64,000 bases of DNA. Source: Shewanella vesiculosa. Its GTDB lineage: Bacteria; Pseudomonadota; Gammaproteobacteria; Enterobacterales; Shewanellaceae. Numbering within the stretch: the first letter of the stretch is position 1; the number at the start of each line of letters is the position of its first letter. The translations under genes and the position numbers were made by a program. Of the stretch, positions 1 to 64,000 are shown piece by piece. Location of the stretch: NCBI RefSeq assembly GCF_021560015.1, contig NZ_CP073588.1, forward strand, positions 4,076,501 to 4,140,500. The letters run 5' to 3'. The notes under the pieces were generated by a model that saw only the letters and a list, made by a program, of their open reading frames with translations, was not told the DNA's origin and did not search any database.

Positions 1-1305
1 AACCCAATGGACCTTAAGCGCGGTATCGACAAAGCGGTTATCGCAGCCGTTGCTGAACTTAAACTACTTTCTCAAGAGTGTTCAGACACTAAAGCCATTG
101 CTCAAGTAGGTACAATTTCTGCTAACTCTGATGAGTCAATCGGCGACATCATTGCCACCGCAATGGAAAAAGTCGGTAAAGAAGGCGTTATCACAGTTGA
201 AGAAGGCCAAGCGCTTGAAAACGAATTAGACGTTGTTGAAGGTATGCAGTTTGACCGTGGTTACCTATCACCATACTTCATCAACAAGCCAGAAACTGGC
301 AGCATTGAATTAGACAGCCCATTCATTTTATTAGTAGACAAAAAAGTTTCTAATATCCGTGAATTGCTACCAATCCTTGAAGGTCTAGCGAAAACAGGTA
401 AGCCATTGCTTATCGTTGCAGAAGACGTTGAAGGCGAAGCATTAGCCACACTAGTTGTGAACAACATGCGTGGCATCGTTAAAGTAGCTGCTGTTAAAGC
501 ACCTGGTTTTGGCGACCGTCGTAAAGCAATGCTACAAGACGTTGCAATCTTAACTGGCGGTACTGTTATCGCTGAAGAAATCGGTCTAGAACTTGAAAAA
601 GCCACTCTAGAAGATTTAGGTACAGCTAAGCGCGTCATCATCACTAAAGATAACACTACTATCATCGACGGTAGTGGCGACCAAGTGCAAATTTCTGCAC
701 GTGTTTCGCAAATCAAACAACAAGTTGAAGAGTCAACTTCAGACTACGACAAAGAAAAGCTTCAAGAGCGTATGGCTAAGTTAGCTGGCGGTGTTGCAGT
801 CATCAAAGTTGGCGCAGCAACCGAAGTTGAAATGAAAGAGAAAAAAGCGCGCGTAGAAGATGCATTACATGCAACTCGCGCAGCGGTTGAAGAAGGTGTG
901 GTCGCCGGTGGTGGTGTTGCCCTTGTTCGCGTAGCAAGCAAAATTAAAGATGTTGAAGTATTGAACGAAGACCAAAAACACGGTGTAGTGATTGCACTAC
1001 GTGCTATGGAAGCACCTTTACGTCAAATCGCAACTAACGCTGGTCAAGAAGCATCAGTTGTTGCTAACACTGTTAAAAACGGTGAAGGTAACTTCGGTTA
1101 CAACGCGGGTAACGACACCTACGGTGACATGTTAGAAATGGGTATCCTAGACCCAACTAAAGTGACTCGTAGCGCGCTACAGTTCGCCGCGTCTATTGCT
1201 GGTCTTATGATCACAACAGAAGCGATGATTGCTGAAGTACCACAAGATTCTGCGCCAGATATGGGCGGAATGGGTGGTATGGGCGGAATGGGCGGCATGA
1301 TGTAA
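1..1305 (+). CDS. groEL: Chaperonin GroEL, 3' part (start lies before the window)
   Basis: Large subunit of the GroEL/GroES folding machine, a cytoplasmic ATP-driven double ring. The reading frame is already open at base 1 (Asn-Pro before the [11 protein letters not shown] segment, near residue 112 of the usual ~547), so about 110 N-terminal residues including the P-loop are outside the window. Visible marks are the apical domain with the PGFGDRR segment, the intermediate-domain stretch [13 protein letters not shown], the [10 protein letters not shown] segment and the Gly-Gly-Met repeat tail ([14 protein letters not shown]). groES is expected just upstream. A strong terminator follows at 1471-1505. 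Identification is certain from the sequence. Confidence 0.98.
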
Positions 1306-1739
1306 TCTAGCTTGTCTAAATCGGTGATAACTGCGTTGCTTCACCACTCGTTTAAGAAAGCTAAACGTCGTGGTAAAGCGCCTTGTTCTAACCCGATTTA
1401 TCCTGCGCTATATACATTGCTGGTCTAAAGCCTAAAAGCTTAGAGCAAAACTTCTTGAAAAAGAAAAGAGAAAGCCTCGATACTTAACGGTATCGAGGCT
1501 TTTTGTTATTGGTTATTTGGGGATTTAAGAATAAGTTTACTCTGAGCCCATTTATTGCATTTATTGGTTTATTAGGTATGTAAAACATCTATTTCCAAAG
1601 TAATTTTTAAATTAACATCTAATTTATGTTTATTATCTCTTATGTGTTCTGGGTGTTGAAAATTGTTTTTATTTACTATAAGGTACTGTTATATAGATAA
1701 ATATCCCCTTAGAAACTTTGAGTGCCACGGTAAAATTAT
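1306..1739. other. Intergenic region between groEL and the STAS/ATPase gene
   Basis: Holds the groEL terminator and then about 230 bp of AT-rich sequence before the next gene. No RNA gene or further coding signal was recognised. Base composition becomes clearly more AT-rich from about 1500 onward, in line with the accessory nature of the next genes. Confidence 0.5.
1471..1505 (+). terminator. Rho-independent terminator of groEL
   Basis: Perfect 11-bp stem AGCCTCGATAC / GTATCGAGGCT with a 6-nt loop, followed by a T run. It lies 165 bp after the groEL stop. Confidence 0.9.
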
Positions 1740-3053
1740 ATGGAACATAACGATATTCTCCAACAGTTGAAAGATAAACTGTTAAAAAGCAAAAGCCAAG
1801 TAATTATTGTTCCTCAAAAATTTGTATTCGTTGATAATGGCATTTATGATTTTAATAATGTTACGAATTTTTTTGACTGGAGTATTAGCGATATTCATGT
1901 TGAAATTGATTTATCTAAATGTACAACTACAAATTATCAGGCCATTTCAATTATTATTTTATATGCTTGGAAATTAAAATCTCAAAAGTGTCGAGTTGTA
2001 TTTAAAGAATCTTCTGATGTAAATGGGGCTAGTGAGCTATTTCGCCGATTAGGAGGGCGTGGTTTATTTACAGTGTTCACGCATGATAAAATTAATTTTA
2101 AAGGTGATAAATATAAACCATTATTTGCAGTAAGGAATCCTCACGACTTCAAAAAAGTTATTGAAGCAGCTGATTCGTATACCCAAGACTTTAATGTTGA
2201 ATTTACTAAGACATTAAGATATGTGTTGAGTGAGTTACTTTATAATACTTTGGAGCATGGGAAGTCTTTCTATAAATTTGGAAAGAAAGACTACTTAATT
2301 CCTTCTATTTGTCAATTTACTTGGTATGCCAGAAGAAATGAGTTGCAGTTCATTATTGGTGATGCTGGTATCGGAATAAAAAAACATCTTGAGCAATCAT
2401 ATCCAGGCCAGGAATCTGACCAGAGAGCAATTTTAAAGGCCATGGAGCCTCAAGTGTCAGGAACATTTAGTGTTACAGATATCTATAGTCAGAAAAACAA
2501 TGCAGGTATCGGTTTATTCCTATCCACTAATATTATTAGAAGACTTAATGCTGATATGCATATCCTTTCTGGTTCAGGAGTGGTTCATATATCACCTAGA
2601 GATATAACTTCATCAGAAATAGAAACCCCTTGGCCAGGGACGATAGTTGTCGTAACTTTAAAGTTAGACAGTAATGTTGAAATAGAATTTTTGCATAAGA
2701 TGATGCAAGAGTTTAGAGAATCAGCTCTTAAAGAACAAAAGAAAGCTGATAAAGTTGAAAGTGAAGATTCATTTTATATGGAAATTAGGAATTATTTTGG
2801 AAGTTATGCAGAAGATAAAGAAGCAGCTATTAAATTTAGAGATACAAAATTATTTATTCAAGTTAAAGCTGGGAAGCGAGTAGTTATTAACTTTGAAGGT
2901 GTTGAAAGTGCTCCTCATAGTTTTTTAAGTGCACTTTTTGCATCTCCCATAAAGTCTGTAGGTATGCCAGCTTACAAGCAGTTTAAATTTATTAATGCAA
3001 ACTCAGAAATAAGAGAAACTATAGATTTTATTCTTGATGAAAACACAGACTAA
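1740..3053 (+). CDS. STAS-like / GHKL ATPase / STAS-like (DUF4325) protein
   Basis: A 437-residue cytoplasmic protein with no membrane segment. Residues about 1-115 resemble a STAS/MlaB-type fold. Residues about 150-310 look like a GHKL (histidine-kinase-type) ATP-binding domain: N-box LSELLYNTLEHG, G1 box IGDAGIGIKKH and G2-like segment NNAGIGLFLSTN. Residues about 345-437 resemble the STAS-like DUF4325 domain. There is no phosphoacceptor (DHp) domain or response-regulator partner nearby, so it is not a classical sensor kinase. It is AT-rich compared with groEL and stands alone between groEL and a transposase remnant, which suggests acquisition by transfer. Domain calls are by eye; the function is unknown. 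Confidence 0.75.
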   Translation: MEHNDILQQLKDKLLKSKSQVIIVPQKFVFVDNGIYDFNNVTNFFDWSISDIHVEIDLSKCTTTNYQAISIIILYAWKLKSQKCRVVFKESSDVNGASELFRRLGGRGLFTVFTHDKINFKGDKYKPLFAVRNPHDFKKVIEAADSYTQDFNVEFTKTLRYVLSELLYNTLEHGKSFYKFGKKDYLIPSICQFTWYARRNELQFIIGDAGIGIKKHLEQSYPGQESDQRAILKAMEPQVSGTFSVTDIYSQKNNAGIGLFLSTNIIRRLNADMHILSGSGVVHISPRDITSSEIETPWPGTIVVVTLKLDSNVEIEFLHKMMQEFRESALKEQKKADKVESEDSFYMEIRNYFGSYAEDKEAAIKFRDTKLFIQVKAGKRVVINFEGVESAPHSFLSALFASPIKSVGMPAYKQFKFINANSEIRETIDFILDENTD

Positions 3054-3062
3054 TTAGAATAA

Positions 3063-3090
3063 GTGGGGTCAGAGTTTGAGGGATCCCCAC
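3063..3090. repeat. REP-like palindrome, copy 1
   Basis: GTGGGGTCAGAGT followed 9 bp later by CCCCAC; the GTGGGG/CCCCAC arms can form a hairpin. The same 13-bp core recurs at 3354, on the other side of the transposase remnant. This core resembles the REP sequences linked to RAYT-type transposases, an assignment made from memory. Confidence 0.6.
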
Positions 3091-3094
3091 GAAT

Positions 3095-3347
3095 TTAATA
3101 GCATGCTTGTGGATCCTTGATTAAATCTTGTAGCGTCTTGATCCCTGTTAGCCAGTGAGACTTCAGCAGCCTCAAAGACTTATCTTTGTAGGCTCTTAAT
3201 CCTATAAATTGGTTTGATAAAACATTACGCTTTTTGATCGAATTCGCTTGGTATTGCCTATGCTTGTCAGCCGCTTTGACTGCCAATCCTAGCAGGTACA
3301 ACATAAATTGAGATAGACAGGCGAAAGCGGCTGACGGCAGCGCTTCC
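3095..3347 (-). pseudogene. IS4-family (IS10-like) transposase, C-terminal remnant
   Basis: About 84 codons, read from an in-frame stop near 3347 down to the stop at 3095-3097. The segment QANSIKKRNVLS matches the conserved C-terminus of IS10/IS4-type transposases (QANT-RKRNTLS in IS10), preceded by an LLGLA helix. An apparent Met at 3304 lies inside the domain and is probably not a real start. The catalytic DDE core is absent, so it cannot be active. It sits exactly between two REP-like palindromes. The family call rests on motif memory and is moderately sure. Confidence 0.65.
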
Positions 3348-3353
3348 TAATAA

Positions 3354-3382
3354 GTGGGGTCAGAGTAAACTTTCTACCCCAC
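3354..3382. repeat. REP-like palindrome, copy 2
   Basis: GTGGGGTCAGAGT, then a 10-bp loop, then CCCCAC. It has the same orientation and core as copy 1 at 3063, so the two enclose a 263-bp segment carrying the transposase scrap. Confidence 0.6.
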
Positions 3383-3481
3383 TATTCATCTATGCAATCT
3401 GCACCACAGAAGCCTGCAATTATTTACGGTGATTTTATCCAAATATCCCATATAAATAGGGCAAAATAAGTGTTTTACAAT

Positions 3482-4531
3482 CTAAATAATCTGCTTTTCA
3501 AACCCACAATCTACACAATTCAATGTGTAGGTTTCTTTGCGCTTTGTGACTTTAGTATTTTTACTCATGCATTGTGGGCATGGTAATTTCATCGATGTAT
3601 TTTTGCTGCATTGGTTACAGTTGATGTAGTAACCGAATTTGCCATACATCGGTGTATATTGTGTTGATTCACCGCAATGTTTGCAGCTTATTATGGGGTG
3701 TTGCTCATGCGCTAATGTGGCTACAGGTGCAAGTGTTGTGGCATTAGATTGGGCTAGATGATTCGTGGCCGCAGATGCTGGCTCTAACGTTAGTTCAAGT
3801 TCTGGCTTAAGCTTTGGTGCATATGGTCTTGGTTGGGTTTGCTTTAGTTCCACCGGAGCATTATTAGCTTGCTGAATATTTGAGTCGATATGTTGGCTAA
3901 TAAGAAATTGGCCTATTGAATTGAGTTCTTGCTGACTAAAGTCTGGACGGGTGTCTGCTACGCTGACCAAGCGGATCAGTTTGTGTTTAAGCTTCATGAT
4001 GTTTTTGAGTTCATCGACCAAAAATTCGGTTTTATACAGTTTGTCCGAAATCTCTTTGGGCATGGTTTTCCGGTCGATCACAGCATTACTGGATACCGCA
4101 CATAAATAGTGCCAGCAGCGCCCACTGAAGCCTTGTTGTTTTATACCCAGTAACTTGCTTAATATTTCACTCTTATTATGCATGAGCATTTCTTTCAACA
4201 AGGCTTGTTGCAGCTCAACTTGCTTGATGGGCGAAGACATACCAGACCATTGGCTGTTATAGCTGCGTGTCCACTCGCCTTGGTTGTTCACTTTAACGTG
4301 ACCTTTTATGCTTTTTGATTCAATGAGCACGAAGCCATAGGTGTATACGATCAAGTGATCAATTTGAGCCGTTTCATCATTAAAGCTGAATTTGAAGTCG
4401 TTGATAACCAGTACTTCAGGGTTGTCTTTAAATGCGCGGCGTAAGAAGAAAGCCACATCTTGTTCTTGTTTTTGACCGGCAATCGTTTGCGGCGTTTTGG
4501 TCATTTGTAGTGTTTTAGTTTTAAGAATCAT
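3482..4531 (-). CDS. NERD domain protein with C-terminal zinc ribbons
   Basis: 349 residues. Residues about 20-135 form a NERD (nuclease-related) domain: the segment ETAQIDHLIVYTYGFVLIESKS carries the Asp and the E-x-K expected of this PD-(D/E)XK-like fold. A polar, low-complexity linker follows (about 215-270). The C-terminus has four Cys pairs (CKHC, CNQC, CPQC, CVDC), which look like two zinc ribbons of the topoisomerase-I type that bind nucleic acid. No signal peptide. It lies convergent to the STAS/ATPase gene and divergent from hipB in the accessory block after groEL. The substrate is unknown; nuclease activity is inferred from the family only. Confidence 0.85.
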   Translation of the reverse strand: MILKTKTLQMTKTPQTIAGQKQEQDVAFFLRRAFKDNPEVLVINDFKFSFNDETAQIDHLIVYTYGFVLIESKSIKGHVKVNNQGEWTRSYNSQWSGMSSPIKQVELQQALLKEMLMHNKSEILSKLLGIKQQGFSGRCWHYLCAVSSNAVIDRKTMPKEISDKLYKTEFLVDELKNIMKLKHKLIRLVSVADTRPDFSQQELNSIGQFLISQHIDSNIQQANNAPVELKQTQPRPYAPKLKPELELTLEPASAATNHLAQSNATTLAPVATLAHEQHPIISCKHCGESTQYTPMYGKFGYYINCNQCSKNTSMKLPCPQCMSKNTKVTKRKETYTLNCVDCGFEKQII

Positions 4532-4640
4532 TTACCAACAGCATCCATTCATAACTTGATAATAATCAAGCTCATAATATCTATGATGCTGATAAAAAAG
4601 CCAGTATTAATTTTAAAAGTAGGGCGTAATCGATTCGATA

Positions 4641-4656
4641 GTGTAACAACCTACAC
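4641..4656. promoter_or_regulatory. HipB-type operator 1 (GTGTA-N6-TACAC)
   Basis: GTGTAACAACCTACAC, a perfect 5-6-5 palindrome, first of four such sites upstream of hipB at 50-bp intervals. It is the only one without the full AAA/TTT flanks. Confidence 0.7.
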
Positions 4657-4690
4657 TTATAACTCATTTGGCGACTTAGATAATTAAAAA

Positions 4691-4706
4691 GTGTACTTAA
4701 CTATAC
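4691..4706. promoter_or_regulatory. HipB-type operator 2
   Basis: AAAGTGTA-N6-TATACTTT; core GTGTACTTAACTATAC with one mismatch in the right arm. It starts exactly 50 bp after operator 1. Confidence 0.7.
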
Positions 4707-4717
4707 TTTTGTTGATC

Positions 4718-4746
4718 TTGACAGAGGAGATCACAATAAAGTGTAT
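4718..4746 (+). promoter_or_regulatory. Candidate hipB promoter
   Basis: A perfect -35 box TTGACA lies at 4718-4723. The -10 region falls at about 4741-4747 and overlaps operator 3, so repressor binding there would block transcription. The -10 box itself is weak. Confidence 0.5.
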
Positions 4747-4756
4747 GTTGTTACAC
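4741..4756. promoter_or_regulatory. HipB-type operator 3
   Basis: AAAGTGTA-TGTTGT-TACACTTT, a perfect palindrome including the A/T flanks (4738-4759). Its start is exactly 50 bp after operator 2. Confidence 0.75.
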
Positions 4757-4790
4757 TTTACTGTTGAAATATCAAGCATTCAGAGCTAAA

Positions 4791-4806
4791 GTGTAGCAAA
4801 GTACAC
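4791..4806. promoter_or_regulatory. HipB-type operator 4
   Basis: AAAGTGTA-GCAAAG-TACACTTT, a perfect palindrome (4788-4809). It lies 50 bp after operator 3 and ends 11 bp before the hipB start codon, in the leader. Confidence 0.75.
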
Positions 4807-4820
4807 TTTGAACTAACGTT

Positions 4821-5057
4821 ATGACACCTGCACTCAATCAACAATCCTTGGGTTTACTCATTAAAGAAACCAGAAAAAATGCAGCACTGACTCAAGATGT
4901 GGCGGCGATGCTGTGTGGCGTGACCAAAAAGACTTTGATCCGTGTTGAGAAAGGCAATGATGTTTATATTTCGACAGTGTTCAAAATTCTTAATGGTCTG
5001 GGGATTAGTATTGATATAGCGCAGAATCATAATGCTGATCCTAAAGTGTGGTATTAA
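4821..5057 (+). CDS. hipB: HipB-like antitoxin / XRE regulator without a HipA partner
   Basis: A 78-residue cytoplasmic DNA-binding protein. Helix-turn-helix of the Xre/Cro type at about residues 10-65 ([16 protein letters not shown], then [11 protein letters not shown], then [11 protein letters not shown]). The start is the only Met in frame; the ribosome-binding site is weak. In HipBA modules HipB neutralises the HipA kinase and represses the operon, and four operator-like palindromes stand upstream. From memory, the related S. oneidensis chromosome carries hipB-hipA just after groEL. Here no hipA follows: a terminator begins 12 bp after the stop and yqhA comes next on the other strand. The protein is full length for this type, so only the toxin gene seems to be missing. 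Confidence 0.85.
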
Positions 5058-5069
5058 TCGATAGTAAAT

Positions 5070-5106
5070 AAAAAGCCCTGATGCTGTTATGTATCAGGGC
5101 TTTTTA
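5070..5106. terminator. Bidirectional terminator between hipB and yqhA
   Basis: Stem AAAGCCCTGAT / ATCAGGGCTTT with an A run before and a T run after, serving the convergent hipB and yqhA. Confidence 0.9.
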
Positions 5107-5121
5107 TTTGGAGATGGATGG

Positions 5122-5610
5122 TTATTTCCGCGTAATCTTATCCAGATATCCCATGGCGAAGGCCGATAGCACGAAGGTGATGTGGATGAGTAGATACCAC
5201 ATGATCTTGTCGTTTTCGATGTTTTCGGCATTCATAAATACTTTGAGTAGGTGAATCGATGAAATCGCCACAATAGAGGCGGCAACTTTGTTTTTAAGTG
5301 AACCTGAATCCATCTTGCCTAGCCAGCTGAGCTTTTCACTGTTTTCGCCCACATCAAGCTGTGATACGAAGTTTTCATAACCTGAAAACATCACCATGAT
5401 GAGCAGGCCTCCGACTAAGGTGATGTCGATGAGTGATAGGGTGATCAACACCAAATCAACTTCTGCGATGGTGAAAATAATGGGTATGATGTGAAAGATC
5501 TCTTGAAAGAACTTTATGCCTAAGGCGAGTAAGACTAAGCTTAATCCTAAATAAATAGGCGCCATGATCCAGCGCGATGCATACATCAATCTTTCAAACA
5601 CTTTTTCCAT
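5122..5610 (-). CDS. yqhA: YqhA family inner membrane protein (UPF0114)
   Basis: 162 residues with four hydrophobic segments (about 15-35, 45-70, 105-120 and 140-158). The N-terminus [20 protein letters not shown] and the segment [25 protein letters not shown] are typical of the UPF0114 family. It is predicted to be an integral inner membrane protein; no biochemical role is established. It is single, convergent with hipB, and marks the end of the accessory block after groEL. Confidence 0.9.
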
Positions 5611-6045
5611 AAAAAATTTAACCCTTCAGATAAAATACGCTAGAAATCAATCGAACCACTCATGGTAAAACAATAACATGATGAACTTTAGCTGTGCTTG
5701 CATACTGTAGCAAGCATGTTGAGGTGTCATCTATACACTTTGCGCGATGCATAGTGTATTTCATAATGTCTGTAGACGTTAGGTTTTTGTGGGTGTGAGC
5801 CTAGGGGGAAGTCATTTTTTGGCCGCAAACCTTATAAGAGCTTGATATGGGTAATGTGAGTTATTCGATGTCGATAACGGTTGTTTGTGTATTTATACCC
5901 CCCTGTTGATTTAGCTAAAGCGAATAAAACCAATATATTAACGAGTATTGGTACCGTTAACTAAATCCGTCTTTCCCCCCTGTTTTCTAAAGGTTTTAGC
6001 ATCAAAGTCGATATAAATATTAGCCTGCTATGCAAGGAGCAACCA
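5611..6045. other. Intergenic region, no gene recognised
   Basis: 435 bp between the yqhA start and the FlxA-like start, so both promoters should lie here. A spaced inverted repeat ATACACT (5733) / AGTGTAT (5753) is present. No RNA or further coding signal was seen. Confidence 0.4.
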
Positions 6046-6471
6046 TTGAATATTTTAGGCGTAAACTCAACGACTTCGGTGACAGATAACCTGCAAAAAG
6101 TGTCAGTTAGATTACGGTCTACTATTGCACCACAGGGGACATTGAACACTCAAGTTGAAGTGACAGATAAGGTGTCTATTTCAAATGAGGCGCAAAAAAA
6201 GCTGTCTTCTGAATTAAGTTCTACAATGCGTAATAATGCACGTGGTGCAACATCACCGCAGACAAAGCAAGTCGATACGCGCACTGAAATAGAAAAGAAA
6301 ATTGATCAGTTAAAAGAAGATATTAAAGAGTTACAAGCGCAACGTCGAGAGTTGATTGGTGACAATTCAGAAGAAGCTGAATTGCAGCGAAAAGTGTTAG
6401 ATCATCAAATTACTATGCTTAATACACAGCTCATTTCCTTATTTAAAATACAAAAAGAAGCGCAGAAATAA
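6046..6471 (+). CDS. FlxA-like coiled-coil protein, TTG start
   Basis: 141 residues, soluble, no signal peptide. The C-terminal half (about 80-135) is a strong coiled coil rich in Glu, Lys and Gln, as in FlxA-like proteins; the N-terminal segment has a VSISNEAQKKL motif like those in some flagellar or anti-sigma proteins. A TTG start was chosen because AAGGAG lies 6 bp upstream (6034-6039) and no ATG fits as well. No functional partner is adjacent. The family link is tentative and the role unknown. Confidence 0.7.
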   Translation: MNILGVNSTTSVTDNLQKVSVRLRSTIAPQGTLNTQVEVTDKVSISNEAQKKLSSELSSTMRNNARGATSPQTKQVDTRTEIEKKIDQLKEDIKELQAQRRELIGDNSEEAELQRKVLDHQITMLNTQLISLFKIQKEAQK

Positions 6472-6725
6472 TTTACTGGCGTTAGAGCCTGACGTATGTG
6501 ACAGAGTGTAATCGGCAAGCGTAAACGGTATTGCGCCATCCTCATTTATTCTGTTTTACTCCTAAATATTTAATTGCTCCATTTAATGTTTTCTCATTAA
6601 TGACCTGTAATTCGGCTCGGATATTTTGTTTATGTTCTCCGTTCAAGTGCAGCCAGTTACATATTGTTTACATAAGGTGTTGCGTTTATCATCGGTATTC
6701 GCTGACGTATTTATGGAATAACATA

Positions 6726-8087
6726 ATGGAATATCGCAAAATGCTGCTGGTCGCCAGCACCTCTCTTCTGTTAGCTGCCTGCAGTCAACACACGTTCAAA
6801 ATACCTGAAGCTCAAACTCAACATCATCAAGCTAATCCTTCGGACCAAATAGTCTGGGCTATTAATAGTGGCGGCGATGCCTATCTTTCTTCAGACGGGA
6901 TTCAATATCAGGCTGACGCTATAAAAATGGCCAGTGGCGATGCGAGTCATGTTGTTATCGCCAAGGGGACGATACTTGGCACTCAAGATCCAAACTTGTA
7001 TTTGTCTTCTCGCCAGGGTGAAATCATTGCTTACCAGCAGCCACTAGCGAATGGTACTTACAGTGTGACGTTACGCTTTGCCGAAGACCAATGGACCCAG
7101 AAAGGCAAAAGACAGTTCTCGGTGTGGATTGAGGGCCAGCAGCGTATTCCTGTTATTGATGTCGTTAACGATCGCGACGGCCGTAATATGACCTCCTATG
7201 ACATCAGTGTGCCAAATGTTGAGCTTGCAGATGGTCAATTGAATATTGATTTCAAAGCCGCAACCGGCAACGCCAGCATTAGTGCCATTGTGGTTCGTAA
7301 ACCTTATCAGGTAGATAAAGACTGGCAACTGGTGTGGCAAGATGAGTTTAATCAGGATGGCCGAGTCGATGAGACTAAGTGGAACTATGAGCTGTGGGCA
7401 CCCAAACGCGTTAATGAAGAACTGCAACGCTATACTGATCGCAGCGAAAACGTGCGTCAACAAGGCGGAAATTTGCTCATTGAAGCGCGACGTGATTTCT
7501 TTCAAGGTGATGAATACTCGTCGGCGCGCATTACTTCAGCCGGTAAAGGCGATTTACTTTATGGGCGAGTGGAAGTGAGGGCTAAACTGCCTGACGGCTT
7601 AGGCACTTGGCCTGCGATTTGGATGATGCCAAGTGATTTTGATGCTTATGCCGAATCCTGTGAAGATCCTACCGATGAGCAAAAACTGTGTAATAGCTGG
7701 CCCAATTCTGGCGAGATAGACATTTTGGAACACGTTGGTTTTGATGAGGGACGCATACATTCTACTATGCACAATAAAGCCTTTTTCTGGAAAAACTTTA
7801 AGCAACGCAAAGGCGCGCTTTATGAGCCGGATGTTACCCATAACTTTCATCTGTATGCGATGGAATGGAGCCCAGAGCGTATAGATGTGTTTATCGATGA
7901 CACTCTATATTTTTCGTATATCAATGATCACCAAGGCTGGCAGTCATGGCCGTTTGATAAACCGTTTCATGTCATTCTCAATATTGCCGTAGGCGGTGGA
8001 TGGGGTGGTATTAAAGGGGTGGCCGACGATATCTGGCCGAAACAAATGCTAATTGATTACGTACGTTTGTATCAAAAAAGTCACTAA
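6726..8087 (+). CDS. GH16 glycoside hydrolase lipoprotein with malectin-like domain
   Basis: 453 residues from ATG 6726; the frame stays open upstream to 6531, but only this start gives a proper lipoprotein signal (MEYRKMLLVASTSLLLAACS, lipobox LAAC, Cys19). After the signal comes a carbohydrate-binding malectin-like domain (about 40-195), with AINSGGDAY and VTLRFAE. A GH16 catalytic domain follows (about 205-450). The catalytic motif GEIDILE has Glu330, Asp332 and Glu335, where the two Glu act as nucleophile and acid/base. The likely substrate is a beta-1,3-glucan such as laminarin, or another algal glucan. Probably anchored in the outer membrane. The substrate is inferred from the family; no polysaccharide locus surrounds it. 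Confidence 0.9.
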   Translation: MEYRKMLLVASTSLLLAACSQHTFKIPEAQTQHHQANPSDQIVWAINSGGDAYLSSDGIQYQADAIKMASGDASHVVIAKGTILGTQDPNLYLSSRQGEIIAYQQPLANGTYSVTLRFAEDQWTQKGKRQFSVWIEGQQRIPVIDVVNDRDGRNMTSYDISVPNVELADGQLNIDFKAATGNASISAIVVRKPYQVDKDWQLVWQDEFNQDGRVDETKWNYELWAPKRVNEELQRYTDRSENVRQQGGNLLIEARRDFFQGDEYSSARITSAGKGDLLYGRVEVRAKLPDGLGTWPAIWMMPSDFDAYAESCEDPTDEQKLCNSWPNSGEIDILEHVGFDEGRIHSTMHNKAFFWKNFKQRKGALYEPDVTHNFHLYAMEWSPERIDVFIDDTLYFSYINDHQGWQSWPFDKPFHVILNIAVGGGWGGIKGVADDIWPKQMLIDYVRLYQKSH

Positions 8088-8406
8088 CCTGAACTCGGAC
8101 CGATTGATATTTCGAGTGCTCTTTAGCAAAACCTCAACAGATAAAGTGGCATTAATTCAATGCAATTAGATAGGCACATCGAAAAAGTGTTAGATAAAGA
8201 CTAGCGATAAAATTGAGCGAAGTGATTAATAGGCACATCGAATAATAGATACCTTTACCATTAAGAAGAGATCCGTCAGGGTAAACGTTATAGCCATTTA
8301 AATAATCTGCTGATTATTGCAGCCATTTTTAATCTAGGCCTCAGGTTGGTTGATTAGACTTGTTACTTAGTGATGTATTTTAACTTTAAAAGAAGGACTT
8401 ATCGTT
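8088..8406. other. Intergenic region with a 14-bp direct repeat
   Basis: ATAGGCACATCGAA occurs at 8170-8183 and again at 8229-8242, 59 bp apart on the same strand. No other feature was recognised. Confidence 0.5.
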
Positions 8407-8811
8407 ATGGATAAACATAATTTACACGCAGCTCGTAAAATACCTTGGGTTGCGATAAGTGTCATTGCATCCATAGCTTTGCTGCTTGGACTCTTGCTCA
8501 TGCTGATGCCCAAGGGTTTTAAAGGTACTCACGAGCAAATCGGTACGGGTAAGCCTGCGGTAGTCTTTGTTTATAATCCTAACCTTGTGTCGAGTACCAC
8601 CCAGACTGAACAGATGAATGAAGCTCGCTCTCATCTTGGTGATAACGTGTTTTTTCTGCTTGCCAGAGAAGCTACTCCTGAGGGAGAGGCGTTCATCGCT
8701 AAATACCGAGCGAGACCTAATGAGCTATTACTCTTTGACTCAGCAGGAGTCCTAATTAAAAGACAAGCTGCGGTGATAGGTGCGAATGAGCTCATGCTGT
8801 GGGTACGTTAG
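8407..8811 (+). CDS. Membrane-anchored protein of unknown function
   Basis: 134 residues: a basic N-terminus, one membrane segment at about residues 15-35 (WVAISVIASIALLLGLLLML), then a soluble domain predicted to face the periplasm. The alternation GKPAVVFVYNPN / NVFFLLAREATPEGEAFIAKY / ELLLFDSAG is reminiscent of a thioredoxin-like fold, but there is no CxxC pair. AAGGA lies about 10 bp before the ATG. Not recognised as a named family; single gene. Confidence 0.7.
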   Translation: MDKHNLHAARKIPWVAISVIASIALLLGLLLMLMPKGFKGTHEQIGTGKPAVVFVYNPNLVSSTTQTEQMNEARSHLGDNVFFLLAREATPEGEAFIAKYRARPNELLLFDSAGVLIKRQAAVIGANELMLWVR

Positions 8812-8862
8812 TCATTTAGCGTAAATGTTATCAGTGATTAATTGAGAGATTAAGTAAAACGC

Positions 8863-8902
8863 TAAAAAAAGCCTCGCTATAGAAGGGGAACGGGGGGCTT
8901 TT
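8863..8902 (+). terminator. Possible weak terminator
   Basis: An AAAGCC stretch pairs with GGCTTTT across a long, G-rich loop, followed by a short T run. The stem is short and imperfect. Confidence 0.35.
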
Positions 8903-9053
8903 GCATTTGGGCTTATCTTGCTGAGCGACGATTTACTTTGTTGTTAACCATTAGAGAATAGTCGTTAGTGATTTCTCATTCCTTATTTCTCAATCGTGCG
9001 ATTTGATATATGATGCGCCACCCTAAATTTGCCTATGTCGCCGATCCCTTTAT

Positions 9054-9806
9054 ATGTCTACCAATGCCCTTTATACCGATTTGTCCGGTTATTACGATTT
9101 AATGTGCTGTGACATTAACTATCAGCAGCAAAGCAATAGCATAGTGCGCTTGCATCAGTTTTTGGGTAACAGCGGTAAACAGCATTTAGATTTAGCCTGT
9201 GGCACTGGGCCGCATGTAAGGCATTTTATCGATTTAGGGTTTCAAAGCAGTGGTCTGGATATCAATCAACCTATGCTTGATATTGCGATGTGTCGTTGTC
9301 CTGAAGCGCAGTTTAGTTTGCAAAATATGACAGAGTTTTATGTTGAACAAAAACTCGATTTGATCACCTGTTTTTTGTACTCCATTCATTACTCTCCAGG
9401 TACCGAGGCGCTTAAAGCCTGCATTGCGAGTGTGTATAAAGCATTAAATACTGGTGGCCTGTTTTGTTTCAACACAGTTGATAAACATAAAATCAATAAC
9501 AAGGCGTCAGTGCGCCACAGCGCCGAGTTTGCGGGCAGCCAGTTTGTGTTTGAATCTGGCTGGCATTATCAGGGGGAGGGTGAAATGCAGTCGCTTAATG
9601 TCAGCATTGCCAAAACTGATGCTGATAAGACTCAGCAATGGCAAGATTCCCATGCGATGGTCGCCACCAGTTTTACTGAACTCGAAGCCTTGTTAAGCCC
9701 GTACTTCGATGTGCAAATATTTGAACACGATTACGACAAAATTATCCCGTGGGATTTAGCTTCAGGCAACGCCTTGTTTGTGTGTACGAAACGTGAGATT
9801 GAGTAG
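9054..9806 (+). CDS. Class I SAM-dependent methyltransferase
   Basis: 250 residues, cytoplasmic. A Rossmann-type SAM-binding domain is visible: motif I HLDLACGTGPHVRHF (about 44-58), an acidic end of strand 2 (SSGLDINQPML) and motif IV LITCFLYSIHYSP. The layout matches the methyltransf_25/11 class that modifies small molecules. The substrate cannot be told from sequence. It stands alone with ordinary spacing on both sides. Confidence 0.85.
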   Translation: MSTNALYTDLSGYYDLMCCDINYQQQSNSIVRLHQFLGNSGKQHLDLACGTGPHVRHFIDLGFQSSGLDINQPMLDIAMCRCPEAQFSLQNMTEFYVEQKLDLITCFLYSIHYSPGTEALKACIASVYKALNTGGLFCFNTVDKHKINNKASVRHSAEFAGSQFVFESGWHYQGEGEMQSLNVSIAKTDADKTQQWQDSHAMVATSFTELEALLSPYFDVQIFEHDYDKIIPWDLASGNALFVCTKREIE

Positions 9807-9973
9807 CTAAGGTTTTTTGCGGTTATTCGCTATTGCTAATGAGCCGGAATGCAACGTTGATTTTTAGACAATAAATAAGCGGTTGAGAGTAAAACTTTTA
9901 TACATGGGCTTTTAAAATGTGAGTGATCTCATTTAATTTTGCAGCATGCCAGTGAATTTTCACCAGTTTCAAG

Positions 9974-10011
9974 TACCTATTTATATTGGCTTAAGTGTAT
10001 AAAAATAGGTA
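9974..10011. repeat. Inverted repeat TACCTATTT / AAATAGGTA
   Basis: Perfect 9-bp arms at 9974-9982 and 10003-10011 separated by 20 bp, located between convergent genes. No T run follows in either direction, so it is a poor terminator. Confidence 0.5.
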
Positions 10012-10059
10012 TTTGAATATGGCCAGCCATCATCAGTAACAATGGCTGTTGATGAGGGA

Positions 10060-10338
10060 TTACTGTGCGGTATCAGTAAATTCTGCTTGAACCTTGTCTA
10101 ATTCTTGTTGGTTTTTAAGCTCGGTTTGTTGCTGTTTTTTAATGCTGACTTCTTCTACTAGTGCCGCTTGTCTTTGTTTAAGGCTGTGTTTCTCATCTTT
10201 GGTTAGAAACTTAAACGCTTTTTCATTGGCAAGTGCATACGCAACGACATCTTCGCCTTTTACTCTGCGTTCATCCACTCGTTTTGAAAAACGATCGTTA
10301 TCTCGAGCTTTGCGCTCTTCGGCATTTAACTTACTCAT
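10060..10338 (-). CDS. Small charged hypothetical protein
   Basis: 92 residues, very rich in Lys, Glu, Arg and Gln and probably largely helical (RFSKRVDERRVKGEDVV, then KHSLKQRQAALVEEV). Soluble, no signal peptide. The ATG at 10338 is preceded by a purine-rich AGGATAC stretch. Such short charged proteins are common in Shewanella, but I do not recognise a named family. Confidence 0.65.
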   Translation of the reverse strand: MSKLNAEERKARDNDRFSKRVDERRVKGEDVVAYALANEKAFKFLTKDEKHSLKQRQAALVEEVSIKKQQQTELKNQQELDKVQAEFTDTAQ

Positions 10339-10532
10339 TGGTGTATCCTCATTAGTTAATCACGGTAGGCTTCACTACGCTCAGTCAAATAAATGAGATG
10401 CACATTCATAAAGCTGATCGGCGCATTTTAGCATAAGTTGGCTTGTTAGCCTGTAATACATGGTGTCTGAGTAAACTTTATCATCTGTTGGTGGCTTCTA
10501 GAGGCGGTTCAGCTATCTGTTACCTGTAAGGA

Positions 10533-11587
10533 TCAATCATTAAAGCTGTTTAAAGCCATCGCGATATCATGAGTCGCTTGTTTAGCGCGCGCACTGAGTT
10601 TTGTGATTGAAATAAAGCCATGCATGCAATCGTCATAATGCTGGTGTTGTGTATTGATGCCTGCCGCTTTTAGGCGCTGGGCATATGCAATGCCGTCGTC
10701 TCTTAATGGATCGTAACCTAGGGTTAATATGTAGCTTTTTGGCGATTCGCTGATGTCTTTTGCCTGTAGTGGGCTCACTAATGGCAGTGTGACTTCGTCG
10801 AGAGAATTCAAATAATGCAGCCTGAAATAATCCATTAAATCGCGGGTGAGTATTAACTGCTTATTGAAACGGCGATAAGACTCGGTCAAACCTTGCAAGT
10901 CGACCATTGGGTAGATCAAAAACTGAAATGCAGGAGTTACTTTTGCCTGTACTGGTAGCGAGGTTTGCAATGAATTTAAGCCGATAATACAAGCCAGATA
11001 TCCGCCTGCGCTATCACCACCCACACCGATATATTGTGAATTGATATTCAGTTGTTGATGATTGTCATTGATATAGTTCCACGCCTCGATGGCATCACAA
11101 ATCGGGATTGGGAATTTATGTTCTGGGGCCAGTCGATAACCAACTGAGATGATGTTCATCTTGCCGTGTTTAGCCAGATAGCGGCAAAAGTGATCGTGGG
11201 TGTTAATACTGCCAATAACGCCGCCGCCACCATGAAAGTACACTAAGGGGTTTTTTGAGGCTTGTTAGCGCTAGGACAGTAAATGCGTAGCTTGATGGTG
11301 TTATTGATGTGCAGGTTATCAGCTGTGTCTGTGGTATCGCCGCGATGATTCGTGCTCACTGGAATGACTAACTCGACAATCTTATCCATTTCAATTTTAG
11401 TCAGCCCAAGTACTCGGTCCATCGCTAGAAATACATACCTGAATAATGTTACTGGCAATTTGTATAACGGCGCTAATGATAACCACTTGGCGACCATTAA
11501 TTGTTTAGCTTCAAGCTGGGATGCTTGCAGTGGTTTGCCTGGTAGCGATTCGTTTAGTGATGATGTTGGTTGATTAGGGTTATCCAT
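10533..11587 (-). pseudogene. HSL-type lipase/esterase, frameshifted
   Basis: An alpha/beta hydrolase of the hormone-sensitive lipase family (LipR-like), split into two frames. The N-terminal part is read from ATG 11587 to a stop at 11243; the rest continues in another frame from about 11250 down to 10533. It holds the oxyanion motif HGGGG, nucleophile motif GDSAGG, the Asp of GYDPLRDDG and the His of CMHGF, so the catalytic triad is complete. One extra A in the A6 run at 11251-11256 would restore the sequence PQKNPLVYFHGGGG. Last gene of the monooxygenase-SDR-lipase operon. Whether this is decay, sequencing error or -1 slippage is open. Confidence 0.85.
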
Positions 11588-11631
11588 TTCTATGGCCTTT
11601 TTATTATTGTTAACTGATTAGAACCACTTGT

Positions 11632-12401
11632 TTATCGACTTAACCACTTCATCACCAAGCGATTGATAAACGTAGGTGATACGTTACTTAATCTATGCAA
11701 TAAGCCATAAAAAACACTGACCGTTCTATGGGTTTTAGGGTGTTTCACTTGTTTATCAATCACAGCGACTACGTGTTCAGCAGTGATGTTCACACCGAGT
11801 CGTTGCATGACTTTGGCGGTGTGTTTCTGTGCCTTAAGCATATTGGTTGCCACAAAAGGCGGCATGACATCACATACTCTTATGCCGTACTTTTGCCACT
11901 CAAGCTCCAGCGCCTCGGTAAGCGCTTTTACGGCAAACTTACTCGCCGAATAGCTGGCTAATTCTGGTACGCCATAATCGCTACTGGCTGATGACATATT
12001 GATAATAGTACTCGTGCCAGTATTTTTTAATATGGCCATGCAGCATGACACAGATTCATGACCCCGATGACATTGACATTTAATGTGCGCTGATGATGTT
12101 CTATAGAGATGTCTTCAAATGGGCCAATTTCCAATATGCCGGCATTGTTAAGTAATACAGCCAAGCAATGATTATGTTCCGCACAAAATGAAGCCATAGC
12201 GTGTTGTACTTGTGACACATCAGTGACATCCAGCTGAAACAAGCGTATTCGAGTTCTATCCCATATTTCGGTGGCTTGTGTTAATTGCGCTAAATTGATG
12301 TCGGCCATACCGACCCAATAGCCCTTTTTATGAAAGTGCCGAGCAGCGGCTAAGCCAATCCCTGAAGCCGCGCCGGTAATAAATATCGTGTTGTTATTCA
12401 T
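11632..12401 (-). pseudogene. Short-chain dehydrogenase/reductase, frameshifted
   Basis: A classical SDR, NAD(P)-dependent. The N-terminal frame (ATG 12401) has TGAASGIG for cofactor binding and LLNNAG; it stops at 12027 after NLCHAA. The C-terminal frame continues from about 12040 (MAILKNTG) to 11632 and contains the catalytic Ser (NMSSASS) and YSASK. One missing base near 12040 (GCATGG where GCAATGG would read through) joins them into a normal protein of about 256 residues. Middle gene of the mymA-like operon, 44 bp before the lipase. All active-site residues survive. Confidence 0.85.
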
Positions 12402-12463
12402 GATAAAACCTGGTTACTTTTAGTACGAGTGAATCAGTACAAGTGAAAAGGTGGCTTAGCCAA

Positions 12464-13928
12464 CTAAAATGATCGGGTATTAAGGTGTTCCATCTGCGGC
12501 TGTTTCATTTCATCAACCCAGCGCTGCCAAGTGTAGGGCCATAAAATGGGGTCGCCATCGGCATCTAAATACCAGCTTTGGCATCCTCCAACCCAGCTAG
12601 TGCCCTTTAACCCTTCTTTTACGTAGGCATTAAAATCGTCAATGGCTTGTTGTTTGGCTTCAAACTCATCAAATTGATGCTCACGCCATTTATCGATCAA
12701 TTTAATCACGTAGTCAGTTTGAACCTCGCTCATGGCGATAACCGAAAAGTTACCAATAGGTGTGTTGGGGCCGAGCATTAAAAAGAAGTTAGGGTAGTCG
12801 CTGAGTAACATTGACCGATATGCTTTAATTTTATGAGCCCACGCCTTATCAATGTGCAAATTGTTGCGGCCAATTAGATTCATTGGGCGCATAAAATTAA
12901 ATGCATTAAACCCTGTCGACAGCACCAATACATCGAGGTCATGGTGTTTACCGTTTTTAGTGATAATACCTGTTGCAGTTATGCGCTCAATGGCTTCTGT
13001 TATTAACTCAGCATTGGGTTTTTGAATGGCTTTATAAAAAGTGGTGTTGATAATGACCCGTTTGCAGCCTACTTGATAATGAGGTCGCAGCTTTTCGCGT
13101 AAAGTTTGGTCTTGAATGCTTAATCTTAAGTTGGCTTTACACAAAAAATTTAACACATGTTTTTGGATAAAGTGTCCAGTTACTGCTTTGGTAAAAAAAT
13201 GTTCTAGAAAAAACTTACCGGTATTGCGATGAATTTTGGTAATGATGGGAAAGCGAGCCATCAGTTTGCGGCTGGTTTTTGAAAAGGTAAAATCGGGTAA
13301 GTGCATTAACCATTGTGGTGTGCGCTGAAAAACCGAGACCTTAGCACCAGTATTAATCAATTCAGGAATGGCTTGTGCCGCCGTTGACCCAGTACCGATT
13401 ACCCCAACCCGAGTTGAGGCAGATATATCGACGTCGTGGTTCCATTGGGCGGTATGAAATGTGGTGCCTTTAAAATCAGCTAATCCAGGAATGTCTGGAA
13501 ATTGCGGATGGTGCAAAATGCCCGTGGCGCAAACAATAAAATCGGCGATATAGGTTTGTTGTTGGCTGGTTTTTACTGTCCATTTGCCATTGGCATAGTG
13601 TGCATCGGTAACCGCTTCGTTAAAGCGTATGTCTCGTTTAACCTCATACTTATCTGCCACATGCTCAAAATATTGTTTAATCTCTGGTCCATGGGCGAAA
13701 AATCGGCTCCAATTTGGATTGGGTTCAAATGAATAGGTATACATGTGAGCGGGTACATCACAGGCCGCACCTGGATAGGTATTTTCGCGCCACGTTCCGC
13801 CCACAGAGCCTTTTCTCCAGCACTACAATGTCAGTAATACCAGCTTGACGCAGTTTGATGGCCATTAAAATTCCCGTCATACCTGCACCAATGATCACCA
13901 CCGCAGGGTTTCGTTTAACTTGGGTCAT
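12464..13928 (-). pseudogene. Baeyer-Villiger flavin monooxygenase, frameshifted
   Basis: FAD/NADPH-dependent monooxygenase of about 488 residues that would insert oxygen next to a ketone. ATG at 13926-13928; the first 39 codons give the FAD motif IIGAGMTG and reach VVLEK. A frameshift at about 13811-13816 then moves to the frame starting VGGTWRENTYPGAACDVP. Further on lie the Baeyer-Villiger fingerprint FKGTTFHTAQW and the second nucleotide-binding motif GVIGTGSTAAQ. Restoring the frame needs one base removed or two added in the GAAAAGGC stretch. First gene of the operon, divergent from the AraC-type regulator, as mymA is from virS in mycobacteria. Confidence 0.88.
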
Positions 13929-14054
13929 GCGGACCTCAATGATTGTTATTTTTAATTATGACTTTGAATGGCTATTTCGCTATACGATCATTCAAAGATT
14001 GTTAACCAATGATGTTATCTGTCCAGCATAGGAAATTGGGCTTGATTGATCTAG

Positions 14055-14068
14055 CGTCTAAATAGACG
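14055..14068. promoter_or_regulatory. Palindrome in the monooxygenase/AraC divergent promoter
   Basis: CGTCTA-AA-TAGACG, a perfect 14-bp palindrome located 37 bp before the regulator start. It is a candidate operator, inferred from position and symmetry only. Confidence 0.45.
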
Positions 14069-14104
14069 TATATTTGTGATTTTAAGACATTACGGCCATC
14101 AATT

Positions 14105-15112
14105 ATGACATTTCGCAGTATTACCAGTGTGCAGATTATCGTTGCCCATGGCATTGAGCTGGGTATTGATGAGAATGTTTTACTGCAAGGGTCGGGTTTA
14201 ACCAGTGCTCAATTAGCTGACCATGAGCGGCTGATTGAAGATAAGCAAGAGTTACAGGTGTTAAATAACCTAATGCTTACTACTCAATGCCCAGTTAAGG
14301 TAGGAATGCAATTAGGCTGCCGTTATCACCTGACCAGTTATGGCATTATGGGGTATGCCCTATTGGCCAGCAGTACTGCGAGAAAGGCGATTGAATTTGG
14401 CTTGCGGTATCTAGATTTAACCTATGTTTTTTCTCAGATAACATTAACTGAGCTTAACGACGATTTATCCTTAAGGTTCTCGTGCGACATTGCAGGTAAG
14501 TTAGGTGAGCTCGTATTAGTCAGAGACATGTTGGGCGCGGCGATGATCCAACGAGAAGTATTTGAACGTAACGGCTTACCGATAAAATTGCAGTTTATGT
14601 CGCCTCAGCCTGTAGGCTTGTGCCTAGAAGATATAAAGCAAAAACTCGGAGCTGAAATTCAATTTAATGCCAATTATAATGGCTTTTCTGGACTAGCCCC
14701 GCTATTGGATTTGCCCTTGGTAAAAGCCAATGAAGCCACCGCCAGATTATGTGAAGCGCAATGCAGCCAGTTACTGCAACAAAAACAAAACTGGAAACCT
14801 GTCGCCAAGTTGGTCAAAGACACCTTAGTGCACTTAGGCTTAACAGCATCAATGGAAGACATCGCCCAGCATTTAGCCCGTACGACTCGCACTTTACATC
14901 GTCAACTCAAACTAGAACAAACCAGTTGGCGCCAAGTACGTGATGATGTGCGTTTTGGCATCGCTGAGGAACTGCTGCTAAAGCCGATGCAACTTGATGA
15001 AATTGCTGAGCGACTTGGTTTTAGTGATGGGGCTAATTTTAGCCACAGCTTTAAGCGCTGCAAAAACATTACCCCAAGCCAGTATCGCAAGAAGGCAACA
15101 AAACAGCGATAG
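14105..15112 (+). CDS. AraC family regulator, VirS/OruR type
   Basis: 335 residues. The N-terminal ~190 residues match the Arabinose_bd (cupin-free) ligand domain of the VirS/OruR/ArgR group (VAHGIELGIDENVLLQGSGL, then YHLTSYGIMGYALLAS). The C-terminal ~100 residues carry the double helix-turn-helix of AraC, with MEDIAQHLARTTRTLHRQLK and LDEIAERLGFSDGANFSHSFKR. Transcribed divergently from the monooxygenase-SDR-lipase operon, which it probably controls in response to a lipid or ketone. Intact, unlike all three target genes. Confidence 0.9.
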   Translation: MTFRSITSVQIIVAHGIELGIDENVLLQGSGLTSAQLADHERLIEDKQELQVLNNLMLTTQCPVKVGMQLGCRYHLTSYGIMGYALLASSTARKAIEFGLRYLDLTYVFSQITLTELNDDLSLRFSCDIAGKLGELVLVRDMLGAAMIQREVFERNGLPIKLQFMSPQPVGLCLEDIKQKLGAEIQFNANYNGFSGLAPLLDLPLVKANEATARLCEAQCSQLLQQKQNWKPVAKLVKDTLVHLGLTASMEDIAQHLARTTRTLHRQLKLEQTSWRQVRDDVRFGIAEELLLKPMQLDEIAERLGFSDGANFSHSFKRCKNITPSQYRKKATKQR

Positions 15113-15148
15113 CCAGCTGTTCTTCATAGCTAAAGGCTAGCTAGAATC

Positions 15149-15232
15149 TCAAGCCTTAGACCTTAGACTTTAGGCTTTAGACCTCAAATCTAAAGACTCT
15201 TACCTAGAACTTAGAACCTAGAACCTAGAACA
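15149..15232. repeat. Twelve in-phase degenerate heptanucleotide repeats
   Basis: Exactly 12 units of 7 bp, with consensus near CTTAGAC in the first half and CTAGAAC in the second (units such as CTTAGAC, TTTAGAC, CTAGAAC, TTAGAAC). It lies between the convergent ends of the AraC-type gene and the cold-shock gene. The phase is unbroken across 84 bp. Confidence 0.8.
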
Positions 15233-15280
15233 AGTGGCTTTTAGCCAGAAACTGCTTTCTATGACTGCATCGGCTCATGT

Positions 15281-15895
15281 TTAATTACAGAACTGCCTTT
15301 CACAGGGGATTCCGTCACCATCACCATCCATTTCCGTACCTGGGCAGTTGTTGATATAAAATGTCGCTTCAGCACATGAGCGCATTTGGCTGCAGTGGGT
15401 TTTACCAGCTTCGCATCTGAACTGTGGTTGTAGATTGATTGAGCTTGGTTTTGATACGGTTGGTGTCCACTGCATCTGCTCAACATCTTCATTGGTCAGC
15501 ACTGGCGTAGCGGTCATTTTTTGATATTGTTTATAACCGAAAATACCAACCCCAAGCAGGATAATAAGCATGATTACGCGCCCAAGTACTGGGCTTGAGC
15601 GGTAGTTGTCGTCATGATGAGATGGGCTTTTTTGATGATGTTGACTGGTGTGAGACGCTGGACGAATGCTGTTGGACACCACCGCAACGCCTTCTATACT
15701 GGCTTTTACGGCTTTGACTTTACCGTCGGGCTGGTTCTCACGATGAAATAGGATCTCATCGCCAACAATGGGCTTTCTGGCCATGTGTTTTAAGGTTGAA
15801 ATGTGAATAAAGACATCTTGATTATCACCGGTTTCTGGCTTGATAAAACCAAAGCCTTTTTCGGTATTCCAACGAACGATCGTGCCTCTTTCCAT
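15281..15895 (-). CDS. Cold-shock domain / membrane / excalibur-domain protein
   Basis: 204 residues from ATG 15895; AAGGAAAG sits about 8 bp upstream, whereas the frame's upstream Met at 15919 has no such site. Residues 1-67 are a cold-shock domain with both RNA-binding motifs (KGFGFI and DVFIHIS). A polar linker leads to one membrane segment (about 105-122, VIMLIILLGVGIFGY). The C-terminus (about 160-204) is an excalibur-like Cys-rich calcium-binding domain with DGDGDGIPCE. The order implies a cytoplasmic nucleic-acid-binding head and a periplasmic calcium-binding tail. Function unknown. Confidence 0.85.
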   Translation of the reverse strand: MERGTIVRWNTEKGFGFIKPETGDNQDVFIHISTLKHMARKPIVGDEILFHRENQPDGKVKAVKASIEGVAVVSNSIRPASHTSQHHQKSPSHHDDNYRSSPVLGRVIMLIILLGVGIFGYKQYQKMTATPVLTNEDVEQMQWTPTVSKPSSINLQPQFRCEAGKTHCSQMRSCAEATFYINNCPGTEMDGDGDGIPCERQFCN

Positions 15896-16202
15896 GGCGA
15901 TTCTTTCCTTGATGGTCATTCAGTTAATAAAATTCATACTTTAGAATCATGCTTTTAAATCAGTAACATAATACCTACAATCACAGTGTTTTAGCCAGTT
16001 ATTTGATTGGACTTTCTGAGCGGTCGATAAAACATAGTCGATATGATTACCTACTCAGGGAAAAATGAATTGATATCGACATTGGGCAATGTATCAACTT
16101 GCTATAACAAAAACGTGGTGTTATTTAAGATTAAGTTTAACGTGTATATAGACGGGATTATTTTTAATGAATTGACCAACGCAACAATAGAGGGGGCTAC
16201 TG

Positions 16203-16589
16203 ATGAATGATGAGCAATACCAAAAAGGACTTGAGGTACGTCGCAAGGTGATGGGGGATGCTTATGTCGATAAAGCGCTCAGCAATGTCACTGATTTTAC
16301 CCAGCCACTGCAAGACTTAGTGACCGCAAATTGTTGGGGAGAAGTCTGGGTTCGTGATGCTATTTCTAAGCAAACTCGCAGTCTTATCACCATTGCCACA
16401 TTGGCGGCTTTAAAAGCTCCAACTGAATTAAAAGGTCATGTTAGAGGGGCATTACGTAATGGGTGTTCCATTGCTGAAATTCAGGAGGTATTACTGCATT
16501 CAACAGTCTATTGCGGCATGCCAGCGGGAATTGAAGCCTTTCGGGCTGCAAAAGAAGCGATAGAGGAATGGGCTATAGAAAATAGTTAG
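16203..16589 (+). CDS. Carboxymuconolactone decarboxylase family protein, PcaC-like
   Basis: 128 residues, the normal size for 4-carboxymuconolactone decarboxylase, which acts in the protocatechuate branch of the beta-ketoadipate pathway. The conserved run from WGEVWVRDAIS through LKGHVRGALRNGCS to HSTVYCGMPAG is visible, including the CxxxH-like AhpD-related region. No other pca gene is near, so the protein may have another role such as thiol-linked peroxide defence. GAGGGGG lies just before the ATG. Confidence 0.85.
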   Translation: MNDEQYQKGLEVRRKVMGDAYVDKALSNVTDFTQPLQDLVTANCWGEVWVRDAISKQTRSLITIATLAALKAPTELKGHVRGALRNGCSIAEIQEVLLHSTVYCGMPAGIEAFRAAKEAIEEWAIENS

Positions 16590-16698
16590 CACTGAGTTAT
16601 CTATTAACTTTTTAGCCTAAATGATTGTGTAAAAGCACTAATCTTTTTTTAGATTGTTACGTATAACAGGATCTAATACTTATCCAAAAGGACTTAAA

Positions 16699-17214
16699 AT
16701 GCGTTATTTAATGATTATTGCAAGCTTATTACTGCTCAGCGCTTGCAGCACGAGTTATCCAAATCAGGCCATTACTGGGCAAACTTTTCCATCGGTGTCA
16801 GGCCAAAATCTTGAAGGGCAATCTATGACCTTGCCTGATGATTTAAAAGGTGAAACTGCGCTATTACTGATCGGTTATAAACAAGATTCACAGTTTGATA
16901 TTGATCGCTGGTTAATTGGCTTAGACATGACCGAAACGCAAGTATCGGTATTTGAAGTGCCAACCATACAGGGATTGTTTCCTAGAATGTTCAGCACCTT
17001 TATAGACAGTGGTATGCGTGCAGGCATCCCTAAGCCACTTTGGAAAGGCGTTGTTACTGTCTATAAAGATGGTGAAAAAGTACAAGCGTTTACCGGTAAT
17101 GAAAAACCAAACAATGCGCGAGTGGTGCTATTAGACGGCCAAGGTAAAGTGATTTACTTTTATGACCAAGGCTTCTCTGTTGATGCACTCAATCAGTTAA
17201 GAGCCTTGCTTTAA
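16699..17214 (+). CDS. Lipoprotein with thioredoxin-like fold
   Basis: 171 residues from ATG 16699, with AAGGA 8 bp upstream and a clear lipoprotein signal (MRYLMIIASLLLLSACS, Cys16). The remainder resembles the ATP10/AhpC-like thioredoxin fold: a strand ETALLLIGYKQDSQFDIDRW, a segment WKGVVTVYKDGEKV, and NARVVLLDGQGKVIYF. There is no CxxC, so it is not a disulphide reductase. The role is unknown; conserved lipoproteins of this look are found in gammaproteobacteria. Confidence 0.75.
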   Translation: MRYLMIIASLLLLSACSTSYPNQAITGQTFPSVSGQNLEGQSMTLPDDLKGETALLLIGYKQDSQFDIDRWLIGLDMTETQVSVFEVPTIQGLFPRMFSTFIDSGMRAGIPKPLWKGVVTVYKDGEKVQAFTGNEKPNNARVVLLDGQGKVIYFYDQGFSVDALNQLRALL

Positions 17215-17510
17215 TCGCGAAAATCGATCGAGATATCAATTATATCAGCCTCTTTACTGTCATATTTGAGGCCAGTAAGTGACATCTTGATAAAATATGA
17301 CCTGATAAATATCAACAATATGATGGCCGTGATGATTTGCTAAATGCTTTATTGAGTTTGTATCGTTAGAGTTTTGCTCATAAAAGTCTCTGGTTAGCGT
17401 TAAATGAGGCTAATGAGGCCTAAATATCTTCGACTGGGTTGTAATCTTATCGGTTATCACTAATTATCTAAGCGCTGCTAAGTTTGCAGCTCTCAATTGA
17501 GGACTTTGCC

Positions 17511-18032
17511 ATGCTGTACGATTTGACTGTAGTGCAATTCAGCAAAATGCTGAATAACTTAAATAATATTCTTGATAAGGCCGAAGTATTTGCCGCCTTT
17601 AAAAAGGTCGATATGGCAGTATTGCTGAACTCTCGCTTAGCGGCAGATCAATTTAATCTTACTCGCCAGATTCAGATAGCCTGTGACACGGCTAAAGTTG
17701 GTGTTGCCAGATTAACCGGTAATTTAGAGACTATGCCTAAGCATGATGATACTGAAACGACACTTGAAGAGTTGCGTCAACGCATTGCTTCAGTCATTGA
17801 GTATATTAATGGTTTTAGCGAAGCCGACTTCGCTCACGCTGCCACTATCCATGTGTCACAACCTCGCTGGGCAGGTAAATATCTAACAGGCTATGAATTT
17901 GCTATTGAACATGCCATTCCTAATCTCTATTTTCATGTCACTACGGCCTACGCAATATTGCGCCACAACGGTGTTGAAGTGGGTAAGAAAGACTATTTAG
18001 GTGATATGCCTTATAAAGTCCCTGTTATTTAG
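17511..18032 (+). CDS. DUF1993 family protein
   Basis: 173 residues from ATG 17511, preceded by GAGGA; the frame's earlier Met at 17484 lacks a site. The start MLYDLTVVQFSKML and the segment HVSQPRWAGKYLTGYEFAIEHAIPNLYFH are characteristic of DUF1993, whose predicted fold is a DinB-like four-helix bundle. Cytoplasmic. No biochemical role is known. Confidence 0.85.
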   Translation: MLYDLTVVQFSKMLNNLNNILDKAEVFAAFKKVDMAVLLNSRLAADQFNLTRQIQIACDTAKVGVARLTGNLETMPKHDDTETTLEELRQRIASVIEYINGFSEADFAHAATIHVSQPRWAGKYLTGYEFAIEHAIPNLYFHVTTAYAILRHNGVEVGKKDYLGDMPYKVPVI

Positions 18033-18145
18033 TAAAGAACTCGTTATCGGCTATTGAGGATACATCCACTAATGTAGCGTTTGTATCCTTTAATAGCTGC
18101 GCCCAGAAGCCACTGTCTAAGCCATGTATAGACTTGCTTTTTACA

Positions 18146-19105
18146 CTAGCTTTTGGGTATTTTTGTTTTACTCAGATGATTTAATTCGCTATTACTCTGC
18201 TCAATAATCAATTGTTTATTTGCATTTGATGCGGTAATTTTTTGGCGTAGCAACTGAATTAAGGTTGGCGCAATAGAGGCTAAAATCATGCCACACATCA
18301 ATAAATATTGATGTGGTGTGTATGATTCACCCATTAATACAAAACCACAGGCAATACCTGCTATTGGGTTGGCTATGCCGCCAAAAGTGAAGTCGACAAC
18401 CGACATACGTTGCAATAACCACACATACATACTGTAACCGAGTACAGTGTTGAGTAATATTATCCAGCTTATGCCGAAGCCATTAGTCAGACTAAATTGC
18501 TTGACCACATTGAGGTATTGTTCAGGTGAAAATAGTGCCTGAATGCTTGCGGCAACCAATAATAATGCTCCGCCGATAATGAGCTGCCAGGTGAGTATGG
18601 TCCACCAATGAATGCGTGAGCCCAGTGCTTTAGTGATCGTGCTGCCGATAATAATACAGCTAATAGCCGCCAGCATCGCCATTAACCCAATAGGATTTAA
18701 ACTAATGGTGCTTGGGTCAAATAGCATCCACGCTAGAGCAATTAAGATCGCGCCACAAAAGGCTTGCGGCAGATTAGGGCGTTTTTTACTGCTTACCCAA
18801 TGAAATAGCATCGCGAAAACGGGCACTGAAATCATCCCTATACCAGAGATGGCCGACGGAAGTGTTAGTGCCATAATAAATATCAAACTGAAAAACACAG
18901 CAATATTAATCGCACCGAGTTTTATCAAAATAGACCAGTCGGCTTGTTGGGGCTTAGTCGGTTTGATTGCCAATAAAATGAGTCCAGCAGGCAATGCACG
19001 CAGAGCACCGAGCAATAACGCTGGCCAGTCAGGTAAAGTGAGCTGGGTCATCGCATAAGTGGTACCCCAAAAAAAGGCTGGGATCATGGCGAGTAAAATA
19101 TTCAT
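18146..19105 (-). CDS. EamA/DMT family transporter
   Basis: 319 residues with about ten membrane segments in two EamA repeats, the usual drug/metabolite transporter layout. It begins MNILLAMIPAFFWGTTYAMTQL, typical of the family, and ends with a short polar cytoplasmic tail. Divergent from a MarR-type regulator, which suggests induction by its substrate; the substrate is not predictable. Located in the inner membrane. Confidence 0.88.
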   Translation of the reverse strand: MNILLAMIPAFFWGTTYAMTQLTLPDWPALLLGALRALPAGLILLAIKPTKPQQADWSILIKLGAINIAVFFSLIFIMALTLPSAISGIGMISVPVFAMLFHWVSSKKRPNLPQAFCGAILIALAWMLFDPSTISLNPIGLMAMLAAISCIIIGSTITKALGSRIHWWTILTWQLIIGGALLLVAASIQALFSPEQYLNVVKQFSLTNGFGISWIILLNTVLGYSMYVWLLQRMSVVDFTFGGIANPIAGIACGFVLMGESYTPHQYLLMCGMILASIAPTLIQLLRQKITASNANKQLIIEQSNSELNHLSKTKIPKS

Positions 19106-19124
19106 AAACTACCTTAGCATTAAA

Positions 19125-19142
19125 TATCTTCATATAAAGATA
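19125..19142. promoter_or_regulatory. Candidate MarR operator TATCTT-N6-AAGATA
   Basis: A perfect 6-6-6 palindrome just upstream of the EamA gene. Two further GTATCTTT-TATG direct copies lie at about 19178-19205 on the marR side. Assigned by position and symmetry. Confidence 0.5.
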
Positions 19143-19249
19143 AGTGTCAATTCTGGACTGCTAAGTTATCTTTGTAAAGTATCTTTTTATGAAGTATCTT
19201 TATGTTAAGTATTTTATAAGTGATCAATCGTTAAGATTAAGGGTGTTAA

Positions 19250-19738
19250 ATGGAGGATATCGATAGAGTTGTGGCGCAGTGGGGTGAACAGAAGCCGCAT
19301 TTAGATACTGCACCAATGGCAATACTTGGGCGTTTTTTGCGTTTACAAAAACACATTGAAGCTGAAATATCCACTTGTCATAAATTGTTTGGCCTGACCA
19401 TGGGGGAATTTGATGTACTGGCTACATTACGACGTGCAGGCCTGCCTTATACCTTAACCCCTTCAGTGCTTTTGTCATCTATGATGTTAACCTCTGGCGC
19501 GATGACAAATCGCTTAGATAAACTAGAATCTAAAGATTTAATTGCACGTGTACACAGCACTGAAGACAGGCGTAGCGTATCCGTAGCTTTGACTGAAAAA
19601 GGACTTGCCACGATAGATGAAGCGATTGAGGCACACGTCCGCATTCAACATCAGCTGGTGGCAAACCTTTCAGATTCTGAACTGCCCGAGCTCAACCAAT
19701 TACTCAAAACTTGGTTAGCTGGCTTTGAGGGCAATTAA
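19250..19738 (+). CDS. MarR family transcriptional regulator
   Basis: 162 residues with the MarR winged helix: LTMGEFDVLATLRRAG, recognition region LSSMMLTSGAMTNRLDKLESKDLI and wing RVHSTEDRRSVSVALTEKG. Cytoplasmic dimer in this family. Transcribed divergently from the EamA transporter with 144 bp between the two starts, so it probably represses that gene and itself. Confidence 0.9.
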   Translation: MEDIDRVVAQWGEQKPHLDTAPMAILGRFLRLQKHIEAEISTCHKLFGLTMGEFDVLATLRRAGLPYTLTPSVLLSSMMLTSGAMTNRLDKLESKDLIARVHSTEDRRSVSVALTEKGLATIDEAIEAHVRIQHQLVANLSDSELPELNQLLKTWLAGFEGN

Positions 19739-19766
19739 TAGCGGCTGTGATCAGATAAGTGAACCA

Positions 19767-19797
19767 CGGCCAGCATCTTAAGATACTGGCCGTTTTT
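19767..19797 (+). terminator. Terminator after the MarR gene
   Basis: Stem CGGCCAG / CTGGCCG around a 12-nt AT-rich loop that is itself self-complementary, followed by TTTTTG. Confidence 0.8.
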
Positions 19798-19825
19798 GTT
19801 TATGCGTTTTGTAATAGCTTAGCGC

Positions 19826-20077
19826 TTATGGTTGTAGCTGTGCTTTTGCTGCTTCAACTTTAGAAAAATCTAAGCCAAGTTCTACAACTGCTTCTTTGAT
19901 TAAAGCTGGGTTTTGCATCACCATGCCCATCAGCTGTTGTAGCTTTTCCGCAGGAATGCCTAATTGACCAATAGTTGCCATTGCTGCAAATGGGTTTTCA
20001 GTTAACGTCTGGAACAGCTCATTAATTTGTACGTCACTGATATTGTGTTCTTTGAAGATGGCAATAATAGGATTCAT
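19826..20077 (-). CDS. DUF2999 family protein
   Basis: 83 residues, helical, cytoplasmic. The sequence MNPIIAIFKEHNISDVQINE and the repeat-like NPFAAMATIGQLGIP / NPALIKEAVVELGLD match the DUF2999 family found in Shewanella and Vibrio. No known function; single gene. Confidence 0.8.
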   Translation of the reverse strand: MNPIIAIFKEHNISDVQINELFQTLTENPFAAMATIGQLGIPAEKLQQLMGMVMQNPALIKEAVVELGLDFSKVEAAKAQLQP

Positions 20078-20356
20078 TGCGTTACCTTGTAAATGTTAAT
20101 TGAGTAAGTTGTGATTTTATCATGATTTAGTCTGTAGAGGGCAAGATAGCGATTGCACAATCGTACTGACAAAATGATTCAGCAGGTTTTGACTTTGGTT
20201 AGTCTCTTCGCAAGATTGAACTGAGTGTCGTTTATACGTTACATCATTGGATAAATGATTGAGTTTACTACTCCGGTGTTTATACTGTTCTCGTTTTAGC
20301 GTGATGCTTTGCTGATTTAAGACTACTTTTTATATGGATTTGTTACGGACGTTGAT

Positions 20357-21094
20357 ATGGATATTGAAACCCTCTGCACTGTGTTAGTGCTGCTCCAACC
20401 CCTTGTTGTATATTATGCCTTTTATAAAAATACTGGCGTAACCACCAAAGATAATGAGTTTAATCAATCTTTTTTGGTAATTTCTCCTAGTTTTGCCTTC
20501 TTTTATTTAGACCAATATTGGTATGCACTCAGTTTGCTGGTTGGCGTGGCATTGCTCGGTTTGTTATTGGCAATGATAGTTGATCGTAAAGCCAGTCATC
20601 CGATTGATTACGGCGGGCTGGTTTCATTTATGCTTGCTTGGTTGATTATATTTGGTATAGGTCATTGGATTGCAGGTTTTTTCCCCGACTCAAGCAGTAC
20701 CGAGGTTGACGATACAATAGCGCTGACTGATATCACGCAAGGGGGTTATTCAGCATTAACCAGTTCACTGTATTACTTCTTGATTATGCTGGGGGTGTTT
20801 TTTGTCCGTATTATAGAGAAAAAATATTTCACAAAGGATAATCTCAGTAGTTTGTTGTTGTTTATCAGCAGTGTTGTTGGTGGCGTGTTACCTATGGTGG
20901 GTGACTATTTTATCTTGAGCATAGTGATAAACTTTTTTATCTTATTTTATATGAGTGTCGCCATTATTCGCTTGGATGATACCGGTCCTTCAAGTGGTTC
21001 GGTGACTTTTATATTTAGTTATCTATTTATGATGGGGGCTAGCTTAGCCATCATGATAAAAGGCGGGTATTGGCTTTACAGCTTGATGAGTTAA
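20357..21094 (+). CDS. Hypothetical multi-pass membrane protein
   Basis: 245 residues with about seven hydrophobic segments, the first beginning after only a few residues (TLCTVLVLLQPLVVYYAFY). The third loop has an acidic patch (DSSSTEVDD). I recognise no motif of a named transporter or enzyme family. Single gene followed by a strong terminator. Confidence 0.7.
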   Translation: MDIETLCTVLVLLQPLVVYYAFYKNTGVTTKDNEFNQSFLVISPSFAFFYLDQYWYALSLLVGVALLGLLLAMIVDRKASHPIDYGGLVSFMLAWLIIFGIGHWIAGFFPDSSSTEVDDTIALTDITQGGYSALTSSLYYFLIMLGVFFVRIIEKKYFTKDNLSSLLLFISSVVGGVLPMVGDYFILSIVINFFILFYMSVAIIRLDDTGPSSGSVTFIFSYLFMMGASLAIMIKGGYWLYSLMS

Positions 21095-21146
21095 CTGCGG
21101 CATGATCGATAGGCTGCATGTTATTAGCTAGAGTCGAGAGCCCCAA

Positions 21147-21188
21147 AAAAAGCCAGAACACATCTACATATGTGTTCTGGCTTTTTTA
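21147..21188. terminator. Strong bidirectional terminator
   Basis: A stem of at least 15 bp, AAGCCAGAACACAT pairing with ATGTGTTCTGGCTT, with an A run before and T run after, between convergent genes. Confidence 0.92.
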
Positions 21189-21240
21189 GTTAGTTTTAAT
21201 CAATGGTATTAGCCATCAACTTTGTACAATAAGCAACCTG

Positions 21241-21627
21241 CTATGGTTTCTCGACCTGACAACGTACTTGCGATAATTTGACCGTCTTGCCGGTTTGTAC
21301 ATGACGTAATAGGCAATTATCGCCTTGTTTTAACAGTTGCACTGCGTCCGGAATTTCAGTGCTGCGCCCCATGATCAATAAGCCGTTAGCATCTTTATGC
21401 TGAGCACGCTCAATCACTTCTTGGCTGTATTGAGTAAAAGCGTTATCGGCTATTAATACATTGCTGGCGTCCAGTAAGCTTGCTATCGCTTGTTGTAATT
21501 CAGCGTGGGTTTGGCTGCTAGGGTTTGTCAGCATTGCCGCTTGTAACGGTAATGGCGCCTCTTTTGCTGTCGCCCCACAGCCGCTCACTGCCAATACTGC
21601 CAGAATACCAATGAATTGCTTTTGCAT
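21241..21627 (-). CDS. Small lipoprotein coupled to the S41 peptidase
   Basis: 128 residues with a lipoprotein signal (MQKQFIGILAVLAVSGC, Cys17). The mature part is soluble with a Cys pair near the C-terminus (NCLLRHVQTGKTVKLSQVRC). Its ATG overlaps the stop of the S41 peptidase gene (TAATG), so translation is probably coupled and the two may work together in the periplasm. Family not recognised. Confidence 0.75.
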   Translation of the reverse strand: MQKQFIGILAVLAVSGCGATAKEAPLPLQAAMLTNPSSQTHAELQQAIASLLDASNVLIADNAFTQYSQEVIERAQHKDANGLLIMGRSTEIPDAVQLLKQGDNCLLRHVQTGKTVKLSQVRCQVEKP

Positions 21628-23198
21628 TATTGCTCCAAAGCCAATGGCGTGAGAATACGGTTGTTTTTCAGTACATTTTGGTTGCGCGTGTCTTGCAACA
21701 TAAAGCCTGGATCGACAAAGGATTCTCGTGCTGGTGCGCGCGCTAAAGCTGAAGCCGTCGCTGGGCAGCGGTTATTATTACGATAAAACAATGCTGCACT
21801 GAGAAGTCTTTCGTTGGTATCACCTAAAGCATGTCCAAGGTCATCTTCTAGAACACAACCTGGCACTTCACTGTCTAGGGTAGGATTGGCTGATGGTATA
21901 AATCCGTCAGAATACTCACCAAAGCCTTTGTCATTAACCCCTTTAAACTGAATGGTAAAGTAGGTTGTGGCACAGTTACTGGTTGGGTAAAAGCCATAAG
22001 GCTTACCGCAGGTTGTATCACCCAATTGAATTACCTCAATATTAATGCCGCGAAGGGCATTCATTAAGGCTTCGCTGGCAGAACAGGTGCCAGGCGTTGT
22101 TAATACAAATACCCGCTTAAGGTTTAGCGTGGGCAGCGATAATCCACTGCGCAGTAATGAAGTGTTAAAGCCGATTGATTCTGAAATAAACGGCATCGGC
22201 GAGAGTGCTTCACGCGTTACTGGGTTAATGTTGGGGTACTTGTTGTTAAAGCTAGTTTGTTCAAACACCCGGTTAGTTGTGGCGTTATCACCAGCAATCA
22301 TGTAGCCCAGTTGGCTGGCAAGTGCTAATAATCCACCGCCGTTATAGCGAATATCCAATACTAAATCGTCTACTTGTGCGTTGCTCAGTAACGTCATGGC
22401 ATCGTATAAGCCTTTTTCGGCCGTCGCGATGTGAGAGTTAAATTGTAGATAACCCACTTTGCCATTAGTCGTTTGAATAGTTTTAGTATTTTGCACTGGC
22501 GTTGATACGATTGTGCCTGCCGATAATGTCACTGTGCGGTCGGTTTGGGCATTTAAATCTCGCACGGTAAACACAGTTTGTTTACCAGTGGCATCGGGAA
22601 ATAAACCTGCATTTAAAGTATCGATACTGTCGCTATCATTGGCATTTGCTACGCTAACACCGTCCACCGATACAATAATGGCACCACGGCTAATACCTGC
22701 ATTGCTTGCCGGTGTGTTTGGCTCGTTGAAGGCCACAGTCACTTGTCGTGACACACCTGCCGATGCATTACGTAAATTAAGCGTCATGCCATAACCCACA
22801 GAGGCCCCAGATCCATTGAGTAATTCCCATTCTGCTGTCGGCATAGAAAAGTGGAAGTTATCTTTGAGGTTGCCTGTGTCTGACAATTCGTCGGTTTTTA
22901 GTAGTTCAAAATACTCGGCAACGCTATATGGTGCCGGATCGCGATCAATAATTTCGTCATACCAAAGGTAAGTGTCATCGCTCCACGACCGCAACCACAA
23001 TTTTTGTGTCAAGGGGACACTGCACTGATTGGCTAATGTCGAGTAGTTAGCAAATTGACCAGCAACCCATTGAGGTGAAGTTGAGCCAGTATTGCTATTG
23101 TTATCGCCGCTTGATGAGCCGCCACCGCCACAGGCTGTTAGTAACAGGCTGGCGCTGATAATGAACGGGGCGAGAGTGTTGCTTGAGAGTAACTGCAT
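21627..23198 (-). CDS. S41 family C-terminal-processing-type peptidase, lipoprotein
   Basis: 523 residues. Lipoprotein signal ending LLLTACGGGG (Cys22 region). A PDZ domain lies at about 160-220, where ASNAGISRGAIIVSVDGVSV is the typical ligand groove segment. The S41 catalytic domain follows at about 245-420, with DLVLDIRYNGGG, then the nucleophile region TPGTCSASEALMNAL and the general-base region TTCGKPYG. Anchored to a membrane and acting in the periplasm or at the surface. Substrate unknown. Followed by an overlapping small lipoprotein gene. Confidence 0.88.
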   Translation of the reverse strand: MQLLSSNTLAPFIISASLLLTACGGGGSSSGDNNSNTGSTSPQWVAGQFANYSTLANQCSVPLTQKLWLRSWSDDTYLWYDEIIDRDPAPYSVAEYFELLKTDELSDTGNLKDNFHFSMPTAEWELLNGSGASVGYGMTLNLRNASAGVSRQVTVAFNEPNTPASNAGISRGAIIVSVDGVSVANANDSDSIDTLNAGLFPDATGKQTVFTVRDLNAQTDRTVTLSAGTIVSTPVQNTKTIQTTNGKVGYLQFNSHIATAEKGLYDAMTLLSNAQVDDLVLDIRYNGGGLLALASQLGYMIAGDNATTNRVFEQTSFNNKYPNINPVTREALSPMPFISESIGFNTSLLRSGLSLPTLNLKRVFVLTTPGTCSASEALMNALRGINIEVIQLGDTTCGKPYGFYPTSNCATTYFTIQFKGVNDKGFGEYSDGFIPSANPTLDSEVPGCVLEDDLGHALGDTNERLLSAALFYRNNNRCPATASALARAPARESFVDPGFMLQDTRNQNVLKNNRILTPLALEQ

Positions 23199-23371
23199 AA
23201 TAATCCTTTATATACTCAAATATCGTGGTTAATGTTTAATCTTACAATTGACAACTTTATTACAATTGACCTAATTTGTAACTCGGTTTGTATCTTTTTT
23301 TGGGGGGAGCATTTACTCTCAACGACTATATTTAAGGTGAATCAATTTGTTATCGCTAGCGTCAATGGCAT

Positions 23372-23404
23372 AAAAAAATCACTTCAATTTGAAGTGATTT
23401 TTTA
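23372..23404. terminator. Bidirectional terminator after the S8 peptidase
   Basis: Stem AAATCACTTCAA / TTGAAGTGATTT with A and T runs at both sides. It is placed to end the leftward S8 peptidase transcript before the S41 gene. Confidence 0.9.
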
Positions 23405-23454
23405 TGCTCTAGTCACCTAAGCGATGGCTCTAATTGATAAATGTTTTTATCTTA

Positions 23455-25278
23455 TTAGAAGGTGACACTCTTTTCTGCACTACAGGTTGATGTTGAAGCT
23501 TCACACACTTTATATGTATAAGTTCCAATACTTTTTGATGAAATGCTATCTGTATAGCTACCATCGTTTGCTGTGGTGGCTATTTTGCTGCTATCACGAT
23601 AAATATCAACATTAGCAGAGCTAGAGCCACCGAAGCTTAAGTCGACTTTTTTAACCCCTTTTGATTTATAACTGTTTAGGGATAGCGTGATGTCACCGCC
23701 AGTAGGGGGAGGCGTTACTCCACCAGCACAACCGTTACTAGATAAATATGCATCTGCAGCAGCGGCTTGCACAATACCATAGCCAAAGTAGTCGTCTTTA
23801 CCTGATGCGCCAGCATCTAACGCGGTAGCTTTAAGCGCTGCACGAATTTCGCTACCCGTACACGCATTATGTTGTGACCACACTAACGCGGCAATACCTG
23901 ATACGGCAGGTGTTGCCATTGATGTACCGCTCATAAAGCCAAAATCTGAGGTACCAATATTTATACTTGCGTTCGAGGAATTAACTAGCATAGCTCTATC
24001 TTCAAAAGCAGCACCAACAGCGGGAATACTGGTTGCGTTAGCATCACCTAATGTACCATAAAGAACACCAGGTTCATTATTGACAATAATCGCACCTACA
24101 CCACCAGAAGCTTCACAATTGGCAACTTTATCGTAGAACGAAATCACACCTCGGTCGATAACACAAATATTACCATTGGCACCTGAGTTGGTTGACTCAG
24201 CTGTACCCATATAAAAAGTACTGCCAGTGACAGAACCTGAATTCTCCATAGCAGATGAAGCAAGCGCAAACCCATCGACTGATAAATTAGCCGCAGTAGC
24301 TTGCCCTGCTGGATAAGTTGACAGCGTATCAACACCGCCAGCCGTGACTTCGACACAAATAGTTTCGTCGTTGGTCACTTGGCGACCTTTACCAGAAGCG
24401 CAAGAAGGGAATTGAGAGAAGTCAGCGATAACGTTATTGCTATCATTAGCTCCAACCATCATGACTGATGGATAACCTGCTGGGTATGAGCGAACATTGT
24501 TACCATCATTACCCGCTGCTGCGACAACTAATCCACCTGCATCACTAAAACTTTGGAAAGCATTTGATTCAGTTGAGTTTGAACCACCGCCGCCTAAGCT
24601 CATGCTGATAATATTAGCACCGGCTTGTGAACAAAGATTTGCAGCTTGTGCTAGATCTGATGAGTAACCCCATCCAGCAGCATTAAATACTTTAATGATA
24701 TGCATATCAACGCCTGGTGCCATACCAATAACACCAAATCCATTGTCAGCAGCACCAATCGTACCTGCTACATGGGTACCGTGGGGGCCGCCATTTTCAT
24801 CCCAATTACCAGTGCCGCTGTCATTATTGCCGCTAATATTATTCCAAACAAAATCAGTGTTACTGCGATCAAGACCTGAGTCAATAATACAAACTTTAAT
24901 ACCAGCACTCGGGTTAAAAGAGACTTGATTAGCTTGCGATTGATATACGGCATAAGGTGTGATTTGAGTGGTCATTGGGTTACCAATGTCATCAGAAAAA
25001 CCCATTAAATAACGACGTTGATCTTCTTCAACTAATTTAACATGGGGGTTGTTGAGTAATCCTTTTACTTGCGCTAAATCTTTACCGGTAAAGGTCGCAG
25101 CAATAAATCCATCACCGTCAACATTGATTTGAGCCCCTAATTGTTTTGCAAGAGCTTTTACTACGCCCTTTTTTTGTGGGTCTACTTGAATAACATAACG
25201 ATCATCGCTAGCTTGCACATGAGCGGTAGCACTAAGACCTAGTGCTAATAGCGATATTGAAATTGTTGATAGTTTCAT
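23455..25278 (-). CDS. Secreted subtilisin-like S8 peptidase with PA insert
   Basis: 607 residues. Signal peptide to about residue 23, then an I9-type inhibitor propeptide (about 27-90). The catalytic domain has Asp133 (IIDSG), His169 (HGTHVAG) and Ser453 (SGTSMATP), with the oxyanion Asn in AAAGNDGN near 257. A protease-associated (PA) insert lies at about 310-435. The C-terminal ~85 residues look like a fibronectin-like or P/secretion-associated beta domain after a Gly-Pro-Thr linker (CAGGVTPPPTGGD). Probably an extracellular protein-degrading enzyme, single gene with its own terminator. Confidence 0.93.
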   Translation of the reverse strand: MKLSTISISLLALGLSATAHVQASDDRYVIQVDPQKKGVVKALAKQLGAQINVDGDGFIAATFTGKDLAQVKGLLNNPHVKLVEEDQRRYLMGFSDDIGNPMTTQITPYAVYQSQANQVSFNPSAGIKVCIIDSGLDRSNTDFVWNNISGNNDSGTGNWDENGGPHGTHVAGTIGAADNGFGVIGMAPGVDMHIIKVFNAAGWGYSSDLAQAANLCSQAGANIISMSLGGGGSNSTESNAFQSFSDAGGLVVAAAGNDGNNVRSYPAGYPSVMMVGANDSNNVIADFSQFPSCASGKGRQVTNDETICVEVTAGGVDTLSTYPAGQATAANLSVDGFALASSAMENSGSVTGSTFYMGTAESTNSGANGNICVIDRGVISFYDKVANCEASGGVGAIIVNNEPGVLYGTLGDANATSIPAVGAAFEDRAMLVNSSNASINIGTSDFGFMSGTSMATPAVSGIAALVWSQHNACTGSEIRAALKATALDAGASGKDDYFGYGIVQAAAADAYLSSNGCAGGVTPPPTGGDITLSLNSYKSKGVKKVDLSFGGSSSANVDIYRDSSKIATTANDGSYTDSISSKSIGTYTYKVCEASTSTCSAEKSVTF

Positions 25279-25648
25279 AGGGTAGGTATTCCTTTTTGTT
25301 ATTATTTTTTTTGAAATCAGCTAGCTAGGCACTAATGGCGCTATAGCATCAGTTGTTGAGCGATATCGACATTTAATTTGTAACATAAAATATCATAATT
25401 TAACAAGTTAATAACACTTATTTTTTGCGACCCTGCTGTTTAAAATTGTGTTTATCTTTACATTCAGATGGGTAGAAATATTACTTGGTGAGATTTTTTA
25501 AGGCGCATGTTCTGTGCCATTGCCGGAAATCATATCCAACAATTAATGACTTATTATGCTGATCCAATGGCCAAGTAGTTTTTATTAGGTGTTTAGTCAA
25601 ATAGGGCATTACCATAATGGGCAAATATAGAATAAAAAAGGCGAGTTA
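25279..25648. other. Intergenic region with divergent promoters
   Basis: 370 bp of AT-rich sequence between the S8 peptidase start and the DUF2140-like gene. No RNA gene, repeat or small ORF was recognised. Confidence 0.4.
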
Positions 25649-26372
25649 ATGTTAACTTCATTTACCCATTTATCAGTGCCTCATTGTCGGCAATATGGCG
25701 CATCTGGCATCAAACTACTGTTAATTATTTTAGTGACTATGCTGGTCACAATTGGATTAACGTTTTTTATTATTCGCACTTATATTTTTCCGTCGCCATT
25801 AACGCCTGTAACGTTAAATGCCCAAGAAGAGCAAAAGCTGGATCAAAAACTGACCCAGCTTGGTTGGCAAGTTGAACCTAGTCGCCAAGTGAGCCAATCA
25901 CCTAATTCACGCGAATCAAGTAATCGTGGTCATAACAACGCAGAGCTAACCCCGCAGGCATATCGCGAATTTGATGCCGACCGCCAGGTGACTTTTAGCG
26001 AAAAAGAAGTTAATTCAATGATTGGCCGTAATCCTGATTTTGCGCAGCGGGTTGCGATAGATTTTTCAGACAATTTGGCCAGTGCAACCTTGCTGATTTC
26101 AATTCCTAAGGACTTTCCACTGATGGCTGGAGAAATCTTACGGGTTAATACTGGGCTGGACATTCATTTAGATACCAATGGTCGCCCAGTAGTTGCTTTA
26201 GTTGGCGTGAGCTTAATGGGCGTGCCTATTCCCAATGCATGGTTGGGTAACATGAAAAACGTCAATTTAGTGAGTGAGTTTGGCGACCGTGGTTTTTTGG
26301 AATACCTTTGCCGATGGTGTGGATAATATTCAGATTCGTGATGGCGAACTGTCGATCAAACTGCGAAAGTAA
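25649..26372 (+). pseudogene. DUF2140/YpmS-like membrane-anchored protein, frameshifted
   Basis: About 240 residues when repaired. N-terminal membrane anchor at about 20-45 (IKLLLIILVTMLVTIGLTFF), then a soluble domain with VTFSEKEVNSMI, LRVNTGLDIHLDTNGRPVVAL and VPIPNAWLGNMKNV, which resembles the YpmS/DUF2140 family. The frame hits a stop at 26325 after a T6 run (26293-26298). With one T fewer it reads GFWNTFADGVDNIQIRDGEL and runs to TAA at 26370-26372. The clean continuation shows the break is recent or a sequencing error. Role unknown. Confidence 0.75.
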
Positions 26373-26505
26373 ATGCTACATATCGGTTTGAAAGCAATGT
26401 TATAAGTATGGTGTTAGCAGTGAGCCTGAATATCAAGCTCATTGTTTATTGACCGTTTTTCAGCCCACTCATGTTGAGTGACGCGAATACTTATCACAGC
26501 TAACA

Positions 26506-26786
26506 TTATGTTCTGTATAGCACTTTTACCACATGCCAACCAAACTTTGTTTTGACTAGGTGCGGTGTTATTAGCTCGCCATAAAAACAGACTTTATCAA
26601 ACGGGGGCACCATTTGACCTTTTTTGAACTCACCTAAGTTGCCACCATTTTTGGCTGATGGGCAGCTAGAATGTTTTTTTTTGCTAGCACATCAAACTTG
26701 GCGCCTTTATTGAGCTGCTTGATGATGTCTTCAGCTTGGGTTTGGTGTTTCACTAATATATGTAATGCTGCTGCAGTTTTGGCCAT
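26506..26786 (-). pseudogene. ppiC: Parvulin-type peptidyl-prolyl isomerase PpiC, frameshifted
   Basis: Too broken to appear as a long ORF. From ATG 26784-26786 the first frame gives [14 protein letters not shown] and [10 protein letters not shown]. After an A9 run (T9 on the plus strand, 26674-26682) another frame gives [27 protein letters not shown] and [13 protein letters not shown], ending at 26506. Together this is the complete ~93-residue E. coli PpiC-type parvulin that catalyses prolyl cis-trans isomerisation. The indel is in a long homopolymer, so replication slippage or sequencing error are both plausible. Confidence 0.85.
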
Positions 26787-27120
26787 GATATCGGTCTTCG
26801 TTTCTCTGTGATTAGCAGATTATTATACCTGTTTCATTAGCTAAATTGGCAGTAGATCCTTGCACTAATGGATCTATTCAATCCCAATATAGGCAAATAC
26901 TGTAAGGTTTGGACCTGTTAATGCCTAAATCTTGAGGTTTTATTACTGTAATTTACTGATATTAATGATGCTAATAATGATGTCTTTCATTATGTTATAT
27001 CGCTACAACACGTTGAACTGACGCCGAGTGGCCAGAAAATTAGCTAATTGAGTATTACATGGATTACAGTATTGATCAGTTGGTAAAAAACGACGAGCAC
27101 ATAACAAAAAGGAAATTTTA
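26787..27120. other. Intergenic region upstream of the S9 peptidase
   Basis: 334 bp of AT-rich sequence holding the promoters of ppiC and the S9 peptidase. AAAGGAAA lies just before the latter's start. Nothing else was recognised. Confidence 0.4.
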
Positions 27121-29214
27121 ATGCTTAAGCGAATCATACCCTTATGTATAGCGAGTGCGATAACTATGGCAATACCTGTTCATGCAGAAGAAGATAAATA
27201 TATTTGGTTAGAAGATGTTGAAGGCGCTAAGCCAATGGAATGGGTTAAGCAGCAAAATAGCTTATCTGCTACCCATATTAAGGCTTATCCAGGTTTTGAT
27301 AAATTAGTCGCCAACAGCTTAGATATTTTAAACGATAAAGCCCGTATTCCTTATGCAACTCGTATTGGCGATTATTTGTATAACTTTTGGAAAGATGAAA
27401 CCCACGAGCGTGGCATTTATCGGCGAACTACGTTAGCAGAATATGCTAAAGCCGAACCTAAGTGGGAAACCGTGCTCGATATCGATGCCCTTGGTAAAGC
27501 TGAGGAAGTTAATTGGGTTTTCAAAGGTATTGAATGCCAATATCCACAGAACGAGCGCTGTTTTGTTTCATTATCTCGTGGTGGTGCTGACGCTGCTGAA
27601 GTGCGCGAATTTGATTTAACAACGAAAGCCTTTGTCGATAGTGCTCAAAAGCCATTTTTGTTGGCCGAAGCAAAGTCGATGCTAAGCTGGATTGATAAAG
27701 ACACTGTGTTTGTTGGTACTGATTTTGGCGATGCGCAAAGCATGACCGACTCTGGTTACCCAAGTGTGGTTAAATTGTGGAAGCGCGGCACTCCTTTATC
27801 TGCCGCTAAATTGGTCTTTAGAGGGGATAAAAAGTCAGTAGCCGTGTCGGGTTATGTGATGTTCGATGATAAAACCCCACTCAATATCGTCACAGAAAGC
27901 TTAACCTTCTACACCGCTAAACATTATGTCTATCAAGATAGTCAGTTAGTGTCGCTGCCTATTCCTGAAGATGCCGATTTGAAAGGTTACTTTAAAGGTC
28001 AGCTATATATTGAGCTAAAAAGCGATTTAGTCACCTCAAAGGGTACGTTCAAACAAGGTGCCATTGTTTATACACCAGTTGATAAGCTCATTGCGCAAAA
28101 ACCTGAGTTTAGTGAACTGGTATCGCCAACTGCGAACGCTTCAATTTCACAAGTAGCATTTAGTCAGAATGCTATTTTTGTGACTTGGCTGGATGATGTA
28201 AAAAGTAAACTCGTCCGATACATGCAAAACGATAAAGGTGAGTGGCAAAGCAAGCCGGTACCATTTGAAGCCAATGGCACCTTAAGTGTGTTTGATGTAG
28301 AACGCGATAGTGATGACTTTTTTGTTAATTACACCAGCTTTTTAGAACCCGCCAGTTTATATCGCTTAAATGGCGCGAGCTTAAAAGCCGATAAAATTAA
28401 AGCCATGCCGCAACAATTTGACGCTAATAAATTTGTCACCCAGCAGTACTTTGTTAAGTCAAAAGACGGCACTAATGTACCTTATTTTGTGGTGATGGCT
28501 AAAGACATCAAACTCGATAGCAGTAACCCTACATTACTTTACGGTTATGGCGGTTTTGAAGTGTCGCGTTTGCCAGCCTATTCGGCCACTATTGGTAAAA
28601 ACTGGTTAGAGCAGGGCGGTGTTTATGTACTGGCTAACATTCGTGGTGGTGGTGAATATGGTCCTGCTTGGCACCAAGCAGCATTGAAGCAAAATCGTCA
28701 TAAAGCGTATGAAGATTTTGAAGCCATTGCCGAAGACCTAATTGCTCGCAAGATTACTTCAAGCAAACATCTTGGTATTCAAGGTGGCAGTAATGGTGGT
28801 TTGTTAATGGGAGCTGCCTTTACCCGTCGTCCTGAGCTCTATAACGCAGTCGTGTGCCAAGTGCCATTGTTGGACATGAAGCGTTATAACAAATTACTGG
28901 CTGGTGCTAGTTGGATGGGCGAATACGGTAATCCTGATATTCCTGAAGAGTGGGCATACATTAAAACCTATTCTCCATATCATAATTTAAAACAAGGGGT
29001 TAAATACCCTAAAGTGTTTTTTACCACCTCAACACGCGACGATCGGGTTCACCCTGGACATGCGCGTAAAATGGTCGCAAAAATGGAAGATATGGGCATA
29101 GATGTGTTGTACTACGAAAATATTGAAGGCGGCCATGCTGGCGCGGCCGACAATACCCAAGCCGCTCAGTTAAGCTCAATGGTTTACGCTTACTTAATGC
29201 AGCAACTTCGTTAA
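27121..29214 (+). CDS. Prolyl oligopeptidase family (S9A) serine peptidase
   Basis: 697 residues with a signal peptide (cleavage near VHAEE, about residue 22), so probably periplasmic. A beta-propeller occupies about 75-420. The C-terminal alpha/beta-hydrolase domain (about 440-697) has the nucleophile motif GGSNGG with Ser557, the Asp of TSTRDDRVHPGHARK near 641 and the His of EGGHAG near 673. It would cut short peptides after proline. RBS AAGGAAA is present and the gene is followed by its own terminator. Confidence 0.92.
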   Translation: MLKRIIPLCIASAITMAIPVHAEEDKYIWLEDVEGAKPMEWVKQQNSLSATHIKAYPGFDKLVANSLDILNDKARIPYATRIGDYLYNFWKDETHERGIYRRTTLAEYAKAEPKWETVLDIDALGKAEEVNWVFKGIECQYPQNERCFVSLSRGGADAAEVREFDLTTKAFVDSAQKPFLLAEAKSMLSWIDKDTVFVGTDFGDAQSMTDSGYPSVVKLWKRGTPLSAAKLVFRGDKKSVAVSGYVMFDDKTPLNIVTESLTFYTAKHYVYQDSQLVSLPIPEDADLKGYFKGQLYIELKSDLVTSKGTFKQGAIVYTPVDKLIAQKPEFSELVSPTANASISQVAFSQNAIFVTWLDDVKSKLVRYMQNDKGEWQSKPVPFEANGTLSVFDVERDSDDFFVNYTSFLEPASLYRLNGASLKADKIKAMPQQFDANKFVTQQYFVKSKDGTNVPYFVVMAKDIKLDSSNPTLLYGYGGFEVSRLPAYSATIGKNWLEQGGVYVLANIRGGGEYGPAWHQAALKQNRHKAYEDFEAIAEDLIARKITSSKHLGIQGGSNGGLLMGAAFTRRPELYNAVVCQVPLLDMKRYNKLLAGASWMGEYGNPDIPEEWAYIKTYSPYHNLKQGVKYPKVFFTTSTRDDRVHPGHARKMVAKMEDMGIDVLYYENIEGGHAGAADNTQAAQLSSMVYAYLMQQLR

Positions 29215-29237
29215 ATATAGTCGCTCTGTGATGAGTA

Positions 29238-29271
29238 AAAAGGGTTTCAGCAGTGCTGAAACCCTTTTTTT
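29238..29271 (+). terminator. Terminator of the S9 peptidase gene
   Basis: Stem AAGGGTTTCAGCA / TGCTGAAACCCTT with a 1-nt centre, followed by a T run. Confidence 0.92.
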
Positions 29272-29332
29272 GTGTCTGACATTGATATGACTCGGCTCGA
29301 AACTCCGCATGTCTCAGTCGTACTCTTTTATG

Positions 29333-29362
29333 ATAAAAAGAGCCGCAGTGTAGTGCTGCGGC
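29333..29362 (-). terminator. Terminator of the cytochrome-lipoprotein operon
   Basis: On the minus strand CCGCAG-N7-CTGCGG is followed by CTCTTTTTAT. Located about 70 bp after the lipoprotein stop. Confidence 0.75.
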
Positions 29363-29433
29363 AAAATAGCCTGAAGCTAATTGCAAGGGTGCTATTCTCG
29401 CCATTAGCTAGGGGGAGGCTAAATGACGATGAA

Positions 29434-30003
29434 TTAATCTGCACTTATCAATTCAATTGCATTACTGGCAAGCGAGCCCTTAATTTGAATCGCAACCTTA
29501 TAAATCATTGCGGCATTGGCCGATGCTTTACTTTGTAAGTCGAGGTCACTGACATTAAAAGTATATTTACCCGCAGTATCGGTTGCTTCTAATGTTCCGC
29601 TACAACTATCACTCCCTGCACCATCGCATTGATAGCTTTGAGTGACATGCCAACGTTTCCAAGCCTTAGGTTTTATCGATAGCGATGCTGGATCAGGAAA
29701 GCCAAAATAGACGATATCGTAATTGGCTACATCAATGAGGGCTTCGCCGTCATTATTGGCGACCGTGAATAATAGCGAGCCAGTGGTAGCATTAAATGTA
29801 TCCAGGGTAACAACTACGCTGCTTGCATCATCAATACTAATGCCATCAAGAACTGGTGGTACAACAACTACTGGCGGTGTCACCACTGGCGGTACAACCA
29901 CCACAGGGGGATCAATAACCGCTACATCGTCATCATTGTCACTATTACAGCCAAAGATTAGCAATGAACTGGCTAATATAGCGCTAAGATATTTAACATT
30001 CAT
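29434..30003 (-). CDS. Lipoprotein with proline/valine linker, next to split-Soret-like cytochrome
   Basis: 189 residues from the second Met at 30003 (a Met directly upstream at 30006 is also possible). Lipoprotein signal ends SLLIFGC (Cys about 19). An unusual PPVVVVPPVVTPPVVVVPP linker follows, then a soluble beta-rich domain with one Cys pair (YQCDGAGSDSC). It follows the cytochrome gene by about 10 bp, so the two form an operon and the lipoprotein may hold or orient the cytochrome at a membrane. No named family recognised. Confidence 0.75.
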   Translation of the reverse strand: MNVKYLSAILASSLLIFGCNSDNDDDVAVIDPPVVVVPPVVTPPVVVVPPVLDGISIDDASSVVVTLDTFNATTGSLLFTVANNDGEALIDVANYDIVYFGFPDPASLSIKPKAWKRWHVTQSYQCDGAGSDSCSGTLEATDTAGKYTFNVSDLDLQSKASANAAMIYKVAIQIKGSLASNAIELISAD

Positions 30004-30013
30004 CATGCGCTCC

Positions 30014-30844
30014 TTAATTGTAATGTCCGGTATGGCAGGTCGTGCATTCCATGTCGCTTTTCACACTGGCAGCAGAGCCCATCGTTTCGGTGACACCATG
30101 GCATGATTGACATGCTTGGGTTGTCGCCGATGGTTTCGCTTCTGCTAATACCGAAATATCCTCGCCGCCATGAGCTCGATTCAATAGATCGACAATGTAA
30201 TAAGCCATAGTGGCAGATAGGCGTTTACAGCGTTCACCTTTTAATGCGAAAGGCTTTCCTGATGCCGCAGACCAATTACTAATGGATGAATGGCACAATG
30301 GGCTGTTAGCAATAGATGTTGCCCCCACTTCTAATGATTTTTCGGCTGTAGAGCCTATCCCTGCAATGAACTCAGCTGAAGATAAAGGCAAATCGTTGGT
30401 TTCATAGTAACGGAATGAAGCCCCAATAATCGCGTTGTTTTGGCCATTAATATCATCAAGAATGTTGATCAGCATGCCTGCTGCATTTAAGTTACCGCAA
30501 AGAGTACCTTGGCCTACCACGCCAGCCCAACCGTAGCCGGCTAATGCTGTTGGGATAGTCGCAAACTTGTCAGCATCAATACTGGCCGATACCGCGAGCA
30601 TAGTCACAATGGCGTGAAAGACTTGGTGCATACAACCGCCGCCAGTTTCATAGGCTAGCTTGGCAGTAGCCATGGCATCTAACGGTGCATATTTGAGTTT
30701 TTCTCCTAACGCTAAACGGTAGTTTCCATCTGCATCTGTAGCAGCAAATGCTGATGTACCTAAGAGGGTTGCCCCGGCTGCGGCAGTGCTTAATCCAATT
30801 ATTTTTGTTAATGCTTGACGTCGATTTATGCTCATTTTGATCAC
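30014..30844 (-). CDS. Split-Soret-type dihaem cytochrome c with Tat signal
   Basis: 276 residues. Twin-arginine signal (INRRQALTKIIGL), then AFA-type cleavage near residue 34. The central part carries the spaced cysteines of the C_GCAxxG_C_C redox family (GGGCMHQVFHA, QGTLCGNLNAAGML, NSPLCHSS, GERCKR). The C-terminal ~40 residues have two c-haem sites, CQSCH and CTTCH. This combination is that of the split-Soret cytochrome of Desulfovibrio. Predicted periplasmic electron carrier. The first in-frame Met (30844) or the one at 30835 could start it. Physiological partner unknown. Confidence 0.8.
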   Translation of the reverse strand: MIKMSINRRQALTKIIGLSTAAAGATLLGTSAFAATDADGNYRLALGEKLKYAPLDAMATAKLAYETGGGCMHQVFHAIVTMLAVSASIDADKFATIPTALAGYGWAGVVGQGTLCGNLNAAGMLINILDDINGQNNAIIGASFRYYETNDLPLSSAEFIAGIGSTAEKSLEVGATSIANSPLCHSSISNWSAASGKPFALKGERCKRLSATMAYYIVDLLNRAHGGEDISVLAEAKPSATTQACQSCHGVTETMGSAASVKSDMECTTCHTGHYN

Positions 30845-31299
30845 CCTTATATCATCATTATTGTTGTGTTTAAGCGCTATGACTTCATATGGCTTAGGCT
30901 TATTGTCATATTTTTGCTAGTCGGAATATCGACAGCAACTTGATGACCTAACGATAAGCAATGGGGCGATTAAAGGTGTGATTTATGCCAGATAAAACGG
31001 CTTTTAAAATAATGTTCAATTGAGTGAATAAACTTGAACTTTGAAGACTAACTCGCCACAAAAAAAAGCCGTATTTTGTGACAGAAGTCTGATCATTTAT
31101 AGGATTTACGTACATTTATCTGAGTATTTATTGAAATTAACTGTATGAAATGATGTGACAAATATCGCAATTACATTAATTTTGACCGCTATTAATTACA
31201 AAGAATAAGGAATTAAAGCGTGAAGATAGCAGGATCACAGATTTTATAAGATTTTCTGCATACACTTTAGCCATTATGTGAAGTATTGAGGCAGTTGGT
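30845..31299. other. Divergent intergenic region, cytochrome versus ToxR-like regulator
   Basis: 455 bp between two divergent starts. It contains a CRP-like site at 31154-31169 and AT-rich stretches. No gene was recognised. Confidence 0.5.
31154..31169. promoter_or_regulatory. CRP-like site TGTGA-N6-TCGCA
   Basis: TGTGACAAATATCGCA matches the CRP consensus TGTGA-N6-TCACA at nine of ten positions. It lies between the cytochrome and regulator genes. CRP controls anaerobic respiration in Shewanella (established), so the site is plausible but not proven. Confidence 0.45.
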
Positions 31300-32097
31300 A
31301 TGCAATTGGGCCATTGCAGGTTTGATAGCGATAAAGGTGAGCTGATCAATCAGGAAAGTGGTCTGGTGTGGTCTCTTCCCAGAGCAGAGTTACATGTACT
31401 GAGATTATTAGTCGAGTATCAAGGCAAAGTCGTTGCTAAACCTATATTAGAGTCTGGCCATAAAGACGGTTCACATCTTAGTTCAGCGTCTGTTGCCAGA
31501 GCTATTTTTACATTGCGCTCATTTCTTGGGCCGCAACATGAAACGCTTATTGAGACAGTAAAAGGCCAAGGTTATTTGCTCAGGCATCACCGTGCCCGCA
31601 AAGAAACCCGTTACCAACGAAGACGTTTTACCATCAAATCTTTACCAGTATTGCTGGTGGTCATAAGCCTTTTTAGTGTATTGCTGCTTAGTCTATGGTG
31701 GTTTAATCGGCTTGGGCCCTCAATCAGTCCGACTATGCCGCTGAGTATCGACACGGTAACCTTGGATTCTGGTCAGCAAGTTGAAATGATTTTATATTCG
31801 CCCTCAAACACTAATAATGAGTTGTTGATTGCTCAAGGGCAGCTGCTCACTCAGAGTCTATTACATTGTCATGAGACAGTATGGAATAAAGTCTTTCTAT
31901 CTTTATCTCACGATAAGCAGGTACTGAATATTACCTTCAGAGGCGACTATTTTGGCCAGTCGATTATTCGTAACATCAAAATTAGCGATTTGCGCCAACC
32001 CAAGCGTTTTATCAATCCAGAGTGGCTTAAACAGGTGAGTATTTGTGATTCGTCACCAGTCCAGATCGCCTCTTCGCATCAATCTTGGAGGCGTTAG
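31300..32097 (+). CDS. ToxR/CadC-like membrane transcriptional regulator
   Basis: 265 residues. N-terminal winged helix of the OmpR/ToxR type (about 1-100), with LPRAELHVLRLLVEYQGKVV and SVARAIFTLRSFLG, ending in the wing TVKGQGYLL. One membrane segment at about 112-133 (LPVLLVVISLFSVLLLSLWWF), then a periplasmic domain with two Cys. Such proteins sense signals outside the inner membrane and bind DNA inside. The next gene (start 32102) is a single-pass membrane protein, as in ToxRS and TcpPH pairs. GAGGCAG precedes the ATG. Confidence 0.85.
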   Translation: MQLGHCRFDSDKGELINQESGLVWSLPRAELHVLRLLVEYQGKVVAKPILESGHKDGSHLSSASVARAIFTLRSFLGPQHETLIETVKGQGYLLRHHRARKETRYQRRRFTIKSLPVLLVVISLFSVLLLSLWWFNRLGPSISPTMPLSIDTVTLDSGQQVEMILYSPSNTNNELLIAQGQLLTQSLLHCHETVWNKVFLSLSHDKQVLNITFRGDYFGQSIIRNIKISDLRQPKRFINPEWLKQVSICDSSPVQIASSHQSWRR

Positions 32098-32101
32098 CAT
32101 A

Positions 32102-32620
32102 ATGGCAAGAAAAGGGTTATGGCTTATCAACAGTGTTATTTTGCTGTGTTTACTGGCTTGTATTGGGACTATTTACTCGCTCACATCTAAGGCGCCGAAT
32201 TTTATGCTGAGTTGCAGTTCCGAACTGTTTAATCATCAAGCTGGCGAGGCAGACCATAATCATTACTTATTAGTTGATTTGGTCTCTAAAGATGGCTTGG
32301 CGCAAATTAACTATCGTTATTTCGACTTGTCCGGTAACTCTGCCGGAACGTTAGCGATGACTGGAAAAGTGAACCGAATTGATACTCAAAGGCAAATATA
32401 CGATATTTCAGTGACCACAAAACAAGAGTATTTAGGCAGTAAAAATGTTTATAAACCAGAGCATTATGAGTATCTATCGTATGTTAGTGGCATTAATTTA
32501 AATAAGAACGGTATGCATTCATTAACTATTCAGGTGCTAGAACGTGATGAGGCAAAAGACTATGCAGTGGTATTGTTTAAGCCTAGTAATACCGTATGTG
32601 GGTGTCGTTTAGTCAATTAA
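32102..32620 (+). CDS. Membrane partner protein of the ToxR-like regulator
   Basis: 172 residues from ATG 32102, chosen because GGAGG lies at about 32085-32090; the frame is open back to 32045 inside the regulator gene. One N-terminal membrane segment (about 8-27, LINSVILLCLLACIGTIYSL), then a periplasmic domain of beta-strand character with Cys near residues 37 and 166-168. Only 4 bp separate it from the regulator stop, implying translational coupling and a ToxS/TcpH-like supporting role, which is inference from layout. No sequence family recognised. Confidence 0.7.
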   Translation: MARKGLWLINSVILLCLLACIGTIYSLTSKAPNFMLSCSSELFNHQAGEADHNHYLLVDLVSKDGLAQINYRYFDLSGNSAGTLAMTGKVNRIDTQRQIYDISVTTKQEYLGSKNVYKPEHYEYLSYVSGINLNKNGMHSLTIQVLERDEAKDYAVVLFKPSNTVCGCRLVN

Positions 32621-32677
32621 AGCCAATCTAACAGACCGAGACATAGCATCGGCCTATTAGGTTAGGTGTTGTATTTT

Positions 32678-33274
32678 TTATACTTTTATCGAATTTAACC
32701 TTACTTTTGGGGTGTGCGTTAACTCACCAACGGGCAAAATAGTACGCCCGTATTCGGCATTCAACACTTGCGCCATCGCAAAGTAAATAGCGCTTGCACC
32801 ACAGAAAATACCTTCAAATCCGGCAATAGTGCCAAGCAATGCATTATCAGTAAAATCGCGCGCAGCCAGTAAGAAAAACAATATGGTTAATGAGCCAAAT
32901 ATTACTTGTTTTGCTCGAGGGTAGCGTAACGAACCCACAAACATAAAGGCTGTAAATGTGCCCCACAGGGTTAAATACCAGCCCATAAAGTGTGCTGGAC
33001 TGGCCGCTACCCCCATATTAGGCATTAAAATAATCCCCACTAAGGTTAACCAAAATAAGCCGTATGAGGTAAATGCCGTAGTACCAAAGGTATCGCCCCG
33101 CATAAAGCACATTATGCCGACAATCACTTGGCCAATGCCTCCGTAAAAGATCCCCATTGCGAGGATCATCGAGTCAATGGGGAAATAGCCAGCATTATGA
33201 ATGTTGAGCAGTATGGTGGTCATGCCAAAGCCCATTAATCCTAATGGTGCAGGATTCGCTAATTTTGTAACCAT
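32678..33274 (-). CDS. Acetate uptake transporter, SatP/YaaH (AceTr) family
   Basis: 198 residues with six membrane segments. The signature NPAPLGLMGFGMTT at the N-terminus defines the GPR1/FUN34/YaaH family, which imports acetate and succinate with protons; FEGIFCGASAIYFAMAQVLNAEYGR near the C-terminus also fits. Inner membrane. Single gene, convergent with the ToxR-partner gene. Confidence 0.92.
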   Translation of the reverse strand: MVTKLANPAPLGLMGFGMTTILLNIHNAGYFPIDSMILAMGIFYGGIGQVIVGIMCFMRGDTFGTTAFTSYGLFWLTLVGIILMPNMGVAASPAHFMGWYLTLWGTFTAFMFVGSLRYPRAKQVIFGSLTILFFLLAARDFTDNALLGTIAGFEGIFCGASAIYFAMAQVLNAEYGRTILPVGELTHTPKVRLNSIKV

Positions 33275-33912
33275 GATGTTTCCTTAATGGAAAAATGTAA
33301 CGACCAAATAACGTCGCTAGAGATTAATTTGTACCCCGATTGGGCAAGGCGCGCATTTTAGAGAAAGCTTCAGCGGGTAGCAATAAGTGACAGGGGAGCC
33401 ATGATGTTAGTAGTAATATGGATATTATTATTTAAAAACAATAACTTAGTATCATCTCGTGCGATGAGTGTGTTAAGTATATTAATATGTGAGTAATAAA
33501 CTATTTAAATTCAATTAGATACAGTAAACACTTTCAACTGGTGTGATATTATTCAAGTCGTTGCTATTGCTGTGATGGGCCTCAAATATAGGGCTAAACT
33601 GTTGTCAAATCGCCTAATGAAGTCGTTACTGCAACAGGCTAATTTGTGACGTAAGCAACACTAACTGATTAAGTTTGTAGCGGCTTGCAAAAACAATATT
33701 TACTGCAAATTAATCGTTAACCTCTGCTCGAATTAACGAATGGGATAAATGCGCTAAAGTCAGTATCTATGACCTATTTTGTACCAAACGTGTGATTTGT
33801 GCCCCAGACCACAGACTAAATTTCTACTGCTAGTTAGTCTGTGGTGAGGTGTTAACTAAAACTACATCAAATAGGCCAACATTATTTTGGTTTATTTATC
33901 ATCGGAGGTTAT
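33275..33912. other. Long intergenic region with a 12-bp inverted repeat
   Basis: 638 bp between divergent genes. A perfect inverted repeat stands at 33808-33845. The rest is AT-rich with no coding region longer than about 30 codons and no RNA gene that I can identify. Confidence 0.5.
33808..33845. repeat. Perfect 12-bp inverted repeat before the GcvR-like gene
   Basis: ACCACAGACTAA (33808-33819) and TTAGTCTGTGGT (33834-33845) around a 14-nt loop. No T run follows, and it is 68 bp before the ATG. It could be a leader hairpin or a regulator site. Confidence 0.7.
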
Positions 33913-34419
33913 ATGCAGCATAAGTTTATTACGACGGTCTTAGGGACTTTACAGCCCAATCTTTTGCAATCACTTGCTCAGGTAAGCCGTGAAATTGGCG
34001 CAAGTTGGGAGACCAGTAAAGTCATTAAACTCGATGGGCAATTTGTTGCAATGATGCGGGTGATGATAGATGCAGATAAAGAAACGCTATTAAAACAAAC
34101 ATTAGAGCAGAAGTTTAGCCAACTAACCTTTGTCTATGCTGAATTTGAAAGTGAAACGATACATTTTTCTCAAGAGTGTAAGCTCACTTTAGATTGCAGT
34201 GACCGTTCAGGGTTAACTCATGATATTAATGAAATTTTAGCGGATCTTGATGTCAGTGTTGATCACCAAGAATGCTACCGTGTGCAAGTAACCAGTTTAG
34301 GCAAAACGGTATATAGTGCCAAGATGACGTTAAGATTACCTGAGAATGTAACCATCGCGTTGTTAGTCTCTCAACTTGAAACCTTAAGCGACAATATTCG
34401 CATCGGCATAGAAGACTAA
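33913..34419 (+). CDS. GcvR-like tandem ACT domain regulator
   Basis: 168 residues forming two ACT domains (about 1-85 and 90-165). VLGTLQPNLLQSLAQVSREIGASW and LDCSDRSGLTHDINEILADLDVSV are the helix-1 regions of each repeat. This matches the glycine cleavage system repressor GcvR family, which works by binding another regulator (GcvA) rather than DNA. AGGAGG-like GGAGG stands 8 bp before the ATG. Whether it is the true GcvR or a paralogue cannot be told here. Confidence 0.8.
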   Translation: MQHKFITTVLGTLQPNLLQSLAQVSREIGASWETSKVIKLDGQFVAMMRVMIDADKETLLKQTLEQKFSQLTFVYAEFESETIHFSQECKLTLDCSDRSGLTHDINEILADLDVSVDHQECYRVQVTSLGKTVYSAKMTLRLPENVTIALLVSQLETLSDNIRIGIED

Positions 34420-34597
34420 AATACCTTGAACTAACGTCCACTATGGATTTAGCTCAAGGTGTAACCATCATATTGAAAATAAACATATAGCGAGAAAGAC
34501 GGTAGTTTTTTGAACCGTACTTGGCTTTAATCACTGCTTTTACCTTGGGGTAAGGCAGTGATGCTTTATTGACGGCATTGACGATTTTATTGGCTGT

Positions 34598-34640
34598 GTC
34601 TCATCAGCCAGGCTGCCAATGACAACCTGGTTGATGAGAC
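34598..34640. repeat. 15-bp inverted repeat between convergent genes
   Basis: GTCTCATCAGCCAGG (34598-34612) pairs with CCTGGTTGATGAGAC (34626-34640) with a single G-T mismatch. There is no adjacent T run, so it is not a classical terminator, though it may end transcripts or protect 3' ends. Confidence 0.6.
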
Positions 34641-34650
34641 TCTGCGGCAA

Positions 34651-35280
34651 TTACACCGTTGGACGGTGCAAATCAAAGCGTAATTCTTCAGCAATACCAT
34701 AATAAGTCGATGGGCCGCCGGCTCTAAATACCGGATCTGCTAATGCGGTTTGGTAGATACCTTCAGCGCTGAGTAAGTGCTTGTCAATGTGCACTGCCAC
34801 AACCTCTCCGAGCACTAACCAGCTATCAATTTTGTCACCATTTGCTGCCGTTAGTTGGATGCATTGCGACAGTTTACATTCGAAGCTAACAGGACTTTGT
34901 GCAATAAGATCGGCCTTAACAATATTACCTGCTATTGGCGTTAATCCGGCAAATTCAAATTCATCAGTACCATGAGGAAGTGCGGCAGATGTTTGATTCA
35001 TTTGTACTGCTAGGTTACGGGTAGTGAGGTTCCACACAAATTCGCCAGTTTCAACGATATTAGCCACGCTGTCTTTCCAGCCAACACTGGCAAAACCGAT
35101 AATTGGCGGATCATAGTTAAAACAGTTAAAGAAGCTATAAGGTGCAAGGTTGCGTTGGCCCTGAGCATTACGAGAAGAAATCCACCCTATTGGTCGCGGG
35201 CCTATAATGGCATTGAGTGGATTATGTGGCAGACCATGGCCTTTGCTTGGTTCATAAAAGTAGCGGTTATCAGTACTCAT
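34651..35280 (-). CDS. Flavin reductase family protein (FMN-binding)
   Basis: 209 residues with the split-barrel FMN-binding fold: the N-terminal segment NAIIGPRPIGWISSRNAQGQ and NLAPYSFFNCFNYDPPIIGF are typical of the DIM6/NTAB group. The C-terminus has WLVLGEVVAVHID. Cytoplasmic; it reduces or holds FMN for a partner, or acts on an unknown substrate. Single gene. Confidence 0.87.
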   Translation of the reverse strand: MSTDNRYFYEPSKGHGLPHNPLNAIIGPRPIGWISSRNAQGQRNLAPYSFFNCFNYDPPIIGFASVGWKDSVANIVETGEFVWNLTTRNLAVQMNQTSAALPHGTDEFEFAGLTPIAGNIVKADLIAQSPVSFECKLSQCIQLTAANGDKIDSWLVLGEVVAVHIDKHLLSAEGIYQTALADPVFRAGGPSTYYGIAEELRFDLHRPTV

Positions 35281-35419
35281 ATCTTACCTTGTTTTATTGT
35301 TAAACGTGTCTGATGGTATCAAGTAGGTTAATGGCAATAATATCAGTAAATCAGCCCCATTAAATTCATACTATCAGATCCATATGATGACTTTATTAGC
35401 CTAATGGTGACCTTTACTA

Positions 35420-36197
35420 TCACGGGTTAAATGCCGTCCATAGTAATCGCAAACCAACGATGATCATTAAGCTAAGAATGATTTTTTTAAACTGTTTGTC
35501 GTTAAATTTATCCTGGATGCGTAGTCCCAATTTTACGCCAATCCAAGCGATAGGCGCTAACGATGCCGAGATTAATAAATTGCTCAGGTTAATTTGCCCC
35601 AACATACTATAGGGAATTAACTTAACTAAATTTATCACCGCAAAAAAACACTACGGCAGTTCCCAAGTATTCTGTTTTAGCTAAACGCAGTGGGATCAGA
35701 TAGGCATTTAATGGTGGTCCTCCCGCATGGGCAACAAAGCTGGTAAAGCCTGCAATGGTGCCGCACATTCTACCAATTAGCGCGGATGGTTTTCGTTGTG
35801 ACCATTCACCTAATGTGAGGCCGTAGATGCCAAACCCTAATGAAATCACGCCAAGTATACCGCGTAAGTATTGTTCATTAAGTTGATCAAATAATAGATA
35901 AGCCACCACAATACCAACGATAGCAGCAGGCAATAAAATCCACAGTTGTGCTGTATTTTGTTTCCCCCACCACGAGCGTACACTTAAAAAGTCCATATAA
36001 ACGAGCAAGGGTAGCATCACTGCCGCAGCGGTTGCGGGGCTAATCGCTAATGCTAATAACGGCACTGTTAACCCGCCAGCACCGCCAGCAAAACCTGATT
36101 TTGACATACCTGTGATTAATACTGCTGGAATAGCCACTAACCAAAATAATGGATCTGTTAACACCGACACTCCTGCGCCAATCATGATTATTGGCAA
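35420..36197 (-). pseudogene. TSUP (TauE/SafE) family permease, frameshifted
   Basis: About 259 residues and seven to eight membrane segments when repaired. The N-terminal frame (ATG 36197) has the family segment ITGMSKSGFAGGAGGLTVPLLAL and reaches GTAVVFF. An A7 run on the plus strand (35642-35648) then shifts it out of frame, and the other frame continues FAVINLVKLIPYSMLGQINL to the stop at 35420. With one base fewer the protein is complete. TSUP proteins carry sulphite, sulphoacetate or similar anions. The indel is in a homopolymer, so sequencing error is possible. Confidence 0.85.
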
Positions 36198-36533
36198 TTA
36201 ATAGTAGATAGTTAGAATTGGCAATTTGGATTATTAGGGAAAGATAATATCACTGCCTAATGGTATATGCTCAGCTGGTGAATAGCATATTTAATCTCAA
36301 CTTAGGAGAAATGCGCGATGATCTAATTGAGCGAATAGTTACCCTAGGGCGATATTGTACTGATCAATAATTATCTATTTACCCTTGTGGGTGCAATTAA
36401 TTTATTATGATGTGAGACAATAATGTTGGTTAATTTTAGTTTTATGTTGAAAAGCGTTATTGCCTGATATCCTATTGCAAAATAACGTGATAATTTACGA
36501 ATAAATGGAATTCACATCGTTAATGGAGGAACA
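36198..36533. other. Intergenic region upstream of yqiJ
   Basis: 336 bp between divergent starts, AT-rich. TGGAGGA lies just before the yqiJ start. Nothing further was recognised. Confidence 0.4.
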
Positions 36534-37175
36534 ATGCTGGCATTTTTGAGCGCTCATGGAAATGTGCCTTTTTCAATTGCACTGGTAATAGTGATCATGT
36601 TGGGCACGTTTGAGCTTATCGCAATGATTGCTGGTTTAAGCATTTTTAGCGCGTTAGACAACTCGTTATCAGTCGATATTGATACTGATGTCGATATGGA
36701 TGCTGAAACGTCTATCACCGGCATGACAGGTTTATTGGGCTGGTTGTGCCTTGATCGTTTACCGCTGCTTATTTGGCTGGTGTTGATATTAAGTAGCTTT
36801 GCGATTGCAGGCTATGTGATTAACTTTACTAGCTTACAAATCTCAGCAGCACTACTGCCGCAACTTATCACTGTGCCTATCGCGTTTATTATTACGCTTA
36901 TTTCTAGTCACTTCCTCGGCAATGCTGTTGCCAATATTCTTCCTAAAAATGAAACCTCGGCTATTTCTGTTGACTCTCTTGTCGGTTGCGTCGCAACCAT
37001 TACTCAGGGGCGTGCAGTTAAAGGCATGCCTACAGAGGCGGTGGCACGTGACGAATTTCAACAAAAACACTATGTATTAGTTGAGCCAGAACGCCTAGGT
37101 ATTGAATTTGTCCGAGGCGCGGAAGTTGTACTGTTAGCTCGCAAAGGCAAGGTGTGGACGGCTGCACAAATTTAG
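36534..37175 (+). CDS. yqiJ: YqiJ-like membrane protein with OB-fold domain
   Basis: 213 residues. Three membrane segments in the first ~130 residues, then a C-terminal OB-fold, NfeD-like domain (VGCVATITQGRAVKGMPTEA, EFVRGAEVVLLARKGKVW). It precedes a flotillin gene by 97 bp, the usual yqiJ-yqiK arrangement. Such NfeD-like partners sit with flotillins in membrane microdomains. RBS GGAGG is 5 bp before the ATG. Confidence 0.88.
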   Translation: MLAFLSAHGNVPFSIALVIVIMLGTFELIAMIAGLSIFSALDNSLSVDIDTDVDMDAETSITGMTGLLGWLCLDRLPLLIWLVLILSSFAIAGYVINFTSLQISAALLPQLITVPIAFIITLISSHFLGNAVANILPKNETSAISVDSLVGCVATITQGRAVKGMPTEAVARDEFQQKHYVLVEPERLGIEFVRGAEVVLLARKGKVWTAAQI

Positions 37176-37272
37176 TTAACTTAATAATAATCACTCTATA
37201 TTCTCAAACGGTCATGCCATTGCATTGTGCTGACATGATCGAATTACTCTGTTGTATTTAAAAGGACATTAA

Positions 37273-39036
37273 ATGGAAACCTTAACAAGCTTTGATTCTG
37301 GAAGCAGCTTTATCTTATTAATTGCAGGCCTAGTTATATTAGGTTTGATTGTAATAGGACTGATTTTTGCCAAACTGTATAAACGCGCCAGCAAAGAAAT
37401 GGCATTTGTGCGAACAGGCTTTGGCGGTGAGAAAATCATTAAAGATGGTGGCGCAATTGTGCTGCCAGTGCTGCACGAAACGATTTCGGTCAACATGAAT
37501 ACTCTGCGTATTGAAGTTGAAAAAAACCAGAAAGATGCCTTGATCACCAAAGACAGAATGCGTGTGGATGTAAAAGCCGACTTTTATTTACGAGTCGCGC
37601 CGAATGCCGAAGGGATTTCTATGGCGGCACAAACGCTAGGCACTCGTACTAATCGTGTTGAAGAACTCAAAAAATTAATGGAATCAAAGTTTGTCGACGT
37701 ATTACGTACTGTGGCAGCCGAAATGACCATGACCGAAATGCACGAGCAGCGCGCTGACTTTGTTCAGCGAGTGCAGAATAATGTCGCCAACGATCTTGAG
37801 AAAAACGGTTTAGAACTCGAATCTGTTTCACTGACGGGTTTTGATCAAACTGACTTGCAATTCTTTAATGAAAATAATGCATTTGATGCCGAAGGTCGGG
37901 CACGTCTAGCTAAAATCATTGAAGAAAAACGTAAAGAAACCAACGATATCCAACAAGAAAACCGCATTAAAATTGAACAGCGTAATCTTGAAGCAGAAAA
38001 AGAATCGTTAGAGATTGAAAAGTCAGAAGAAGAAGCACGCCTCGCGCAGCAGCAGTCACTTGAATTTAAACGTGCCGATCAAAAAGCTGAAATCATTAAA
38101 CAAAAAGAAAACAAAGCCCGCGAAGAGCGTGAAGCCGAAATTGCTAAAGAGCGCGCAATTGAAACCGCTGAAATTGAAAAAACCAAAGACATCGAAACCC
38201 GTGAAATTGAAAAATATAAGTCTATTGAACAATCACGCATTCAGCAGCAACGCGATATCGAAGTATCAGAACAAGACAAACGCATTGCCGTAGCCGCTAA
38301 GTCAGAAGAAGAGTCTGCTGCCCGTGCTCGCGCCGCAGAAGCGGAAAAAACTAAGGTTGAAAAAGAAGAAGCAGTGATAACTGCGCGCCAAACTGCTGAA
38401 GCTAATCGTCGTAAAGACATCGAAGTTATTGACGCCCGCAAAGAAGCTGAGCGCGACGCAGTGGGTGTTACTGTTAGAGCGGAATCAGAAAAAATTGCCG
38501 CGGAAGATAGAGCGAGTGCCATTTTAATTGAAGCGCGTGCCAGTGCAGACGCTAAGATGCTCAAAGCCTCAGCCGATGAGAAAATCTATGCAGTAGAAGC
38601 GGCTGGTAAGCGGGCGCAGTACGAAGCTGAAAACGTACTGAGCAACGAACAAATTGCCTTACAAAGATCATTAGCGATATTAAAAGCCTTACCTGAAATT
38701 GTCGCACAAGCGGTTAAACCACTGGAAAACATTGAAGGCATTAAGATTTTACAAGGCTATGGTATGGGTAATCAGTTTGGTAATGGTGAGAGTAACCCAT
38801 CGCAAGGTGGTATTGCTGAGCAAGTGACAACCGCGGCATTAAATTATCGTGCCAATGCGCCTGTTGTCGATGCCATGCTGCGCGAGTTGGGGCTAGTTAA
38901 TGCAGAGTCAGGTAATTTAAACGACCTACTGACAGGCAATAATACACTGACATCTGAAGCGATTAATGCCATTCAATCGGCCAAAACAGACTTTAGTGTC
39001 GATGAAGTTGCCCCTGGGGTTAATCCAGCCCAATAA
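37273..39036 (+). CDS. yqiK: Flotillin family protein YqiK
   Basis: 587 residues. N-terminal membrane segment (about 12-36, FILLIAGLVILGLIVIGLIF), PHB/SPFH domain (about 45-220, with RTGFGGEKIIKDGGAIVLPV at its start), then a very long Glu/Lys/Ala-rich coiled coil (about 220-470) and a flotillin C-terminal region (about 470-587). It scaffolds membrane microdomains with YqiJ. AAAGGA precedes the ATG and a strong terminator ends the operon. Confidence 0.92.
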   Translation: METLTSFDSGSSFILLIAGLVILGLIVIGLIFAKLYKRASKEMAFVRTGFGGEKIIKDGGAIVLPVLHETISVNMNTLRIEVEKNQKDALITKDRMRVDVKADFYLRVAPNAEGISMAAQTLGTRTNRVEELKKLMESKFVDVLRTVAAEMTMTEMHEQRADFVQRVQNNVANDLEKNGLELESVSLTGFDQTDLQFFNENNAFDAEGRARLAKIIEEKRKETNDIQQENRIKIEQRNLEAEKESLEIEKSEEEARLAQQQSLEFKRADQKAEIIKQKENKAREEREAEIAKERAIETAEIEKTKDIETREIEKYKSIEQSRIQQQRDIEVSEQDKRIAVAAKSEEESAARARAAEAEKTKVEKEEAVITARQTAEANRRKDIEVIDARKEAERDAVGVTVRAESEKIAAEDRASAILIEARASADAKMLKASADEKIYAVEAAGKRAQYEAENVLSNEQIALQRSLAILKALPEIVAQAVKPLENIEGIKILQGYGMGNQFGNGESNPSQGGIAEQVTTAALNYRANAPVVDAMLRELGLVNAESGNLNDLLTGNNTLTSEAINAIQSAKTDFSVDEVAPGVNPAQ

Positions 39037-39086
39037 GCTGATTACCCTGAGGGTTTACATAACAGAGTGTTGTTATCTTGATCTAT

Positions 39087-39123
39087 TAATAATAAAAAGC
39101 GTCGATAGACGCTTTTTATTATT
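39087..39123 (+). terminator. Terminator of yqiJK
   Basis: A perfect 16-bp inverted repeat, AATAATAAAAAGCGTC / GACGCTTTTTATTATT, with a GATA loop. Confidence 0.92.
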
Positions 39124-39185
39124 TACCTGACTGATGAGCATCACACCGCGATAAACCATAAATCAGTCACGCGGGTAAAATGGCT

Positions 39186-39377
39186 TTACTTTAGCTTTGT
39201 GATACCAATTAACACGCAAATGATACCCCCTGCCATTCCTGCCCATGCTTCTATCGGTGTATCACCACTTAATGCCCTAGTAAATTGAGAGCTCGCTGAA
39301 TCATAAATATTGTAGCCCCACAAAGCTAAAAAAATACCCGCAATGACAAGCACAATTCCGATAATTTTATTATTCAT
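39186..39377 (-). CDS. DUF3185 family small membrane protein
   Basis: 63 residues from ATG 39377, which has GGAGTAAGA in front; a longer frame to 39446 lacks a site. Two membrane segments (IIGIVLVIAGIFLALWGYN and AWAGMAGGIICVLIGITKL) around a polar loop, as in DUF3185. Function unknown. Upstream, at about 39415-39442, a short tandem GACCTAGTTGAATA repeat is present. Confidence 0.8.
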   Translation of the reverse strand: MNNKIIGIVLVIAGIFLALWGYNIYDSASSQFTRALSGDTPIEAWAGMAGGIICVLIGITKLK

Positions 39378-39649
39378 TCTTACTCCAGACTCTGATGACG
39401 TTATCCTTGATGGACCTAGTTGAATAGACCTAGTTGAATAGACCAATGTTAATAGCCTCTATTATTAGCCATAAGACTGACGCTGCAAACGAAAAAATGG
39501 ACATTTAAAAGGTACATTTACAGATAGTTTTCGTTAATGAGCAGATAAATGCTCGCGTGTATCGAGTTTATTGTCGTTCAAATAATACTGCTATAAGCTA
39601 TAGTCATTGCTGGCTGTATCAATACCTCTATAAATGATTTTGGTGATTT

Positions 39650-40111
39650 CTATTGTGGTTTAAAGGCATTAAATTCACCTCTGATTTTTTCTATTCGCTC
39701 ACGATTCACCCCAAAATCAGAACTGCCAATACGCGAAGCTGATCTAACATGTATGGTTATTTTATCCGCTGCGGTTGATGGGAAGTAAAACTCCACATCA
39801 TCGACAAAGCGCATTATCTGCGAGGTAAACTCTACGCGAATATAATCGTCCTCAACCACAACGATATTGGCACGCTCTGCAGTCTTGAGTATGTGTAACA
39901 GGCGCACTTGTGCTTGCTGCTGGGTTCCGCTGAAATACAGCGGTGCGATAGCGTGCTCTTCATCTGCTGAGGTTTGTTGGCTATTAACGCAGTTTGGCGA
40001 ATTAGGGCAGGGTGTCAATTGGCTATTATTGATGCCTAAGGTCGGTACAGTGCCAGAGCAGCCCATTAACAGCATCATGCTGAGTGTCAAAATTGAAATC
40101 TGTTTGTACAT
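39650..40111 (-). CDS. DUF1499 lipoprotein
   Basis: 153 residues from ATG 40111 (AAGGA about 9 bp upstream). Lipoprotein signal ends LMLLMGCSG. The mature part begins CPNSPNCVNSQQ, the hallmark of DUF1499, and continues with VVEDDYIRVEFTSQIMRFVDDVEFYF. The gene frame starts near the end of the NTF2-like gene, so the two are probably co-transcribed. Role unknown. Confidence 0.85.
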   Translation of the reverse strand: MYKQISILTLSMMLLMGCSGTVPTLGINNSQLTPCPNSPNCVNSQQTSADEEHAIAPLYFSGTQQQAQVRLLHILKTAERANIVVVEDDYIRVEFTSQIMRFVDDVEFYFPSTAADKITIHVRSASRIGSSDFGVNRERIEKIRGEFNAFKPQ

Positions 40112-40124
40112 TATTAATATCCTT

Positions 40125-40583
40125 TTATTTATTTTCACGGTGACCGTAACTTAATACTCGAGTTATTTGCCATTTGTCGTCTACTTTACGCCAAACCATG
40201 ACAAAGTCAGCTTTACCTTCGCATTGGTTGGTTTTATTGTGACAAAAGATATGTTCCCCTTCGGTAATCGCCCCAAAATCTTTAATCGGGTGGACGTTAA
40301 AAGAGCCCTCAACCAGCTTTCGAGTGTAATGGCCACAGGCATTATTTTTCGTATTGGCGATCATGGTGTCACGATCCCAGGTTACTCCGCCATTATCATG
40401 ATAAAACTCGACATCAGTGGCAAAGTAGCTCGCATGTTTCTGCAGTTCTTCAGGGTTTTCACAATGATTAAATGAGTCAAACACCGCTGTATCAAGCGCT
40501 TTCATTTGGTCAGCTAAGCCGCCATCATCTGCAACCGATGACATCGAAACCAAGGCTAATAACACTAAGTAGATTTTTTTCAT
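40125..40583 (-). CDS. Periplasmic NTF2-like (DUF4440) protein
   Basis: 152 residues with a signal peptide (cleavage near SVADD, residue 18). The remainder fits the NTF2/SnoaL-type alpha+beta barrel: ALDTAVFDSFNHCENPEEL, YFATDVEFYHDNGG and FVMVWRKVDDKWQITRVLSYGH. Four Cys could form two disulphides. Small ligand-binding or enzyme domain of unknown substrate; first gene of a likely two-gene operon with the DUF1499 lipoprotein. Confidence 0.82.
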   Translation of the reverse strand: MKKIYLVLLALVSMSSVADDGGLADQMKALDTAVFDSFNHCENPEELQKHASYFATDVEFYHDNGGVTWDRDTMIANTKNNACGHYTRKLVEGSFNVHPIKDFGAITEGEHIFCHNKTNQCEGKADFVMVWRKVDDKWQITRVLSYGHRENK

Positions 40584-40812
40584 TATTATCGACTCCTTGA
40601 AAGTAAGTCACCTGAACTCAGGATACGTACTAATGTTGAGTTCGGACAGCATACCATTGAGCTTAATATTATTGGCCAGCTAACATCGCCGCCAATCCTT
40701 GGTTCATTAACATAACGGCTTTTAGGTTAAGTAACGATAGCCGTTTATGACAATTTACAGGGGAAAGAGGCTGATTTAATGACGGTAGGTTTTTTAAGAT
40801 GAGTTAAGTCAT

Positions 40813-40853
40813 AAAAAAACTGCCGATGAGCATGGCTTATCGGCAGTTGATTT
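40813..40853 (-). terminator. Terminator of the POT transporter gene
   Basis: CTGCCGAT / ATCGGCAG stem with an 11-nt loop; on the minus strand a T7 run follows directly. Confidence 0.88.
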
Positions 40854-40882
40854 TTATTCAATAAAGCTTTGTCAGCTCGGCA

Positions 40883-42445
40883 TTACTGCTCGGCTTTTAC
40901 ATCACGTAGCGATGCAGCTGCTTTGTCACCAACATCATCAATAACTGTGTTATGTGAGTTGTGAGTCTCCGTCAGGCGACGCATCAGCGGTAATACGGCA
41001 AGGGCGATAAAGGTACAAACCACGGCTGCGATACCCAGTTTATTAAATAGGCTGGTATACACAGGTAAGGTTTGCAGTGGATCAACTAAATCTTTCGGCA
41101 CACTGGCGAAGTTAGCGACCACACCGCCCAGATACTGTGAAATACCAGAGGCGACGAAATAGGCTCCCATCATAAAGCCGCCCATACGCGCTGGCACGTA
41201 GCGGGCAATCATCGCAAGACCAAGGCCACTCACCAGCAATTCACCTAAAGAATATGAGGCATAGCCCCAGATCATGATCCATGAAGAGGTTTTACCATTG
41301 ACGGCAAATTGATCGGCAAAGCCATAGATAAAGAAGCCGATAGCCACTACTGCAAAACCGAGGGCAAATTTCGCCGCGATAGAGAAGTCTTTATTATTGC
41401 GACCCGCCCACGAATAACTCCACGCAAGTACAGGGCTTAACACCATGATCCATAATGGGTTTAATGCTTGGAACTGGGCTGGCGACCAAGTCCATAAATG
41501 GGTACCAAAGAATTGGAAATCCCAGTCCACATTACGCAGGGCAAACAACGCTAATGAAGTCGACATTTGCTGATAGAAAATAAAGAAGAACACGGTTTGC
41601 ACTGTGAGGATCAGCGCTGCAATCAGTCCTGCTCGTTCACTGGTTTCGCTGGTGCGGATCAAGTGAAAGAAGATTGCCAATACCGCTACACCAGCGGCGT
41701 AAACGAAGACACGGGCAACCGCTTCATATTCAAGAATAATGGCCGAAGCGACAACCGACAATGCAGCTAGCGCCAATACGATGGCAAGGCTTTTTTTGTT
41801 TACTGGGCGCGTATCAGGCTCTGAACCAAAGTGGGCTAAACTTTTACGCATGAGTGCATAATTGCCTAAACCTACCAAAATACCGACACAACACACGGCA
41901 AAGGCCGCATGCCAGCCAAATTCGTTACCATACTCGGCATTAACGTAATCTTTAATCCAAGGTGTCAATAACATAGAGAAGGTCGAACCGACGTTTACCG
42001 CCATATAATAGATGGTAAATGCACTGTCAATTTTAGAATCATCACCTTCGTAAATCTTACGAACTAAGTTACCGGCATTTGGTTTGAACAGGCCGTTACC
42101 AACTACAATCACACCGAGTGCTGAAAACATAAACCAAGTATTTTCAGTGGGTACTGCCATTAGCGCATAACCCAGAGACAGAATCCCTGCGCCCAGAAGC
42201 ATAGTGCGTTTAGTGCCGAGGATCTTATCCCCAACCCAGCCACCAATCGCCGGTGATACATAAATGAGCGCCGCACAGGCACTCCACACTAAGTTCGCGC
42301 GAGAGTCATCAAAGCCAAGTCGCTGCACCATAAAGTACACAATCAGCGCTTGCATGCCGTAATAGCCAAAGCGTTCCCATAATTCAATAAGGGACACAGT
42401 CATAAATGAATGTGTTTTACTTACCGGAGCAGTCCCAATAGTCAT
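40883..42445 (-). CDS. POT/PTR2 family proton-coupled peptide transporter
   Basis: 520 residues from ATG 42445, supported by GGAAG 8-9 bp before; an ATG at 42463 and longer frames lack one. About 14 membrane segments. Family marks are IELWERFGYYGMQA (the E-x-x-E-R-F-x-Y-Y motif for proton coupling) and FTIYYMAVNVGS. Imports di- and tripeptides across the inner membrane. Single gene. Fits the many secreted peptidases in this window. Confidence 0.92.
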   Translation of the reverse strand: MTIGTAPVSKTHSFMTVSLIELWERFGYYGMQALIVYFMVQRLGFDDSRANLVWSACAALIYVSPAIGGWVGDKILGTKRTMLLGAGILSLGYALMAVPTENTWFMFSALGVIVVGNGLFKPNAGNLVRKIYEGDDSKIDSAFTIYYMAVNVGSTFSMLLTPWIKDYVNAEYGNEFGWHAAFAVCCVGILVGLGNYALMRKSLAHFGSEPDTRPVNKKSLAIVLALAALSVVASAIILEYEAVARVFVYAAGVAVLAIFFHLIRTSETSERAGLIAALILTVQTVFFFIFYQQMSTSLALFALRNVDWDFQFFGTHLWTWSPAQFQALNPLWIMVLSPVLAWSYSWAGRNNKDFSIAAKFALGFAVVAIGFFIYGFADQFAVNGKTSSWIMIWGYASYSLGELLVSGLGLAMIARYVPARMGGFMMGAYFVASGISQYLGGVVANFASVPKDLVDPLQTLPVYTSLFNKLGIAAVVCTFIALAVLPLMRRLTETHNSHNTVIDDVGDKAAASLRDVKAEQ

Positions 42446-42946
42446 ATCGCTTGCTTCCAACATTGTTGTTTTAATATTTGAGCTCAAAAGTATAAGGCGA
42501 TAACCAAAGCAAACCAATGGTAGATAATGGTAAAAACAGATTTTGTTACAAATCAACTTTTCAATTTCAGTTAATCTTAAGGTTTTTGTTGGTTCAATTT
42601 TAATAGATAGAAACTTCTGGACTCAAATGGCCCAATCCAAAAAACAATGTTCACAACTGAGCTTTCTCGATAAATGTGGCGGAGGGATAGCTTGCTTACA
42701 TAAAGAGGAACCCATGGGTTAAAAGTCCTATCTTTCGTCAAATGAAAAAAGGCTCATCATTGCTGATGAGCCCTTCGTCTTTAATGCGGCGAATCGGGGA
42801 GGTGTTTCCTATTTCTAAGACGCCTGTATACGCGGGTTGCAGGGGTATGGAATGAGTAAATTGTCTATCTAATGTCGCCATAAAAATGATGTTCAGTTAG
42901 AAATGCTAAAGCTGAATCATAGTTATAGTTATTGAGCCATAGTCTC
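42446..42946. other. Intergenic region with a tRNA-Ser 3'-end relic
   Basis: Promoter region of the POT gene, then an isolated copy of the tRNA-Ser tail with its own hairpin (42672-42775), then about 170 bp leading to the cassette genes. Apart from the relic nothing was recognised. Confidence 0.5.
42672..42775 (-). repeat. tRNA-Ser 3'-end/terminator repeat, distant copy
   Basis: It carries the tRNA tail (plus strand TGTGGCGGAGGGATAG) followed by GCTTGCTT, an AGGAACCCATGGG segment and AGTCCTATCTTTCG, the same order as the tandem copies at 45170-45480. A hairpin GGCTCATCA-TTGC-TGATGAGCC lies beside it (42749-42773). It stands 2498 bp from the nearest tandem copy, with the cassette genes between. 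Confidence 0.8.
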
Positions 42947-42957
42947 TTGTTATGTGT
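42947..42957 (-). repeat. attC-like right end after the PLDc_N-like gene
   Basis: Minus strand ACATAACAAG overlaps the stop codon TAA, as at the start of attC sites. The partner half is not clear, so the site is probably truncated or decayed. Confidence 0.4.
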
Positions 42958-43153
42958 TGTTTTCTGGGAGTTCTTTGATTACAAAAAAGTAATAAACAAA
43001 ATACCCTATCCAGGATATAAAAAACGACATTAGAAACCAAATTACTTTCTGTGCACCTTTTGCTTTCTTAGAAACTAAAGCTAGTATCCAAGGCAACATC
43101 CATATTATAAAAACAGGAATAATCAAAATTTGCCAAATACTTATACCTCCCAT
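42950..43153 (-). CDS. Small membrane protein, PLDc_N-like (cassette gene)
   Basis: 67 residues with two membrane segments (IWQILIIPVFIIWMLPWILAL and VIWFLMSFFISWIGYFVYYFF), a short basic loop between and an acidic tail. The layout and W-I-G-Y-x-x-Y motif resemble the phospholipase D-nuclease N-terminal (PLDc_N) family found alone in many bacteria. AAAAGGAA is about 9 bp before the ATG. The stop codon lies in an attC-like sequence, so it reads as an integron cassette gene. Role unknown. Confidence 0.75.
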   Translation of the reverse strand: MGGISIWQILIIPVFIIWMLPWILALVSKKAKGAQKVIWFLMSFFISWIGYFVYYFFVIKELPENNT

Positions 43154-43185
43154 AATAAATTCCTTTTTAATTGAAACTACAAAAA

Positions 43186-43232
43186 CATAATGCTTAAAGC
43201 AGCTGCACGTCAGTTGCCTTTACTTGTTAGTG
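43186..43232 (-). repeat. attC-like site after the alpha/beta hydrolase
   Basis: Minus strand CACTAACAAG at the gene stop, then GTAAAG, an inner GC-rich part and CTTTAAGC, ending CATTATG (one base off GTTATG). About 47 bp, short and imperfect. Confidence 0.5.
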
Positions 43233-44033
43233 TTTGTCCAGCTTTTGCATTAAGGCTAAAAGCTCATTTACAACTAGCTCAGGTTCATCCACCTGAACAA
43301 AATGGCCACTTTTTTCTGTCAGAACAGTTTTCCCCTGTGGAAATGCACCAGCCCAAGTTTGCCACAGTTCCCCCCACATTTTTCTGCCTTCATCGGTAAA
43401 AAACAAGTTAGCAGGATTCTTTGTTTTCCTGACAGAGGCAATAACCGTTACGGGTATATCTTTGATCTGTGGATAATCAGGAAGCGGTCTTTTACTCCAA
43501 AAATCGAGATATTGGTTTGACATACCATTAGCCATATCATCTAGCTTGATTTGAGCAATTTCTCGGTTCGCTTTTTCTAAATCAATGGCCCGCAATATAT
43601 CAATATCATGTTCAGAGGACGGATCTAACAATAAGAGCGCTTTTATTTGTTTTGGATAAGCAGTTGCAAAGTCTCTTGCGATGTTGCCACCATATGAATG
43701 AGCGACCAAAATGACAGGCTGTTTAATATTCAAATTAACTAAAAGTTCACTAGCGTAGTCTGCATAATCATTCGACGTAAAATGACGCTTAATAACTGTT
43801 GATTTGCCATTACCAACTCTAGAATAGCGAATGACCGTTGCATGCTCTGCTATTCGGTTGAAAACAGTATCCCAATCAGACATGCTTGCACCACCACCAG
43901 CTTCCAATAAAACGGTATGCTTACCCAGCCCAGCAACTTCGTATTCAAGTTGAAACTCATTAACGTTAATCAGGTTAGGTTGTGCCGCTAGTGAGAACGA
44001 TAATGCAATGCCAATTAATGAAATGAATTTCAA
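43227..44033 (-). CDS. Secreted alpha/beta hydrolase (cassette gene)
   Basis: 268 residues with a signal peptide (MKFISLIGIALSFSLAAQ). The fold is the standard alpha/beta hydrolase: HTVLLEAGGGASMSDWD around the oxyanion region, nucleophile elbow VAHSYGGNIA with Ser near residue 114, an Asp in LLLLDPSSEHD or later, and the catalytic His in KSGHFVQVDEPE near 246. Substrate unknown. GAGGAG is in its leader just after the previous attC end, and its own stop sits in an attC-like site, so it reads as a cassette gene. Confidence 0.85.
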   Translation of the reverse strand: MKFISLIGIALSFSLAAQPNLINVNEFQLEYEVAGLGKHTVLLEAGGGASMSDWDTVFNRIAEHATVIRYSRVGNGKSTVIKRHFTSNDYADYASELLVNLNIKQPVILVAHSYGGNIARDFATAYPKQIKALLLLDPSSEHDIDILRAIDLEKANREIAQIKLDDMANGMSNQYLDFWSKRPLPDYPQIKDIPVTVIASVRKTKNPANLFFTDEGRKMWGELWQTWAGAFPQGKTVLTEKSGHFVQVDEPELVVNELLALMQKLDKH

Positions 44034-44050
44034 ATCTGCTCCTCAAAACA

Positions 44051-44149
44051 GTAACGCCCCTCTAATAAGTGAACCATGTGCTGGCGGGCGATTTGCTCAG
44101 CAAATGGTATGACAGACATGGTAAATCTTAATTTAGAGTCTTGTTATGC
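44051..44149 (-). repeat. attC-like recombination site (best preserved)
   Basis: About 99 bp. Plus strand starts GTAACGCCCC and ends TTGTTATGC. Nested complementary arms: TCTAATAAG against CTTAATTTAGA, CCATGT against ACATGG, and an inner ATTTGC-TCA-GCAAAT hairpin. The end overlaps the last 22 bases of the upstream gene. This is the layout of a VCR-like attC site. Confidence 0.72.
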
Positions 44150-44577
44150 ATTTTAAGTGCAACCCACTTTATGGGGGTTCGAATAAATACCCAGCAGAGC
44201 GATGCTAATAGTAGGCCAGAAAAGTAAGCACTAAGTGCTAACTGCTCATGATAGCTAGCACCATCGACCTCAATCTTTTTCAACAGGTTATTACCTTTAA
44301 GGTACTCCCCCTTTATTGATTTACCACGTATTTCATCTCTGTACAATTCGCAAAAATTGTATTTTTTAGTCATGAAATAGTCTGTGCCATTTTTTGAAAA
44401 TCGAACTGAATAGGTACTAAACTTTCCATTTAGTTCACATGAGATAGCGCTATTACTTAAATCTATTTCTTCGATATTTTCATCTGACCAGACATGAAAA
44501 AACCAAACCGATATACTTAAAAGTATTACAGCTAAAATGACAATATCGATTTTATGATTAATCCAAAATTTGGTCAT
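44128..44577 (-). CDS. Hypothetical two-pass membrane protein (cassette gene)
   Basis: 149 residues. Membrane segments at about 10-28 (IVILAVILLSISVWFFHVW) and 114-135 (ALSAYFSGLLLASLCWVFI) enclose a soluble loop with two Cys. GTGGGTAA stands just before the ATG, right after a GTTATGC cassette boundary, and the stop lies inside the attC-like site at 44051-44149. No named family; the position says integron cassette. Confidence 0.65.
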   Translation of the reverse strand: MTKFWINHKIDIVILAVILLSISVWFFHVWSDENIEEIDLSNSAISCELNGKFSTYSVRFSKNGTDYFMTKKYNFCELYRDEIRGKSIKGEYLKGNNLLKKIEVDGASYHEQLALSAYFSGLLLASLCWVFIRTPIKWVALKMHNKTLN

Positions 44578-44588
44578 TTACCCACTTT

Positions 44589-44642
44589 GCATAACAGATT
44601 ATTGAACGGCTCTCCCGATAAAGTCCGCTATTCAAGTTATTG
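44589..44642 (-). repeat. attC-like site upstream of the first cassette gene
   Basis: Plus strand GCATAAC (44589) to GTTATTG (44636), with inner arms TTGAACGG and CCGCTATTCAA. About 54 bp, imperfect. It would mark the end of a further, now gene-less cassette at higher coordinates. Confidence 0.5.
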
Positions 44643-45132
44643 ATTTATATCATCCTACATTCTCTATGTCTTTGATGTAAAGTGATAAAATACTCTCAAC
44701 ATTCCAACTCAACCGAGGTTGCGCGTTAATGTCGTTTGAAAAATAAGCGATAATATTTATTTGCAATATTATCAATCAATTATACTTTTCGAAATAAATC
44801 TACATTACGACTTTAGGCTTACCTAATGAGTGGTTTGATTTTACTTAAGCAAAATCTATTTATACCTGTATATAAAATCAGCTCATTCGGTTAAGCACAA
44901 TCTAGCCAGTAAATAATGGTTTATATAGAAAAGTACCCAATACTTCGAGTAACTATTTCTCAATAAATAAAGTCAGCATGTATGCCTCAGCGATTACACT
45001 GAATTACATTTAGGAATGCGGCATATAGCGTTAAATGAATACATAAACTATGTATAGAATGAATTAACACAAACTGAAAACATTAAAATTCTCGTGTAAT
45101 TACGCAGTAATCAAAAAAGCTGATTCTATAAC
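44643..45132. other. AT-rich region between cassettes and tRNA repeats
   Basis: 490 bp, very AT-rich, with no ORF of convincing length. It may be an empty or decayed cassette, and may provide the promoter for the three cassette genes. Confidence 0.4.
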
Positions 45133-45162
45133 AAAAAAGCCCCATCATTGCTGATGAGACTT
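45133..45162 (-). terminator. Hairpin of tRNA-Ser repeat unit 3
   Basis: Plus-strand AAGCCCCATCA-TTGC-TGATGAGACTT; the minus strand ends in a T6 run. It closely resembles the hairpin beside the distant copy at 42749. Confidence 0.7.
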
Positions 45163-45234
45163 CCCCGTTGAATGTGGCGGAGTGATAGCTTGCTTGTAAT
45201 AAATAGGAACCGTGGGTTCAAATGTTACAGACAC

Positions 45235-45268
45235 AAAAAAGCCCTATCATTTCTGATAAGGCTTTTTA
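45235..45268 (-). terminator. Hairpin of tRNA-Ser repeat unit 2
   Basis: AAAAAGCCCTATCA-TTTC-TGATAAGGCTTTTT; nearly identical to the hairpin of unit 1 at 45336. Confidence 0.8.
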
Positions 45269-45335
45269 TTTGAATGTGGCGGAGGGATAGCGATCTTTTA
45301 TAAATAGGAACCCTGGATTCAAATGTTACAGACAC

Positions 45336-45368
45336 AAAAAAGCCCTATCATTTCTGATAAGGCTTTTT
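45336..45368 (-). terminator. Hairpin of tRNA-Ser repeat unit 1
   Basis: AAAAAGCCCTATCA-TTTC-TGATAAGGCTTTTT, with A and T runs on both sides. Confidence 0.8.
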
Positions 45369-45445
45369 CATTGAATGTAGCGGAGAGATAGCTTGCTTGT
45401 AATAAAAAGGAACCCGTGGGCTCAAAGTCCTATCTTTCGCCCAAT

Positions 45446-45477
45446 AAAAAGGCCCGCTATAAATAGCGGGCCTTTTT
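45446..45477 (-). terminator. Terminator directly after tRNA-Ser
   Basis: AAAAAGGCCCGCTAT / ATAGCGGGCCTTTTT, a strong symmetric hairpin 10 bp after the tRNA CCA end. Confidence 0.9.
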
Positions 45478-45486
45478 ATTTGAATG

Positions 45487-45576
45487 TGGCGGAGGGATAG
45501 GGATTTGAACCCTAGAACGGGATAAACCGTTGCCGGTTTTCAAGACCGGTGCATTCGACCACTCTGCCATCCCTCC
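45487..45576 (-). tRNA. serT: tRNA-Ser(UGA)
   Basis: 90 nt on the minus strand including an encoded CCA. The acceptor stem GGAGGGA pairs with TCCCTCC before discriminator G. The anticodon stem-loop ACCGGTCTTGAAAACCGG gives anticodon TGA (UGA, reading UCN Ser codons). A long variable arm typical of serine tRNAs (GCAACGGTTTATCCCGTTC) precedes the T-arm AGGGTTCAAATCCCT. Its 3' end is reiterated downstream in several relic copies. Confidence 0.95.
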
Positions 45577-45774
45577 GAACGCGGTGAATAATAAGGGTAT
45601 TGGCGAAAATGTAAAGCCTTGATGTGTTCGATGGCACAACAAATGTGCAAAATGACACAAAAAGGCTCGCGTTTGCACAATATTTACCCTTCTTATTCTT
45701 TAAAGCGCTTTCGCTACAGACCTCTCTTACTGGCGAATTGCCAACAAGAGAGGCTGCTGTAAAGACAATAATAC

Positions 45775-47925
45775 CTAGTTAACTAAACCACGACGCTTTA
45801 ATAAAGCATCCGTTGATGGTTTCTTACCAGTAAACTCGATGTAGTCTTGCATCAGATCTTGGCTGTTACCTTTTGACAAAATAGTGTCACGGTATTTTTG
45901 GCCATTTTCTAAGGTTAATCCACCGTTATCCATCATGTAAGAGAACGCGTCAGCGGCAAAAACTTCAGTCCACAAGTACGCGTAGTAACCTGCTGAGTAA
46001 CCGCCACCGAAGCTGTGGCTAAAGTAGGTAGTTTTATAGCGAGGAGGTACTGGTGTGTAATCCAAACCGTGTTTTGCGAGTGCTTGTTTTTCAAAGGTTG
46101 CCACGTCAGTGATTTCAGTCTCTGAAGTAATTGAGTGCCATTCCATATCCAGTAAGGCTGCTGCTAAGTATTCAACTGTGCCGAAACCTTGGTTAAAGGT
46201 ATGCGACTTTAATACTTTAGCCAGTAGCTCTGCTGGAATAGGTTCGCCCGTTTTATAGTGCTTAGCGTAGTTGGCTAGCACTTGTGGGTCGATACTCCAG
46301 TCTTCGTTTGCTTGTGATGGAAACTCAACAAAGTCACGAGCTGTTAACGTGCCAGCAAGGCTTGGATAGTTAACTTGTGAGAATAACCCGTGAATAGCAT
46401 GCCCAAATTCATGGAACATGGTGCTCACTTCGTCGAATGTCATTAGCGTTGGTTGACCGTCGGCTGGCTTTGGAATGTTGAGTGCGTTGTAGACAACAGG
46501 CTTAGTGCCTTTTAAGAATGACTGGCTGACTAACTCATCCATCCATGCACCGCCACGCTTGCCTTGGCGCGCGTATGGGTCTAAATAGAATAAACCAATA
46601 GAGCTACCGTCTTTATTAAAGATTTCATATGCGGTGACGTCTTCTTGCCACACAGGTAAGTCAGTACGAGGTTTTACCGTGATGCCGTAAAGCTTATTCA
46701 TTGCAAAGAATAAGCCGTCGTTTAATACGGTATTCATTTCAAAGTATGGCTTAACTTGGCCGTCATCTAGGTCATATTTGGCTTTACGAACTTTTTCAGC
46801 ATAGTAAGCCCAGTCCCATGGTTCAAGTTTGAAGTCTTTACCGTCTTTAACGATTTCAGCTTGAATATCAGCGGCTTCCACTTTTGCTTTAACCAGTGCT
46901 TTAGGGGCTAAATCGTCGAGAATTTCGTAAACGGCTTCTGGGGTTTTGGCCATTTGGTCGCCAAGAGAATAAGCAGCCCATGTTGGGTAGCCGAGTAGTT
47001 CAGCTTTTTGTGCGCGCAGTTGAGCAATTTTAATGTTTAATGGCGCGTTAGTGTCCATGGCGCGATAAGCTGAAGTTTCCCATAGCTGTTTACGTAAATC
47101 GCGGTTTTTCAGGCTAGACAATAGCGGCTGAGTGGTGGTGTTGACTAAGGTGATCATGTAACCCGTTTTGCCAGCATCTTTTGCGGCAGCGGCCAATGAA
47201 GCGATGTCGCTGTCTGATAAGCCATCTAGCATGGCTTTGTCTGTCACGACGATGACGTCATCTTTAAATGATTTCAATACGTTTTGCGAGAAACTGGTTT
47301 CAAATTTAGCTAATTCACCGTTTAATTCACGCATTTTAGTTTTGTCTGCATTAGACAGTTTAGCGCCGGCACGGACAAAACGGTCGTAATACACTTCAAC
47401 TAAACGTAAGTCTTCACCAGTTAATGTTGCTTTGTTTTTATAAACCGCTTGAATGCGAGCAAATAACTTATCATCAAGATAGATATTGTCTTGATGTGCC
47501 GTTAGTTTCGGTACGATTTGTTCTTCAATACTGGTGAAGTTGTCATCTGAAATGAGCCCTGACAGATTGAAAAATACCCGTTGTGTGCGATCTAAAATCG
47601 CACCGGTTTTTTCAAGTGCAACAATAGTATTGTCGAATGTGGCCGCTTCACTGTTATTAGTAATTGCTGCGAGTTCAGCATTATGTTCTTTTATGCCTTG
47701 CTCAAATGCTGGTAAGTATTCGCTGGTGGTTATCTTGTCGAACTGAGGAGCCATGTATTGTAAAGGGCTTGGTGTTAACAGAACGTTTTCAGCAGTTGCT
47801 GGTGCTTGGGTCATGGTTGATGCTTCTACTGTTTCGGCTGCCGCTGAGGTGTTTGCTGATTGCTCTGAACACGCGCTGAGCATCAATGCAGCACTAACTG
47901 CAGTGGTAATAAGTGTTTTACGCAT
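45775..47925 (-). CDS. dcp: M3 family metallopeptidase, peptidyl-dipeptidase Dcp-like lipoprotein
   Basis: 716 residues. Lipoprotein signal MRKTLITTAVSAALMLSACS (Cys19). A long helical N-terminal part is followed by the M3 zinc site HEFGH at residues 505-509 (FDEVSTMFHEFGHAIHGLF), with a third ligand Glu further on. It removes dipeptides from the C-terminus of oligopeptides; the E. coli enzyme is not a lipoprotein, so membrane anchoring is a Shewanella-type feature. Single gene. Confidence 0.92.
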   Translation of the reverse strand: MRKTLITTAVSAALMLSACSEQSANTSAAAETVEASTMTQAPATAENVLLTPSPLQYMAPQFDKITTSEYLPAFEQGIKEHNAELAAITNNSEAATFDNTIVALEKTGAILDRTQRVFFNLSGLISDDNFTSIEEQIVPKLTAHQDNIYLDDKLFARIQAVYKNKATLTGEDLRLVEVYYDRFVRAGAKLSNADKTKMRELNGELAKFETSFSQNVLKSFKDDVIVVTDKAMLDGLSDSDIASLAAAAKDAGKTGYMITLVNTTTQPLLSSLKNRDLRKQLWETSAYRAMDTNAPLNIKIAQLRAQKAELLGYPTWAAYSLGDQMAKTPEAVYEILDDLAPKALVKAKVEAADIQAEIVKDGKDFKLEPWDWAYYAEKVRKAKYDLDDGQVKPYFEMNTVLNDGLFFAMNKLYGITVKPRTDLPVWQEDVTAYEIFNKDGSSIGLFYLDPYARQGKRGGAWMDELVSQSFLKGTKPVVYNALNIPKPADGQPTLMTFDEVSTMFHEFGHAIHGLFSQVNYPSLAGTLTARDFVEFPSQANEDWSIDPQVLANYAKHYKTGEPIPAELLAKVLKSHTFNQGFGTVEYLAAALLDMEWHSITSETEITDVATFEKQALAKHGLDYTPVPPRYKTTYFSHSFGGGYSAGYYAYLWTEVFAADAFSYMMDNGGLTLENGQKYRDTILSKGNSQDLMQDYIEFTGKKPSTDALLKRRGLVN

Positions 47926-48251
47926 TGTAATATCCTTGGGTCTTGGCCCTTTTAGGTGTTTGTATGCCTATTCAAAATGTGTTGCGTGGCTGAATAGTGA
48001 CAATAAAAACGTAATGAAATCGTACCAAACTCAAAAATAAGCGGTTGCTCATCAGTTGGTATAACTTAATACAATACCAAGCCTGTGCCTTGCCGCAAAG
48101 GTTAAAGGGATTAACTAAGATTAATTATTGTAACTAAAGTTGCCAATAGTGATATTTGTTAGATTTTGCTGCAAATCGAGCGCAATTGTAGTGCTAATTT
48201 GGCTATATTCGCGTAGCTTAATAGCAATAAGTAGCACGATGAGGGTGATAG
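47926..48251. other. Intergenic region, divergent promoters
   Basis: 326 bp between the M3 peptidase and DUF5062 starts. Nothing beyond ordinary AT-rich promoter sequence was recognised. Confidence 0.4.
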
Positions 48252-48512
48252 ATGAAAGCAGGTAAACACGATACAAAACTGCTCAAGCTCGCGATGGAGA
48301 TTGGCATGGGATATGCGCAAAAGCGTGGTTTTGATGATTTTGGCAAAGGCATTTCACCAAAAGATAAAATCGAGTGTATTTATCGATTGTTAGTGCAAGA
48401 CAATTTAATTCAGCCCTTGGCCGAAGATAAAGATGATGGCCCGAATCGCAAACATAAATTGATATTGTGGATTAGTAAGCAGCTGCCTAAAGAGCATGAG
48501 TTATTAAACTAA
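48252..48512 (+). CDS. DUF5062 family protein
   Basis: 86 residues, soluble, with MKAGKHDTKLLKLAMEIGMGYAQKRG and ISPKDKIECIYRLLVQDNL as in the DUF5062 family of Shewanella and Vibrio. Function unknown. GAGGGTGATAG precedes the ATG, and a perfect terminator follows at 48538. Confidence 0.82.
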   Translation: MKAGKHDTKLLKLAMEIGMGYAQKRGFDDFGKGISPKDKIECIYRLLVQDNLIQPLAEDKDDGPNRKHKLILWISKQLPKEHELLN

Positions 48513-48537
48513 CGTTATCAACAGGCACCATAAAATT

Positions 48538-48574
48538 AAGCCCAAATGAAATGCTATTTCATTTGGGCTTTTTT
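48538..48574. terminator. Strong bidirectional terminator
   Basis: A perfect 15-bp stem AAGCCCAAATGAAAT / ATTTCATTTGGGCTT with a 3-nt loop and T run, between convergent genes. Confidence 0.93.
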
Positions 48575-48657
48575 ATTGATGTTAAGGGTATATTGCTGGT
48601 ACTGGCTTTAATCCAGACTGTTATATTTCGTAGATACTTTAGTGTTTAGCTATTGAC

Positions 48658-49326
48658 CTAGCGTGATTCAATTTCAACAATTTTTAAGCTTATCAACTGC
48701 TTTTGCCATTGCTGCTTATTAACACCTTCTACCCAAATGGCATCACTTTGACGATGCTGGCCTTTGCGCAGGTACGTTTCTGGCATACGGAATATCGCTT
48801 CCCAGGCTTCAAGCTTTTCTGTTTTAAGCAACTCACCCATGTCATTGTAAAAACTCACTTCAACTTCAACAACCGTGACATGTTCGTTGCTGGTGCTGTC
48901 AAAATCGAACACTAAGCCGAGTTTATCGCCTTTCCATTTTGTGTCTGCAAGGGTGATTTTAATGCCATCTTTAGCCGTACTCGCTAATAATTCTGGCTGT
49001 GCTAACGCCGTTGCTGTTAAACGGGTAGTTGATACCTGAGTATTAACTGCTGGCGCAGTGGGCATGGTTACCGTTGGCGCTGCAACAGGGGCTGCTGGTG
49101 CAATTGTAGCGGGTGTTGCTATGCTTGTTTGCTCTGTGATGCCTGCTTTAGCGGCGAGCTCTGCTTGGGTTACGGTTTCAGTAATGATGTATTCCCAAGT
49201 GAAATCGTCTTTTAGGCGAACATTGGCGCCATTTTCTAAGGTGATCACCGCGACATCGGCGGCCATTGCTGCTGGAGCAAGGAATAAAAATAGGGCTGAT
49301 GCGATCGCATTAAGTTTGGTTTTCAT
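48658..49326 (-). CDS. DUF3157 family periplasmic protein
   Basis: 222 residues with a signal peptide (cleavage after AAMA, residue 22). The start of the mature protein, DVAVITLENGANVRLKDDFTWEYI, and the C-terminal domain from KITLADTKWKGDKLGLVFDF match the DUF3157 family. An Ala/Pro/Thr-rich linker (about 60-100) separates the two parts. Function unknown; single gene. Confidence 0.82.
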   Translation of the reverse strand: MKTKLNAIASALFLFLAPAAMAADVAVITLENGANVRLKDDFTWEYIITETVTQAELAAKAGITEQTSIATPATIAPAAPVAAPTVTMPTAPAVNTQVSTTRLTATALAQPELLASTAKDGIKITLADTKWKGDKLGLVFDFDSTSNEHVTVVEVEVSFYNDMGELLKTEKLEAWEAIFRMPETYLRKGQHRQSDAIWVEGVNKQQWQKQLISLKIVEIESR

Positions 49327-49528
49327 CTATTCGTCCTGATTGAAAGTCGTTACTACTTTGGCTCATTCTACGTACATTTATCGTTGAATTGGAAATAAAG
49401 TAGATTGTAGATCCATATTATATCCGCTCATGTTAAGTATGGTTTTATCGCTGTGGCTAGGTTATGCGTAAGTCCACTGTAGATGGTGAGTTTAAGGTTA
49501 AAAAATATACTGTTTTAAACGCAGTTTG

Positions 49529-49542
49529 TTGATGTTGATCAA
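49529..49542. promoter_or_regulatory. Perfect FNR/EtrA box TTGAT-GTTG-ATCAA
   Basis: Exact match to the FNR consensus TTGAT-N4-ATCAA, 60 bp before the DUF4382 lipoprotein start, a usual distance for activation. Confidence 0.75.
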
Positions 49543-49601
49543 ATTTAGGTACCTCTTTGTGCGCAACACTGGTTGGGTTTCGAATACATAGAGGACGTGT
49601 G

Positions 49602-50588
49602 ATGAAAACTTATTATTCAGTATTAATGTTATCTACGGTTTTATTACTAAGCGCTTGTGGTGGCAGCGATAGCACAACCGATGAAGTTATCCCTTTAGGG
49701 CAGTTTTCTTTAGGGGTGTCTGATGCGCCTATGGCTGGAGTGTCTCGGTTAGGATTAGTGATGAATGAACTTGTTATGACAGACGCAGCGGGTGAAATTC
49801 ACCGTTATAGTTTGCAACATAGGGAGTTTAATTTACTCGATTATCAAGGCATGAACCGACATCTTGCCATTGATAATATCGATCTACCTGTTGGCCAATA
49901 TCATAATGTTCACGTGACAATTGATCAGGGTGATGGCAATCAAGGTTGTTATGTTGAAGATGGTCAAGGCCGTCATAGTTTGCAAGTTGAAAATGGTTAT
50001 TTACCAATAGATGATGTTGAGATTATTGCTAACCAACAACGTGTAATGACGTTGGAAATTAACTTATATCGGGGTTTATTAAGGGAGCAGGAACAATACC
50101 AACTAAGTCATAATGCAATGTGGTCAGTGGATAATAGTCAAATGGGACATTTAATTGGCGAGGTTGATCCGCAATGGATTGCCAATTGTGAAACTGACTA
50201 TGCTGCTGTCACTCCTGTTGGTGGGGAGTTTTATCATTTAGCCTATTTATATCCTGAAAGTGTCACCTCTGTTGATCAAATGGCCGATATGGGCACAACA
50301 CATCCAGCAGGGCTAACGGCTCCGTTATCGGTGAGCCGGTTGTTACAAACTGTGGATGGAGATTGGTATTTTGCAATGGGCTATTTGCCTGTAGGCAATT
50401 ACCGCGTTGGTTATAGTTGTTTAGGTCATTTAGATGATCCAATCATTGATGACATTAGCGCAGGGCCTTTTGCTATGTATGAAGATGCAGGCGCTATCAC
50501 CATTGAATCTGGCCCTCTCGGCGGACAACAAACGATACATGAGTGCGGCAACGGCAATGGTGGCCATCATCAAGGGCATGGTGGCTAG
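49602..50588 (+). CDS. DUF4382 lipoprotein, probably FNR/EtrA-controlled
   Basis: 328 residues from ATG 49602, preceded by GAGGACG; the frame is open back to 49557. Lipoprotein signal MKTYYSVLMLSTVLLLSACGG. DUF4382 domain at about 35-150: FSLGVSDAPMAGVSRLGLVM, then FNLLDYQGMN and LPVGQYHNVHVTID. The second half contains several Cys and ends in a Gly/His-rich tail (GNGNGGHHQGHGG) that could bind metal. A perfect FNR box stands 60 bp upstream, suggesting anaerobic induction. Partner unknown. Confidence 0.85.
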   Translation: MKTYYSVLMLSTVLLLSACGGSDSTTDEVIPLGQFSLGVSDAPMAGVSRLGLVMNELVMTDAAGEIHRYSLQHREFNLLDYQGMNRHLAIDNIDLPVGQYHNVHVTIDQGDGNQGCYVEDGQGRHSLQVENGYLPIDDVEIIANQQRVMTLEINLYRGLLREQEQYQLSHNAMWSVDNSQMGHLIGEVDPQWIANCETDYAAVTPVGGEFYHLAYLYPESVTSVDQMADMGTTHPAGLTAPLSVSRLLQTVDGDWYFAMGYLPVGNYRVGYSCLGHLDDPIIDDISAGPFAMYEDAGAITIESGPLGGQQTIHECGNGNGGHHQGHGG

Positions 50589-50821
50589 TGCTGAGACTAG
50601 TTGAACTTTCTATCATTTTATTAATGCGTTATATTTTTTTAACAAGACTTTTTACCCATTTGATTTGGTCAATCAACTAACAATCAGTAAGACATCATTG
50701 CTTGTATGTCTTACTGACTCTAGCTAGGTTATTTTCCGATATTTATGCTCATTATGTCGCGAACGATAGTAATTTTTGCGCGTCATACCTCAGTTATCCC
50801 CATCGAAATGACCCAATAACA

Positions 50822-50841
50822 AATCGCTAATATTAGCGATT
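50822..50841. promoter_or_regulatory. 20-bp perfect palindrome upstream of hcp
   Basis: AATCGCTAAT directly followed by its reverse complement ATTAGCGATT. It lies 128 bp before the hcp start. Candidate operator of an unknown regulator. Confidence 0.55.
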
Positions 50842-50925
50842 GCTGAAGGTGATGTAGCTCATAAAAGCTGACATTAGTGCCAAAAACGGCTGTTGATTTA
50901 CAGGGTAAAGCGTAAACTCATCCTT

Positions 50926-50948
50926 AACATGTAAAATTTATACATGAA
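50926..50948. promoter_or_regulatory. NsrR-like operator before hcp
   Basis: AACATGTAAA-A-TTTATACATGAA resembles the NsrR consensus (AAGATGYATTT-N-AAATRCATCTT). It ends 21 bp before the hcp ATG, suited to repression relieved by nitric oxide. hcp is a known NsrR target in gammaproteobacteria. Confidence 0.6.
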
Positions 50949-50969
50949 TAATATTTAAGGAGTAGAGTT

Positions 50970-52628
50970 ATGTTTTGTGTGCAATGTGAGCAAACCATTA
51001 GAACACCGGAAGGCAATGGCTGTAGTTACTCGCAAGGTATGTGCGGCAAGTTAGCGTCGACGTCTGATATTCAAGATTTATTAATTTATATGCTGCAAGG
51101 CGTGTCGGCTTACGCAGTTAAAGCCCGTGAGTTTGGCATTGTAGACAGCGACATTGATGTGTTTGTCCCTAAAGCCTTTTTTGCCACACTGACTAACGTC
51201 AACTTTGATGATGACCGTTTAATTGATTATGCCTATCAGGCTCAAACCTATCGTGACCAATTAAAAGCGGCTTATATGGCTGCCTGTAAAGGCAAGGGCG
51301 TAGAGCCAGAAATGGTTAGCGCCCAAGGCGAGTTATTGCTCGGCGCTTCAAAGCCTGAAATGTTAGCCCAAGCACCCATGGCACTGCCTAATCGTGGTGA
51401 CGTGCATGAAGATATTCTTGGCTTACGTTTATTATGTTTATACGGTTTAAAAGGTGCGGCTGCTTATATGGAGCATGCTCGCGTATTAGATCAAACTGAC
51501 GTTGATGTGGCTGCTGAGTTCCATAACATCATGGCATTCTTAGGCGAAGACTCTATTGATGCTGACAAATTATTTGCTACAGCAATGCAAATTGGCCAAT
51601 TAAACTATCGCATTATGGCGATGTTAGATTTAGGCGAAACCACCTCATTTGGCCACCCAGAGCCAACGCAAGTAAATACCAAATCTGTTAAAGGCAAGGC
51701 GATTTTAGTGTCTGGCCACGACATGAAAGATTTAGAGCTTATTTTGCAACAAACCGAAGGCAAGGGCATTAATGTCTTTACTCACGGTGAGATGTTACCC
51801 GCTTTGGCTTACCCAGCCTTTAAAAAATACGCGCATTTAGTCGGTAACTACGGCGGTGCTTGGCAGAATCAGCAAAAAGAATTCGCCACTTTCCCTGGCG
51901 CAGTGGTGATGACCTCAAACTGCATTATCGACCCTACAGTGGGTGAATACTCTGACCGCATTTATACCCGCAGTATTGTCGGTTGGCCTGGTGTGACCCA
52001 TGTTGAAGGTGATGACTTTAGCGAAGTGATTAACAAAGCACTCGCGCTTGAAGGCTTTATCTATGATGAAATCCCTCACATTATCACTATCGGTTTTGCT
52101 CGCAATGCATTAATGGCTGCAGCACCAACAGTGGTTGAAAACGTTAAGAATGGTTCTATTAAGCACTTCTTCTTAATTGGTGGTTGTGATGGTGACAAAT
52201 TAGAGCGCAATTACTTTACAGACTTAGCTAAGTCTGTGCCTGATGATTCAATTATTTTGACCTTAGGTTGTGGTAAGTACAAATTCAATAAACTGGAGTT
52301 TGGCGACATTAACGGTGTGCCACGCTTGTTAGATATTGGCCAGTGTAATGATGCTTATTCGGCGATTCAGTTAGCGTTAGCGTTAAAGGACATTTTTGAA
52401 TGTGACCTTAATGACTTACCGTTAAGCATTGTGTTGTCGTGGTTTGAGCAAAAAGCGATTGTAGTGTTGTTAACCTTGCTATCTCTAGGGGTGAAAAACA
52501 TTCGTACAGGCCCAAGTGCACCAGGGTTCTTAACTGAAAACTTGGCCAATATCCTTGAGCAACAATTTGGTTTACGTACCACTACCGATGTTGAATCAGA
52601 CTTAAAAGCGATGATCAAGGTAGCTTAA
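50970..52628 (+). CDS. hcp: Hybrid cluster protein (hydroxylamine/NO reductase)
   Basis: 552 residues, the usual Hcp size. The N-terminal cluster Cys are at MFCVQCEQT (Cys3, Cys6), GCSYSQGMC (Cys18, Cys25). Hybrid-cluster ligands appear in the later segments ([28 protein letters not shown]). Cytoplasmic enzyme that reduces NO or hydroxylamine under anaerobic nitrosative stress. AAGGAG is 8 bp before the ATG. Followed 113 bp later by hcr, its electron donor. Confidence 0.97.
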
Positions 52629-52741
52629 TCCTAGCATAACAATCGTGCATCTAAGCCAGGCTTGTTTGCACGATTACGACTTAAACGATATGAGATTTTC
52701 ATATCGATATCTGTGTTTTTTACTGCGTTAAAGGTATCAAA

Positions 52742-53953
52742 ATGAGTAGTACTCCCTCAGTTGGTTTTTCATTTTCACAAGCGCTTTGTGCCCAAGCAGC
52801 TAAATCTGTTACACCTGTTAACGAGGCCCCCGTTATCAAGACCACGCCAACGCTTGAATCTACAGCACAGGTTAGTCCGAAAGCACTTTTGGCTGCCGAT
52901 AACTGGCAACGAGGCGAGGTACAGCTTTGCTGTGTTGAAAAATGGCATGAAACCCACGATGTGGTCAGCTTTCGCTTTCAGGGCCTTACACCGGTTAAAT
53001 TTAATTTTAAACCGGGGCAGTTTATTACCTTTAAGTTAGATATTAATGGCGACAAGGTTTATCGCAGTTACACTATTTCATCGTCACCTTCACGACCATT
53101 TTCATTAGTGGTGACGATTAAAAAAATCGCTGGTGGCGTGGTGTCTAATTACTTAACTGAGTCGCTCAACGTAGGTGATGAAGTGACAGTGACTGGCCCA
53201 GATGGGATATTTAACTTGGTCGACATTGAGGCCGATAAATACTTATTTTTAAGCGCCGGTTGCGGTGTGACGCCAATGCATTCTATGTCGCGCTGGCTTT
53301 GCGATACCACCACCGATAGCGATATTGCCTTTGTACACAGTGCCAAGATGGTCGATGACATTATGTTTGCCAATTCAATGGCGTCGATGGCATCTCGTAG
53401 CCAACATTTTAATCTTAATTATGTACTTGAGTCTGATGATAATCAGCAACATTTGACTGATAAATATGCTTCTACAAGTTGTGAAAGTGGTCGTTTAAGT
53501 TTAGCAACCTTAGTTAAGTTAGTGCCAGATTATCAACAGCGTACCGTATTTGTGTGCGGACCTGAGCCCTACATGGCGGCAGTAAAATTAATGCTTGAAG
53601 CTGCCGAATTTGATATGAGTCAATTCAATCAAGAAAGCTTTGGTGCCAGTAGTGCCATGGGGTTGAAAGCTGCATTAGAAAGTAATCCATCAACCGAGCA
53701 GTTTATGTTGAGTATAGGTGACAAACAGGTGCCGTTAAGCGGCGATCAAAGCCTACTTGATGGTATCGAGTCAGCAAAGATACCGATAATTGCCGCATGT
53801 CGTTCTGGCGTATGCGGTGCATGTAAATGCCAGGTTGTTTCGGGCACCACAGTATCGTCTAGTCAAATGGCGTTAACGCCAGACGAAATTTCCGCGGGGT
53901 TTGTGTTGGCCTGTTCAACTAAAATAACCTCGAATGTGCGCTTACAAATGTGA
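52742..53953 (+). CDS. hcr: NADH oxidoreductase Hcr, electron donor to Hcp
   Basis: 403 residues. After a ~45-residue unstructured N-terminus comes a FAD domain (RSYTISSSP), an NAD domain (LFLSAGCGVTPMHSM, VFVCGPEPYMAA) and a C-terminal plant-type 2Fe-2S ferredoxin domain with CRSGVCGACKCQV and a last Cys in FVLACSTK. Order FAD-NAD-2Fe2S is that of Hcr. Same operon as hcp. Confidence 0.95.
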   Translation: MSSTPSVGFSFSQALCAQAAKSVTPVNEAPVIKTTPTLESTAQVSPKALLAADNWQRGEVQLCCVEKWHETHDVVSFRFQGLTPVKFNFKPGQFITFKLDINGDKVYRSYTISSSPSRPFSLVVTIKKIAGGVVSNYLTESLNVGDEVTVTGPDGIFNLVDIEADKYLFLSAGCGVTPMHSMSRWLCDTTTDSDIAFVHSAKMVDDIMFANSMASMASRSQHFNLNYVLESDDNQQHLTDKYASTSCESGRLSLATLVKLVPDYQQRTVFVCGPEPYMAAVKLMLEAAEFDMSQFNQESFGASSAMGLKAALESNPSTEQFMLSIGDKQVPLSGDQSLLDGIESAKIPIIAACRSGVCGACKCQVVSGTTVSSSQMALTPDEISAGFVLACSTKITSNVRLQM

Positions 53954-54034
53954 TTAGGGTAAATATCTCCCTATTTGTAGCTTCAACACTTAGCCTGTAA
54001 ACATTTAATGCTACGAGTCTACTCTTGGTTACGA

Positions 54035-55936
54035 CTAATCTTGTGAGGTGATCGAGGTGATTAAGTATTGTTGGGCAAAATCATCAGCATCTACTGGTTT
54101 ACCCAAATAATAACCCTGCCAGATGTTGGCGCCTTGTGTCGCCACAAAGTCGGCTTGAAATTGATTTTCAACGCCTTCTGCAACCAATGATAACTGTAAG
54201 TTATTTGCCATGGCAATAATGGTGCTGACTAACTGTCGGCTCTGTTCTGAGGTATCAAGATTGCAAATAAAACTGCGATCAATTTTAACCGAATTAAACG
54301 GATAATGTTGTAAGTAACTGAGTGACGAATAGCCAGTACCAAAATCATCTAACGATAAACGGATCCCGTGCTGATTTAACTTGCTCAATACATCTTGGGC
54401 ACATACTGTATCGTGGATTAACGCATTCTCGGTCAGCTCAATTTCAAGTAAATAGCCAGGTATTTTGTATAACTCAAGCAAGTTAACAATCTTGTCGACC
54501 AGGTAGCTGTCTTTTAGCTGTATGGGTGACATATTGATCGCCAGATAAAAATCTTGATTATAGAGTTCTCGCCAATAAGCTAATTGTTTCAGCGCACTTC
54601 TTAATACAAAATAACCCAGTTCAATGATCTGTCCTGAATGTTCTGCAATTTCAATAAATTCAGTTGGTGAAACTTGGCCTAACGTTGGGTTATGCCATCT
54701 TATCAGCACTTCAGCACCGACAACATTTTTGCTTTGTGTGCATACAAACGGTTGGTAATGTAACGACAACTCATCGCGTTTAAGTGCGCCTCTTAGTAAT
54801 GATTCCATTTGTATGCGACTAGACAGTTCAGATTCCATTTTTTGGTTAAAGAACTTATAGCTATTACTATTACCTGTTTCACAATGAGACAGAGCCGCAC
54901 TGGATTTTCTCGATAGGTCCATAAATCGGCTACCATCGTTAGGATAAAATGCGACTCCCATTGCGGTGGTAACGGATAATGACAAGTCTTCGACATAAAT
55001 TTCTTGGCCAAAGTGCTGACATAATCGACAGCAAAAATTCGCTATTTTATCCGCGAACAGCCGTTTTTTTGTGGTGATAACGATACAGAAGGTCGTCTCA
55101 CTGACAATGGCAATATAGGTGTTATTCGTCATAAAGCGTTGTAGCTTTTGCGCCACTATACTTCGCACTTTTTCACTGATGTCATAACCTAAACCGTCTT
55201 GAACGACTTTTAAGTTGGTGATGCTGAAATGGATTACTGAAATACAGGTAAATTCATTTTTTGTCGTCAGTTGGTTAAACATGGTTTCGAGCTGATTGAA
55301 TTTAGGCAAGCCAGTAACGATATCAAAACGTTGTTGAATATCTAATAGTTTTTCCGCTGCAACTCGTGAGTCGATTTCCTGCATTAATTCATTGTTAAGC
55401 TTCTCTAATTCAAAAGTCCGCTGCGCAATACGAGTTTCTAATAGTAAGTTGGCTTGTACCAGTTTTTCCTTTTGATCAAGTATTTCTAGATTACTTTCAA
55501 CATTTTTACGAAAGCACTCCAATAGCATGATGATGTCGGCGGAGTAGCCTTTTGCTTTTTTGTCTGATACGCAAATGGTGCCAAAGGTCTCGCCGTTGGG
55601 CCAATTGAGTGGTAAGCCGTAATAAGAAATCATCCCATGGGCAAGATCTGGATTTTGGCTCCAAAGGGGGTCGTTTAATGCATTCTCAACGTGTAATTCA
55701 GTTTGCTGTTTAATCACTGATTCACAATATAAGCCATGGCCTAGCTTGCCCTTCATCCCGGGTGTATATGGGTTATCGGTGTTATTGTTGGCGACACAGA
55801 CTTCCACTTCATTAGCATGAAGTTTCATGATTAATGATGCTGGCACTTTAGCGACCTTGGCGATGAGGTCGACAGCCGTTTGCCAAGACGTTAGCATTTC
55901 TGGCGGTATTGAAATGGTGTTATTTTTCAACAACAT
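54035..55936 (-). CDS. GAF / degenerate GGDEF / EAL c-di-GMP phosphodiesterase
   Basis: 633 residues, no membrane segment. GAF domain at about 15-155 (ending FGTICVSDKKAKGYS), a coiled coil at about 155-200, a GGDEF-like domain at about 205-365 whose catalytic motif is lost (SETTFCIVITT stands where GGDEF would be), then an EAL domain at about 380-625. The EAL domain has EVLIRW (for EAL), ELTENALI, DDFGTGYSSLSYL and KIDRSF, so the metal ligands are kept and it should break down c-di-GMP. Convergent with hcr. Signal sensed by the GAF domain unknown. Confidence 0.9.
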   Translation of the reverse strand: MLLKNNTISIPPEMLTSWQTAVDLIAKVAKVPASLIMKLHANEVEVCVANNNTDNPYTPGMKGKLGHGLYCESVIKQQTELHVENALNDPLWSQNPDLAHGMISYYGLPLNWPNGETFGTICVSDKKAKGYSADIIMLLECFRKNVESNLEILDQKEKLVQANLLLETRIAQRTFELEKLNNELMQEIDSRVAAEKLLDIQQRFDIVTGLPKFNQLETMFNQLTTKNEFTCISVIHFSITNLKVVQDGLGYDISEKVRSIVAQKLQRFMTNNTYIAIVSETTFCIVITTKKRLFADKIANFCCRLCQHFGQEIYVEDLSLSVTTAMGVAFYPNDGSRFMDLSRKSSAALSHCETGNSNSYKFFNQKMESELSSRIQMESLLRGALKRDELSLHYQPFVCTQSKNVVGAEVLIRWHNPTLGQVSPTEFIEIAEHSGQIIELGYFVLRSALKQLAYWRELYNQDFYLAINMSPIQLKDSYLVDKIVNLLELYKIPGYLLEIELTENALIHDTVCAQDVLSKLNQHGIRLSLDDFGTGYSSLSYLQHYPFNSVKIDRSFICNLDTSEQSRQLVSTIIAMANNLQLSLVAEGVENQFQADFVATQGANIWQGYYLGKPVDADDFAQQYLITSITSQD

Positions 55937-56484
55937 TATGACCTCTTATTTTATTGTTACTCAAAAAACATACTGTTTGTACGTAACGAGATACGTCAAC
56001 AGGTCGCCACTCTGTAACATTGGCGAATTCGAGATTATTAACATTTAAAATAGTGAATCGTTACAAATTATTTTAAAATCAAATGCTTAAAAGTTTTGTG
56101 TAAAGTGCAACGAGATAGTGTGAGGTCTTGAATGAAGGGAAATACTGGTTGGGTAATTTCTAAAGAGTCCATTGTGATGCTACATAACGGGCTAACTGCC
56201 GTAGCTACTCTTTCATCCATGAATCTCGCATCGATCCCTTACAACGTACAATAACAAACTAACATAAAATACTATCACTATGTTGGTTATTAATGTTTTT
56301 GTCGCGAGTTCGAGCGCAGCTGGTCTGGTTATATGGATTAGCTTGGCATTGATAGTGAAACATGAGCTTGGCTAATAGTCAGCTTGGATCATAAAGCCTG
56401 CTTTATTGGCAAAGCAGGCAAGCAATGTGCGGTTAGAGCTTTTGTTAAATTTAGTATTTAACCTGAACTTGGGATCAGAGGTCG
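55937..56484. other. Intergenic region, no gene recognised
   Basis: 548 bp. Contains one hairpin, GCCTGCTTT / AAAGCAGGC, at about 56396-56420 without a T run. No coding or RNA gene was seen. Confidence 0.45.
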
Positions 56485-57003
56485 TTATTTGTTGTTAAAT
56501 GACATCACATAACGATTGAAGGTCAACTCGCCATCTTGGTATTGGGAGTGGTAGGTCATTCCTAGTTTAGTCGCAACATTAATTGAACCGCTGTTGGCAT
56601 CGGCGACATCGGCATAAACAATGTCTAAATTCATATGTTTGTTTGCGTATTCAATACAAGCCTTATTAGCTTCAGTGGCTAAACCTATCCCCCAATAATC
56701 TGGATGTAAGCGGTAGCCAATATCAATGGCATTGATGCGGATTTCATTTTTAAAACCGCAAAACCCAATAACAGTATTGCTATCTTTAAGGACCACAGCC
56801 CAACGACCAAAACCGTACTGTTGATATTCAACTAACCAAATATCACGAATGATGTTTTCTGCATCTTGCAACCTTGTGCACACTCCCGCATCGCCAGTGT
56901 AACGATTAACCTGCTCAGGGGTATTAAAGTGCAATACTGCAGGAGCGTCTTCAAGAGTAAATTCGCGAATAATTAACCTTGGCGTTTCAGTAATGACTTT
57001 CAT
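56485..57003 (-). CDS. GNAT family N-acetyltransferase, RimJ/RimL type
   Basis: 172 residues. Starts MKVITETPRLIIREFTLEDA, the normal opening of the RimJ/RimL group. The acetyl-CoA-binding region is DIGYRLHPDYWGIGLATEAN (about 95-114), followed by the family segment NSGSINVATKLGM. It would move an acetyl group to an amine of a small molecule or protein. Cytoplasmic; single gene. Confidence 0.9.
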   Translation of the reverse strand: MKVITETPRLIIREFTLEDAPAVLHFNTPEQVNRYTGDAGVCTRLQDAENIIRDIWLVEYQQYGFGRWAVVLKDSNTVIGFCGFKNEIRINAIDIGYRLHPDYWGIGLATEANKACIEYANKHMNLDIVYADVADANSGSINVATKLGMTYHSQYQDGELTFNRYVMSFNNK

Positions 57004-57155
57004 TATTTTTCCTTTTGATTGGTTTCCCTGCTTATCCTCTGTATGACCACAATGAGTTAATCTTTTAAGCGAGTGCCAGGAAATTAAAACCCATTACAAA
57101 GTGGCCTAAGCTTGTGGTAGGTTAACATATTCAATTTCCGACAATTAAGAATAAT

Positions 57156-58496
57156 ATGGCCTGCCTTCGTGTTGTTTACCCGTTATTAGCGTTAGCGATT
57201 TCAGCTGCGTCACTGTCATTGACAGCTGCTGCAAGTGAACTTGATCAATCTGTCACTAAAGCTTTGCCTAAACTTGAGCAGCTTTATTTACATTTGCATC
57301 AACACCCTGAATTGTCATATCAAGAAAAAGCCACTAGTCAACGTATGGCGCAAGAGCTTAAACAACTCGGTTTTGAAGTGACGTCAAATTTTGGTGGTTA
57401 TGGTGTGGTTGGCATTGTTAAAAATGGTAATGGGCCAGTGGTGATGATCCGCGCTGACATCGATGGCTTACCTATTATTGAACAAACGGGCAAAGAATAT
57501 GCCTCGACCGTGACCACAGTAGATGCCAGTAATAATACCGTGGGGATTATGCATGGTTGTGGCCATGACATTCACATGACCAGTTTAATTGGCACAGCAC
57601 AACAATTGATGCTTCACAAAGCCGATTGGCAAGGTACGTTAATGATGGTGGCTCAACCAGCAGAGGAGGTCGGTGGCGGTGCAAAAGCCATGCTTAAACA
57701 GGGGTTATTTTATCAATTCCCAACACCAGATAGTATTATTGGTTTACATGTTAGTGCAGCAATTCCAGCAGGAAAAGTCGGCACCGTAAGCGGTTATGCT
57801 TTGGCGAATGTTGATTCGGTTGATATTACCATTAAGGGGAAAGGCGGCCATGGCGCTTATCCGCACGCAACCATAGATCCGGTTGTTATTGCTGCGCGCA
57901 CCGTACTTGCACTGCAAACCATTGTTAGCCGCGAAGTGTCACCATTAGAGCCTAATGTGGTAACTGTTGGCTCGATCCATGGTGGATCAAAGCACAATAT
58001 TATTTCCGATGAGGTCAAGCTGCAACTGACATTACGCTCTTACAATCCTAAGGTTCGTGAGCAGCAAATAGCGGCGATTAAACGGATTACTTCGGGTATT
58101 GCAATAAGTGCAGGCTTACCTGATGAACTTATGCCTGTGGTGTATGTGCATGATGATGAAACTATCCCTTCAACGTATAACGATCCCTCATTAGCCGCTA
58201 AGGTTAAAGCCAGTATTGAAGCCGAGTTAGGTCGTGATAATGTGCTGGTAGCACCGCCCGTAATGGCTGGCGAAGATTTTGGTTTATATGGACTCACGCC
58301 AGAGAAACGTCCTATTACCTTATTTTGGCTTGGCGGGGTCGACCCTAGCCTGTATCAAGCGAGCCTTGAGTCTGGCGATACCTTACCGTCTTTGCATTCG
58401 AGTCAGTTTGCACCCGATTATCCGTTAACGATTCGCACTGGTGTAAGAGCGATGACGCGCACCGCGATGGATTTATTTAATCAGCCAGCGCAATAA
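57156..58496 (+). CDS. M20 family amidohydrolase, periplasmic
   Basis: 446 residues with a signal peptide (about 1-26, ending LTAAAS). M20D-type domain: HQHPELSYQEKATSQRM, metal site MHGCGHDIHM (Cys and His), AEEVGGGA (catalytic Glu), a dimerisation lid domain beginning ITIKGKGGHGAYPH, and PPVMAGEDFG near the end. Cleaves N-acyl or amide bonds of amino acids, as in hippurate or indole-acetyl-amino-acid hydrolases. The exact substrate is not predictable. Single gene before ppiB. Confidence 0.9.
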   Translation: MACLRVVYPLLALAISAASLSLTAAASELDQSVTKALPKLEQLYLHLHQHPELSYQEKATSQRMAQELKQLGFEVTSNFGGYGVVGIVKNGNGPVVMIRADIDGLPIIEQTGKEYASTVTTVDASNNTVGIMHGCGHDIHMTSLIGTAQQLMLHKADWQGTLMMVAQPAEEVGGGAKAMLKQGLFYQFPTPDSIIGLHVSAAIPAGKVGTVSGYALANVDSVDITIKGKGGHGAYPHATIDPVVIAARTVLALQTIVSREVSPLEPNVVTVGSIHGGSKHNIISDEVKLQLTLRSYNPKVREQQIAAIKRITSGIAISAGLPDELMPVVYVHDDETIPSTYNDPSLAAKVKASIEAELGRDNVLVAPPVMAGEDFGLYGLTPEKRPITLFWLGGVDPSLYQASLESGDTLPSLHSSQFAPDYPLTIRTGVRAMTRTAMDLFNQPAQ

Positions 58497-58590
58497 ATTC
58501 CAAGTGTTCAGCGATAGGATTTCCTTTAGCGATAAGTGGAATAGCAGCTATAATGGCGGCTATTCTCATTTTTAACCCCGTGGGCAGTAT

Positions 58591-59100
58591 ATGATTGTTT
58601 TTACAACTAATCTTGGCGATTTTACCGTAGAACTGGAAATGGAACGCGCGCCAGTTTCATCAAAGAACTTTTTAAAATATTGCCAAGATGGCTTTTATGA
58701 AGGAACGATATTTCATCGAGTGATTAAAGGCTTTATGGTGCAAGGTGGTGGCTTAACCGCCAAAATGAAAGAAAAACCCACTCGTGACCCGATTGCCAAT
58801 GAAGCCAATAAAGGCTTGAAAAACGTGATCGGCACATTAGCGATGGCGCGAACAGATGCACCACATTCTGCTACTGGGCAGTTCTTCATTAATGTTGCCG
58901 ACAATGATTTTCTCGACCATGCAGCCATGACTAATGCTGGCTGGGGTTATGCTGTATTTGCTAAAGTCACAGCGGGGATGGACGTTATTCAGCAAATGGA
59001 GCGGGTGAAAACTACCACCATGGCTGGCCATGAAGATGTGCCGCGAGAACCTATTATTGTTGAGAAAGTGACTATTATTGACGAAAAAACTGTGGCTTGA
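58591..59100 (+). CDS. ppiB: Cytoplasmic cyclophilin peptidyl-prolyl isomerase B
   Basis: 169 residues, no signal peptide. Cyclophilin signature GTIFHRVIKGFMVQGGG with the catalytic Arg, then MARTDAPHSATGQFFINVADNDFLD and GYAVFAKVTAGMDVI. Speeds prolyl isomerisation in protein folding. Terminator at 59192. Of interest because the window's other isomerase, ppiC, is frameshifted. Confidence 0.95.
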   Translation: MIVFTTNLGDFTVELEMERAPVSSKNFLKYCQDGFYEGTIFHRVIKGFMVQGGGLTAKMKEKPTRDPIANEANKGLKNVIGTLAMARTDAPHSATGQFFINVADNDFLDHAAMTNAGWGYAVFAKVTAGMDVIQQMERVKTTTMAGHEDVPREPIIVEKVTIIDEKTVA

Positions 59101-59191
59101 GATTGTTGATTTAAGAGTTTTGATTCAGTGACTTGAATCAAATATCTTTCTTAACGTTTCAGTTTTGGTCTGTGCTTAAAGGCATAAATAC

Positions 59192-59225
59192 AAAAAGGTT
59201 CGACAGTGATGTCGAACCTTTTTTT
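59192..59225. terminator. Bidirectional terminator between ppiB and the porin
   Basis: Stem AAAAAGGTTCGACA / TGTCGAACCTTTTT with a GTGA loop, between convergent genes. Confidence 0.93.
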
Positions 59226-59250
59226 GATCGGCAATTAACACCAAATTACA

Positions 59251-60459
59251 TTAAAGTGTGAAACGGATACCAATGGCAACGCCGTCATCTTCAGACACTT
59301 CCATTCTTGCTTGTTGTGCTTTGTCTGCGCTGGTGAAATCGCTGTAATCACGACGCGCTTCAATATACACAACAGTATCTGGATCAAATACATAATGTAA
59401 ACCTACTACGAAAAACTGACGTTTGAACATGTCATTTGGGTCAGCATTATAGTTAGGTTGGATGACATAGTTAGTGCCAGCATCTAAGATGTTATACGAC
59501 AAGAACGTACGAATATTGTTATCAAACTTGTATGAGAATAATGATTCAAGACCTACAGCGTCGTTAATTAAACGGCCGATATTGTCGGTGTCATGATTTT
59601 CATTTTTGTTGACGTTGGCAGCAGCATAAAAACCATTCTGGTCAAAGTTGCCCCAAGTAATGCCCATGCCGTAAATAAGATCAACAGCAGTAGATGAAGT
59701 GCCATTACCAAAGGTCACATCAAACTCACCGCGGTTAACACCAGCAGTTAACACTAATTTGTCTGTTGCTTGATAAGTTACTGCACCACCATAGGTGTAG
59801 TTATACTCAACTTGTTGCGCAGAAGGTGAACTTGCTGCCCATAATTCTTCACAGGCATCTTGAGTAATATTTTCAACATCGCAAGTATAGAAAGCGCTGT
59901 TTTTAAGTTGCGCCTGTACTGCAAAACTGACATCGCCAAAACTGTTACGATATTGAACAGTTTTGTCGCCACGACCAACACCGTTTACCGCACCGTCATC
60001 TTTGTTATAAGTATAAACACCGGCAGTGTTACCGTCCCACACAAAACCATAGTTGGTACTGTATACCACGTCATACCAAGCACCCCACTGCTTGCCAATT
60101 GTGATGCTACCGTATTTGTCGTGTGATAAACCTGCATAGCCAAGACGGTTATAGAAAAACTCTTCTTGGATTGATTCAAAGCGGTTGTTATACACAATAT
60201 CTGTGCTGCCTACAGGGTTTACACCCCATTCAAGCAAAGCGTATGCTTTCCAATCATTTTGTAATTGACGACTAAAACCAAAATTAATTCGAGAAGCACC
60301 GTTAACAACTTCTGTTTCGCCTTGGGTATTGATGACGCGCGCATCGATAAATCCGCCAATTTTAACAGCATTGACATCATCTTTATAAATTTCGATTGCT
60401 GAGGCCGAAGGGATAACCAGAATGGTTGAAATCAATGCTGCAACTAAAGTTTTATTCAT
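59251..60459 (-). CDS. Gram-negative porin, general diffusion type
   Basis: 402 residues from ATG 60459 (GAGAT upstream; frame open to 60492). Signal peptide MNKTLVAALISTILVIPSASA. The rest alternates as in 16-strand porins: IEIYKDDVNAVKIGGFIDAR at the start, KYGSITIGKQWGAWYDVVY (the PEFxG-like loop-3 region) and the C-terminal strand VAIGIRFTL ending in a hydrophobic residue as needed for BAM. Three Cys within a loop (YTCDVE, QDACEEL). Outer membrane. Expression signals not obvious. Confidence 0.9.
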   Translation of the reverse strand: MNKTLVAALISTILVIPSASAIEIYKDDVNAVKIGGFIDARVINTQGETEVVNGASRINFGFSRQLQNDWKAYALLEWGVNPVGSTDIVYNNRFESIQEEFFYNRLGYAGLSHDKYGSITIGKQWGAWYDVVYSTNYGFVWDGNTAGVYTYNKDDGAVNGVGRGDKTVQYRNSFGDVSFAVQAQLKNSAFYTCDVENITQDACEELWAASSPSAQQVEYNYTYGGAVTYQATDKLVLTAGVNRGEFDVTFGNGTSSTAVDLIYGMGITWGNFDQNGFYAAANVNKNENHDTDNIGRLINDAVGLESLFSYKFDNNIRTFLSYNILDAGTNYVIQPNYNADPNDMFKRQFFVVGLHYVFDPDTVVYIEARRDYSDFTSADKAQQARMEVSEDDGVAIGIRFTL

Positions 60460-60828
60460 TTTAATCTCTTGTCTTGTTATTTGAGTAAGCACAGCTTAGT
60501 CCGTTAATATATCTTTCCATTGAGACGACGGAGAGTAGCAAACCATCAGTTGACTAACAAAGTGAAATATGCTCAAAAAAGGCGATATACATCATAAAAT
60601 GCATTGTTCAATGACTTAGCTAAAGCTCGTGTTAATAGCGAGTTAGGTGCCAGTTAATAATTGTAAGCAAATGTTAATTGGTGGTTGCTTATGCATGTAA
60701 GGTAGTTTTTTACCCAGTCATAGTGGTGTGCATTTTATCTATAATTAATTTGATGTAGATCGCTACTTTATTCTTCAAATGTCATACGCTTAATTAGGCA
60801 CTGTTATCGATTTTTCGGGAGCAACACT
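60460..60828. other. Intergenic region, divergent promoters
   Basis: 369 bp. Includes TTGAT-GTAG-ATCGC at 60750-60763, an imperfect FNR-like site. Otherwise nothing was recognised. Confidence 0.4.
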
Positions 60829-62301
60829 ATGCACATGACTTTGCAGTTTTTCGGCGCAACGGAAGAGGTCACTGGATCTTGCCATTTACTCACGGTCAAT
60901 GGACAGCAAGTGCTGCTTGATTGTGGCTTAATTCAAGGGAGTAAAGCTGACGCGTTACGTAATCACGATCCTTTTCCATTCGATGCGACACAAATCCATG
61001 CAGTAGTATTAAGCCATGCACACATTGATCATTCCGGCCGTTTGCCTTATTTGATTAATCAGGGGTTTACTGGCCCCATTTATACTCAAAAAGCCACTGC
61101 GCAGTTATGTGATGTCATGTTGCGCGATGCGGCCATGCTGCAAGAAAGAGATACCGACAGGCAAAATAAAAAACGAGCTAAACATGATTTAGCGCTGCTT
61201 GAGCCGTTATTTACTGAGAAAGATGTCGATCAAGTGATGGCACAATTTGAGGTGGTAGATTACGGTCAACGAGTGCAGGTTGCCGATGCGGTAGAAGTTT
61301 GTTTGTCTGATGCCGGGCATATTCTAGGTTCTGCTGTGGTTGAGTTGTGGTTAGGCAATAAACCTGAGCAAAAAAAACTGGTGTTTAGTGGTGACTTAGG
61401 CCGAGCAGGCATGCCTATATTGGATGACCCAACCTTTATTGAACAAGCCGATTTGGTGTTGATGGAAAGCACCTATGGCGATAGATCTCACCGCAGTTGG
61501 CAAGATACCTTGGTCGAGTTGAAATCCATCTTTAAAGATACGATTCATCAGAGTCGTGGCAATATTTTAATTCCCGCGTTTTCGGTTGGGCGTGCCCAAG
61601 AGTTGTTATATTTGTTTCATTTATATGCCAAAGAGTGGGATTTATCTGGTTGGCGTATTTGCTTAGACAGCCCTATGGCGATAAAGGCTACTGAGATATA
61701 TGTTAATAATTACCCATTAATGGACGATGATTTTAAGCGCTTTACCCGCTTATCTCCCGGGAAGCATCCCTTGTTGTCTTGCGCTGAGTTTATTAATAGT
61801 ACCGAAGAGTCGATAGAGCTAAATGATATTCATAAAGGGCTGATTATTATTGCGGGCAGCGGTATGTGTAATGGCGGCCGTATTCGCAATCATTTTGTGC
61901 ATAATTTGTGGCGTACCGAAGCCGATATTATTATTTGTGGTTTTCAGGCACTAGGTACACCCGGGCGACTATTAGTGGATGGGGCAACAGAACTCACTAT
62001 TCATGGCCAGAGCGTTAAGGTGGCTGCCCGTCTTCATACTGTGGGGGGCTTATCTGCTCATGCCGATCAAACCGAATTATTGAGTTGGTATCAGCATTTT
62101 CATCAAGCCCCCCCGGTGATTTTGGTGCATGGTGAGTCAAAAGCGCAACAAGTATTAATTGAAGCATTGAATCAAGATGCCACTCATAAACCGAAAAATA
62201 GTGCCATTGCCCAGCGCGGAGATTGCTTAGATTTAAACGCTTTGCCTGAGTTGGTATGGCTGAATAAGGCTAGTGAATCTAATGAGACACCAGAAACGTG
62301 A
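60829..62301 (+). CDS. MBL-fold beta-CASP metallo-hydrolase, RNA-processing type
   Basis: 490 residues. Metallo-beta-lactamase core with zinc motif SHAHIDHSGRLPYL and further ligands in DAGHILGSA and SGDLGR; a beta-CASP domain (about 185-380, opening MESTYGDRSH); and the RNA-specificity segment VGGLSAHADQ and ILVHGE at the C-terminus. This matches the CPSF73/Ysh1-like bacterial proteins, so it may be a ribonuclease. An in-frame ATG two codons later is an alternative start. Confidence 0.92.
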   Translation: MHMTLQFFGATEEVTGSCHLLTVNGQQVLLDCGLIQGSKADALRNHDPFPFDATQIHAVVLSHAHIDHSGRLPYLINQGFTGPIYTQKATAQLCDVMLRDAAMLQERDTDRQNKKRAKHDLALLEPLFTEKDVDQVMAQFEVVDYGQRVQVADAVEVCLSDAGHILGSAVVELWLGNKPEQKKLVFSGDLGRAGMPILDDPTFIEQADLVLMESTYGDRSHRSWQDTLVELKSIFKDTIHQSRGNILIPAFSVGRAQELLYLFHLYAKEWDLSGWRICLDSPMAIKATEIYVNNYPLMDDDFKRFTRLSPGKHPLLSCAEFINSTEESIELNDIHKGLIIIAGSGMCNGGRIRNHFVHNLWRTEADIIICGFQALGTPGRLLVDGATELTIHGQSVKVAARLHTVGGLSAHADQTELLSWYQHFHQAPPVILVHGESKAQQVLIEALNQDATHKPKNSAIAQRGDCLDLNALPELVWLNKASESNETPET

Positions 62302-62346
62302 CTCGAGTTAATGTGTTATTAGGTGATCGATTGCTTAGCCTGCGGG

Positions 62347-62682
62347 CTAAGCATCAATTTCGTGTTGCAGTTTTTCAATATCATCTAAAATACGCATAAA
62401 CTTTTGCCCAAACTCGGTTACCTCATATTCTACTCTAGGTGGGATTTCAGGGTAGTTGGTTTTATTTAAGATGCCGAATTCGATGTTTTTCTTTAGGCAT
62501 TGATTCAACACTTTAGTGCTCAGGCCTTCAACCGATTTGACCATTTCACCAGGGCGATTGATGTTATTAGCCAATAACTGATACACAGTTAACGACCATT
62601 TGCAGCCGTAAATGGTTTCAACCATACGAGCACTTTTTTCTGGCGCCGATTTTCGGGTAAATAATTTTTCGTTTGTATTCAT
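62347..62682 (-). CDS. HxlR family transcriptional regulator
   Basis: 111 residues from ATG 62682; frame open to 62706 without a better site. Single winged-helix HxlR domain with IYGCKWSLTVYQLLANNINR, VEGLSTKVLNQCLKKNIEFGIL and EIPPRVEYEVTEFGQKF. Cys27 stands where most members have Gly (GGKW), so a thiol sensor is possible, as in YodB/HypR relatives. Divergent from an SDR gene, the usual target layout. Confidence 0.88.
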   Translation of the reverse strand: MNTNEKLFTRKSAPEKSARMVETIYGCKWSLTVYQLLANNINRPGEMVKSVEGLSTKVLNQCLKKNIEFGILNKTNYPEIPPRVEYEVTEFGQKFMRILDDIEKLQHEIDA

Positions 62683-62688
62683 TAATAT

Positions 62689-62702
62689 GTACCTAAAAGT
62701 AC
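62689..62702. promoter_or_regulatory. Candidate HxlR operator GTAC-N6-GTAC
   Basis: GTACCTAAAAGTAC lies directly before the HxlR start. A second imperfect palindrome, ACTATTC-AAAA-GGATAGT, is at about 62725-62742 toward the SDR gene. Assigned by position. Confidence 0.45.
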
Positions 62703-62787
62703 CCATGCAACCGATTTGTACTTACTATTCAAAAGGATAGTTTACCAATAAGCTTACCACAATTACTATTACATTAGGTGCGAACAC

Positions 62788-63555
62788 ATGACGAATTTAA
62801 CTTCAAAAACAGCGCTAATTATTGGCGGTACGAGTGGTATTGGTTTTGAAACGGCTAAGCAATTAGTCACTCAAGGTATTGATACCATTATTGTGGGTAA
62901 CAAGGCTGATAAGCTTAATGCGGCAGTGGCGCAGCTATCATCATTAGGACATGTTAGCGGATTTCAAGCTAATTTATACGACGCAGAAGACTTAGCGCGT
63001 TTGCTCAAGATGATCGACGCAACTGATCATCATATTGCACACTTAGTGAATGCCGCTGGATACTTTAATCCTAAGCCATTTTTAGAGCATCAAGTGAGTG
63101 ATTACGATATTTATATGGAACTTAACAAAGCGATTTTTGTTATTTCCCAAGCCGCTGCTAAAAACATGGTTAAACATGGCGGTGGCAGCATAGTGAATAT
63201 TGGGTCTATGTGGGCTAAACAAGCCATCAAAGCCACACCATCAAGTGCCTATTCTATGGCTAAAGCAGGTTTACATGCGTTAACTCAACACATGGCAATG
63301 GAACTGGCAGACAGTCATATTCGAGTTAATGCAGTATCGCCAGCGGTTGTAAGCACGCCAATTTATGAAGCATTTATTGAACCGCAAGATATGACCGGTG
63401 TGCTTGAAAGCTTTAATGCATTTCATCCTATCGGCAGAGTGGGCAGTCCGACCGATGTTGCTAATAGCATAGTGTTTTTGTTATCAGAGCAAGCATCTTG
63501 GGTGACCGGAGCCGTGTGGGATATTGATGGCGGCGTAATGGCTGGCCGTAACTAG
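62788..63555 (+). CDS. Short-chain dehydrogenase/reductase, HxlR-linked
   Basis: 255 residues. Cofactor motif GGTSGIG, then HLVNAAG, catalytic Ser in VNIGSMW, Tyr and Lys in YSMAKAG, and a C-terminal [15 protein letters not shown] typical of SDRs. NAD(P)-dependent oxidoreductase of unknown small substrate. Divergent from the HxlR gene, 105 bp between starts, so probably derepressed by an electrophile or other stress. Confidence 0.92.
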
Positions 63556-63850
63556 TTATACTTCAAAAGGCCAATGCAGTCGCCATGGTCGTTACTGTTT
63601 GGCTATCGTCCTAATATCTAACCCAGTGTTGAGTATCCGACGATTAAGTTGTCGCGATGCGCTAATGCGCAGGTTGGGGTATTAATGTTCGATGTTAGTT
63701 GGCAAGGAGCGATCTGGTTCGCCCTTTGTTAGCAGAGGTCATCTTTTGAGGCTGATTAGATTAAATCACATTTAATAAGCGTTAATATTTCATTCTATAA
63801 ATCACTCTGACACGTTAAGCTATGCACAAATAAGTGATGTGAGCAGCGTG

Positions 63851-64000
63851 ATGAAGTTAGTTAACATAGATAAAAGCCGATACCGTTCAGTTAACAATCA
63901 AGTGCAAATAGGCTTAGTGGCAACACTGGCTATTTTATCTTTGGTGTTTGGCCAACTGATGATTTATTTCTTTGGCGTTAAACAGCTCGCGGGTGTTGAG
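63851..64000 (+). CDS. DUF3087 family membrane protein, 5' part only
   Basis: The first 50 codons, cut by the window end. Starts MKLVNIDKSRYRSVNNQVQI, followed by a hydrophobic segment LVATLAILSLVFGQLMIYFF. Length, start and topology fit DUF3087, a Shewanella/Vibrio family with two membrane segments. A GAGCAGCG stretch is just upstream. Confidence 0.65.
   Translation, partial: MKLVNIDKSRYRSVNNQVQIGLVATLAILSLVFGQLMIYFFGVKQLAGVE

What the first reader, a model, noticed from the sequence alone, without database searches (positions are those of the whole stretch)
42947..44642. Integrase-free integron cassette cluster (CALIN) with attC-like sites
Three genes in the same orientation have stops placed in TAACAA-type sequences and leaders that begin after GTTATGC, GCGTTAC or ATTATG. 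The 44051-44149 site shows the full nested-arm layout of an attC. The gene products (membrane proteins and a hydrolase) are typical cassette cargo. A cassette cluster beside a tRNA repeat array is an unusual pairing and could hold phage-defence or stress genes not yet described.
Basis: partly seen in the sequence, partly recalled or inferred. Interest (0 to 1): 0.75.

Follow-up and report, generated by a model that had tools for sequence, protein, structure and literature searches.

The report
Integrase-less integron in a Shewanella chromosome
Three genes sit as mobile gene cassettes behind an integron landing site (attI) whose integrase gene is missing, and related Shewanella genomes carry up to fourteen such attI-like copies, of which most that were examined lie away from any integrase gene.

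Summary
Three minus-strand ORFs are bounded by integron core sites, and 44149-44049 is a genuine attC (113 bits, E 1.3e-26 with a model that left the window out). Cassette A, 99% identical, sits behind a different attI in another genome of the genus; identity runs from core to core and is lost beyond both. The other two attC sites are degenerate: no model hit, no significant fold. Cassette A was found in 4 of 129 genomes; none of the three proteins matches a defence family.

Here intI is absent, and both integron-type integrase genes of this genome look incomplete.

Following the platform gave the surprise: 34 of 129 genomes hold 232 matches to this attI (up to 14 each) but only 28 intI matches. 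Of 68 copies examined in 11 complete genomes, 63 lie away from intI, with left flanks in 44 groups; a good part head real cassettes. CALINs and SALINs are known in Shewanella, and one attI-headed CALIN is in print; my searches found no report of dispersal on this scale. How platforms spread, and whether an IntI serves them in trans, is untested.

The parts
44589..44595 (-). attI core GTTATGC (G|TT between 44595 and 44594); start of cassette A
   Evidence: from here on cassette A is 99% identical to L088 (G090), whose upstream attI differs; among attI copies identity is 91% in the 10 nt before the core and 28% over 40 nt after it (37 copies listed by hand of 58 with a core)
44592..44711 (-). 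attI site (R2 model match, 96.4 bits)
   Evidence: matching sites lie within some hundred bp of intI, divergent, in relatives
44652..44681 (-). candidate cassette promoter Pc, TTTACA-18-TAGGAT
   Evidence: 9 of 12 positions; promoter-like sites in the stretch are not above shuffles, 7 against 10.5; TTTACA-(17 to 19)-TAGGAT kept in 29 of 68 attI copies
44866..44881 (+). LexA box CTG-N10-CAG, at the place where it precedes intI in intact integrons
   Evidence: kept in 15 of 15 aligned sequences; 255-320 nt from the core in 24 of 68 copies, 5 of 5 intI-linked
44590..44979 (-). whole intI-less platform (attI + Pint region); homology with the G013 copy runs to 45089
44055..44594 (-). cassette A
   Evidence: similarity to L088 runs from attI core to attC core and is lost beyond both
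44128..44577 (-). orfA, 149 aa, no Pfam or PADLOC family
44049..44149 (-). attC of cassette A, R'' 44149-44143, R' 44055-44049
43191..44054 (-). cassette B
   Evidence: 80.8% identical DNA in a Pseudoalteromonas plasmid record of 826 kb over query 610-1456 = window 43209-44055, about the cassette
43227..44033 (-). orfB, alpha/beta hydrolase, 268 aa
   Evidence: Pfam PF00561, 4.2e-18
43186..43233 (-). degenerate or truncated attC of cassette B; core reads ATT instead of GTT
   Evidence: no model hit; fold z -0.4
42950..43153 (-). orfC, 67 aa, hydrophobic (weak DUF6064 match below cut-off)
42807..42966 (-). conserved end of array, from R''-like ACATAACAAGAG
   Evidence: 70-74% identical stretch downstream of orphan attI copies in G090, G106 and G051, after a different last ORF in G090 and G106
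42661..42791 (.). degenerate tRNA-Ser tail repeat, low side of the array
45131..45480 (.). degenerate tRNA-Ser tail repeats, high side of the array
45487..45576 (-). tRNA-Ser (tga)

Best explanation
The locus is a headless integron: an attI platform (candidate cassette promoter, attI and the LexA-box intI promoter region) that has no intI, followed by three cassettes captured by integron recombination. An IntI joined the attC of cassette circles to the attI core G|TT, placing orfA, orfB and orfC in one direction behind Pc. SHOWN: core boundaries, intact attC of A, homology of the platform to intI-linked attI, absence of intI, other ORFs at the same platform in G090. INFERRED: transcription from Pc; that the genome cannot now move the array (both its integron-type intI matches look incomplete); that the platform arrived or survived as an intI-less unit, because copies like it lie at many loci. 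It sits in a tRNA-Ser insertion hotspot.
For: attC model 113.3 bits, E 1.3e-26; fold and covariation. Same cassette behind a different attI in G090, similarity running from core to core. Same tRNA-Ser platform in G090 with other ORFs. attI identified by linkage: 5 of 68 copies examined in 11 complete genomes lie divergently next to intI, LexA box in 5 of 5. Exact 7-nt cassette-end box followed by AA downstream of 16 of 53 orphan attI cores (the window's own is one of the 16), against a mean of 2.0 and maximum of 8 in 1000 shuffles. No integron integrase among the 13 matches of this genome lies in the window; the two loci better than 1e-30 are 2807291-2808109 (profile 1-274 of 315 only) and 3800260-3801201 (three separate pieces).
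Against: attC B and C are not recognised, so two of three cassettes rest on core boxes, on the cassette-wide match to Pseudoalteromonas (B) and on the shared end (C). In the G090 copy at the same locus the core is not GTT. 37 of 53 orphan cores have no exact cassette-end box followed by AA within 2.6 kb; 10 of 68 attI copies have no GTT core. The shuffle control skips draws that return a copy's own box, which lowers it somewhat. No recombination or promoter activity was measured.
Confidence: 0.87

Rival explanations
1. Cassettes inserted one by one at non-classical genomic sites (attG/SALIN insertion), the upstream sequence being just genome.
For: SALINs are common in Shewanella (PMC9229058, section 3.4 read); attG insertion is reported (Loot 2024, seen only as a citation in PMC11023631 and as mentioned in PMC12901181).
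Against: 120 to 390 bp upstream of the core are shared with other copies, including those next to intI; identity just before the core is 91%.
Confidence: 0.06
2. A complete integron stood here and intI was deleted in place; the other copies are independent relics of the same kind.
For: LexA box and Pint region remain; some orphan copies in other genomes keep a short intI 5' piece (L230 27 aa, L231 19 aa, L238 20 aa).
Against: No intI remnant found in the window; two different intI-less left segments are each shared by several copies; left flanks of 68 copies form 44 groups, hard to explain by in-place loss alone.
Confidence: 0.3
3. The array was carried in by a tyrosine-integrase island using the tRNA-Ser 3' end, its integrase since lost, the integron part being cargo.
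For: Array bracketed by tRNA-Ser tail repeats; the same locus in G045 holds a Phage_integrase ORF plus an attI copy, and in G122 a Phage_integrase ORF, an attI copy and the tail repeat lie together.
Against: No island integrase or intact att pair seen between the repeats in the window. Only 2 of the other 67 copies share the window's flank group. Not exclusive with the best explanation.
Confidence: 0.3
4. Ordinary chromosomal genes of the genus with chance core-like motifs.
For: Core motifs are short; the arms-only scan gives many hits and misses site A.
Against: attC homology and core-to-core similarity with another genome; cassette A found in 4 of 129 genomes.
Confidence: 0.02

Closest known systems
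CALIN / SALIN elements of Shewanella (PMC9229058, section 3.4 read in full, other passages by search)
   Same: cassettes with attC away from intI, common in the genus: CALINs of two to six attC sites, single ones as SALINs
   Different: what I read does not describe an attI platform at the head of these clusters; only one attC is recognised here
CALIN with its own attI in Shewanella prophage M16-3 (PMC9892861, passages of section 3.3 read)
   Same: an attI at the start of an intI-less cassette array, beside a complete integron
   Different: one case, another attI sequence (near that of S. oneidensis, as quoted there), inside a prophage; here 232 matches to a different attI type in 34 genomes
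Delta-attI-type cassettes of class 1/2 mobile integrons (PMC12901181, passages read)
   Same: attI copies in places other than beside intI; attI-ORF-attI layouts, like the tandem run in G070
   Different: those are mostly 14-18 nt pieces (one of 244 nt, one complete attI1) replacing attC within mobile integrons; here about 120 nt or more, dispersed in chromosomes
SOS-regulated chromosomal integrons (PMC3108266, passages read)
   Same: LexA box upstream of intI
   Different: here the box also remains in 19 of 63 intI-less copies

Membership tests
Integron gene cassette | attC with R''/L''/L'/R' arms at the 3' end (cassette A) | tested here: met
Integron gene cassette | attC arms for cassettes B and C | tested here: not met
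   no model hit, folds not better than shuffles; the model covers one attC subtype only
Integron gene cassette | moves as a unit with ends at the GTT cores | tested here: met
   cassette A against L088; B matches Pseudoalteromonas over about the cassette only
CALIN | no integron integrase nearby | tested here: met
   nearest integron-type match better than 1e-30 at 3800260-3801201, over 300 kb away
CALIN | at least two attC sites recognised (rule in PMC9024848) | tested here: inconclusive
   one strong site; IntegronFinder's own model was not available
Complete integron | intI beside attI | tested here: not met
attI site | lies between intI and the first cassette in homologous integrons | tested here: met
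   5 of 68 copies examined in 11 genomes; more by coordinates
attI site | recombines with attC under IntI | not testable with these tools
   needs an assay
SOS-regulated Pint | LexA box CTG-N10-CAG upstream of the intI position | tested here: met
   44866-44881; binding not testable here
Anti-phage defence cargo | match to a known defence family | tested here: not met
   PADLOC, 0 of 3 proteins at E 0.1

The most novel reading that the evidence does not exclude
Many Shewanella species run a distributed integron: intI-less attI/promoter platforms multiply through the chromosome as landing pads, each holding its own cassettes, and are filled by one integrase acting in trans, from the same cell or delivered on a mobile element. 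The platforms behave as a non-autonomous mobile family in their own right.
Probability: 0.3. Interest if true: 0.78.

Novelty: new variant of a known kind. Interest (0 to 1): 0.52.

Why it matters
Integrons are taught as one integrase, one attI, one array. Here attI matches outnumber integrase matches about 8 to 1 across 34 genomes (232 to 28, recount), and in 11 of those 34 no intI reaches 1e-60 (weaker or broken intI are not counted). IntegronFinder does not detect attI outside class 1 (PMC9024848, passage read), so such platforms would be filed as CALINs or SALINs and their heads overlooked. It makes testable how integrase-free cassette clusters arise and whether they stay in play.

Tried and rejected
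Arms-only attC scan: 43 sites at -11 kcal/mol or better in 128 kb of strand, while known attC sites score from -4.5 to -12.4 (3 of 26 not at all) and site A is not listed at -9; not specific, dropped. Core pattern CAATAAKCTGTTA with two mismatches: 532 hits against 408 for the reversed control; useless. Rfam at gathering scores found only the tRNA. A named relative of orfA: none in genome contigs, so the genus name comes from the finding; the neighbouring M3 peptidase finds Shewanella records best at 70-71%, Pseudoalteromonas at 66-67%. Cargo of other attI copies: 48 proteins scanned, 47 behind attI copies and orfA; defence-type models (GajA, PtuA, Old, AriA and others) match a few, but the table counts families, not proteins, so I claim no enrichment. 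The first-ORF picker found an ORF for 52 of 68 copies and missed the window's own. I first took L020:4518-5378 for an endonuclease by eye; Pfam gives it no family at 1e-5, dropped.

Limits of the counts. One search scored 2 candidates a genome and one search scored 5, so absences there are not firm. Searches scored 150 candidates of 2146 and 3344; one search scored 27 a genome with stricter filters. The 10 genomes were picked by me among single-contig assemblies that had matches; 60 of their 75 matches (the best by E-value) were fetched and examined with 8 own copies. The R2 model was trained on 24 copies, some counted later. In one search intI-linked means at least 100 aa at 40% identity to one intI type; a distant type would be missed. 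In one search two own copies were flagged intI by a 64-aa, 31% match; Pfam makes the ORF a phage integrase and I count them as orphan. Flank groups need 250 aligned bases, so diverged orthologous places can count apart. One of 27 attC rows (L033, same stretch as L116) was dropped before the model.

Full report
Observation. The window is G000:C1:4076501-4140500 of a single-contig genome. Three ORFs run on the minus strand: orfA 44577-44128, orfB 44033-43227, orfC 43153-42950. Pfam gives an alpha/beta hydrolase for orfB, a sub-threshold DUF6064 match for orfC and nothing for orfA. No PADLOC family matches any of the three.

The attC site. DNA of 42880-44640 was compared with 129 genomes of the genus (2 candidates scored per genome): 62 of 129 have a match, and in 52 of the 62 (my hand count of the listed rows, own genome and G090 included) a match covers the stretch that is 44146-44052 here, at 74-95% identity apart from the own copy and the longer G090 match. 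I extracted such copies (27 rows), aligned 26 without the window and built a covariance model. RNAalifold put its outer helices on TAAC/GTTA and on seven bases just inside, the layout of attC. In the window the model hits 44153-44046 at 113.3 bits, E 1.3e-26; the next best, 15.3 bits and E 0.26, lies elsewhere. In the whole genome this site and a weak one (2805210, E 0.15, near an integrase) come up, 150 of 2146 candidates scored. Changes on both sides occur at 4 of 21 pairs (7 of 500 shuffles reach that), the covariation score exceeds 500 of 500 shuffles, the number of pair types does not stand out (102 of 500), and cells paired fall from 96% to 24-48% when the partner is slid. The bottom strand folds with z -3.09, 0 of 200 shuffles as good. 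The sites after orfB and orfC fail both tests.

Cassettes by comparison. In G090 cassette A is 99% identical but sits behind a different attI, by eye the type that in our own genome lies at L009 7880-7940 beside an incomplete intI. Similarity runs from the attI core to the attC core (one inserted G just before it) and is lost beyond both, within the few bases that all cores share. G089 and G034 have 90-91% copies with a decayed attC. Cassette B DNA is 80.8% identical in a Pseudoalteromonas record over window 43209-44055. Cassette A was found in 4 of 129 genomes, so there is no sign of core DNA.

The missed head of the array. Window 44592-44935 or parts of it recur elsewhere in the genome; the ORFs behind these copies differ where I listed them. 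In relatives the sequence lies divergently next to integron integrase (G106 3135781 with intI from 3136115; G072 269685 with 270019; G051 1091022 with intI ending 1090805). It is therefore the attI of this integron type with its intI promoter region; a LexA box CTG-N10-CAG at 44866-44881 is kept in 15 of 15 aligned sequences. No intI is here. The two best integron-integrase loci of the genome are far away and look incomplete, and neither locus carries this attI type; each has weak or by-eye attC sites beside it.

Dispersed attI platforms. A sequence model of 24 copies finds 8 copies in this genome at E below 1e-14, one at 2.4e-5 and weaker ones. In the genus 34 of 129 genomes have 232 matches at 1e-6, up to 14 each. 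The same 34 genomes have 28 intI matches at 1e-60 and 11 of them none (both recounted). In a sample of 295 genomes of the order 12 match, all of this genus. Ten single-contig genomes chosen for having matches gave 75. I examined the best 60 of these and 8 own copies: 58 of 68 have the GTT core; 5 are intI-linked, 63 are not; the LexA box is at the proper distance in 24 (5 of 5 linked, 19 of 63 orphan). Left flanks fall in 44 groups. Identity is 91% in the ten bases before the core and 28% over 40 bases after it (37 copies that I listed by hand).

Do orphan platforms hold real cassettes? A cassette carries, at the start of its attC, the reverse complement of its own first seven bases. I asked whether that box, followed by AA, occurs 101-2600 nt downstream: 16 of 53 orphan copies with a core and 4 of 5 intI-linked; with boxes shuffled among the 53 the mean is 2.0 and the maximum 8 in 1000 rounds. 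An earlier, partly overlapping set of 50 copies, linked ones included, gave 18 of 43 against a mean of 1.3 (maximum 6). So a good part hold cassettes; for the other orphans this test is silent.

Ends of the units. In 9 of 50 copies the LexA box is followed, where intI should start, by a conserved 22-aa ORF; nine aligned copies (L030 to L037 and L039) share the left segment that holds it, in some without the open frame. The window, G090 and G013 share another left segment. Some orphans keep a stub of intI. A right end of about 150 bp (window 42807-42966) recurs downstream of orphan attI in G090, G106 and G051, with shorter 28-29 nt matches in two other loci. In G051 an orphan is sister to the linked attI of the same genome (support 100/89, few columns). 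This fits repeated copying of platforms from integrons; the mechanism is open.

Place in the chromosome. The array is bracketed by degenerate tRNA-Ser tail repeats. The same locus holds the platform with other ORFs in G090, a different ORF in G070, and a Phage_integrase ORF with an attI copy in G045. I read it as an insertion hotspot.

Literature. Shewanella CALINs and 115 SALINs are described (PMC9229058, section 3.4 read). A Shewanella prophage with an attI at the head of a CALIN is described (PMC9892861, passages read). Partial attI sites act as cassette ends in mobile integrons (PMC12901181, passages read). IntegronFinder does not detect attI outside class 1 (PMC9024848, passage read). Paper searches showed me no report of dispersed intI-less attI copies; I saw mostly listings, and the library holds open-licence papers only, so this is weak evidence of absence.

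Verdict. The finding is real and, as a cassette array, a new member of a known kind; the intI-less platform and its multiplication make it a variant worth a specialist's time.

Noticed in passing
window 42661-42791 and 45131-45480: Degenerate repeats of the tRNA-Ser 3' end flank the array; two other tRNA-Ser places of the genome (317762, 903371) carry similar tandem tails.
   Followed up: partly
L020 (G000:1484000-1503500): Three attI copies in one run, interspersed with three copies of the same transposase-domain ORF.
   Followed up: partly
G070:C1:3777523-3784127: Tandem attI-ORF340-attI-ORF248-attI-ORF436: attI copies stand where attC would be expected between cassettes.
   Followed up: partly
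L021 (G000:2180000-2193000): A phage-integrase ORF of 342 aa ends 25 bp before an attI copy; a group II intron reverse transcriptase split over two ORFs lies after the second attI cassette.
   Followed up: partly
left segment of orphan platforms, e.g. L144, L146, L149, L022: Conserved 22-aa ORF behind the LexA box, at the intI start position, in 9 of 50 copies. Whether it is translated is unknown.
   Followed up: partly
G000:C1:2807291-2808109 and 3800260-3801201: Two integron integrase genes at loci with other attI types, both apparently incomplete.
   Followed up: partly
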